Below, piece after piece: positions 1 through 27,664 of a stretch of DNA of 27,664 bases. Each line of letters opens with the position of its first letter. Positions within the stretch are counted from its first letter, which is position 1. The position numbers and the translations under genes were made by a program. The notes under the pieces are model-generated. The model was not told the origin of the DNA and searched no databases. It saw nothing but the letters and a program-made list of their open reading frames with translations. The stretch is from a virus: the IMG/VR virus record IMGVR_UViG_3300048839_001887, positions 1 through 27,664 of that record; one strand, 5' to 3'.

Positions 1-264
1 TTCACCGGCTGGGTGACGTGGGCGCAGACGACGCTGCCCACTGCCTTGGCAACCCTCAGCGCCAAAGCATCGACCATTTGGGGCGCCATCTCCAGCGCCG
101 TCACGCAGGCATGGGCCACCATCCAACCAACCTTCACCGGCTGGGTGACGTGGGCGCAGACGACGCTGCCCACTGCCTTGGCAACCCTCAGCGCCAAAGC
201 ATCGACCATTTGGGGCGCCATCTCCAGCGCCGTCACGCAGGCATGGGCCACGGCCAGCCCCGCC
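1..264 (+). repeat. Tandem 132-bp duplication inside the tape-measure gene
   Basis: Bases 1-132 are repeated at 133-264. The first 119 bases of each unit are identical, and only the last codons differ. The unit encodes 44 residues (FTGWVTWAQTTLPTALATLS and onward), a multiple of three, so the frame is kept. Further copies may lie upstream of the window. Nucleotide identity points to a recent duplication. Confidence 0.95.
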
Positions 265-1275
265 TTCACCTCACTGACGACAGCAACCGGCAGCTTGACC
301 ACGGCCTGGACTTCATTGCAGCCCGTGCTGGCTGTGGTAGGAGCAGTGATGGCCCCGGCCTTCGAGCGGCTCGGCGCTGCGCTCGGCGGCCTGCCCGGCA
401 AATTGGGCGAACTGGCCCCCAGCTTCGCCGGCCTGGGCGAAGCCTTCGGCAACCTCCTCACCGCCATCCAGCCGCTGGTGGCGGTCATGGGCGGCGCCCT
501 GGTGTTGGCCGCCAACCTGGGCGTCAATCTGGTGGCTTCGGCCTTCGAGCGGCTGCCGGCAATCCTGGGCCCCATCATCAACCAGGTCACCGCGGTCATC
601 AACCTGATTGCCACCACAGTAAGCGGGGTGTCTGCCGCAATTCTGGCGCTATCGACAGGAGATTGGACCGCCGCCTGGGAAGCCATGAAGCGCGTGGTCA
701 CGGCGGCAATCGAATTCGTGCAGACAACGTGGGAAAACTTCACCGGGTTGCTGGGCGGCGTAGGCGACGTGTTTGCCAATGTTGTGCCCCCCGACTGGAT
801 CGCCGGGCTCACCAACTGGACATGGCCGGCCTTCCCAACCCTGCCCGCCACCTTGGCATCGCTGCTCACCTGGTCCTGGCCAACTTTCCCCAACCTGCCG
901 GCGCTCCTGAGCAGCCTGATGGCATGGCGGTGGCCCACTTTCCCAGACACGCCCGGCTGGCTGGACGACCTGTTAGATTGGAAATGGCCGAGCCTACCGG
1001 CGCTGCCTTCATGGTTGGGCGGCGCTCCTGGTAACGCCGCCGGCACATCCTTCTGGCGCGGCGGGGCGACCTGGGTCGGCGAAGCAGGGCCGGAACTGAT
1101 CAACCTGCCGCGTGGGACGCGCATCTACCCGACTGACTTATCGACGCAGATGGCCGCTGAAGCGGGCGCCGGCAACGGCGTCCACATCACCGTCAATGCA
1201 ACAGTGGCCAATGAATTAGATCTACATCAACTAGCCTATCGGCTGGCGACGGAATTTGAGCGATGGCGGCGATGA
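1..1275 (+). CDS. Phage tail tape-measure protein, 3' part
   Basis: The reading frame is open from the first base, so the N-terminus lies outside the window. At least 424 residues are visible. The protein is low in charge and rich in Ala, Leu, Thr and Trp, with long hydrophobic helices, as is typical of tape-measure proteins that set tail length and line the tail lumen. Two identical 44-residue units open the window. Four tryptophan/proline repeats (pattern WxWPxFPxLP) follow at 817-1023. The C-terminus (GAGNGVHITVNATVANELD onwards) resembles the end of many siphophage tape measures. The tail genes that follow in the same orientation support the call. Identification rests on composition, repeats and position, because tape measures have few conserved residues. 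Confidence 0.8.
   Translation, partial: FTGWVTWAQTTLPTALATLSAKASTIWGAISSAVTQAWATIQPTFTGWVTWAQTTLPTALATLSAKASTIWGAISSAVTQAWATASPAFTSLTTATGSLTTAWTSLQPVLAVVGAVMAPAFERLGAALGGLPGKLGELAPSFAGLGEAFGNLLTAIQPLVAVMGGALVLAANLGVNLVASAFERLPAILGPIINQVTAVINLIATTVSGVSAAILALSTGDWTAAWEAMKRVVTAAIEFVQTTWENFTGLLGGVGDVFANVVPPDWIAGLTNWTWPAFPTLPATLASLLTWSWPTFPNLPALLSSLMAWRWPTFPDTPGWLDDLLDWKWPSLPALPSWLGGAPGNAAGTSFWRGGATWVGEAGPELINLPRGTRIYPTDLSTQMAAEAGAGNGVHITVNATVANELDLHQLAYRLATEFERWRR
817..1023 (+). repeat. Degenerate Trp/Pro protein repeats in the tape measure
   Basis: Four successive peptide repeats of about 19-20 residues carry the pattern WxWPxFPxLPxxLxxL: WTWPAFPTLP, WSWPTFPNLP, WRWPTFPDTP and WKWPSLPALP. They are diverged at DNA level, so they are older than the 132-bp duplication at the window start. 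Confidence 0.85.
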
Positions 1276-1309
1276 CGCGTCATGCGCCACGTCCCAGGCG
1301 CTGATCGAC

Positions 1310-1337
1310 CGACAAGAAAGCCTTGTAAGACGGTGAG
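1310..1337 (-). repeat. Dispersed hairpin element, copy R1
   Basis: One of five related short elements in the window. Read on the minus strand it contains CCGTCTTACAA, a 7-base loop ending in CTTTC, then TTGTCGG. It lies 35 bases after the tape-measure stop and about 115 bases before the CHAT gene. The other copies are at 4338, 11630, 18551 and 22975, all in short spacers in front of a start codon. Confidence 0.7.
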
Positions 1338-1341
1338 AGAC

Positions 1342-1367
1342 GCTGGCGCCGAGCCACCGGCGCCAGC
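1342..1367 (+). terminator. Stem-loop between tape measure and CHAT gene
   Basis: GCTGGCGCC and GGCGCCAGC form a perfect 9-bp stem around an 8-base loop. No T-tract follows, so it is a weak or partial terminator at best, or an RNA processing or stability element. The rest of spacer 1276-1451 holds the R1 repeat and an AT-richer stretch (about 1391-1410) that could include a promoter, but no convincing -35/-10 pair is visible. Confidence 0.4.
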
Positions 1368-1451
1368 AAGGGTGGCAGGGGCGCACCCTGCTAGTGTAAT
1401 CGTGTAAAAGCAGCCTGGTCATGCACGATTGTAAAGTGGCGGTGCAAATGC

Positions 1452-2201
1452 ATGGTCGATGTTCGGATTCTATTGGTAGCGCCACATATGAGCGAACTAG
1501 CAGGGGTTGCAGACGAAGTCTACGCCATCGAACGCACGCCAGGGCTGGCTGTGAACCGGCTGCCGCCCACCCTGCACCGGCGAGAGATATTGCAGGCGTT
1601 GTGCGAGCGGGTGTTTGATGTGCTCTGGTTCGCCACGCATGGCGCCAGTGACGGCGTGTGGTTGGGAGAAAGCGACGTGTTGGGCAGTGGCGATTTGGTG
1701 GGCATGGTGCGCAGCGCCGGACTCTTTGGCGTGTTCATCAACACCTGCGACAGCGTCCACCTGGCAGAAGTGCTGCACGATGAAACAGGCGTCGATGTAG
1801 TGTGCACGCTTCAGGCGGCGCCAGACCTCTCTGCGTTTCAGATGGGGGTGTTGTTCGCCCGGCATCTGGGCAAGACAGGCGACTTTCGGGCGGCATTCAA
1901 TCTGTCCAGACCGGGCGACGAGCTACTCTTCCGTTATATTCCTGAGTATAGGGAGGCTTTGGTCGTGGCGCCAGAGCGATACACATTCTCAACCGATGAA
2001 TTGCGCACCATCTATGAAGCAATCAACGAGGTCCGGCAACGATTGTCTGTCGTCGAGGTGGAGTTGCGCTACGTGCGGCAAGACCTGGACGGGCGGCGCG
2101 GCGAGCTGCGCGCACCCGCACAGTGGGTCATTGTGCTCGTCGGATTATTGATGAGCCTGGGATTGTTCATGTTGCTCTATTTGGTGGTCGGGCGGCTATG
2201 A
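1452..2201 (+). CDS. CHAT-domain (caspase-like) protease with C-terminal membrane anchor
   Basis: A 249-residue protein. Residues 1-160 match the CHAT fold (caspase HetF-associated with TPRs): the catalytic His is in FATHG (His63), followed by DGVWLGESDVLGSGDL, and the catalytic Cys is in INTCDS (Cys99). A V-x-x-L region and an AF near 148 complete the usual pattern. Residues 181-215 are heptad-like and probably coiled coil. Residues 222-246 (APAQWVIVLVGLLMSLGLFM onward) form one transmembrane helix, so the protease would sit tethered to the membrane. CHAT proteins usually act as proteases in bacterial signalling, cell death and anti-phage defence, so a single-domain anchored form in a phage tail operon is odd. 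Its stop overlaps the next start (ATGA), so it is translationally coupled to a three-helix membrane protein. No clear SD precedes the ATG. Fold and catalytic dyad are fairly sure; the role is unknown. Confidence 0.75.
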   Translation: MVDVRILLVAPHMSELAGVADEVYAIERTPGLAVNRLPPTLHRREILQALCERVFDVLWFATHGASDGVWLGESDVLGSGDLVGMVRSAGLFGVFINTCDSVHLAEVLHDETGVDVVCTLQAAPDLSAFQMGVLFARHLGKTGDFRAAFNLSRPGDELLFRYIPEYREALVVAPERYTFSTDELRTIYEAINEVRQRLSVVEVELRYVRQDLDGRRGELRAPAQWVIVLVGLLMSLGLFMLLYLVVGRL

Positions 2202-2524
2202 ATCAAGTAGATCTGCTGCCGGAGGCATTGGCGACGATTGTGTATCCAGGGCTGGCCGCCATCGGCCTGCTGTGGGTGCATGTCGGGGTGGCGCGGTGGT
2301 GGCGCTCACGGCGCATGAGCGATCTGCTGTGGGTAGTGACGGCCACATTTGCGACGGCGACGTTTGTGCTGTTGTCGCTTTCAACAGGATTATTCATTCT
2401 GTTCGACTTTCTGCAGCTCCGGCTGGCAATTCGCTTTGGATGGCTGGCGACGCTACTTTCTTCTATTTGGCTGACGGTGGAATACCTGAGACGACAACAT
2501 GCGAACTACCAACAGCGAAAGTGA
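2198..2524 (+). CDS. Small integral membrane protein, three predicted helices
   Basis: A 108-residue protein starting at the ATG that overlaps the CHAT stop by four bases (ATGA). This start is preferred to the upstream in-frame GTG inside the CHAT gene. Hydrophobic segments lie at about residues 10-32, 43-69 and 77-97, separated by basic loops (RWWRSRRM, LRLAIRF) and ending in a basic tail (EYLRRQHANYQQRK). No enzymatic motif is seen. Position suggests a partner of the anchored CHAT protein, or a holin/antiholin-like lysis component. The family is not recognised. Confidence 0.75.
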   Translation: MNQVDLLPEALATIVYPGLAAIGLLWVHVGVARWWRSRRMSDLLWVVTATFATATFVLLSLSTGLFILFDFLQLRLAIRFGWLATLLSSIWLTVEYLRRQHANYQQRK

Positions 2525-2702
2525 GCAGATCGACTGGCGCAATATGGAGAATCGGCTGCGCAAAGTGGAGGATGCACTGATCTCTGTGCAGACCATTGTC
2601 AACTTGTTAATGGATCTGCTGGAGCGGGCCATCCCGCAGCGGGATGTGGACGGTGATGCAGGCGATGATGAAGAAATTCCAGGAGGAAATGATGAAATTT
2701 GA
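2499..2702 (+). CDS. Short coiled-coil protein (XhlA-like pattern, no membrane helix)
   Basis: 67 residues, overlapping the end of the preceding membrane-protein gene by 26 bases in another frame. The core (residues 12-44, MENRLRKVEDALISVQTIVN onward) is a strongly amphipathic heptad helix, and the C-terminus is very acidic. Phage XhlA-type hemolysin proteins have a similar N-terminal coil followed by a membrane helix, but that helix is missing here. The next gene supplies membrane helices, so the two may act as a split pair. The call rests on coding pattern and tight packing. Confidence 0.6.
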   Translation: MRTTNSESEQIDWRNMENRLRKVEDALISVQTIVNLLMDLLERAIPQRDVDGDAGDDEEIPGGNDEI

Positions 2703-2985
2703 GATGGGGCTGCCGAGTGTATTCTGGTTGGTGCTGATCCTCGCACTCATTCCAGCCGTGCAGGGAATTCTAGAACAGTTTTTCCCAGCGACCGAGTACT
2801 GGTATTCGGCGCTGATCGTAGCCATCCTCGGCGCCGTGGCCAAGGCAATCCAGGTGACATATGGCGCTGCTGGGAACGGCGCCGCCGGGAACGGCGCCGC
2901 CGGGGATGGGGCGCCGCCGGGCGCCGCGGGAGACGTGCGCCCGGCGGCGCGGGCGGACAACAAACTGCGGCGCTGGCTGCTATAG
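2692..2985 (+). CDS. Holin-like small membrane protein with Gly/Ala/Asn tail
   Basis: 97 residues. I chose the ATG at 2692 because a perfect AGGAGG (2681-2686) sits five bases upstream; the earlier in-frame ATGs lack a ribosome site. Two hydrophobic segments (residues 9-27 and 36-56) are joined by a short turn, then comes a low-complexity tail of repeated GAAGNG units and a basic end (KLRRWLL). Size, two helices and charged C-terminus suit a class II holin. It is the last gene of the CHAT cassette. The GC-rich repeats at about 2867-2920 could slip during replication. No endolysin is recognisable next to it, so the holin role is an inference. Confidence 0.65.
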   Translation: MKFEMGLPSVFWLVLILALIPAVQGILEQFFPATEYWYSALIVAILGAVAKAIQVTYGAAGNGAAGNGAAGDGAPPGAAGDVRPAARADNKLRRWLL

Positions 2986-3002
2986 AGTGGTGAGGACAGG
3001 CC

Positions 3003-4328
3003 ATGTATCTGGCAATCGGGGATTCACAGGGGTCGATTGTGCTATCGGGCGGGGGCGCCCTCATCGGCTGCACCTATTTCCCAGCCACGCCCACACGCAA
3101 TGGCACGTCTTTCGAGGATGTGACGGAGAGCGGCGAATTGGTGCTGCGCGGCAGCGCCACCGCCATTCGCACCGCCGCTAATACCATCGAGCGTTACTTT
3201 GAGCAGGCGCACGAACTTCAAACGGGCGGGCGCGGCACGCGCGTCTATGCGTCATATACGCCCGTTAGCGGCGTCGACGCAACCTATCGATCGGAGATCC
3301 TGGAGGCGCGACTGACCTGGTCGGAGGATCCGGCGCTGCGCAGGCTCAAGGATGCCAATCCTACGGTCACAGTCGGCTTCACGTGGCGCCGGCGTCCCTA
3401 CTGGGAAGGCCCAGAAACGGAGGTGCAGCTGATGAATTCCAATCAGAGCTACGCCACCGGCGGGCGCACCATCTACAATCATGACGATAGCAACACCGGG
3501 CATGATAACTGGGTGCAGATGAACCCGCTGCAGGTAACGGGAATACTGCCGGCGGGCGCACGCATTCACCTGATCAATAATAACGGCGCGGCGCGCACGT
3601 GGCGGCGGCTGTGGGTGGCGCTCAATGCGATGTACGTATACACGCATGTGCTCGAGGCTGAGAGCCGGCTGGCTGGCGGAACCACCACCAACAGCGGCAG
3701 CGCCAGCAACGGGCAATACCTCCAAATGGCACTGAATAATTCATCCAGCTCATTTGACTGGTATTTAGACCAGGTGTTGCTCAGCGCCGGGAAAGGCCGC
3801 CTTCTGCGGCTGCTGGCGGTTGTCAACTATGTTGGCGGCGGCGCGGTGGGCGTGGTGCGCGCTTCGATCCGTGACGCCAGCAACAGCAGTGTACTGTGGC
3901 AGGGCGATGCCGTGGCCGCGCCCACCGCCCCCAGCGTGCTCGATCTGGGCGCCATCCCCATTCCGCCTGGCGGCCGGACGACCGCGACGCCTGGCGCGCT
4001 GACACTACGGCTGACATTCGAGGGGACAGGTGCGTGGGGAGTGGATTTTTTACAGATTACGCCCACGAACGGGCTGGCGGTTGTCGATGGCCTGGCAGCG
4101 GTGGCCACCAATGGCGCCGTGGTGCTGGACAGCATCGAGCGACAGAATTACGTGCTCGACGCCAGCAATTATCAGTACCCCACTGTTGCGGTGAGCGGCC
4201 AGCCGATCGAGCTGACGCCGAACATCGAGCAACGGCTGATTGTGCTGGCAGAGACGGCCAGCGGAGTTGCGATTGCGGATACGCTGTCGGTGCGGGTGTG
4301 GGTTAGCCCGCGGCGGCTGGTTGTGTAG
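3003..4328 (+). CDS. Phage tail structural protein (distal-tail/baseplate position)
   Basis: 441 residues. The start has a GAGG-type ribosome site about 10 bases upstream. The protein is beta-rich, with many Gly, Ser, Thr and Asn, and no signal peptide or membrane helix. The N-terminal 130 residues contain short beta strands and a conserved-looking segment around TVGFTWRRRPYWEGP. The middle (about residues 130-340) resembles a jelly-roll carbohydrate-binding module (NSGSASNGQYLQMALNNSSS and following). The C-terminus (SVRVWVSPRRLVV) ends on a strand. It lies two units after the tape measure, where siphophages encode the distal tail protein, but I cannot name the family. Confidence 0.65.
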   Translation: MYLAIGDSQGSIVLSGGGALIGCTYFPATPTRNGTSFEDVTESGELVLRGSATAIRTAANTIERYFEQAHELQTGGRGTRVYASYTPVSGVDATYRSEILEARLTWSEDPALRRLKDANPTVTVGFTWRRRPYWEGPETEVQLMNSNQSYATGGRTIYNHDDSNTGHDNWVQMNPLQVTGILPAGARIHLINNNGAARTWRRLWVALNAMYVYTHVLEAESRLAGGTTTNSGSASNGQYLQMALNNSSSSFDWYLDQVLLSAGKGRLLRLLAVVNYVGGGAVGVVRASIRDASNSSVLWQGDAVAAPTAPSVLDLGAIPIPPGGRTTATPGALTLRLTFEGTGAWGVDFLQITPTNGLAVVDGLAAVATNGAVVLDSIERQNYVLDASNYQYPTVAVSGQPIELTPNIEQRLIVLAETASGVAIADTLSVRVWVSPRRLVV

Positions 4329-4337
4329 TAAGACGCC

Positions 4338-4365
4338 GTCCTACAATGCTTTCTTGTCAGTCGAT
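4338..4365 (+). repeat. Dispersed hairpin element, copy R2
   Basis: CCGTCCTACAA, a 7-base loop TGCTTTC, then TTGTCAGTCG. The sequence matches copies R1 and R3 closely. It lies 10 bases after a stop codon and about 50 bases before the ATG at 4414. Confidence 0.7.
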
Positions 4366-4413
4366 GGCGCGGAGGCGCAATGAGAAGTGAAGTACAACAA
4401 TCGGGAGGATTGA

Positions 4414-4605
4414 ATGGACGACAATGATGAACTACTGACGCTGGGACGCGAAGAGTTGGACCTCGCTTGGCTGCTGTTGAGCAAATTAGCCAAATTGAAG
4501 GAATCTGATAAGGGCAGAGGACGACTTTGGGCCATCGCCGCAACGGAGGCTGAAAAACTATTTGCCTGGGTTGGGTACGTATGTGGGACGGCTGAGGACG
4601 ATTAA
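4414..4605 (+). CDS. Hypothetical small helical protein
   Basis: 63 residues starting MDDNDELLTLGREELDLAWL. A strong ribosome site (GGGAGG) sits five bases before the ATG, which supports real translation. The sequence is mostly amphipathic helix rich in Leu, Glu and Lys, with no membrane segment. It lies between two tail genes and may be a tail chaperone-sized accessory or a moron. No family is recognised. Confidence 0.55.
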   Translation: MDDNDELLTLGREELDLAWLLLSKLAKLKESDKGRGRLWAIAATEAEKLFAWVGYVCGTAEDD

Positions 4606-4661
4606 CGAAAATAGCTGACGATTATAGTCCGCGCGTGTATTGTTCGGGGGCGTAGCGAGTA

Positions 4662-6677
4662 ATGGCATTTTTCCTGCGGGTATGGGATCCAAACAACAAC
4701 CCGGTTTTGGCGCCGGATGGGGTGACGCTGAGTCCCAATTCCTGGTCAGCCGCGGCCGTGGGCGGACCGGTCGCCGCGCAGATCAACGCCACCGGCAGCA
4801 TCGACGGACTGTTGGCGCTGGGCAGCTGGCTGGGCTATCGCATTCAGATCGTCACAGCGGACGGCCTGCCAGTGTGGTGGGGAAGCGTCGACGGCGTATC
4901 GCTAAGCACCGGCGGGCTGGATCGTGAAATTACGTTGAACGAAATGGCCAACCGGGTCAAGGTGCTCTATTCGCAGGCATCCCCAGGCGGCGGGCTAGTC
5001 GGCGCCGAAACGGATTGGAGTGAAGACGCCGCCAGCGTCGCTGCCTATGGAAAGCGCGAGTTGGTGCACAGCGCATCCTCATCGTTGACCGCGGCCCAGG
5101 CCGCCGCCCTGCGCGCCCGCATCCTGACCGCCGGAAAGTCGCCGCAGCGCCGGCTACATGTAAGCGACGCGAGGCAAAACCAGGCGCGTATCACCTGCCG
5201 TGGGCATTGGGCGCGCTTGGCCGATGTCTACTACCAGCAACTCGACGGGCGTGAAGAGCACAATCCCGGATCCGGGAAAGCCATCCCCTTGGGACTGGGG
5301 TTCACCAGCGCGTATCTGGCATTCATAAACGCGGACAGCAAGTATTTAATGCAGGATACGGCCGGCAACCTTTTGCGCTTCGGCGACTACGCCGATCTCA
5401 AAATTGTTGTGGCGAATACAACCTATAACAACGGCGTGCGCACTGTGCAGAGCGGCGACAAGCGCGCGGCCGTCAGCTACACCTCGAATGCAGTTTCGTT
5501 CGCAGCGAACGATGATCTATACGATGGCAATCTCGGTCTGGCGTTTATTGCCACCGATGACGCCATCTTTGTCAGCGGCGCTTCGATGCCTGAAAACACT
5601 GGTGCGCGCCGCGTCAAGACCACCGGCGTTAGTCACATCGAAGTCTCCATCGGCTGGAACAGCGGGTTTCGAGATTCAGGCGGCGTCGGCCCACCCGTCA
5701 CCATCGCCCGCGGCAACAGCGTCACCCTGGCCGAGGCCGTCGCCCACGAAGCCCCCAACGGAACGACCGGCGAAACCATCACCGCCTACGGCCAACGCAT
5801 CTATCAAACCCTTTCCCTGGCGATCAACAGTCAATGGACGCTCAATGCTGTGGAGTTGCGCGTGCGCCGGGTGGGTAGCCCCGCCGACTCCCTGCGCGTC
5901 GGCATTTATCTGGACAATGGCGGCGCACCCGGCGCCCTGATCGAGCAGGTGACAATAGCAGGCGCCGCACTGCCGGATACCATGGGCTGGGTGAACGTAC
6001 CCTTTGCCAACACGACTGTACTCAGCTACGGCGCAACCTACGGGCTGGCGCTCGACCGCACAGGGGCGATGGCGCCTGGCGCCTTCTACGAGGTGGAGGT
6101 CGACGACGACAGCGGCTACACGCGCGGCAGCCTGCGCCTCTTCGACGGCGCCGCCTACCAGCCCACCGCCGCCGATTTGATTTTCCGCTGCCTCGGCGCA
6201 CAGGACACCGCGCGCCAGGTGGGCGATGTCGTGGTGGGCGCAGGGGTTGGTCTGGGCCCCGCGCTGATCACCGATAGCGGCCTCACCACCTTGCAGTTCC
6301 AAAGCGGCGACGAAACCGCGCTGGCAATTGTAGAGGGGCTGCTGGCGCAGGGCGCGAGCAGCGGCGAGCGGCTGCTCGCCGCCGTCACCGCCGACCGGCT
6401 GGTTCACATTTTTGTACGAACAGCCGCGAGCGCCGCGCCGCGTCTGCTCACCTGGCGGAATGGCCGATTGGAGCAGGCGCAGGGCGAGCCGGTGGTGGCC
6501 GGGTGGCTGCCGGCAGGAGCCCGTATCTATGTCGATGATGTCTTGCTTACAGGCGCCTGGGCAGGATTGTCGCCTGTCTTTGTGGAACGGGCCGAGTACG
6601 TTGTCGGGCAGGGGCTGCGGCTAGAAACAGAAGACCAGCGCGCACTGGCTGCCCTATTTGGCACACAGCAAGGGTAG
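4662..6677 (+). CDS. Tail hub-like structural protein with lectin-like insert
   Basis: 671 residues. The first ~110 residues (MAFFLRVWDPNNNPVLAPDG onward, then LPVWWGSVDGVSLSTGGLDR and EITLNEMANRVKVLY) look like the hub or tail-tip proteins that describe a beta-barrel frame in siphophages. Residues ~373-512 (ITAYGQRIYQTLSLAINSQW, LRVGIYLDNGGAPGALIEQV) match the jelly-roll 'choice-of-anchor' type found in surface adhesins, seemingly inserted between the two hub-like parts. The C-terminal ~150 residues (VEGLLAQGASSGERLLAAVT onward) return to the hub style. It is followed five bases later by the fibre gene. A receptor-contacting tail tip is the likely role; family assignment is by pattern only. 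Confidence 0.6.
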   Translation: MAFFLRVWDPNNNPVLAPDGVTLSPNSWSAAAVGGPVAAQINATGSIDGLLALGSWLGYRIQIVTADGLPVWWGSVDGVSLSTGGLDREITLNEMANRVKVLYSQASPGGGLVGAETDWSEDAASVAAYGKRELVHSASSSLTAAQAAALRARILTAGKSPQRRLHVSDARQNQARITCRGHWARLADVYYQQLDGREEHNPGSGKAIPLGLGFTSAYLAFINADSKYLMQDTAGNLLRFGDYADLKIVVANTTYNNGVRTVQSGDKRAAVSYTSNAVSFAANDDLYDGNLGLAFIATDDAIFVSGASMPENTGARRVKTTGVSHIEVSIGWNSGFRDSGGVGPPVTIARGNSVTLAEAVAHEAPNGTTGETITAYGQRIYQTLSLAINSQWTLNAVELRVRRVGSPADSLRVGIYLDNGGAPGALIEQVTIAGAALPDTMGWVNVPFANTTVLSYGATYGLALDRTGAMAPGAFYEVEVDDDSGYTRGSLRLFDGAAYQPTAADLIFRCLGAQDTARQVGDVVVGAGVGLGPALITDSGLTTLQFQSGDETALAIVEGLLAQGASSGERLLAAVTADRLVHIFVRTAASAAPRLLTWRNGRLEQAQGEPVVAGWLPAGARIYVDDVLLTGAWAGLSPVFVERAEYVVGQGLRLETEDQRALAALFGTQQG

Positions 6678-6682
6678 CTTCG

Positions 6683-9600
6683 ATGGCAAAGAACATACAA
6701 TTGGTCACTGAAACCTATCAGGCCATGCGCCCCATGATTTTACAGGAAATTGCGGCGTGGATGGGCAGCCCGCGGCCCGGCGCCGGCGCCGGCAGTAGCC
6801 TGGCCGCGCACACGCTGAGCGGCCCGTGGCATACGGGCGCGCTGCTAGAAACCCAGGCCCCCTGGGCAGCAACGAAATTGGAGTGGGCGACGGCGCTGGC
6901 GAGCCACGCGGCGCTGCCGGATGTGCACCATGCTCGCCAGCACAACATCGTAGGTAGTGACCATGTTGCAGGCGGATTGACCGTAGGGCACGTACTGAGA
7001 GCCAACGGTGAGACAAGTTTTGGGTTTGGATGGCTACAGCATAACGAGATCGCCGGCATTACAGCCGACCAACATCACAACCAGCAGCACAACATTGTCG
7101 GGGCTGACCATGTGGTGGTGGGGAATCGATGGCAGATTGTCGGCGTCACGGCCACCGATACAGTCGGGCTGATTACGCCTGTCAGCAGCACTCTGTCAGT
7201 GCCTGAGGGCATCCTGAAAAGCGACGGGGCGGGCGGCGTCTACCTGCGGCAGCTGGGGATTGGCACCAATTCGCCGGCACGGAAGTTCCACATTATGGAC
7301 AACACCGGGGCGCAGATGCGGCTCGGCTACAACGACGCGAATTACATGGACTTCCTGGTCGATGCAGGAGGCTCCTGGCGCATTGCGCCCACGGGCGACA
7401 TTATCGTCGATCCGCAGAGCGACGATATGCGGCCGCTGAACAATTACGATGTCAATCTTGGTTTGCCAATCAAAAAATTCCTTTCCATCCACGCGGCGGA
7501 GGCGTGGTTCGATACGCTGGTCGCATCGGAAGTGAGATCGACGATTGGCGGCAAAGTGTGGGTTGCGCCGACGACGGAGTTGACGCGTGATTTGAGCAGC
7601 GCGGCGACCACGATCTACGTGAAATACAACAACCTGAGCAACGGCGACCGTGTGCTCATGGAAGCACGCGGTCGCTTCGAGGCGATGGCAATTACCAGCA
7701 CTTACACGACCATCACGGCGGGCGCAGAGTACAGCTACACGGTACAGCGTGACCTGGATGGCACCGGCGCGAACGATTGGATTGCCGGTGATGCGCTTGT
7801 GAACACCGGCCAGACGGGTCTGGGGTGGATTGAGTTATATGCGCAGTATGGATTCCCTCACGCCGGTCAGACTGCCACGCAGCGAGTGGGTCCAACCATC
7901 GTGGGCAATGTGCGCAAGAGCGCCACGTTCAACGACTTCCGGGAGCATTGGGCAGTCGGGAATCTGAATGGGCTGTACGATTTTTCGGGCAATCAGTATG
8001 GTGCGGCGTTTGGCGACCCGACGCAGACCTGGATCAGCCTCGATGACCGGGCGGCAGGTTTGGGAGGCGGGCTGCGCTTTATGAATGGGCTGGCCGAAGT
8101 TGGCTTCATTCGTAATAACGGTCTGTGGCGCTTCAACGGTGATGCCAACAACTACATTCAGTGGGACGGGTCGGCGCTGCGGGTGCGCGGCGACATCGTT
8201 GTTCAGGGTGCGCCGGGCTGGGGCAACGTGGCAGGCGGCATCAACCTGGTGCGCAATAGCTCGTTTGAGCTTGACAGCAACGGTGATGGACTGGCGGACG
8301 GATTCAGCATCTACAATAACGATGGCGGGGCTGTGCCGACCACAGCCAGCCGGGTGGCGAGTAGCAAAAGCACCTGGGCGCAGCGCATTAGCTGGACGGG
8401 CATGAACGCCAGCACGAAGGGAATCTATTTTGATGTCACCTCCCTAAAGCGATGGGAAGTTCCGTATGTGCTGACGTTCTGGGCGAGGACAAACACCCCC
8501 GTCACCATCGATTTTTACGAAAACAGTCCCAATGCGACGACGAAGGATTACCTGATTTGGCCGTGGGCAAATACTGCGTGGCAATTTTACGCACTGCGAC
8601 TGATGTGGACGCCTGGGGGTGGCTACTCGAACCCCGCGGCAAATTTCTATCTGTCCATTGCGAACGCAGCACCAGTCGCCAACGGCTGGATTGAGTTCGA
8701 CAACGTGCAGGTAGTCGAGGGCAGTGAGATCGTGCCTTACACTTCCAGCCCGGTGGACATTGTTGGTTTTGGCGGCAACATCAATATGCCGCTGGCGGTG
8801 AGCGGAGCGGGCTTGTACATGAGCGCCTCGACCCTGGGATACTGGAGTGGGTCGGCCTGGATAGCCTACATGAACAATGCTGGGCAATTCGGCCTGAACA
8901 GCGGGGGCGCTAACTACCTGGTGTGGGACGGCTCGACGCTGACTATCGCAGGGAATATCAATGTAGTTGGCGGCAATGCGGCCACGCAGACCTACGCCGC
9001 AGGGCAGGCAGCCACGGCACAGTCTAATGCGGTGGGATACACTAACACGGTGGCGTCTGGAAAGGCGGACACGAACCTTGCCAACTCGGTGCTCTCTACG
9101 CTAATCAGTGGTGCGAATATCCGGGTTGGTTCTGGTGTGAAGGACAGTAACCTCAACGGCTGGAATATCGATGTCACTGAAATTGTCGGGCAGGCGGGTG
9201 GAGTGGATCAGGTTGTGCTTGACGGAACTGGCAGAATCATTGCGGGCGGTTCAATGGTCAAAATCGATGGCAACGGGATTGATATTGTGCGCGGGGCAGG
9301 GAGTCAAGTGAATCGCCTGAATTTCGTAACTTCATTAGCGGGCGAGGTTGCGGCGCGCATCTCCTGCTACACTGATTCCAGTGCGATTTTGCCTTATTAC
9401 AATCACAACGTATTGATTCTGGCTCCACTGGCGACGGCAGGCAAGGCAGGCAGACTAACACTCGTGCAGTCCGATTTGTGGGTAGATGGCTCGCTCGGCG
9501 CCTGGAACAACCTGTCGTTCGGCAGCGGCTGGACAAACTACGGCAGCGGCTATCAGACATGCCAGTACCGCAGATTTGGCGATCGGGTGCACCTGCGCGG

Positions 9601-9826
9601 TCTGGCATCAAACACCAGCACGGGCGCAACTATCGGCACGCTGCCTGTCGGGTATCGACCGACCGCAGGACGGCTGATCCTCAATCTGCAAGCTGACCCG
9701 TCGGGCGCGCCGGTCAACACCGCCTACCGTGTGGATATAGACACCTCCGGCAACATCCTGGCGATGGGGTGGACGCCGGCCAATGGCGACTGGGTGTCGC
9801 TGGATTGTTCGTTTAGCATCAGTTAG
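6683..9826 (+). CDS. Long tail fibre / receptor-binding protein
   Basis: 1047 residues. The N-terminal ~190 residues carry His-rich repeats (QHNIVGSDHV and QHNIVGADHV, near residues 87 and 135) typical of fibre shafts. Residues ~205-330 resemble trimeric fibre segments (KFHIMDNTGAQMRLGYNDAN). Residues ~522-690 (NLVRNSSFELDSNGDGLADG) are a carbohydrate-binding jelly roll of the CBM4/22 style. The C-terminal ~100 residues (SGWTNYGSGYQTCQYRRFGD, GTLPVGYRP) match the common fibre tip domain. Host recognition is the likely role. The start is the ATG five bases after the preceding stop; a weak AGGG lies upstream. Confidence 0.85.
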   Translation: MAKNIQLVTETYQAMRPMILQEIAAWMGSPRPGAGAGSSLAAHTLSGPWHTGALLETQAPWAATKLEWATALASHAALPDVHHARQHNIVGSDHVAGGLTVGHVLRANGETSFGFGWLQHNEIAGITADQHHNQQHNIVGADHVVVGNRWQIVGVTATDTVGLITPVSSTLSVPEGILKSDGAGGVYLRQLGIGTNSPARKFHIMDNTGAQMRLGYNDANYMDFLVDAGGSWRIAPTGDIIVDPQSDDMRPLNNYDVNLGLPIKKFLSIHAAEAWFDTLVASEVRSTIGGKVWVAPTTELTRDLSSAATTIYVKYNNLSNGDRVLMEARGRFEAMAITSTYTTITAGAEYSYTVQRDLDGTGANDWIAGDALVNTGQTGLGWIELYAQYGFPHAGQTATQRVGPTIVGNVRKSATFNDFREHWAVGNLNGLYDFSGNQYGAAFGDPTQTWISLDDRAAGLGGGLRFMNGLAEVGFIRNNGLWRFNGDANNYIQWDGSALRVRGDIVVQGAPGWGNVAGGINLVRNSSFELDSNGDGLADGFSIYNNDGGAVPTTASRVASSKSTWAQRISWTGMNASTKGIYFDVTSLKRWEVPYVLTFWARTNTPVTIDFYENSPNATTKDYLIWPWANTAWQFYALRLMWTPGGGYSNPAANFYLSIANAAPVANGWIEFDNVQVVEGSEIVPYTSSPVDIVGFGGNINMPLAVSGAGLYMSASTLGYWSGSAWIAYMNNAGQFGLNSGGANYLVWDGSTLTIAGNINVVGGNAATQTYAAGQAATAQSNAVGYTNTVASGKADTNLANSVLSTLISGANIRVGSGVKDSNLNGWNIDVTEIVGQAGGVDQVVLDGTGRIIAGGSMVKIDGNGIDIVRGAGSQVNRLNFVTSLAGEVAARISCYTDSSAILPYYNHNVLILAPLATAGKAGRLTLVQSDLWVDGSLGAWNNLSFGSGWTNYGSGYQTCQYRRFGDRVHLRGLASNTSTGATIGTLPVGYRPTAGRLILNLQADPSGAPVNTAYRVDIDTSGNILAMGWTPANGDWVSLDCSFSIS

Positions 9827-9840
9827 GGAGGGAGGAAGGT

Positions 9841-10305
9841 ATGATTTCGGACGCATTGCAACAAGAACTTTTCGTCAACTCGCCGACGTTTCGCCGCCAG
9901 GTGGCGGGTGCGCTGACGACGGTTGGGATCGAGCGCTGGAAGCTGGCGGTCGGTACAATTTTGACCATCAATGCAGCGGAGGCGGCAGGTGCGACGTTGA
10001 CGGCAGAGCAACTTGTCGGTCGGCAGTTGGCGATGACGGAGCGGCAGTTCCTGGAGAATGCGCTGGCTGTCCAGGGCGTCAACCTGGGCGCTGCGCAACC
10101 GGCAGTCGGCCTGACGCTGAATGGAGCGCCCGACCCGGCCAGAGAGGGGATTACCCGCCTGGTCAATATGCTGCTGGCGTCCGCCGGTTGGACGTGGACG
10201 GTGAGTGACTGGATCGCCGGGCAGGCGACGGCCAGCGCTGAGATTGGGACACAACTTAATGCGCTGCTGGCGGGACTGGTGGCAGCGCCAGTACAGGGAG
10301 AATAA
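9841..10305 (+). CDS. Hypothetical helical protein after the tail fibre
   Basis: 154 residues with a strong purine-rich ribosome site (GGGAGGGAGGAAGG) directly upstream of the ATG. The protein is mainly alpha-helical and Ala-rich. Residues 1-60 contain FVNSPTFRRQVAGALTTVGI, and the middle includes AEQLVGRQLAMTERQFLENA. No membrane helix or catalytic motif is seen. Its position after the fibre suggests a tail assembly, fibre chaperone or lysis-linked accessory role, but this is only positional. Confidence 0.6.
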   Translation: MISDALQQELFVNSPTFRRQVAGALTTVGIERWKLAVGTILTINAAEAAGATLTAEQLVGRQLAMTERQFLENALAVQGVNLGAAQPAVGLTLNGAPDPAREGITRLVNMLLASAGWTWTVSDWIAGQATASAEIGTQLNALLAGLVAAPVQGE

Positions 10306-10306
10306 T

Positions 10307-10537
10307 ATGTCGGAAAGCAAGACAAACCTTGATCCTATCCGGCCGCCGCAGGTGATTGTCGAGCAGGTGCGAGAGTTGTACCGCGAGCAGATCATGCTCC
10401 AGCAGCGGCTGCGTGATGTTGTTGGCACGGCGGGGGTGATTCTGCAAGTGCCAGAGAACTGGCAGTATAATATGCAGAGCGAGGCGTTTATGCCGCCGGA
10501 GGGCGCGGGCGGGCAGCAGACCCTGCCAGAGGGTTAG
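10307..10537 (+). CDS. Hypothetical small protein, last gene of the tail module
   Basis: 76 residues from the ATG at 10307 (GGGAG ribosome site seven bases upstream), starting one base after the preceding stop. The N-terminal half (IVEQVRELYREQIMLQQRLR) is a likely coiled coil; the C-terminal half is Gly/Pro-rich. A longer in-frame extension to 10205 lies inside the preceding gene and is disfavoured. The gene is followed directly by the bidirectional terminator. Confidence 0.6.
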   Translation: MSESKTNLDPIRPPQVIVEQVRELYREQIMLQQRLRDVVGTAGVILQVPENWQYNMQSEAFMPPEGAGGQQTLPEG

Positions 10538-10568
10538 CCGGGTGTGCTGAATAGGCGGGAATAAAAAG

Positions 10569-10604
10569 GCGCCCGATCCACTGCCGGATCGGGCGCTTGT
10601 GTTT
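10569..10604. terminator. Bidirectional intrinsic terminator between the two gene blocks
   Basis: GCGCCCGATCC (10569-10579) and GGATCGGGCGC (10586-10596) form a perfect 11-bp stem with loop ACTGCC. T-rich bases (TTGTGTTTT) follow on the plus strand. The A-run at 10563-10567 gives a TTTTT on the minus strand. It therefore can end both the rightward tail operon and the leftward packaging operon. Confidence 0.9.
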
Positions 10605-10611
10605 TGGCGTT

Positions 10612-11613
10612 TCATGGCCGCCGCCCCAGCGCCGCCAGCCGCCCCACACTCGTTGGAACCAGCGCCCCACCCCAGGTGTCATCCCGCCGCCGCGTCACCA
10701 GGTCGCCCAGCGATAGATCACCACGCTGGAATAACTCCCACCGCCCCGTCCCCAACATCCGCCGTTGCACGCTCTCCGGCTGACGCACAAACCACTCTGG
10801 CCCCGTCTCATAATCAACCGGCGCCCCCCGGTTCAACACAGGCACAAGCGTGCAACGATCATTGGGGTGAGCATCGAACGGCTCATCCAGTGTATGAAAC
10901 TGCCCGTCCGCCATCAGACAACCCAGACAGGTGCGCTCATCCTTCGCCGCCAGCCGGCGATACCCAGCCACCACATGGCTGCGCCGATAACTCTCCTGCG
11001 TTGTCTCTCGGTACACCCGTAGCGTCTCCGTGCGCGCAATCGTCGCCATGCGCGTAAACGAACGCGCCAGCCCCTCTCGCAACGCACGCCGCGCCGTCTC
11101 CAACGGATTCCGGCCCAGCGCAATCCCATCGACCAGAACCTGGCGCAGGGCTTCCGGCCCTACCTGGCTCGCATCGGCGAGGATGTCACCCACCGGCGTG
11201 CCCGCGCCAGTCAGCCCAATCATATTTTCCACCGCCGCCACCGGCAGCCGGTTAAATTGAAGAAGGATCTCGGCATCCGTGGCCACGGCGGCGACGGCGG
11301 CCTGGCTGTGGGTGATGGCGGCAGAGAGCAGCGCCCGCTGCCGTGCGGCGATGCGATCTTCGGCAAAACGTCCGTAGCGCGCCAATTCATCATCGACCTG
11401 GCGCATGAGTTGTTGATAGCGCCGGCTGCGCCCCAACTGCCCCAGCGTCACCCGGCCGCCGCCTTGCAACTCCAGCGCCAGCGCATCCACCTGCGCCTGC
11501 AGCGCCTGCTCCAACCCCAGCCAGCGCCGCGCCATCTCCTGTTGCATAGCTTCGTCGCCGCGCAACAAATCCGCCCGCCAATTCTGCATCAGGTCGATTA
11601 CCAACGGCGGCAT
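10612..11613 (-). CDS. Mu-F/SPP1 gp7-like minor head protein
   Basis: 333 residues. The C-terminal half carries the Mu-F-like signature: an RTET-x-R motif (residues 194-199, IARTETLRVYRETTQESYR) then CLGC (229-232) and HPNDRC (249-254), with spacing that fits a metal-binding head morphogenesis domain. The N-terminus is long and helical. The start has GAGGG four bases before the ATG. In phages of this kind it sits next to the portal gene, as here, and helps build the procapsid or delivers proteins with the DNA. It is the last gene of the leftward series, just before the terminator. Confidence 0.88.
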   Translation of the reverse strand: MPPLVIDLMQNWRADLLRGDEAMQQEMARRWLGLEQALQAQVDALALELQGGGRVTLGQLGRSRRYQQLMRQVDDELARYGRFAEDRIAARQRALLSAAITHSQAAVAAVATDAEILLQFNRLPVAAVENMIGLTGAGTPVGDILADASQVGPEALRQVLVDGIALGRNPLETARRALREGLARSFTRMATIARTETLRVYRETTQESYRRSHVVAGYRRLAAKDERTCLGCLMADGQFHTLDEPFDAHPNDRCTLVPVLNRGAPVDYETGPEWFVRQPESVQRRMLGTGRWELFQRGDLSLGDLVTRRRDDTWGGALVPTSVGRLAALGRRP

Positions 11614-11629
11614 AGTTCCCTCACAGTCA

Positions 11630-11658
11630 TCGTCTTACAAGAAAGGGTTGTAGGACGG
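11630..11658 (-). repeat. Dispersed hairpin element, copy R3
   Basis: Read on the minus strand: CGTCCTACAA, loop CCCTTTC, TTGTAAGACG. The arms pair over ten positions with one G-T pair. It lies in the 69-bp spacer between the portal stop and the Mu-F-like start. Confidence 0.75.
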
Positions 11659-11682
11659 AGATTGGGAAATTGGTCCCCAATC

Positions 11683-13032
11683 TCAAACATCACCCCGATC
11701 AAAATCCCGCTGCGCGACAGTCAGCATGGCGTCGGCGTAAGTGCGCTCGGCCAGCCGCTCGCTGGCCCGATCTCTTTCCATTTGCGCCACATCCCCCTCT
11801 GACCAACCCTCCGACCGTCGCAAATGCGTGCGCAACGGCACCCCGGCCTCCACCGCCAGTTTGCGCACCTCAGCCGCCGAGCGCGGCTGCACCGTCTCCA
11901 CCGGAGCATACGCAATCCGAATCTGCCGTGTGGCTGCCTCATGACCCTGTAGCCGCAGCAGAAACGCCGCCAGGTCGCGCCACGTCGGCGCCAGCGTAGC
12001 TTGAACCCGAACCGTCTTCTTATTCAGCGGCGCCTCCATCGCAATCAACGCCTCGCCCGAAGGGTCGCCGCCCTGTTGATAGAAATAGTGTCGCGGCGTG
12101 CGCGTGATAATCCCAATATCAGCAGAGAGTTTATTGATAGCATTCAGATAATTCTGCAGGTCCGTGGCGACGAACTGGCCGGCCTGCGTCGCCTGCACAC
12201 CCTGGTCCGAAGCAACCAAATCCCAGATAGCGTTGGGATTGTTCTTGAGGTTGGCAATGCCAGCGCTGCTGATAACATAGCGTTGGGGGAACGCGCCAAA
12301 CTCCGCCGCGACCATCATATCCGCAAGCAGCTTGTTGACAGCGTCCTGCACCTCGATAACGTTGGCCAACTGCGACTTCGCCCGCCGCCGGTTAGATCGG
12401 AAGTGAAAGACCGGAATCACCCCATACGGGTTTTCCGCTATCGCCTCCCCGCCGGCCAGCCCTGCCACCGGCTCGAACGCCTTCGCCGTCGGTGTTTCGC
12501 CTCCCTTGAACGCGTGCCTGGTGGCGTAATACTCCAGCCGATCCGGATAGTACAACGTCAGCCGGATGCTCCCCTCCTCCGCCCACCACTTCGCCGCAAA
12601 GCGCACCTGCCGCGGATTCTCGGCTGCATACTCCGCATGGCACAACCGCGCGTCGTTTTGGAACGCGGCGACCGCGCCGCCTGCCTCCGGCCACGCCAGC
12701 ACAAAAGCCTCCCCCGTAACCGCCACATCTTCATGGATGCCATATTCTTCATCGACGAGTCCCGTCTCTTCCCACAGCCCGTAAAGCGCCTGGGTCGCCT
12801 CCTCGTCATCGACGACAGTCGGAGTATAGAGTTCCATCCGATCCAGAACACTATCGATGACAACCGCACACCAGTTCTCGGTAAAGCGCGCTTCGAGGCC
12901 GCTGAAAATTTCCCGCAGCTTCTCGCTGGAGTAGACCAACGGCTGTTCGCCGTCGTAGTACCGCCAAAGAGCGTCGTAGTCGCGCTTTTTGGCGGTCAGG
13001 GCTGCCAGGGCAATGCCAAGATCGCTTGTCAT
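11683..13032 (-). CDS. Phage portal protein (SPP1 gp6-like)
   Basis: 449 residues, a usual length for this family. The start is the ATG after an AAGGA ribosome site, five bases downstream of the large terminase stop. The N-terminus (LWRYYDGEQPLVYSSEKLRE, FTENWCAVVIDSVLDRMELY) and the middle (NPYGVIPVFHFRSN, VIEVQDAVNKLLADMMVAAE) follow the portal pattern, in which twelve copies form the DNA gate of the capsid. Position between large terminase and Mu-F-like gene is the standard packaging order. The C-terminal part is helical, charged and rather variable. Confidence 0.88.
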   Translation of the reverse strand: MTSDLGIALAALTAKKRDYDALWRYYDGEQPLVYSSEKLREIFSGLEARFTENWCAVVIDSVLDRMELYTPTVVDDEEATQALYGLWEETGLVDEEYGIHEDVAVTGEAFVLAWPEAGGAVAAFQNDARLCHAEYAAENPRQVRFAAKWWAEEGSIRLTLYYPDRLEYYATRHAFKGGETPTAKAFEPVAGLAGGEAIAENPYGVIPVFHFRSNRRRAKSQLANVIEVQDAVNKLLADMMVAAEFGAFPQRYVISSAGIANLKNNPNAIWDLVASDQGVQATQAGQFVATDLQNYLNAINKLSADIGIITRTPRHYFYQQGGDPSGEALIAMEAPLNKKTVRVQATLAPTWRDLAAFLLRLQGHEAATRQIRIAYAPVETVQPRSAAEVRKLAVEAGVPLRTHLRRSEGWSEGDVAQMERDRASERLAERTYADAMLTVAQRDFDRGDV

Positions 13033-13037
13033 AGTTC

Positions 13038-14393
13038 TTATCCTTGTTGGGTTCCCTGCTCACGAACAACTCTAGCCAATTCGTTAAACGCGCCGCTGGC
13101 CGCGTCCACCTCATCGTCGTGCGCCCCACCTGGGAACGCGTGCAGCGTACTCAAAAATCGGCCATTCCACGCCCCGCGCACAACCTTCACATTGCCCGCC
13201 TCTGCCTGGGCGGCCAGCGGCTTGGCGCGCGAAACTTTGTCGCCCTGGGGAATCACCGCCCGCACATCAAACCCGGCCAGCAGCGCCACCGTATTGCGCG
13301 CGTCGCGCACCCCGCTCGCCCCACCCTCCCGTTCAAAACGCACCGCCACCAGCACGCCATCCTGCGTCGCCGTGTTATGCATCAGCGCATCAACCCGGCC
13401 AGGCGCCGCCTGCTCCGCAATCGCATCGAGCACGTAGTAAACATCACCGACCCGCCGCATCAACACACCCGCCGTATAATCCGGGTCTCGCTTCGCAATC
13501 GCCTTCTCCGTCGCCGCCAGATCCCAGAAGCGCACCGTCCGCCCGCCCGCCGGCGCCGCCTCCACAATCTCGAACCAGCCCCGATTGAACACCTTGCCCG
13601 CCGCCGGCTTGATCTTCCAATTCCCGCCGAGTAGCCGTTCACGATCCACCAGCGACAGCGCCATCAAATTCGCCAGATAACCCGGATCCGCCTCCAACAA
13701 AATCTTATTGTCAAAGACGCTCGACAAAATAAACGTGAACGACTTTGGCTTGCTCCCCGGATACTGCGCCCGCAGCGTGGCCGGATCATCGGTCCAGCGC
13801 AACACATCGTTCACCACTACGAACCAGCGCACCACCCCAGAGCGCTCCGGCAGCGCATAGCCGTCCTCGCCAATGTACCAGCCCACAAACTCTTGCACCC
13901 ACCCGCCGATTTCGTCGTCGTCGGGCACAGGGTTACAGGTTGCCCGGATGTAGGGGCGCACGCCACACAGCGACCGGTTGCGGCTCAACATGTAGAAGAA
14001 CTGCTCGCGGGTAAAGTGGGTCAGCTCGTCGAAGCACAGCAGCGGGATCTGTGCGCCTTGCCAGTCGAACCGGTTCTTTTCGTGCTCCATATGCGCAAAT
14101 CTGACGCTGGCGCCGCTAGAAAACTTCCAGTCGAGCAGATACTCCCGCGGCGCCGCGCCGATAAGCGGATAGAGTTTCATTGACTCGTCCCAAAGACCGC
14201 CGGGGTTGCGCACCTGGACAGACGTGCGCCGGAAGATGACGGCGTTGAAACCAGGGTTACGCACATGCCGCAGCGGCTCAAGCAGGAGGGCAAAGCTTTT
14301 GCCGCCGCCGGCCGCACCGCCGTAGATGACCAGGTCCGCGGCGCTGGACAGAAAGAGTGATTGGGGTCCGGGTTGCGGGCCAAACTCAGCCAT
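13038..14393 (-). CDS. terL: Terminase large subunit
   Basis: 451 residues from the ATG at 14393, which overlaps the preceding gene by eight bases; the longer open frame upstream is Arg/Trp-rich and looks non-coding. The ATPase domain has Walker A GGAAGGGKS (residues 25-33) and Walker B LLCFDE (118-123). A following ATCNP motif fits the coupling region. The nuclease domain has the acidic residues of FWDLAATEK (Asp291) and HDDEVDA (425-431). It cuts and pumps phage DNA through the portal encoded next to it. Confidence 0.93.
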   Translation of the reverse strand: MAEFGPQPGPQSLFLSSAADLVIYGGAAGGGKSFALLLEPLRHVRNPGFNAVIFRRTSVQVRNPGGLWDESMKLYPLIGAAPREYLLDWKFSSGASVRFAHMEHEKNRFDWQGAQIPLLCFDELTHFTREQFFYMLSRNRSLCGVRPYIRATCNPVPDDDEIGGWVQEFVGWYIGEDGYALPERSGVVRWFVVVNDVLRWTDDPATLRAQYPGSKPKSFTFILSSVFDNKILLEADPGYLANLMALSLVDRERLLGGNWKIKPAAGKVFNRGWFEIVEAAPAGGRTVRFWDLAATEKAIAKRDPDYTAGVLMRRVGDVYYVLDAIAEQAAPGRVDALMHNTATQDGVLVAVRFEREGGASGVRDARNTVALLAGFDVRAVIPQGDKVSRAKPLAAQAEAGNVKVVRGAWNGRFLSTLHAFPGGAHDDEVDAASGAFNELARVVREQGTQQG

Positions 14394-14856
14394 CGGCAGC
14401 GTCCGTGGCTGTGGGCGCGTCGCGTCCATTGTCGGGCAAATAAATGTGCACGCCGGCGTCGGGCGTGGTGAGGGCGACGTCAGTCTGGGCGCGCGGCCGG
14501 TAATCTCCCAGCATCTCCAACGCCAATTTTCGATCCTGGTGCGCCTTCGGGTCCGGGTCGCTCGCCACCGTCGCCAGCGCCTTGAAAATATCACGCCGAT
14601 GCTTCAGCAGCGGCGCCGCCTGCATCCGCACAATCTCCTCCGCCATCTCCGGGTTCTTCTCCAACCACTGGCGAATCACCCGATCGCTGGCCAGCCCCAA
14701 CACCGCCGTCGCCAATTCTCCTTGCAACTCCGGCCGCCGATCCTTCACCGGCGACGCCCGCCACGCAATATAGACCGCCTTGCGCCAGTCCCAGCCGCGT
14801 TCGACCAGATCCCGGTAATCCTCCCACCAGGCAAAGTCACGCAGCGCCGCCAACAA
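14386..14856 (-). CDS. Probable terminase small subunit; start codon uncertain
   Basis: At least 156 residues from a TTG at 14856. The frame stays open upstream to a stop at about 14982, but no ATG or GTG occurs there. An ATT at 14937 has a good AGGGGA ribosome site six bases upstream, and the peptide before the TTG (SRKAYHGLL) reads like part of the protein, so the true start may be non-standard. The product is helical with HTH-like stretches (DLVERGWDWRKAVYIAWRAS), and sits directly before the large terminase, where the small subunit recognises the packaging site. The call rests mainly on position. Confidence 0.6.
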   Translation of the reverse strand: MLAALRDFAWWEDYRDLVERGWDWRKAVYIAWRASPVKDRRPELQGELATAVLGLASDRVIRQWLEKNPEMAEEIVRMQAAPLLKHRRDIFKALATVASDPDPKAHQDRKLALEMLGDYRPRAQTDVALTTPDAGVHIYLPDNGRDAPTATDAADG

Positions 14857-14951
14857 TCCATGATAGGCTTTGCGGCTTTGCGCTTGCCCCGGAACGTCCG
14901 GGGATGCCGGAAATACTGTGTTCTCCTCGCTTGAAATACTCGATCCCCTCG

Positions 14952-15022
14952 CAAACCGGTAATTTCGGAACCAAACCTTTTACTTATACCTGCGCGCACC
15001 CTGCCCAAACCGGTAATTTCGG
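14952..15022. repeat. Two 17-bp direct repeats upstream of the terminase genes
   Basis: CAAACCGGTAATTTCGG occurs exactly at 14952-14968 and 15006-15022, 54 bases apart. The first copy overlaps the likely 5' end of the small terminase and the second is in the spacer. The core ACCGGT is self-complementary. On the minus strand a TATAAG lies between the copies at a position suitable for a -10 element. Candidates are an operator or a terminase recognition site. The rest of the 14857-15166 spacer holds a GCGGGC/GCCCGC stem-loop (15045-15060) and the hairpin at 15094; no gene is seen. Confidence 0.6.
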
Positions 15023-15093
15023 TATTTTTTTCGTTCTGGGAATTGCGGGCGACAGCCCGCCCTCGATTTTGCCTTCTCTAATCTCTACACGAA

Positions 15094-15133
15094 GCAACCG
15101 GGCGCATTCTCGTGGGAGAGTGCGCCCGGTTGC
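15094..15133. terminator. Strong 18-bp stem-loop between small ORF and terminase genes
   Basis: GCAACCGGGCGCA (15094-15106) pairs with TGCGCCCGGTTGC (15121-15133), extended by five more pairs around a four-base loop. No T-tract follows on either strand, so a Rho-independent terminator is not certain; it may be an attenuator or processing site controlling the packaging genes. Confidence 0.6.
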
Positions 15134-15166
15134 CGGATACGCTATGTGATTGTCGCCTCGAACGCC

Positions 15167-15385
15167 TCAGCGTTCCTCCTGCCCGATCCGAATGTGCACC
15201 ATCTCCGCCGGCTTCTCAATCCACACCTCACGGCGATCCCGTGAAATGTGGATGATCACCTGCTGACCCTTGACGGCGGGCGTTTGCAACAGCCCGGCCA
15301 GCACCTTGCCCACCTCCGCACACACGAATTCGATCTGTCTCGCCTGGTTCGGTGTCAACTTACATCTTCCTTGCTCCGCTCCCAC
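15167..15385 (-). CDS. Hypothetical small protein
   Basis: 72 residues, MGAEQGRCKLTPNQARQIEF onward. Residues 12-35 form a helix and the second half (GQQVIIHISRDRREVWIEK) a beta hairpin, so a small DNA- or protein-binding fold is possible. It lies between the small-membrane-protein genes and the terminase block. No family is recognised. Confidence 0.5.
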   Translation of the reverse strand: MGAEQGRCKLTPNQARQIEFVCAEVGKVLAGLLQTPAVKGQQVIIHISRDRREVWIEKPAEMVHIRIGQEER

Positions 15386-15432
15386 TCGATTCTACCATAA
15401 CTTTAGCATGAGAATCCAGTGTTGTCGGGAAA

Positions 15433-15460
15433 GTAGAGACGCAAGATCTTGCGTCTCTAC
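15433..15460. repeat. 28-bp perfect palindrome (genomic repeat), copy 1
   Basis: GTAGAGACGCAAGA followed immediately by its exact reverse complement. A second copy, differing at one base of 28, is inside the ParB-like gene at 19371-19404. Short palindromes of this type are dispersed genomic repeats in several bacterial groups (from memory, cyanobacteria and Chloroflexota). Here it supplies the TAG that ends a decayed regulator fragment. Confidence 0.9.
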
Positions 15461-15600
15461 GGTTGGTCAACGGGCACGAAGGTGATCTCGAGCCGCCGGC
15501 CCAGCGCGGCGGCCAGGCGGCGTACCTACGCAGGTAGCCATCCACGGTGCGGTCGCTGCGGCCGTCGGCGATGGTGGCTTGCCTGACTCAGGAGCATGGT
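15457..15600 (-). pseudogene. Remnant of an XRE-family regulator with frameshift
   Basis: Two minus-strand frames together read like the C-terminal part of a HigA/XRE antitoxin-type protein: first QATIADGRSDRTVDGYLRR, then, in another frame after about 15525, RRLAAALGRRLEITFVPVDQ. The switch of frame breaks the protein, and the helix-turn-helix half upstream is not recognisable. The stop TAG is provided by the adjacent palindrome. Either a frameshift or a sequencing error could explain it. Confidence 0.55.
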
Positions 15601-15619
15601 GTCTATCCTCAATTGGTCG

Positions 15620-15766
15620 TCATACCGGATTCAGGATGACGATGATGATCAGTAGGATCCAGCCTACCACGGCGATGAGGGTCAGCCAGAACTCGGCGCC
15701 GTCGCCGTCGGCGAGCCAGTCGCTGATGATCCAGCGGTGGCGGCCGGGCTTGCCGCGCTTGCTCAT
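15620..15766 (-). CDS. 48-residue membrane protein
   Basis: A short gene coupled to the one before it by an ATGA overlap. The N-terminus is basic (MSKRGKPGRHRWIISDWLAD), followed by a single hydrophobic helix at residues 27-45 (WLTLIAVVGWILLIIIVIL). It likely sits in the inner membrane with its N-terminus inside. Function unknown. Confidence 0.6.
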   Translation of the reverse strand: MSKRGKPGRHRWIISDWLADGDGAEFWLTLIAVVGWILLIIIVILNPV

Positions 15767-16287
15767 TGGATCCAACGGAATTGCGTGTCGGCGTCTGGCT
15801 CACCCGGCGCGTCGGTCATGGCCCAGCTTTGCGGAAGCGGCGCCGGCTGCTGGCGCTGGCTGTCGGCGAGCTGCTGCCGCGCGATCTGGTTGGCGATTTG
15901 GAGCACCCGCGCATCGATTTGGTTGCCGGATCGGATGGCGCCGGACATGCCGGTGGCGACGCTGCGTGCAACCTCGCCATAGTCGTCAGCTCGCTGAAAC
16001 TGGATCAGGCCATTCAGCACGTTATCGTGATGCTGCATGGCCTGGCGCCCAAACACGGCCGACACGCCGATGCTCATCAGGTAGATAATCGCTAGCAGCG
16101 TCAACAGACCCGCGCCGACGAGCAACACGCGCACGCCAGACGGACCGAAGTAATGGTCGGTGGCCCAGCCCAATCCAGCCAGCGCCAGCAGGATGACGAC
16201 CACGATCCCCAGCGTCGCCCAGCGATGCGAGGTGCGCAGTGCATTGATCTCATGCTGCATATAAACGTCGTTTTTGTTATCGTCCAT
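15763..16287 (-). CDS. Hypothetical membrane protein, two helices
   Basis: 174 residues. Two hydrophobic segments at about residues 24-43 and 52-77 (ATLGIVVVILLALAGLGWAT; VRVLLVGAGLLTLLAIIYLM) are followed by a ~95-residue soluble helical tail. The start overlaps the preceding stop by one base (TAATG), with GGGGGA upstream. It belongs to a run of coupled small genes downstream of the FtsK-like gene and may help place that translocase at the membrane, though this is only inferred from neighbours. Confidence 0.65.
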   Translation of the reverse strand: MDDNKNDVYMQHEINALRTSHRWATLGIVVVILLALAGLGWATDHYFGPSGVRVLLVGAGLLTLLAIIYLMSIGVSAVFGRQAMQHHDNVLNGLIQFQRADDYGEVARSVATGMSGAIRSGNQIDARVLQIANQIARQQLADSQRQQPAPLPQSWAMTDAPGEPDADTQFRWIQ

Positions 16288-16778
16288 TATTTCCCCCTGA
16301 ACAGTGATTTAATCCAATTGAAAACGTCTGTGTGCGCGGGGGCTGGCGCGGGCGGCAGTCGTTGTTTGGACCAGCGCTGTGGCGGCGGCGCCCTGCGTTC
16401 GCGGTACGCCTCATTTGTGCCGAGCATCTCATCCGCCGCGCCGTAGAGTTTTGCCATAAATCCCTGGCGCTTGATGCGGCCGCCACCGGCCGGCCGGCTG
16501 GCGCCTTCCGTCCACGACCGCTCCAGCAGAGCGCGGTGCTTCTCGTCTAGCAGCGGCGTGGTCAGAATCCAACCTGCGCGGCAAAGGAGGTATTCGGCCC
16601 ACACGGCCTGACGGCGAGGAACATCAAACCCCACCTCCGCCACCGGGCCAAAGAGCGGCACATATCGGCTGGCGACGGGGATACCGTAGCGCCGCATCAG
16701 GTGTTCAGCATCCATGCCGACGCGCGTCGTCTGCATCCAGCGGAAGCGGTGCCAGCCGGTTTGCTGGCGTGGCTTCAT
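16287..16778 (-). CDS. Hypothetical protein coupled to the FtsK-like gene
   Basis: 163 residues starting at an ATG that overlaps the FtsK-like stop by four bases (ATGA). The middle (YLLCRAGWILTTPLLDEKHR) is helical and the C-terminus is basic and Pro/Ala-rich before a final FNWIKSLFRG. No recognised motif. Coupling suggests that it works with the FtsK-like ATPase, but nothing in the sequence proves it. Confidence 0.6.
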   Translation of the reverse strand: MKPRQQTGWHRFRWMQTTRVGMDAEHLMRRYGIPVASRYVPLFGPVAEVGFDVPRRQAVWAEYLLCRAGWILTTPLLDEKHRALLERSWTEGASRPAGGGRIKRQGFMAKLYGAADEMLGTNEAYRERRAPPPQRWSKQRLPPAPAPAHTDVFNWIKSLFRGK

Positions 16779-18100
16779 CGCGCACCGCCCATGCGAATGA
16801 TTTTGGTCGCTTCCCCATGCGCCGGCGTCTCCGTGGCGCCCAACGCCTCTGACACCCAGCGATGTGTGTCGGAGGATTTGGCGCCATACACGGCCACGAT
16901 GGTGGCGTTAAGCGACGGCAATTTCGCACGCAGCGACCGGATGGCGGCAGCCTCAATTGCGGTCGGTGCGCGCCGCGGCAGCGGAAATGCGACTGGTGCG
17001 TCCGCACCGGTGCGCACCGGTGCGGACGCTCTGTTTTCTGGCTGCACCGGTCGAGAAATGGTCTCTGCACCGGTGCGCACCGGTGCAGGCCATGTGCGGC
17101 GGGTGAGATCGACCAGGCTTTGCGTACCGGCGTCATCGAGCCAGTAGGCCTGCAGGCGGGTGATATTGGGGCCGTCGATGCGCAGGAAGGCGCCGTTGCC
17201 GGGGAGGAGTTCGGCGCCGGTTGCGGGGCGGTCGGCGGCGGCCTCGGCGTGGCGGGCGCCAACGACCTGGCCGACGATGCGCACGGGGAAATTGGCCTTG
17301 ACGACGCTGCCGATCTCGCCGGCCTTGGGATGCTGGGTGGCGGCGACGACGTGGATGCCGAGCGAGCGGCCGAGGCTGACGATGCTGCCGAGGCGGGCGA
17401 CGATGCCAGGCAGCCGCGCCAGCTCGCGCAGTTCGTCAATGGCAAGCAGGAGTTTCGGCTCAGTGATCTGGCGCTCGATGCGCTGGCGAAGGACGCTCTC
17501 GACGTGACGGATGGCGGCGGCGGCAGCGGCATCCACGACGGCGAAGCGCGCTACGTGCGGCAGCGCGGCCAGTGCGGCCAAATCGCTGTTTTTCATGTCG
17601 ATGAGCACCATTTGCAGATCGGCCGGCGCGGTGTTGATCGCCAGCGATAGCAGCAACATGCGCATCAGGGTCGATTTGCCGCTGCCGGTGGTGCCGGCCA
17701 CCAGGATATGTGGATAGTCGGCCAGGCGAATGGTGTCGTCGGTCGCGCCGTCGGCGCTGTAGATGCGTCCGGTGAGCATGGTGAGGCTGCGCAGCTTCAA
17801 ATGCGCTCGAATCCACGGCAGTGGCTGCGGCGCCGGGTGTGGCGCTTCCAATGCCAGCGGCAGGCGGCGCAGGCGGAGCGGGGTGGCGGTGTGGCGGCTG
17901 GCGGAGATGCGTTCGGATAGTTCCGCCAGGCGCTTTTCGATGGCGTCGATGCTCTGCGCGGGGCCGGTGCGCAGGCCATACAGAATGTAGCTGGTTCCGG
18001 CGACGGTGGTCCAGGCCGAGCGTGTGCCGGCGTCGATGTTGAAGGCGGCCAGCGTCTGATTGATGATTTTGATCTCTCCATGCAGTTGTTTTTCTAGCAT
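16775..18100 (-). CDS. FtsK/SpoIIIE-like DNA translocase ATPase
   Basis: 441 residues from the ATG at 18100, chosen because GGAGG lies seven bases upstream; the longer open frame to 18205 starts inside a structured leader. Walker A is GTTGSGKST (residues 136-144), preceded by PHILVA; a LIDMK motif follows; Walker B is LLLAIDE (217-223); then VAATQHP and ANFPVRIVGQV give the FtsK family pattern. The N-terminal ~130 residues replace the usual membrane domain and no transmembrane helix is visible, so it is a soluble form of the kind found in mobile elements. It is likely to move or segregate circular DNA. The Pro-rich linker near residues 320-360 is encoded by tandem palindromes. A transfer ATPase role is an alternative. 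Confidence 0.85.
   Translation of the reverse strand: MLEKQLHGEIKIINQTLAAFNIDAGTRSAWTTVAGTSYILYGLRTGPAQSIDAIEKRLAELSERISASRHTATPLRLRRLPLALEAPHPAPQPLPWIRAHLKLRSLTMLTGRIYSADGATDDTIRLADYPHILVAGTTGSGKSTLMRMLLLSLAINTAPADLQMVLIDMKNSDLAALAALPHVARFAVVDAAAAAAIRHVESVLRQRIERQITEPKLLLAIDELRELARLPGIVARLGSIVSLGRSLGIHVVAATQHPKAGEIGSVVKANFPVRIVGQVVGARHAEAAADRPATGAELLPGNGAFLRIDGPNITRLQAYWLDDAGTQSLVDLTRRTWPAPVRTGAETISRPVQPENRASAPVRTGADAPVAFPLPRRAPTAIEAAAIRSLRAKLPSLNATIVAVYGAKSSDTHRWVSEALGATETPAHGEATKIIRMGGAR
16998..17088. repeat. Tandem palindromes GCACCGGTGC inside the FtsK-like gene
   Basis: Two perfect palindromic blocks (16998-17029, 32 bp; 17065-17088, 24 bp) each contain two adjacent GCACCGGTGC units, with a shorter GCACCGGTC between them at 17044. 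They encode two APVRTGA repeats of the protein linker. The design could reflect selection on DNA (a protein-binding or nicking site) rather than on protein. Confidence 0.9.
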
Positions 18101-18119
18101 GTGTCGTCCTCCAAAGAAA

Positions 18120-18220
18120 CGGCGGATTGCCTGTGGGGACAATCCGCCGGTAGAATGACGGGTGGGGCGCCCACATCGCCCCTGGCCTGGCTGGTGTTGA
18201 TGCACCGGCCAGGCTTTTTT
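18120..18220 (+). ncRNA. Candidate structured RNA with three hairpins and a T-tract
   Basis: Three consecutive stem-loops lie in the FtsK-like upstream region: CGGCGGATTG/CAATCCGCCG (18120-18149), GGGGCG/CGCCCC (about 18165-18183) and GCCTGGCTGGTG/CACCGGCCAGGC (18185-18214), the last followed by six T. That last stem has one G-T pair and looks like a Rho-independent terminator reading on the plus strand, opposite to all neighbouring genes. An antisense small RNA or the end of an antisense transcript is possible. No strong plus-strand promoter is visible. On the minus strand the same bases would form a folded leader. Confidence 0.35.
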
Positions 18221-18235
18221 GATTTGGTTCGTCAG

Positions 18236-18538
18236 TCAGTTCCGCTGGTGCCTCCAGTTTTTGGCGCGGTCGATGATCGGGTAGTTGGCTGCCAGGAGCT
18301 GGCGCAAGCGCAGGCTGTTCAGTTCCTGCAGCCTGGCAATGCGCGTGTGCTGCGCGGCCAGCTTGTGCTGCGCCGCGGCAAGGTCGTGCTGGTAGGCGTC
18401 CGCCCAGCAGTACATCTCTTCGGCGCGGCGCTGCTGGGCTTGGGCCTGGGCGTGCTCCTGGCGGGCGTAGAGCGCCAGGAAGAGACACGCGAGCAGCAGC
18501 ACGATAATGAGCAGGACAGCCAGGTCTAGAGTGGTCAT
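18236..18538 (-). CDS. Membrane-anchored coiled-coil protein
   Basis: 100 residues. One N-terminal transmembrane helix (residues 5-25, LDLAVLLIIVLLLACLFLAL) is followed by a long Gln/Ala/Glu-rich coiled coil (residues 30-85). Size and topology recall phage Rz-like spanins or plasmid partner proteins, but nothing is diagnostic. Upstream is repeat element R4, 13 to 30 bases before the ATG. Confidence 0.6.
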   Translation of the reverse strand: MTTLDLAVLLIIVLLLACLFLALYARQEHAQAQAQQRRAEEMYCWADAYQHDLAAAQHKLAAQHTRIARLQELNSLRLRQLLAANYPIIDRAKNWRHQRN

Positions 18539-18550
18539 TAGTCGGATAAT

Positions 18551-18567
18551 CCTTTCTTGTGGGACGG
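18551..18567 (+). repeat. Dispersed hairpin element, copy R4 (half)
   Basis: CCTTTCTTGTGGGACGG, the right half of the element seen at R1-R3. It is upstream of the minus-strand ATG at 18538. Copy R5 at 22975-22991 is identical apart from its first base. Confidence 0.65.
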
Positions 18568-18580
18568 TCAGGTCCCGTAG

Positions 18581-18823
18581 TCAACGGATGACAAGCGAGA
18601 CGGTAAAGTTGGCTGCACTGGCGCTCGGCGCGCCTGCCACCGGCGGGCGGATGGCGAGCCAGCGGTGCAGGCAGTCGTTGCGGCCGCAGGTGATGTGGCG
18701 CACGCCATCCGGCCAGAGACCGGACGGACACCCGCAGATCGGGCAGGCGCCGGTGACGTGGGCGGTGCGGATCTGCGCCATAACGCGCTCCTGGGCGGCG
18801 TATTGGGCGGCAGTGTAAGCCAT
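18581..18823 (-). CDS. Small zinc-ribbon-like protein
   Basis: 80 residues from the ATG at 18823, which shares one base with the ParB-like stop (TGATG), so the two are coupled. Four cysteines in CPICGCPSG and CGRNDC (residues ~26-50) with histidines nearby make a probable zinc ribbon. The C-terminus is Ala/Ser-rich. It may be a small DNA-binding partner of the ParB-like protein; that is positional inference. Confidence 0.65.
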   Translation of the reverse strand: MAYTAAQYAAQERVMAQIRTAHVTGACPICGCPSGLWPDGVRHITCGRNDCLHRWLAIRPPVAGAPSASAANFTVSLVIR

Positions 18824-20151
18824 CAGTCGCACGCCTCCATCGGCTCCGCATCACGCCCTTCCAGCAGGTCGAGGGTGCGCTGTAAGCGAATGATCAGCTT
18901 CTCCAGCTCGCGCTTGGCGGCCAGCGGCTCCGTAAAGCAGCCGGTGAGCTGGCCGTACTCTTGCTCGGCGGCAATGGCCTGGCGGTAGACGTTGATCAGC
19001 CGGCTGCACTGACCAATGCGGATGTCCTGCGCCTCGGTCGGCATGGTTTCGGCGTCGGCGGTCTCCTCGATCGCGGCCACCGCCTCGCTCTTCTGCTGCG
19101 GCCGTTCGCTGGCGGCCTCTTGCGCCTGCGCCTTTGTCAGCCGGCGCTCCACTACCATCTGCTTCGCCTGTGTATGCACGGCCTGTTTGATGCGCTGCGG
19201 CGTCAGGTCGAACGGCGCCAGCACACGCAGCAACTTCTCCTGGTAGATCCCCTCCTGCCGATCGATGCTAGACATCATGGCGTAATAGGTGCGCAGGAAT
19301 TGCAGATCATCGCCATACACCTCGGTGGCGACGGTCTCGCAGATGTCGGTCAGCTCGAACTCGGTAATCGGCAGTAGAGACGCAAGATGTTGCGTCTCTA
19401 CTGCTGGATGACGAGATCGCGCCGCGGGGATGTCGCCGTCGTCCACCATCTGAGCGAGGCTCTTGTAGCGGGGCGGCGCGCCTGGCGCCGGCATGTCCAG
19501 CGCCGGCAGGGCGGATTCGTAGCGGCGCTGCGCCGGCATGTCCGGGGGCGCAGGTCGGTTGGCGCCGATGTTGGCGGTGTTGATGGTGCGCCCGTCCGCG
19601 CCGATGCGCTCGGGCGACTTCGCAATTTGCGAAGTCGTTTCGAGTTCCGCCCGGATATTACGCACGGTCGTTTCGCCGACGGCGCAGCGCCGGGCGATCT
19701 CGCTGTTGCTCCATTTGGCCCATTCCTCATCCCTGAGCAACATTTCGACGGCGCGGCGCTTGTCGGCGTTGGTGCGGCGCAGGCCGTGGCTGGCGTTGGC
19801 GCCGGCGGCGTGGAGGATGGCGTCGCGGCGCGTGCCGACGCGCACGTCGGCCGGGATCGTCTCCAGCCCCAGCGCGCTGTTGCCGGAGCGCTTCCACGCC
19901 GCCACCCGGTGGAAGCCATCCGCCAGCCAGTAGTCTGTCCCGTCGTGGTAGACGAGCACCGCCGGGAAGCTACCCCAGGCGCGCTGCTCCCTGAAAGAAT
20001 CGGCGTACTCGCTCACCGTGCCGTCATCCAGCCCGGCGCGCATCTGCGTGCCGCCGTCTGTCTTGATCTCGCGCACGCAGATCGGCGTGGTCTTGCCGGG
20101 ATCGGCGCTGAGGATGTCATCTAAGATGTTTGGGATCGGTTTTCTGGTCAT
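18823..20151 (-). CDS. ParB/Srx-like protein
   Basis: 442 residues; AAGGA-type ribosome site just upstream of the ATG. The N-terminal domain (residues ~24-90) carries the ParB nuclease-like pattern with DGTDYWLADGFHRVAAW. A helix-turn-helix follows (residues ~127-174, SNSEIARRCAVGETTVRNIR). The C-terminal half is helical and variable. Residues 250-260 are encoded by a genomic palindrome. No ParA is adjacent, and the neighbours are RepA-like and FtsK-like ATPases, so partition, transcription control or replication control are all possible. The inverted iteron repeat in its leader could be its binding site. Confidence 0.8.
   Translation of the reverse strand: MTRKPIPNILDDILSADPGKTTPICVREIKTDGGTQMRAGLDDGTVSEYADSFREQRAWGSFPAVLVYHDGTDYWLADGFHRVAAWKRSGNSALGLETIPADVRVGTRRDAILHAAGANASHGLRRTNADKRRAVEMLLRDEEWAKWSNSEIARRCAVGETTVRNIRAELETTSQIAKSPERIGADGRTINTANIGANRPAPPDMPAQRRYESALPALDMPAPGAPPRYKSLAQMVDDGDIPAARSRHPAVETQHLASLLPITEFELTDICETVATEVYGDDLQFLRTYYAMMSSIDRQEGIYQEKLLRVLAPFDLTPQRIKQAVHTQAKQMVVERRLTKAQAQEAASERPQQKSEAVAAIEETADAETMPTEAQDIRIGQCSRLINVYRQAIAAEQEYGQLTGCFTEPLAAKRELEKLIIRLQRTLDLLEGRDAEPMEACD
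19371..19404. repeat. Palindromic genomic repeat, copy 2, inside the ParB-like gene
   Basis: Fifteen-base arms (GCAGTAGAGACGCAA and its complement) flank four bases. The central 28 bases differ from the copy at 15433-15460 at one base. It is in frame, encoding AVETQHLASLL, and does not stop the gene. Confidence 0.9.
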
Positions 20152-20174
20152 TTCCTTGCTCCTTTCTTTTTTGT

Positions 20175-20254
20175 CGGTTTCACGGTTTCACGGTTTCACG
20201 CGTTTTGATGGGGGGGGGTATGAAAATGCGTGAAACCGTGAAACCGTGAAACCG
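20175..20254. repeat. Inverted iteron array around a G-run, before the ParB-like gene
   Basis: A perfect 27-bp inverted repeat: three CGGTTTCA-type units at 20175-20201 and three TGAAACCG-type units at 20228-20254, separated by 26 bases that contain nine consecutive G (20210-20218). It begins immediately after the RepA-like stop (20255) and ends about 25 bases before the ParB-like start. Iterons of this sort occur at plasmid origins and centromere-like sites, and the G-run may vary by slippage. Confidence 0.95.
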
Positions 20255-21541
20255 TTATTCTGCTTCTGCTGCACTATCTTCCGCTGAATCGTCTGCCTCA
20301 CAGGAGAGAACCCATAGATTGCCTTTGCCTTGCTTGCCTGTACTGTCGCTGATCTGGCTGCCCAGCCGCTTGCGCGCCCGGTAGATCGTGGCTTTGCTGA
20401 AACCGTCCCGCTCGCCGTCGGCGACAATTTCCATGAATTTCGTTGCTCCGTTCGTCTCCAGATAGTCGATCAGCCATTCTTCTGCAGAGGGTTCTGGGTC
20501 GGCCTCCGGGCTGGCCGGGCCGTAGGTAAAGCGCACGCCGGCGTCACCACGCTCCATGCGCACCTCCAGCCGCGGCGGATATTGCGGCGCCAGGTTGGTC
20601 TTGACGACCTCGACGGTGCGCGGGCCGTTGAGGCTGAATTGTTTGCCCGGCTTCTGCACGACGCTCAGGCCGATGACCGAGCGGGCCATGGCGACGATGT
20701 GCGTCGATCCACGGAAGTCATGGATGGAGACGCCGGGCAAGGATAGTTGGCCGCCTCCTGGCTTGCGCAGGTGATGGAGCAGCACGAGGCCAGTGTTGAA
20801 CTCGCGCGCCAGCCCGTTGAGCCAGGTGAGGAGTGAACTGACCTCCTCGGCGGAATTGGTGCCCTTGGCGCCGGTGATGGCGCTGAGCGAGTCGATCAGC
20901 ACCAGATCGGGCTGAGCCAGGCAGAGCAGGTCGATCAGCCGGTCGCGCCACGGTTGCGCGTTGAAATCCATCATCTCGCCGGTGTCGGCCATCATCAGGT
21001 AGACGCGCTGCGCATCGATGCCGAGTTCGGCCGCACGCTCGGCGTTGACCTGCGGAATGCCCTCGGCGTCGACGTAGACCACTTTGGCCGTGGCCGGTTC
21101 GTGCGTGAGCGGGGTGCCGTCCGGCCAGGCGTCGCCGTGCAGAGCGATGCGCGCCAGTTCCATGACAAAAAACGACTTGCCGCTGCCCTGGAACGCGCCG
21201 AGCAGGCTCAACATGCCGCGCGGGATCCAGTTCTCCCACAGCCAGGTGACAGGCTCCAGCGTGGCTGCCAGTTCGGCCAGGGTGGGGAAGTGCAGCGGCG
21301 CGGCGGCATCTTCGATGGCCGCCATCCATTCGCGGCGTGCGTCCATATCGTCGCCGGCTACCATTTGGATGGCATATTGCAATTTGCTGATGCCTAGAGG
21401 CATCCATGACTCCCGCTCGCTGGAAAGGATAAGCTCGCGCCACGGCCACGTCCAGCCGGCGAGATCGATCTGCGAGGTCGGCATCTCTTCCTCTACCAGC
21501 GAGCGGTAGAGGAGGTTGCGCTGCATCCGTTCGGTGATCAT
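20255..21541 (-). CDS. RepA-type (AAA_25/RecA-like) replication ATPase
   Basis: 428 residues starting with an ATG that overlaps the stop of the gene before by four bases. Walker A GAFQGSGKS (residues 115-123), Walker B DLVLIDS (212-218) and LHHLRKPGG with an RGSTHIVAMAR motif match RepA/RecA-like hexameric helicases of plasmids and phages. The C-terminal ~70 residues (KFMEIVADGERDGFSKATIYR onward) look like a winged-helix domain. It probably unwinds the origin or loads replication proteins. Its stop directly adjoins the inverted iteron array. Confidence 0.88.
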   Translation of the reverse strand: MITERMQRNLLYRSLVEEEMPTSQIDLAGWTWPWRELILSSERESWMPLGISKLQYAIQMVAGDDMDARREWMAAIEDAAAPLHFPTLAELAATLEPVTWLWENWIPRGMLSLLGAFQGSGKSFFVMELARIALHGDAWPDGTPLTHEPATAKVVYVDAEGIPQVNAERAAELGIDAQRVYLMMADTGEMMDFNAQPWRDRLIDLLCLAQPDLVLIDSLSAITGAKGTNSAEEVSSLLTWLNGLAREFNTGLVLLHHLRKPGGGQLSLPGVSIHDFRGSTHIVAMARSVIGLSVVQKPGKQFSLNGPRTVEVVKTNLAPQYPPRLEVRMERGDAGVRFTYGPASPEADPEPSAEEWLIDYLETNGATKFMEIVADGERDGFSKATIYRARKRLGSQISDSTGKQGKGNLWVLSCEADDSAEDSAAEAE

Positions 21542-21702
21542 GCGGCGTCCTTTTCAGTTGGTGCACCCATTCGCCCCAGGGACGCTTGATCTTCGCCGCG
21601 GCGCTGGGTGCGGCTCGCCATGATGGCGGCGGCGAGGACGACGACTGCGGCGAAGACGACGAGCACGGTCAGCCCGGCCAGGCAGAGCAGCCAGGCGCTC
21701 AC
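21538..21702 (-). CDS. 54-residue membrane protein with GTG start
   Basis: A short gene coupled at both ends: GTGA overlaps the preceding stop, and its TGA overlaps the RepA-like ATG. Residues 4-28 (WLLCLAGLTVLVVFAAVVVL onward) form one transmembrane helix; the C-terminal half is polar (SRTQRRGEDQASLGRMG). Function unknown. Confidence 0.65.
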   Translation of the reverse strand: MSAWLLCLAGLTVLVVFAAVVVLAAAIMASRTQRRGEDQASLGRMGAPTEKDAA

Positions 21703-22172
21703 GGCTGCGCCTCGTCAGAATTCGTGCTGCTGATGAGCAGCGACTGCACAGTGGCGCCGGAGCGCCAGTAGTAGACGGCGAGATGCCCGTCCGTCGGCTG
21801 TCCAGCGTGCCAGTGCTGCAGGCAGTGGTCGTAGCGTACATTGCTCGGCGGCTGTGCACTGGCATCGAGCGTGCACCAGGTGTGTTCGGCTACGATGGCC
21901 GGGTCGTAGCCGTAGCTGCGTTGCGCCGCCTCGAGATCCACCTGATCGAACCAGGTGCGGCCGTCGGTTGAGACGAGCGGCAGGTAGAGCCGCACCGGAA
22001 TTACCGGTTCCGGGTCTGGCTCGATGATGGGCCATGTTTCCAGGTCGTTACATTCGGGTGCGCCAGGGTGGTCGATGCACCCGTCGTTGGCGACGGCGGG
22101 TGCAGGCGACAGCAGGGCGGTGGCGATGCCGAGGGCGATGCTGATGGTGAGTCCCCACGGGAAGACGCTCAT
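21699..22172 (-). CDS. Secreted protein with signal peptide
   Basis: 157 residues. A clear signal peptide ends near ALLSPAPAVA|ND (residues 1-28), and the mature part has four cysteines (CIDHPGAPEC, WC, HC) that could form disulphides, plus Trp- and Tyr-rich beta segments. No anchor is visible, so it probably acts in the periplasm or outside. It overlaps its neighbours by four bases at each end (ATGA, GTGA), so an exported protein is built into the phage replication operon. The family is unknown. Confidence 0.7.
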   Translation of the reverse strand: MSVFPWGLTISIALGIATALLSPAPAVANDGCIDHPGAPECNDLETWPIIEPDPEPVIPVRLYLPLVSTDGRTWFDQVDLEAAQRSYGYDPAIVAEHTWCTLDASAQPPSNVRYDHCLQHWHAGQPTDGHLAVYYWRSGATVQSLLISSTNSDEAQP

Positions 22173-22420
22173 GTTTTGTTTCCTTTCGGAGTGTGCGCGG
22201 CCAGCTCGGCGCGCAGTTGTTTGATTTCGTTGGCTGCCGCTTCTAGCAGCGCCCGTTTGATTGGCCTGGTGACCAGAGACGAGGCCGGCGTGGTGGCGAG
22301 CATCTCTTCCAGCCGGGTAAACACATCGCCGGGTGAGCCGTCGAAGTTGCGCCCGTACCCACGGCGGCTGTCGGTCGCTGGAGATTGAGAGATTGGAGAT
22401 TGGAGATTGGTGTGGCTCAT
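22169..22420 (-). CDS. Small hypothetical protein
   Basis: 83 residues from the ATG at 22420, which overlaps the preceding stop (ATGA); the longer frame upstream is a shadow. The N-terminal NLQSPISQSP arises from a low-complexity DNA repeat (GAGATTGG units on the plus strand). The C-terminal part (TRPIKRALLEAAANEIKQLR) is a coiled coil. Function unknown. Confidence 0.55.
   Translation of the reverse strand: MSHTNLQSPISQSPATDSRRGYGRNFDGSPGDVFTRLEEMLATTPASSLVTRPIKRALLEAAANEIKQLRAELAAHTPKGNKT
22381..22410. repeat. Low-complexity GAGATTGG repeat
   Basis: Short tandem units related to GAGATTGG within the preceding small gene. Similar simple motifs occur around 22996-23020 (AATTGCG) and 23033-23060 (CTCGCCC). 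Confidence 0.7.
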
Positions 22421-22944
22421 TGCGAGACCCCCTCTAGCGCATGGCGGCCAGCGTAGCGCGCCAGCAGCGCGGCGTTGTCCGCGTCGAGTTGCATCAGTTG
22501 CAATTGGAGATTGCGGATTTCGGCGCGACAGTCGTTGACTTCGGCGCAGACTGCGTCTTGCAGCCGCTCGATTTCCAGCGTGAGCGCGGCGTGCTTTTGC
22601 TGCCACGCGTCGCTCTTGTGGACAAGCTCGTCCACGAGGCTGGTCTGGCTGTCAAGAACGCAGATGATCGCGACGTCCAAGGGGTCAGCGCTGAGAAATG
22701 TTTCGTGTTCGTTGTCGTAGAGCCATTGCTCCAGCCGTGCGATTTGGCGTGCCTTCGCTGACTCGTTGGTGACGAGCGCGGCGTGTTTTTGCTGCTCCGC
22801 GACGCTGGCCGCGGCCAGTTCCCCCAGCGCCAGGCGCAAAGAGAAGCGCACCGCGCCCAGGTCGCACCAGGTCTCGCCGCCGGTGGCGGTGAAGGCGGCG
22901 ATGTGCCGCTGATAAATCCGGTCGATAATCTGTTGTGTGTTCAT
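22417..22944 (-). CDS. Hypothetical coiled-coil protein
   Basis: 175 residues. The N-terminus (TQQIIDRIYQRHIAAFTAT) is helical, and residues ~45-170 hold long heptad stretches (ALVTNESAKARQIARLEQWL; ALTLEIERLQDAVCAEVND). No membrane segment. It overlaps the next gene by four bases. Position between integrase and replication genes gives no function; coding is supported by the chain of overlaps. Confidence 0.65.
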   Translation of the reverse strand: MNTQQIIDRIYQRHIAAFTATGGETWCDLGAVRFSLRLALGELAAASVAEQQKHAALVTNESAKARQIARLEQWLYDNEHETFLSADPLDVAIICVLDSQTSLVDELVHKSDAWQQKHAALTLEIERLQDAVCAEVNDCRAEIRNLQLQLMQLDADNAALLARYAGRHALEGVSQ

Positions 22945-22974
22945 GCTTCGTGTGGCGTCCTTGGCGCCATAACG

Positions 22975-22991
22975 CTTTCTTGTGGGACGGT
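22975..22991 (+). repeat. Dispersed hairpin element, copy R5 (half)
   Basis: GCTTTCTTGTGGGACGG, matching R4 at 16 of 17 bases. It is 30 bases before the minus-strand ATG at 22944. The rest of spacer 22945-23058 holds AATTGCG and CCCTCGCC repeats; an attachment site could lie here next to the integrase gene, but none is identified. Confidence 0.65.
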
Positions 22992-23058
22992 GAAACGAAT
23001 TGCGAATTGCGAGTTGCGAGGAAGATCGTGTCGCCCCTCGTCCCTCGCCCCTCGCCCC

Positions 23059-24351
23059 TCACCGCTCAATCGCATCTTCCCAACTCGCCGGCGCGCCCCC
23101 ATCCGCAAAAATGCGCAATTGCTCCTCCAACTGGCCCGAACGGTGATCCTTCCGATCCTTCCCCTTCGCCTTCAGCCCGCTCAGATAGCGCGCCGTCGTC
23201 TCCAAACTGCTGTGGTGTGCGCGCAGGCGGATTTCGTTTTCGTGCGCCCCACCCGCCACCATCCGCAGCGCCCACGTATGCCGCAGATCGTGCACCCGGT
23301 AGCTCTCCCACTGCGCCACCCCGGCCCGCCGCAGCGCCGACCGCAAAATACGCAGCGCACTCTTGCCGGACAGCGGCCCTTCCGGATCCAACGCGTCCGG
23401 GTCCACATGGCTCAGATTGCCAACGCCCTGGTGCGTCACCGCCCGGAAAATAAAATCATCCGGCGCCAGCGGCTGCTCGTGCAGCGGCTGCCCGGGCAGC
23501 CAGCGCCCGTCCAGCTCCAGATAGTGAGTGATCGCCGCCCACACAATCGGCGGCAGCGGCTCATCCTCCGTCTTCTTCCCCTTCCCCGCCCACGCATAAA
23601 TAACCCGGTCGTGCTGGCTGCGGCTCGGCCGAATATGCTTCCACTGCATCCGCAACACCTCCGCATTCCGAAACCCCGTCTCGCTGTACGCCAGAATCAG
23701 CGCATAATTGCGCGCCCCCGTCAGCGAGTGCTGCTTGCTTTGCAGCCAGCCAAACAGCGCGCCAATTTCGCTCGGCTGCAGCGGCCGCGCCCGCTCACTC
23801 TCCGCCGCGGCCTTCGGGCGCTGCACATTCCCAAAACGGAACGGATTCGCACGCCCATTCCCCAGCGCATCGCTGAACAGGCACATCTCCACCCCGCCGA
23901 TCAACCGCTTCTCATTGATCACAAACGAATAGAAACTGCTCACCGCCGACAACTTCAAATTGATCGTGGCGTCCCCCAGCCCACTATCCCCTAACTGCCG
24001 CTGCCACTGCCGCACATGGAACGCGTCCACCTGCCACAACTTCACCGGAAAGCCCGCTTCCGGCCCCGCTTCATGGCGCAGCGTCGCCACAAACTCCCGC
24101 CACTGCCGCGTCGCCCGCCGGTAGTTAGCCTCGGTGTGGCTGGATCCGCTGCGGCTGGCGTGGACGAACGCCAGCCAATCCTCATGCAGGTTCGACCACT
24201 GCACCGCCATCCACTCGTCGTTGGCCAGTTGCGCCTGCAGCAACGCCTGGGCGAACTGCGCCGACGAGGGGCGAGGGTGGCCGCCGCCAGGCTGTTCGTC
24301 CAGGATGGTCACGTGCTGCGGTTGGTAGGGCGTGAGGTCGTAGGTGGTCAT
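23059..24351 (-). CDS. int: Tyrosine-recombinase integrase
   Basis: 430 residues. The SAM-like N-terminal domain spans about residues 50-180 (TEANYRRATRQWREFVATLR). The catalytic domain has Arg228 (TGFRNAEVLR), a Lys near 257 in WAGKGKK, HDLRHTW (His354, Arg357), a His near 380 (AHHSSLETTARY) and the nucleophile Tyr389. All catalytic positions appear present. It should insert the element at a host attachment site. The start overlaps the stop of the preceding small gene by four bases. The neighbouring spacer 22945-23058 is the best place to look for attP. Confidence 0.93.
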   Translation of the reverse strand: MTTYDLTPYQPQHVTILDEQPGGGHPRPSSAQFAQALLQAQLANDEWMAVQWSNLHEDWLAFVHASRSGSSHTEANYRRATRQWREFVATLRHEAGPEAGFPVKLWQVDAFHVRQWQRQLGDSGLGDATINLKLSAVSSFYSFVINEKRLIGGVEMCLFSDALGNGRANPFRFGNVQRPKAAAESERARPLQPSEIGALFGWLQSKQHSLTGARNYALILAYSETGFRNAEVLRMQWKHIRPSRSQHDRVIYAWAGKGKKTEDEPLPPIVWAAITHYLELDGRWLPGQPLHEQPLAPDDFIFRAVTHQGVGNLSHVDPDALDPEGPLSGKSALRILRSALRRAGVAQWESYRVHDLRHTWALRMVAGGAHENEIRLRAHHSSLETTARYLSGLKAKGKDRKDHRSGQLEEQLRIFADGGAPASWEDAIER

Positions 24352-24659
24352 GCGGGCTGCTCCTGTTCGAGCCAGGTGAGTTCGACGACGTGATAGGTGA
24401 CGGGGCCGGTTTTGCCCTGGCGGATTTTTGGCAGGCGGACGGGTTCGGTGGAGGCGGGAACGTTAAAGGCGGCGGCGCAGATTTCCACCTCCAGGTCGCT
24501 GGGGGGGGTGTCGGTGCGGCCGAGGGCGAGGCGGTAGCCACGTTCGCGTCGTTCGAGGACGAGTTCGAGGCCGCGTGCCAGGCGCTGGTGGACGTAGCGG
24601 GCTTTGGTGAAGGTGATGGTATGGCGCATGTTGGCGGCGATTTGGTCTAGTTTGGTCAT
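24348..24659 (-). CDS. Hypothetical protein coupled to the integrase
   Basis: 103 residues. The start is an ATG with GGAG six bases upstream, and the stop overlaps the integrase start (ATGA). Sequence (LARGLELVLERRERGYRLAL, PVTYHVVELTWLEQEQPA) suggests a small alpha/beta fold. It could be an excisionase-like partner, but it lacks a clear DNA-binding motif, so this is speculation from position. Confidence 0.6.
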   Translation of the reverse strand: MTKLDQIAANMRHTITFTKARYVHQRLARGLELVLERRERGYRLALGRTDTPPSDLEVEICAAAFNVPASTEPVRLPKIRQGKTGPVTYHVVELTWLEQEQPA

Positions 24660-24680
24660 GGTGTCTCCGTACTCAAATCC

Positions 24681-24968
24681 TTACGACGATTGTATGCGGC
24701 GGATTTCCAGTTCGTCTCTGATGTCATTGGTTGCCTCCGTGAGGCAGGCGAGGGCGTTGGCGATGGTGTGGAGTTCCAGGATGGCGGTATGGAGCATTGT
24801 GCCCAGCAGGAGGGTGCTGTCATTGGCGCGGTGTGCGCTGCCGATGGCCTGGCCAGCGGAGAAGTGGTCGAGCATGATAGCGGTGTTGCGGATCATTTCT
24901 CGCCGCCCCTTCGCCTCTGTGGTGAAGATGGTGGCGTCCTGCTGGGGGGTGTTGGTGTTGGTGTTCAT
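24681..24968 (-). CDS. Hypothetical small protein
   Basis: 95 residues; CAGGAG lies eight bases before the ATG. Residues ~20-90 are amphipathic helices (MLDHFSAGQAIGSAHRAND; ALACLTEATNDIRDELEIRR). No family is recognised. Two exact GAGTATAGCAC repeats sit in its leader. Confidence 0.6.
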   Translation of the reverse strand: MNTNTNTPQQDATIFTTEAKGRREMIRNTAIMLDHFSAGQAIGSAHRANDSTLLLGTMLHTAILELHTIANALACLTEATNDIRDELEIRRIQSS

Positions 24969-24997
24969 GTGCTATACTCCTGTCGAGTGCTATACTC
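24969..24997 (-). repeat. Two 11-bp direct repeats in a leader
   Basis: GAGTATAGCAC (minus strand) occurs at 24969-24979 and 24987-24997, an 18-base period, just before the ATG at 24968. The TATAGC inside each copy resembles a -10 hexamer. A regulator site or doubled promoter element is possible. Confidence 0.55.
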
Positions 24998-25004
24998 AGT
25001 TGGT

Positions 25005-25183
25005 GAGGCCGCAGCCCGGGCGAGGGGTTGCGGCCTCTTTGTGTGCGGTTGCCGGGGCCTCTCCGGCGGTGTGGCGGGTGGTAGGGCGCAGCGTAGGGGG
25101 TCGCCCTGCGCTGCCCTGGTGTGGGCGGGAACTGCCATCGACGGGCAGCCCTATGAAGAGCGGCCCCAGCTCCCGCCCACACC
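25005..25183 (-). other. Structured non-coding region with several hairpins
   Basis: The gap between the genes ending at 25193 and starting at 24968 holds no credible ORF but at least four stem-loops: a 17-bp stem with one mismatch (25118-25134 with 25167-25183), GCAGCG/CGCTGC with flanking pairs (25084-25117), GCCGG/CCGGC (about 25052-25068), and GAGGCCGCA/TGCGGCCTC (25005-25037). A structured RNA, a replication origin region or a processing region are all possible; the strand is a guess from neighbouring transcription. Confidence 0.5.
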
Positions 25184-25192
25184 GGGCGTTGC

Positions 25193-25459
25193 CTAGCGCC
25201 TGTCGTACTCGTTGTTGCGAGCCTGCCGGTGCAGACTGGCCAGCCGGCTGGTGTGCGTCTGGATGCGGGCGGCGAGCATGTAGAGTTCGAGTACCCGGAT
25301 TTGTGCTACCTTGTCGAATCTGCGTTTTGCCATCTCTTTTTCGCCTTCTAACCCGCTCATCAATTCCTGCAACAACTCGGCAATGTCGGCGTCGTGATCT
25401 TCGATGGCCTCGGTCATGCCCCAAATCACTTTATTCGTCGGCCGGACAGCGGTTGCCAT
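25193..25459 (-). CDS. Hypothetical small helical protein
   Basis: 88 residues; its ATG shares a base with the preceding stop (TGATG). It is entirely helical and charged, with a central coil (KEMAKRRFDKVAQIRVLELY) and a basic C-terminus. No family is recognised. It may be a small regulator or phage-specific inhibitor of a host process, but nothing in the sequence shows this. Confidence 0.6.
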   Translation of the reverse strand: MATAVRPTNKVIWGMTEAIEDHDADIAELLQELMSGLEGEKEMAKRRFDKVAQIRVLELYMLAARIQTHTSRLASLHRQARNNEYDRR

Positions 25460-25722
25460 CAGCCGACATCCTCATTGCGCTCGTTGGCGATGCTGCGCCA
25501 GATGATGCCGAGGCTGCTGGCGGTGATGACGCCGGCGACGATCAGCCAGGTGGCGAGATCGAGCAGGGCCAGGAGCAGGGCGAGATCGACGCCGACGCCG
25601 ACGACGACGGTGAGCCAGGTGCGGCGGATGGCGAGCCACTGTCCCCAGCCGTGGTATTGGAGAAAGAGCCCCCAAACGACACCCCAAATGACCGCCAACA
25701 GCAGGACGGTGGAGACGGCCAT
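25459..25722 (-). CDS. Small membrane protein, two to three helices
   Basis: 87 residues from the ATG at 25722, one base after the preceding stop; the longer upstream frame is a shadow. Hydrophobic segments at about residues 3-22 (VSTVLLLAVIWGVVWGLFLQ), 35-60 and 60-77 cover most of the protein. The C-terminus (RSIANERNEDVG) is charged. As an early gene next to the immunity region it could be a superinfection-exclusion protein, which is inference from position. Confidence 0.65.
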   Translation of the reverse strand: MAVSTVLLLAVIWGVVWGLFLQYHGWGQWLAIRRTWLTVVVGVGVDLALLLALLDLATWLIVAGVITASSLGIIWRSIANERNEDVG

Positions 25723-25723
25723 G

Positions 25724-25927
25724 CTAGGCTGGCTGTGGCTGGGCCGTCTGCGGCTGGGCGGGCGGCTGATCGGCCTCGGCCGCTTCGACATAGGTCTCCA
25801 CCGCGTGGCGGATGTGGTCGGCCAGGTTGCTGGTGATGCTGTCGCCGGCGACACGCTCTAGGCGACGCTTGAGCGTGGCGGTGCAGCGCACCTGCGGCAG
25901 GTATTCGGTCAGTGGTTCGTTGATCAT
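25724..25927 (-). CDS. Ribbon-helix-helix-like regulator, divergent from the repressor
   Basis: 67 residues. The N-terminal 45 residues (LPQVRCTATLKRRLERVAGD, then HIRHAVETYVEAAE) follow the ribbon-helix-helix pattern of a strand and two helices. The C-terminus is Pro/Gln/Ala-rich. It is the first gene of the leftward series and faces the CI-like gene across a shared control region, so a Cro-like or antirepressor role is plausible. Confidence 0.65.
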   Translation of the reverse strand: MINEPLTEYLPQVRCTATLKRRLERVAGDSITSNLADHIRHAVETYVEAAEADQPPAQPQTAQPQPA

Positions 25928-25941
25928 GGATAGCCTCTATC

Positions 25942-25972
25942 TTCGTGCTACAGATTTCAAATTCATGCTACA
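25942..25972 (-). promoter_or_regulatory. Direct-repeat operator candidate
   Basis: TGTAGCAYGAA occurs twice on the minus strand (25962-25972 and 25942-25952) with a 20-base period, in the leader of the RHH-like gene. Two-turn spacing suits a protein binding one face of the helix. Confidence 0.55.
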
Positions 25973-25977
25973 GCTAC

Positions 25978-26007
25978 ACAATACCACAATGCAATACATT
26001 GTGTCAA
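25978..26007 (-). promoter_or_regulatory. Leftward promoter with overlapping operator dyad
   Basis: TTGACA (minus strand, 26002-26007) and TATTGT (25978-25983) are 18 bases apart, and the -35 matches the consensus fully. A perfect dyad CACAATG-5-CATTGTG (25985-26003) fills the spacer and reaches the -35, the usual place for a repressor operator. It would drive the RHH-like gene and the leftward series. Confidence 0.65.
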
Positions 26008-26028
26008 TAGGAAATTGAACACTATAGC
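25999..26028 (+). promoter_or_regulatory. Possible rightward promoter for the repressor
   Basis: TTGTGT (25999-26004) and TATAGC (26023-26028) are separated by 18 bases upstream of the repressor start at 26066. The match is moderate. The -35 overlaps the operator dyad, which would allow autoregulation. Confidence 0.45.
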
Positions 26029-26065
26029 ATGTTAATCCGTGCTTTAGCCATCAACCCATGTCGCT

Positions 26066-26515
26066 ATGAGCTACGATTGTTCTATGTACAGTGCAAAGAC
26101 CTTCGCCGATCGCCTGCTGTTAGCCCGTCGTGACATGAGATGGGATCAGGGAGAGCTATCGCACAGGTCAGGCGTCAGCCGTGGCTACATCTCAGAAATT
26201 GAGCGAGGTGTTAAGAAGAACGTCGGCGTTGAAGTGGTGTTTTTGCTTGCCGAAGCGCTTGGAGTGAGTGCGGCCTATTTGCTGGGGTTGACGGATGACC
26301 CTCTGGGCGAGGGTCCGTCGCTGGCGGAGAATGAATTGGTGCTCGACGTCGAGGATGCCGAGCAGAAGAAGTTGTTCAGGCAGCTCGTGGATGAATTCGC
26401 CGCTCTTTCTGGCCGCAATCAACGGCTGGCGCTGCATTATTTGCGCATGATGCGCCAAGTGGAAGAGGAAGAGCGTGAAGCGAAGACACCACATATTGTG
26501 GGCGGCGCTGAGTAG
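26066..26515 (+). CDS. CI-like transcriptional repressor (XRE helix-turn-helix)
   Basis: 149 residues. The XRE domain spans about residues 11-68 (FADRLLLARRDMRWDQGELS, RSGVSRGYISEIERGVKKN), followed by a short acidic C-terminal part (residues ~85-149) that lacks a LexA-like peptidase. The gene faces the RHH-like gene, with two operator-like motifs between. It is the probable lysogeny repressor. No ribosome site lies upstream of the chosen ATG, and a second in-frame ATG is six codons later. Confidence 0.88.
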   Translation: MSYDCSMYSAKTFADRLLLARRDMRWDQGELSHRSGVSRGYISEIERGVKKNVGVEVVFLLAEALGVSAAYLLGLTDDPLGEGPSLAENELVLDVEDAEQKKLFRQLVDEFAALSGRNQRLALHYLRMMRQVEEEEREAKTPHIVGGAE

Positions 26516-26548
26516 GTTGTGGGTGGCGCTGGCCTGCGTGCGCTGCCA

Positions 26549-26613
26549 GGCGTTGGGGCGGCGCTGTTTTGTGGAGTGGGACGGGGTGGTGTGGTCGGTG
26601 GTGGAAGATTGAG
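26549..26613 (+). repeat. 65-bp G/T-rich leader repeat, copy A
   Basis: 63 of 65 bases match copy B at 27178-27242. The run contains several GG and GGG tracts (GTGGAGTGGGACGGGGTGG). It ends 13 bases before the tiny ORF at 26627. Confidence 0.95.
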
Positions 26614-26626
26614 AGGAGGTCTCCCG

Positions 26627-26674
26627 ATGGGTAGGAAGCGGGGCAAGGTCATCAAGCGGGGCTGGTGGGGTTGA
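26627..26674 (+). CDS. 15-residue basic peptide with strong ribosome site
   Basis: The ORF encodes MGRKRGKVIKRGWWG. An AGGAGGT lies six bases before the ATG. Its stop overlaps the next ATG (TGATG). Seven of 15 residues are Arg or Lys and two are Trp. It may be a leader peptide or a real micropeptide. Very small size keeps confidence low. Confidence 0.4.
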   Translation: MGRKRGKVIKRGWWG

Positions 26675-26784
26675 TGGGGTGTGGGCTGATGGCGAATCTT
26701 GTCTCGCCAGCCACGGCGCCATCAGCGCCAGAGCCGCAGCGTCAGGCCACTGTCGACAAAGAGAAAGGGAAGACAGGAGAATGA
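26674..26784 (+). CDS. 36-residue ORF coupled on both sides
   Basis: It begins one base inside the stop of the basic peptide ORF and ends with a TGA overlapping the following ATG (ATGA). The peptide (MGCGLMANLVSPATAPSAPE onward) has no clear fold. Coding is suggested only by the overlaps. Confidence 0.35.
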   Translation: MGCGLMANLVSPATAPSAPEPQRQATVDKEKGKTGE

Positions 26785-27110
26785 AGCCGAAGCACATTGA
26801 GCATCTAGGCGGGATTGGCCACCTCACCGACCAGGGCCAGGCTGTCGCAAAAGTGCGCTACTCCATTGATCTGTACGAGGAGCAAATTGATACGAGCACC
26901 CTCGCAGACACGTCCAGCACGCCGGGGTTGAAGTACGCCGAAATAGAGATCGACGTGATCGAAGGAAAGAAGTTCTTGGATGCGGGCGAGGTCTTCACCC
27001 TGTTGCTTGCCGACAAACGACAATGCACTGTCGTCGTCCAGAGGGTCTCGCTGCCCAGCACCCACTACACGTTTATCGCGCTCGAGCTGGGCGATTTAGT
27101 GAATAGGTGA
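26781..27110 (+). CDS. Hypothetical protein
   Basis: 109 residues beginning MKPKHIEHLGGIGHLTDQGQ; it overlaps the short ORF before it by four bases. The sequence is mixed alpha/beta with alternating strands at residues ~20-30 and 47-55 and a C-terminal VSLPSTHYTFIALELGDLVN. No family is recognised. A longer GTG-started frame (26679) is less likely because the overlap start is better placed. Confidence 0.6.
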   Translation: MKPKHIEHLGGIGHLTDQGQAVAKVRYSIDLYEEQIDTSTLADTSSTPGLKYAEIEIDVIEGKKFLDAGEVFTLLLADKRQCTVVVQRVSLPSTHYTFIALELGDLVNR

Positions 27111-27177
27111 CCGGCTCACGGTCGTGCAGGGCGCAAAACTGATGTGTTGGGAAAAGCGGCCGATACTCGCAGGCCAC

Positions 27178-27242
27178 GGCGTTGGGGCGGCGGTGTTTTG
27201 TGGAGTGGGACGGGGTGGTGTGGTCGGTGGTGGAGGATTGAG
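27178..27242 (+). repeat. 65-bp G/T-rich leader repeat, copy B
   Basis: Nearly identical to copy A at 26549-26613, 629 bases away. It differs at two bases, and its GGAGG serves as the ribosome site of the following GTG at 27245. The preceding spacer 27111-27177 shows nothing else. Confidence 0.95.
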
Positions 27243-27244
27243 GC

Positions 27245-27664
27245 GTGGCAACACCTGATGATTATCGACGACGGCTGGCTGATATGGGGCTGCTTGGCAA
27301 GGGTGGCTTGGAAATAAAGGCTACAACGGCAGCGGAGGCCAAGCAGGTGCTGCCGCAGCTGCGCCAACTGCAGGCCGATCTGCGTGCGCTGAAGAAAGAG
27401 ATCAATCTCGACATTAAGCAAATTCGCATGAACTATCAGCAGCAGATGCCCAATGCCGGCGCCGGCGCATCGGCTGTTTTTTCGATCTTTGGCAAGCGCA
27501 AGGTGGCCGGCAGCATCCGTGCAGATTCTAAGCGCCAACTGGCGGCTCAACGAGATCAAGAGATCGGCGGCTATGAACGGGTGAAGGCGACGATTGACGA
27601 CCTGCTGTTGCAAATCGACAGGGCAAAGCTGACGATTCAGCAGTACATTACCGAGAATGGGTGA
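27245..27664 (+). CDS. Hypothetical coiled-coil protein
   Basis: 139 residues from a GTG eight bases after GGAGG; the stop is the last codon in the window. The protein is helical: residues ~28-65 (AEAKQVLPQLRQLQADLRAL) and ~95-139 are charged coils, separated by a Gly/Ala-rich stretch and FGKRKVAGS. It has a leader shared with the gene at 26627. Function unknown. Confidence 0.65.
   Translation: MATPDDYRRRLADMGLLGKGGLEIKATTAAEAKQVLPQLRQLQADLRALKKEINLDIKQIRMNYQQQMPNAGAGASAVFSIFGKRKVAGSIRADSKRQLAAQRDQEIGGYERVKATIDDLLLQIDRAKLTIQQYITENG

Follow-up and report, generated by a model that had tools for sequence, protein, structure and literature searches.

The insert and its borders

The window analysed here, the whole virus record of 27,664 bases, carries genes of a temperate tailed phage as judged by Pfam (portal, terminase, Mu-F-like, AAA, FtsK-like, and integrase). 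Four open reading frames (ORF1–ORF4) share one strand in the interval from 1275, where the tape-measure gene ends, to 3003, where a distal-tail-like gene starts; the features are as follows.

13..1275, + strand: tail tape-measure protein, C-terminal part; the gene starts before the contig and matches PHROG tape-measure families (E 6e-13 and 1e-12)
1276..1451, no strand: intergenic gap of 176 nt with a strong predicted fold
1452..2201, + strand: ORF1, predicted CHAT-fold (caspase-like) protein, 249 aa; based on Pfam, a predicted model, a transmembrane (TM) segment, and a homologue
1452..1946, + strand: CHAT core, ORF1 residues 1-165, the part of the model that best matches SAVED-CHAT
1992..2195, + strand: long helix, ORF1 residues 181-248, a coil-like part followed by the TM segment 226-244 (2127-2183)
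2198..2524, + strand: ORF2, membrane protein, 108 aa, with 2-3 hydrophobic segments; ATGA overlap with ORF1
2499..2702, + strand: ORF3, soluble coil-like protein, 67 aa, no TM
2644..2985, + strand: ORF4, two-TM protein with a Gly/Ala-rich tail, 113 aa; holin-like by shape and position
3003..4328, + strand: distal-tail-like protein, 441 aa, named by position; right border of the insert

The initial annotation described four overlapping genes packed into a tail operon, and this arrangement is present on a single strand, with overlaps of 4 nt (ORF1/ORF2), 26 nt (ORF2/ORF3), and 11-59 nt (ORF3/ORF4), the last depending on the ORF4 start. The better-placed start of ORF4 is probably the ATG at 2692, 5 nt behind an AGGAGG at 2681-2686, which gives a protein of 97 aa. 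When codon usage is scored against that of the tail genes, each of the four ORFs is favoured in its annotated frame. ORF1 is the most atypical, at 0.125 bit per codon; the other seven genes, which include the four reference genes themselves and ORF4 scored from 2695, range from 0.29 to 0.43. The insert has a GC content of 59%, compared with 66% for the tape-measure part and 62.5% for the two genes downstream. Misassembly of the CHAT region was considered and dropped, because a single phage, G014, has matches to the flanking genes on either side, with their order unchanged.

The gap upstream of ORF1 has a fold stability z of -3.0 (1 of 200 shuffles equally stable) and contains a perfect 10-bp inverted repeat (1342-1351/1358-1367). 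A scan with the sigma-70 consensus, the one promoter type covered, gave no promoter, and no T-run terminator was found, the strong hairpin having no T-run. At the right border, the 441-aa distal-tail-like protein has no useful family match in Pfam or PHROGs, and 17 other records hold relatives of it that are 25-57% identical. Within the tape-measure gene, positions 1-264 of the window hold two 132-nt copies in tandem (94% identical).

Behind ORF1, the annotated three-helix membrane protein stands as a membrane protein, but its helix number is 2-3, since two of the flagged hydrophobic segments of ORF2 (11-29, 43-61, and 54-72) overlap. ORF3 agrees with its earlier description as a soluble coil. 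The holin-like label of ORF4 fits its two TM segments and its position, but ORF4 matches no holin in Pfam, PHROGs, or NCBIfam; with topology and position only, we dropped the stronger claim of a proven holin. Neither ORF2 nor ORF3 has a convincing family in the same three collections, and neither has a match by tblastn over 105 fetched loci. ORF4 residues 63-110 have a weak match in that search (L067 3168-3311; 37.5% over 48 aa, E 0.013). None of the four proteins matches PADLOC-DB 2.0.0 at E up to 1.

Predicted CHAT fold of ORF1 and its phage homologue

ORF1 had been annotated as a free-standing, membrane-anchored CHAT protein with a His63/Cys99 dyad, a coiled coil, and one C-terminal TM helix, and our results agree with this layout. 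Residues 180-214 form a coil-like helix (an equally strong heptad moment in 0.45% of shuffles), the single TM segment lies at the C-terminus (226-244) with three Arg and three acidic residues just before it and one Arg after, no other domain is fused, and tail genes surround the gene. His63 (codon 1638-1640) and Cys99 (codon 1746-1748) stand at dyad positions and align with the His and Cys of the Nostoc, SAVED-CHAT, and G061 proteins described below.

A search of ORF1 against Pfam returned the CHAT match expected from the annotation, just below the curated cut-off: CHAT (PF12770) was the sole match at E up to 1, with a whole-library E of 1.5e-4 and a score of 21.8 bits, 2 bits below the cut-off of 24. 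Among 72,556 plasmid records, tblastn of ORF1 gave two matches only, both in Nostoc (E 0.2 and 0.6). Pfam assigns one of these proteins to CHAT (E 1.6e-11). The best 25 of 62 Pfam rows of the second do not include CHAT, and it is called CHAT-like from its alignment to the first. ORF1 residues 1-170 score ∼12.8 SD above shuffles against each Nostoc protein, with none of 500 shuffles reaching the score, a figure flattered by the choice of these pairs as best matches from a large collection. A profile of ORF1 and its phage homologue (A10) has SAVED-CHAT 8tl0 as its best PDB match (E 0.056, among 177,635 sequences), followed by a DNA helicase (E 0.12), and scores 94.7% by hhalign against one Nostoc CHAT protein. 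The residue after the dyad His is Gly in ORF1 and 8tl0, Ser in both Nostoc proteins, and Met in the phage homologue. In the Nostoc plasmid proteins (L004 4380-8975 and L005 4350-6557) the CHAT-like region is joined to nSTAND1/WD40 and pentapeptide repeats; their match to the phage family PHROG 923 covers the NTPase and pentapeptide parts and leaves out the CHAT-like part.

The AlphaFold model of ORF1 from a two-row alignment reached a pLDDT of 71.4 (core ∼80); a single-sequence model was poor (pLDDT 49.5) and was not used. The model has the strand-helix order of caspases; His63 lies within strand 57-65, and Cys99 is the last residue of strand 93-99. Eight Foldseek rows had an E of 0.001 or better: the first four were 8tl0 chains (E 2e-7 to 9e-7), and the other four were D-lactate dehydrogenases. 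In the Foldseek ranking, SAVED-CHAT is trailed by D-lactate dehydrogenases and flavodoxins, mostly at large rmsd or low TM-score, and we take these as a common Rossmann-like arrangement. In the VIA ranking (best 50 of 1000 chains), 8tl0 came first (Z 15.6 over 161 residues, rmsd 2.7, 21% identity), followed by DdvA (12.4), caspase-6 (11.8), separase (10.6), and Csx29 (10.4). Unrelated oxidoreductases reach Z 11.1, mixed among the caspases, separase, and Csx29 (10.4-11.8), and the only entries clear of them are 8tl0 and, by a smaller margin, DdvA. Because the caspase-like matches below DdvA intermingle with oxidoreductases, ORF1 can be assigned as CHAT but not as a particular caspase. As modelled, ORF1 has a CHAT fold.

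The best match among predicted viral structures was A0A1P8DJ94, a viral protein close to ORF1 in length (264 aa), with an E of 3e-13, TM-scores of 0.55/0.52, and 22% identity; the alignment runs over 267 columns with gaps at an rmsd of 21, its parts being differently placed. A Megaviridae caspase domain protein also matches, weakly (E 4e-3). An uncharacterised 320-aa phage protein (A0A8S5MXG5 in BFVD, from Myoviridae sp. ctWaE18) matches at E 3e-6 and 11% identity, and may represent a second phage lineage with a caspase-like predicted fold.

A homologue of ORF1 in another phage (G061, locus L100) was found by tblastn over the 105 fetched loci, several of which derive from one record (31.9% over 163 residues, E 4e-17). 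This protein of 257 aa has CHAT as its sole Pfam row (E 0.055, 13.3 bits). It shares 65 of 227 aligned residues with ORF1 (29%), including 50 of 156 in the core, and identity is raised around His63 and Cys99 (12/21 vs 38/135 elsewhere in the core; Fisher p 0.012, with windows picked after the alignment was seen). Both dyad residues are kept in the two proteins, so the loss of His or Cys that was sought in homologues is absent from the one homologue read. Like ORF1, the G061 protein has a C-terminal helical stretch followed by one TM segment, its coil being less clear (7.9% of shuffles with a heptad moment as strong). Conservation of ORF1 is carried by two sequences.

The two phages are divergent: mean GC is 44% in the G061 stretches read vs 62% in the window, and their distal-tail proteins are only ∼27% identical. 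In both, the CHAT gene lies directly behind the tape-measure gene, with a gap of 3 nt in G061 (tape-measure stop ending at 1188, CHAT start at 1192) and 176 nt in the window. The C-terminal part of the G061 tape-measure protein matches 158 phage records, and 11 of the 15 matches listed are annotated as tape-measure protein.

Searches for further relatives of ORF1 gave none by tblastn in 50 of the 80 records of the terminase scan (G061 lying outside the 50), and none among INPHARED phages for ORF1 (E up to 1) or for the G061 homologue; when only the cores were searched (E up to 10), the ORF1 core had a single INPHARED row, at E 9, and the homologue core had none. The homologue had no match in plasmid records. 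As to the captured defence gene that the initial annotation put forward as one possibility, one exact-pattern genome scan together with the plasmids gave no close cellular relative of ORF1. Pattern-based scans of viral contigs and cellular genome contigs with ORF1, and of viral contigs with a three-row CHAT alignment, returned no relatives, which means little because such scans need near-exact peptide stretches and missed the G061 homologue in viral contigs. A pattern scan of cellular genomes with the distal-tail alignment also gave no match.

Slot content across related phages

We read 18 tape-measure/distal-tail junctions, namely those of the window, G014, and two sets of eight records; in three of the second set (L098, L099, and L104) the tape-measure protein ends do not differ, and a single phage may be behind all three. 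An upstream ORF was called tape-measure from its location and its length (719-1787 aa for complete ORFs), with similarity support for the window, G014, G001, and G061, and weakly for G008. Fourteen of the 18 junctions have no insert, L008 has one 100-aa ORF, and larger inserts occur in the window, G014, and G061. One mark of a phage accessory gene (moron) is that related phages lack it at a junction which is otherwise conserved, and near relatives have no CHAT gene at this junction: ORF1 is an accessory gene, dispensable at the junction.

Pfam CHAT was absent in all eight records searched besides the window and in 50 of 50 in a further search, but G061 was among those 50, so this search misses proteins of the ORF1 type. 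The two-row profile, run over 59 records (many of them fragments), found only the window and G061, and nothing in G014 or in the 13.8-kb fragment G001, where no gene lies between the tape-measure and distal-tail genes. Over their last 171 aa, the window's tape-measure protein is 66% identical to that of G014, 46% to that of G001, and 40% to that of G061.

The nearest relative, G014 (57% in the distal-tail protein, 66% at the tape-measure C-terminus, and 76-83% in the terminase), fills the slot with a different three-gene cassette. The product of its first gene (L094 1425-1796) has 123 aa, starts with a Gly/Asn-rich region, continues in a coil-like stretch, and has its TM segment at the C-terminus; the second gene, joined by an ATGA overlap, encodes a 113-aa multi-TM protein (Pfam Phage_holin_2, E 0.003, below its cut-off); and the last is a holin gene (PHROG E 2e-5; Pfam Holin_LLH E 0.005, below its cut-off). 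These cassette proteins have no BLASTP similarity to ORF1, ORF2, or ORF4, and tblastn of ORF1–ORF4 in the G014 record gave no match at E up to 0.1. The coil-TM protein that takes the CHAT position in G014 carries N-terminal GNVVVGKGN and VNVGSDG stretches, whose look may recall signalling motifs of the amyloid or RHIM type. Behind the G061 CHAT gene lie an 802-aa ORF that has no family, a fibre gene of gp80 type (E 2e-65), and a 107-aa gene; the distal-tail relative also lies downstream.

The proposal that the four genes form one conserved membrane complex is not supported, the G061 CHAT gene being without ORF2–ORF4 and the G014 cassette having a similar topology but unrelated proteins. The four-gene unit is therefore only partly supported: the tape-measure/CHAT order recurs in G061, but the three following genes are not there. 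Because CHAT recurs without ORF2–ORF4, and the membrane layout recurs without CHAT, the locus is better described as a variable accessory slot than as a fixed four-gene machine. No endolysin was recognised among the window and G014 proteins scanned, the last third of the G014 fibre protein and many small ORFs lying outside the scan; the only PHROG row named endolysin was weak (E 6e-4) and fell within the tape-measure protein.

Related systems and possible roles

Phage lysis cassettes such as PBSX XhlA/XhlB place a coil-TM protein beside a holin. The window likewise has consecutive genes for small coil-TM and multi-TM proteins, but ORF1–ORF4 have no XhlA or holin family match and no endolysin gene was recognised. 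The closest solved fold is the SAVED-CHAT protease of type III CRISPR (8tl0; PMC11417357), whose His and Cys regions align with those of ORF1; ORF1 differs in having no SAVED sensor and no CRISPR context seen, and in its long helix, TM segment, and surrounding phage tail genes. Among described arrangements, the EACC1-caspase membrane system comes closest: in this two-gene system, too, a peptidase of the caspase superfamily is placed at the membrane, with a small membrane-protein gene adjoining, and at least 33% of the caspase proteins have TM helices (PMC7159879). Its gene order and domain layout are unlike those seen here: in that system a single-TM EACC1 gene lies 5' and the caspase part precedes a variable effector, whereas here the CHAT gene comes first, behind the tape-measure gene and the gap, has no C-terminal effector, and is followed by a gene with 2-3 TM segments. 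The system is described from multicellular bacteria, not phages.

More distant likenesses include HetF, which has a CHAT domain and one predicted TM segment as in ORF1 but is described (PMC8406250) as a TPR-bearing cyanobacterial protein with a cell-division function. TPR-CHAT/Csx29 (8eex) shares the CHAT fold, and Borvo places CHAT in defence (PMC10952713), but the partners and cellular context of both differ from those of ORF1. A report of a phage-encoded CHAT protein was not recognised in the literature searched, which leaves aside subscription papers and preprints.

The reading we tentatively prefer is that ORF1 is a tail-anchored minimal CHAT accessory protein of the phage, probably an active cysteine protease, whose late proteolysis at the membrane may help to kill or lyse the host. 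From its position, ORF1 would be made late, together with the tail genes, and the charged residues flanking its TM segment suggest that it would sit on the cytoplasmic face of the inner membrane. It might then assemble through its helix and so become activated, after which it would cleave a membrane or host protein and the cell would be killed or opened. Activation by assembly or binding is plausible for this fold because 8tl0 is, by its title, an activated SAVED-CHAT filament and Craspase is described as an RNA-activated protease in the title of PMC9729208. In the window phage, ORF2–ORF4 (two membrane proteins and a coil) would be the likeliest partners or targets, and the flexible Gly/Ala-rich tail of ORF4 could be a cleavage site. 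A membrane setting is seen in the TM segments of ORF1 and the G061 protein and in the PHROG holin of the G014 slot; lysis is not a context common to both CHAT genes, because that of G061 is not beside holin-like genes.

Somewhat doubtful in our view is a role in anti-defence or superinfection exclusion, in which the anchored CHAT protein would cleave or block membrane components of the host or of rival phages during lysogeny or infection. The phage is temperate, with an integrase, CHAT proteases are part of host defence (Borvo and type III-E; PMC10952713), the slot content is variable, as is usual for such genes, and the structured gap could hold signals of its own. The gap has no sigma-70 consensus promoter, however, the four proteins have no PADLOC match, and no partner sensor was recognised within the cassette. 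The position behind the tape-measure gene in both phages, and the 802-aa ORF, fibre gene, and distal-tail relative that follow in G061, would also suit a tail-linked payload, made with the tape-measure protein, carried in or at the tail, and inserted into the membrane of a new host to cleave early. We regard this as unlikely: the tape-measure relatives G014 and G001 have neither a CHAT gene at the junction nor a profile match, and CHAT is therefore not needed for the tail.

The same absence weighs on a protease that trims the tape-measure protein during assembly, which adjacency and possible translational coupling in G061 would favour; it was dropped as a main role, the closest tape-measure relatives read having no CHAT gene there, and we hold it to be very unlikely. 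An inactive CHAT domain serving as a scaffold, or as a decoy for host CHAT pathways, is very unlikely as well. Of the caspase domains that occupy one effector position in known conflict systems, ∼70% are reported to be inactive (PMC7159879), and the residue after the His varies, but the His and Cys are kept in both proteins at 29% overall identity, and identity is raised around them.

CHAT and caspase-like proteases are known mainly as host weapons, in defence, as CRISPR effectors, and in programmed death. A minimal anchored CHAT protein in one tail-gene slot of two divergent phages suggests that phages use a death-associated enzyme for their own ends, and if ORF1 does open or kill the cell, it would represent a principle of lysis or exclusion without a report in the literature searched. 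It is conceivable, although we would not expect it, that tailed phages own a tape-measure-linked, membrane-anchored caspase family as a counterpart of caspase-driven death, with a modular slot in which a helix-TM layout bears a CHAT head in two phages and a Gly-Asn-rich repeat head in a third. For amyloid and RHIM-like signalling motifs, the paper for comparison is that on BASS (PMC8086366).

Elsewhere in the record, the best plasmid match of the integrase is to Candidatus Chlorohelix, which we take to belong to Chloroflexota; at 30%, the similarity is too low to name a host, and that assignment was dropped. Between positions 10537 and 10618 the window switches from tail genes on the + strand to head genes on the - strand, while G014 has both modules on one strand. 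Similarity to the G014 Mu-F-like protein ends at 10618 (333 aa in the window; a 519-aa ORF in G014). The switch may be an inversion or an assembly join; record L013 is 100% identical to window positions 10555-17045 and confirms only 63 bases past the break.

Follow-up and report, generated by a model that had tools for sequence, protein, structure and literature searches.

The placing of a replication origin just behind a helicase gene is a known layout, found in crr of P4 and in the origins of PICI/SaPI elements, there with helicase families other than the one treated here. In SaPIs, the C-terminal domains of Rep recognise iterons located directly downstream of rep (PMC7581432, PMC6092414), and the PICI authors held their own origin layout to be unique among bacterial replicons; for the Rep-ori of PICI/SaPI we follow Ubeda et al. 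2007 to the extent that it is cited in PMC7581432. In P4, the winged-helix domain of alpha binds repeats (PMC4234260), and the crr octamers begin 46 bp after the alpha gene. No description of AAA_25 helicases with 3' iterons was found in a literature search. For most environmental phages, we know of no replication origin.

The window, which is the whole stretch of DNA analysed here, was an IMG/VR virus record of 27,664 bases. Genes of a tailed phage were identified in it, including terminase large subunit, integrase and a helix-turn-helix regulator, together with portal- and tail-like ORFs. A RepA-like protein of 428 aa (20255..21541, minus strand) was encoded, with an AAA_25 domain of the RecA fold and hexameric-helicase type (Pfam PF13481, E 1.7e-30); AAA_25 was its sole Pfam match, with none to a primase domain. 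T7 gp4 helicase and RSF1010 RepA (1g8y, E 1.9e-4) were recovered with it by profile search, and phage primase/helicase families by PHROG. A ParB-like gene (18823..20151, minus strand; phrog_1033, E 1e-19) was found in the same direction, beginning downstream of the far arm of the array described below, and was judged to lie outside the origin module. The RepA-like and ParB-like neighbours named in the original prediction were both upheld by these matches.

Between the two genes there is a perfect inverted repeat of 27 bp, with its arms at 20175-20201 and 20228-20254, exactly as predicted with three units on each side around nine G; when the whole window was Markov-shuffled 30 times, the longest such repeat per shuffle was only 10-13 bp. 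The longer arms 20175-20209 and 20220-20254 were 94% complementary. Each arm consists of three contiguous CGGTTTCA octamers, on the plus strand in one (20175..20182, 20183..20190 and 20191..20198) and on the minus strand in the other (20231..20238, 20239..20246 and 20247..20254), and the last of these abuts the RepA-like stop codon, which touches the outer end of that arm. The 16-mers made of CGGTTTCA matched 4 times with 0.14 expected, a number reached in 0 of 100 shuffles. The central spacer of 26 bp (20202..20227), proposed from DNA alignment and folding as the melting/priming region, has 14 A/T in 26 positions, slightly above the surroundings, yet it contains the G9 run (20210..20218, plus strand), which is C9 on the RepA coding strand. 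The hairpin into which the array strand folds is very stable (-36.8 kcal/mol, z -12). No meaningful match was obtained with the array by blastn against phages and plasmids.

Other repeats were observed in the window. Tandem GCACCGGTGC palindromes are located at 16998-17088 within an FtsK-like gene, where they encode the repeated APVRTGA; they give long perfect inverted repeats and resemble an inserted repeat element. In addition, two REP-like hairpins built on GTAGAGACGCAA exist at 15433-15460 and 19371-19404, one apparently intergenic and the other within the ParB-like gene.

Relatives were gathered by ParB and RepA searches, giving six contigs, which form four groups and whose RepA shares about 50% identity with that of the window. 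In every relative contig extending beyond the RepA stop, an inverted array of octamer period was found directly 3' of it, with octamers different from those of the window. It was made of CTATTCTACCGTTCTACTGTTCGATAC and its mirrored copies in L009/L010 (the L010 octamer being of CTACCGTT type), of CACTGACA units either side of a scaffold gap in L006/L007, and of CTGACTGT units in L115. All loci were scanned for units of 5 to 12 bp that are repeated in tandem and also occur inverted close by; period 8 gave 11 matches, a count that includes both arms and duplicate contigs, and other periods gave at most 2 each. Among L110, L111 and L118, the assemblies of two relatives are gapped exactly between the array arms and the third contig stops inside the RepA-like gene, which suggests that short-read assembly tends to break at such arrays.

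The arrays of the window, L115 and L010 share a GT-NNN-AC-N skeleton when aligned in register; its G,T and A,C stay largely constant and its central triplet is specific to the phage, i.e. TTC in the window, CTG in L115 and TCT/TCG in L010. From this skeleton the L006 octamer retains only AC and the triplet CTG. The spacers of the same three arrays have TTTT..CCC..TCA.AA in common on the RepA strand, in which a C run separates a T-rich from an A-rich stretch. This run has 9 C in the window and 4 and 3 C in L115 and L010; the G9 run is its longest version among the three. Slippage of the G run, predicted originally as a way to tune ParB expression, was not borne out, with G9 lying in a non-coding spacer, 3-4 C/G in the relatives and ParB not always downstream.

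The gene order is RepA-array-ParB in the window and L115, and ParB-RepA-array in L006 and L010. The array thus follows RepA in both orders and belongs to RepA. This bears on two other explanations. One is that the array is a regulatory element of the RepA-ParB transcript, either an mRNA hairpin acting as terminator or attenuator, or an operator controlling ParB. Such an element would fit the strong hairpin, which lies between two genes of the same direction and stops close to the ParB ribosome-binding site; however, terminator, promoter and Rfam scans returned nothing at the array, a U tract is absent, and the array is conserved where ParB is not downstream, which makes this explanation very improbable. 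Autoregulation of RepA could take place alongside an origin function.

The other is that the ParB-like protein binds the array as a centromere-like partition site, as the ParB-like gene adjoins the array and some partition systems use inverted short repeats. It is equally hard to credit, for the array stays 3' of RepA where ParB is upstream (L006/L010), and the ParB helix-turn-helix (HTH) segments are alike in the window and L006 (SNSEIARRCAVGETTVRNIRAELE and SNYEIAKRCAVAESSVRNIRAELE) while the octamers are different, which argues against ParB as the reader. The same scan found no octamer-period inverted array at 75 of 76 other ParB-homologue loci, the partial exception being L044, with a sensitivity for which the imperfect L010 array fell just below threshold; loci with a ParB homologue and no RepA-like gene accordingly had no such array save that partial one. 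The ParB-like protein is a neighbour in some relatives and gave no sign of using the array. The original prediction had left open an origin or a partition site. Its origin half is well supported by the conserved position, the changing motif and the covariation of motif with the C-terminal domain described below, and its ParB partition half is not supported, the array following RepA.

For the reader of the octamers, the L006 and L010 pair was informative. The DNA identity of their RepA cores is mostly 0.9-1.0, with 0.83 as the lowest value, and from about codon 339 onward, across winged helix and array, it drops to 0.63, 0.47 and 0.13. The ParB HTH likewise differs between the two contigs, so this pair alone cannot single out RepA. 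Taken with the window and L006 comparison, the octamers would most likely be read by the C-terminal winged helix of the RepA-like protein.

This domain comprises residues 345-428 (20258..20509, minus strand) and was modelled with AlphaFold2 and searched with Foldseek. The last 84 residues were predicted as three helices and a beta hairpin, with pLDDT of about 92-95 in the helices; the model of the C-terminus alone, built with 45 sequences, was good, and the full-length RepA model was poor (pLDDT 57) and left out of the fold search. Winged helices were matched with probability up to 1.00, but with E of at least 0.04, and phage AAA-domain proteins were the top matches in the viral structure library. 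The C-terminal stretch also resembles the C-terminus of phrog_10729, otherwise a different primase/polymerase family, and matches phrog_10342, a small DNA-binding family. Among relatives whose RepA core stays constant, the C-terminal domain varies. It can be regarded as a confidently predicted winged helix.

The window family offers four readable arrays only, and the covariation statistics were obtained in a sister family, the phage TOPRIM-AAA_25 primase-helicases, with 80 loci and 65 distinct 3' regions. One 7-mer occurring at least 4 times in the 200 nt that follow the stop was taken as an array; this was observed in 48 of 65 3' regions versus 0 of 63 upstream and 0 of 65 coding stretches. 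A repeat-count test of the same kind recovers P4 crr, with GGTGAA x10 in 345 nt. Array similarity correlated with C-terminal identity at 0.50 (Spearman) versus 0.25 with core identity. In a partial Mantel test of the C-terminus controlling for the core, r was 0.47, which 0 of 999 permutations reached, and the correlation with the core controlling for the C-terminus was -0.18. Thus the repeat motif tracks the C-terminal domain and not the core in the sister family. The motif groups pair with sequences of the recognition helix, for example GGGTCA with NAERTVRNMV, AGGGGG with RKPRTIENDL, GGTAAC with SETSAKQYLK and GGGAAC with SESSAKVYIK. Alteromonas phage XX1924, a cultured phage in the sister family, has an array of GGTTCA.

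An extruded stem-loop (cruciform) might be recognised instead of double-stranded iterons, as has been proposed for archaeal plasmid pRN1 and phage BIP-1. The stability of the hairpin of the window would agree with it, the L115 and L010 arrays fold strongly too, and pRN1 requires its 3' stem-loop (PMC4234260). On the other hand, two units are swapped between the arms in L010 and the arms of L115 mismatch, indicating that the octamer unit is kept and not perfect pairing. The repeats of the sister family are separate short motifs with irregular spacing which form no single palindrome, and the motif tracks the winged-helix domain. Recognition of a stem-loop was therefore considered unlikely, and binding of double-stranded octamers by the winged helix is preferred.

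Repeats resembling the array were also searched elsewhere. Matches of the octamer in viral contigs by exact search were in coding sequence or chance-like, except for L005, an unrelated AT-rich phage, in which the octamer GTGAAACC, the same as that of the window, occurs in direct and inverted copies in intergenic DNA (L005:7216-7490). These copies are upstream (5', not 3') of a primase/AAA_25 helicase gene (L005:8133-10157). In bacterial genomes, an exact 24-mer search returned tandem microsatellites with no RepA-like gene nearby. Tandem octamers of GTTTCACG type were observed in intergenic positions of bacterial contigs (L086-L104) from Lentisphaeria, Saprospiraceae, Pseudomonas, Acinetobacter and others. 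The adjacent units GTTTTACG, GTTCTACG, GTTATACT and GTCATGCC in Lentisphaeria repeat every 8 bp, and most of them begin with GT, which is reminiscent of the phage skeleton.

As identical octamers run in tandem between genes in Lentisphaeria, Saprospiraceae, Pseudomonas and others, the array of the window might by analogy be a neutral octamer microsatellite or a REP/MITE-like insertion, comparable with the GTTTCACG arrays of bacterial chromosomes. But the bacterial runs are direct, mostly without inversion and without nearby RepA-like genes, whereas the phages conserve position and inverted architecture while the letters change. A neutral repeat is extremely unlikely for this reason.

In a more distant RepA-like family of gut elements and ICEs (A3), mostly gut elements with many beside serine-recombinase-like genes, a significant 3' array was present in 0 of 63 loci by the exact 6-mer test. 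By eye only, degenerate octamer arrays were observed in A3 loci L127, L124, L128 and L161. Also by eye only, inverted repeats GGCAA/TTGCC and CTGGCA/TGCCAG were observed right after the stop of RepA-like TOPRIM-AAA_25 genes in Subdoligranulum plasmids (L289, L290), one of which is an 8.5-kb MOBQ plasmid. These repeats are a possible plasmid version of the phage origin layout.

In its position, its opposed iteron sets, the winged helix of its helicase and the covariation, the array follows the logic established for P4 crr and the SaPI/PICI origins, which leads to the reading that the array holds origin iterons bound by the RepA-like C-terminal domain. The array is thus probably (at roughly 0.7) the replication origin of a tailed phage, or the initiator-binding half of it, with iterons bound by the C-terminal winged helix of the RepA-like protein. 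Two opposed sets of three octamer iterons would flank the 26-bp spacer, and the RepA-like helicase, encoded just upstream, would bind them through its C-terminal winged helix. Binding would assemble helicase rings on either side of the spacer, then the spacer would melt, the helicase would be loaded and replication would begin. That the octamers are bound, the spacer melted, the helicase loaded and replication started there is what we infer. Since the reader gene and the site adjoin, they could move between phages as a single specificity cassette.

Two points on base composition should be set beside this reading. The spacer is just modestly AT-rich, a point against the reading; in PICI/SaPI-type origins the central region is AT-rich. 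A GC-skew inflection at the array, for which the original prediction had called, was absent when checked in the window. Three complete sister-family phages have their minimum of cumulative skew about 0.9-2.5 kb from the array, one of these distances holding only when the record is read as a circle; in two of the three the minimum is nearer to gene-strand switches and is confounded with gene orientation.

On a wider scale, it is tentatively proposed that the AAA_25 (RecA-fold) helicases of many phages and some plasmids constitute self-contained origin cassettes, with a fused winged helix and their own iterons after the stop, which are swapped between phages and use a simple code, here GT-NNN-AC-N, whose central triplet the recognition helix would read. 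If this is true, such helicases would be self-loading initiators in a class normally loaded by other proteins. Origins would be predictable from sequence by a rule, namely to look for short inverted iterons immediately behind an AAA_25 helicase gene. The repeats and C-terminal domains, which change in pairs, would also provide a natural series of specificities in which to study origin recognition by a helicase.

Compared with known systems, RSF1010 RepA belongs to the same hexameric helicase fold family (1g8y, E 1.9e-4), but a separate RepC binds the iterons there (PMC4234260), whereas the helicase of the window has its own predicted C-terminal winged helix, and its repeat is 8 bp. Replicons of the RSF1010 type also have RepB' as their primase. 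In pRN1 and BIP-1, a stem-loop is directly 3' of the replication gene and a C-terminal winged helix is present (PMC4234260), but the helicase is SF3 with an archaeo-eukaryotic primase and octamer iterons were not reported. Unlike ParB/parS, the array is linked across relatives to RepA and not to ParB (L006/L010).

Like the window, P4 alpha/crr (type I iterons) has octamers of both orientations shortly behind the helicase gene. It differs in that alpha joins a TOPRIM primase and an SF3 helicase in one protein, whereas the window encodes a 428-aa protein with AAA_25 only, and in having a second, distant ori and iterons which are not one contiguous palindrome. As in PICI/SaPI elements, where the origin is immediately 3' of the initiator-helicase gene, the arrays of the window, L006, L010 and L115 follow their helicase genes. 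Two iteron sets lie around a central region (three opposed octamers on each side in the window), the C-terminal domain of the helicase is the reader of the iterons, as proposed here, and the iteron letters differ between elements. In contrast, PICI/SaPI Rep is SF3/MCM-like and the window protein is AAA_25 of the RecA fold; those elements are helper-dependent satellites, whereas the phage of the window has its own terminase, portal and tail genes, and its spacer is short with a G/C run. Because helicase family and element type differ, the array falls outside the PICI and P4 groups, and by analogy it would work like the origins of both.
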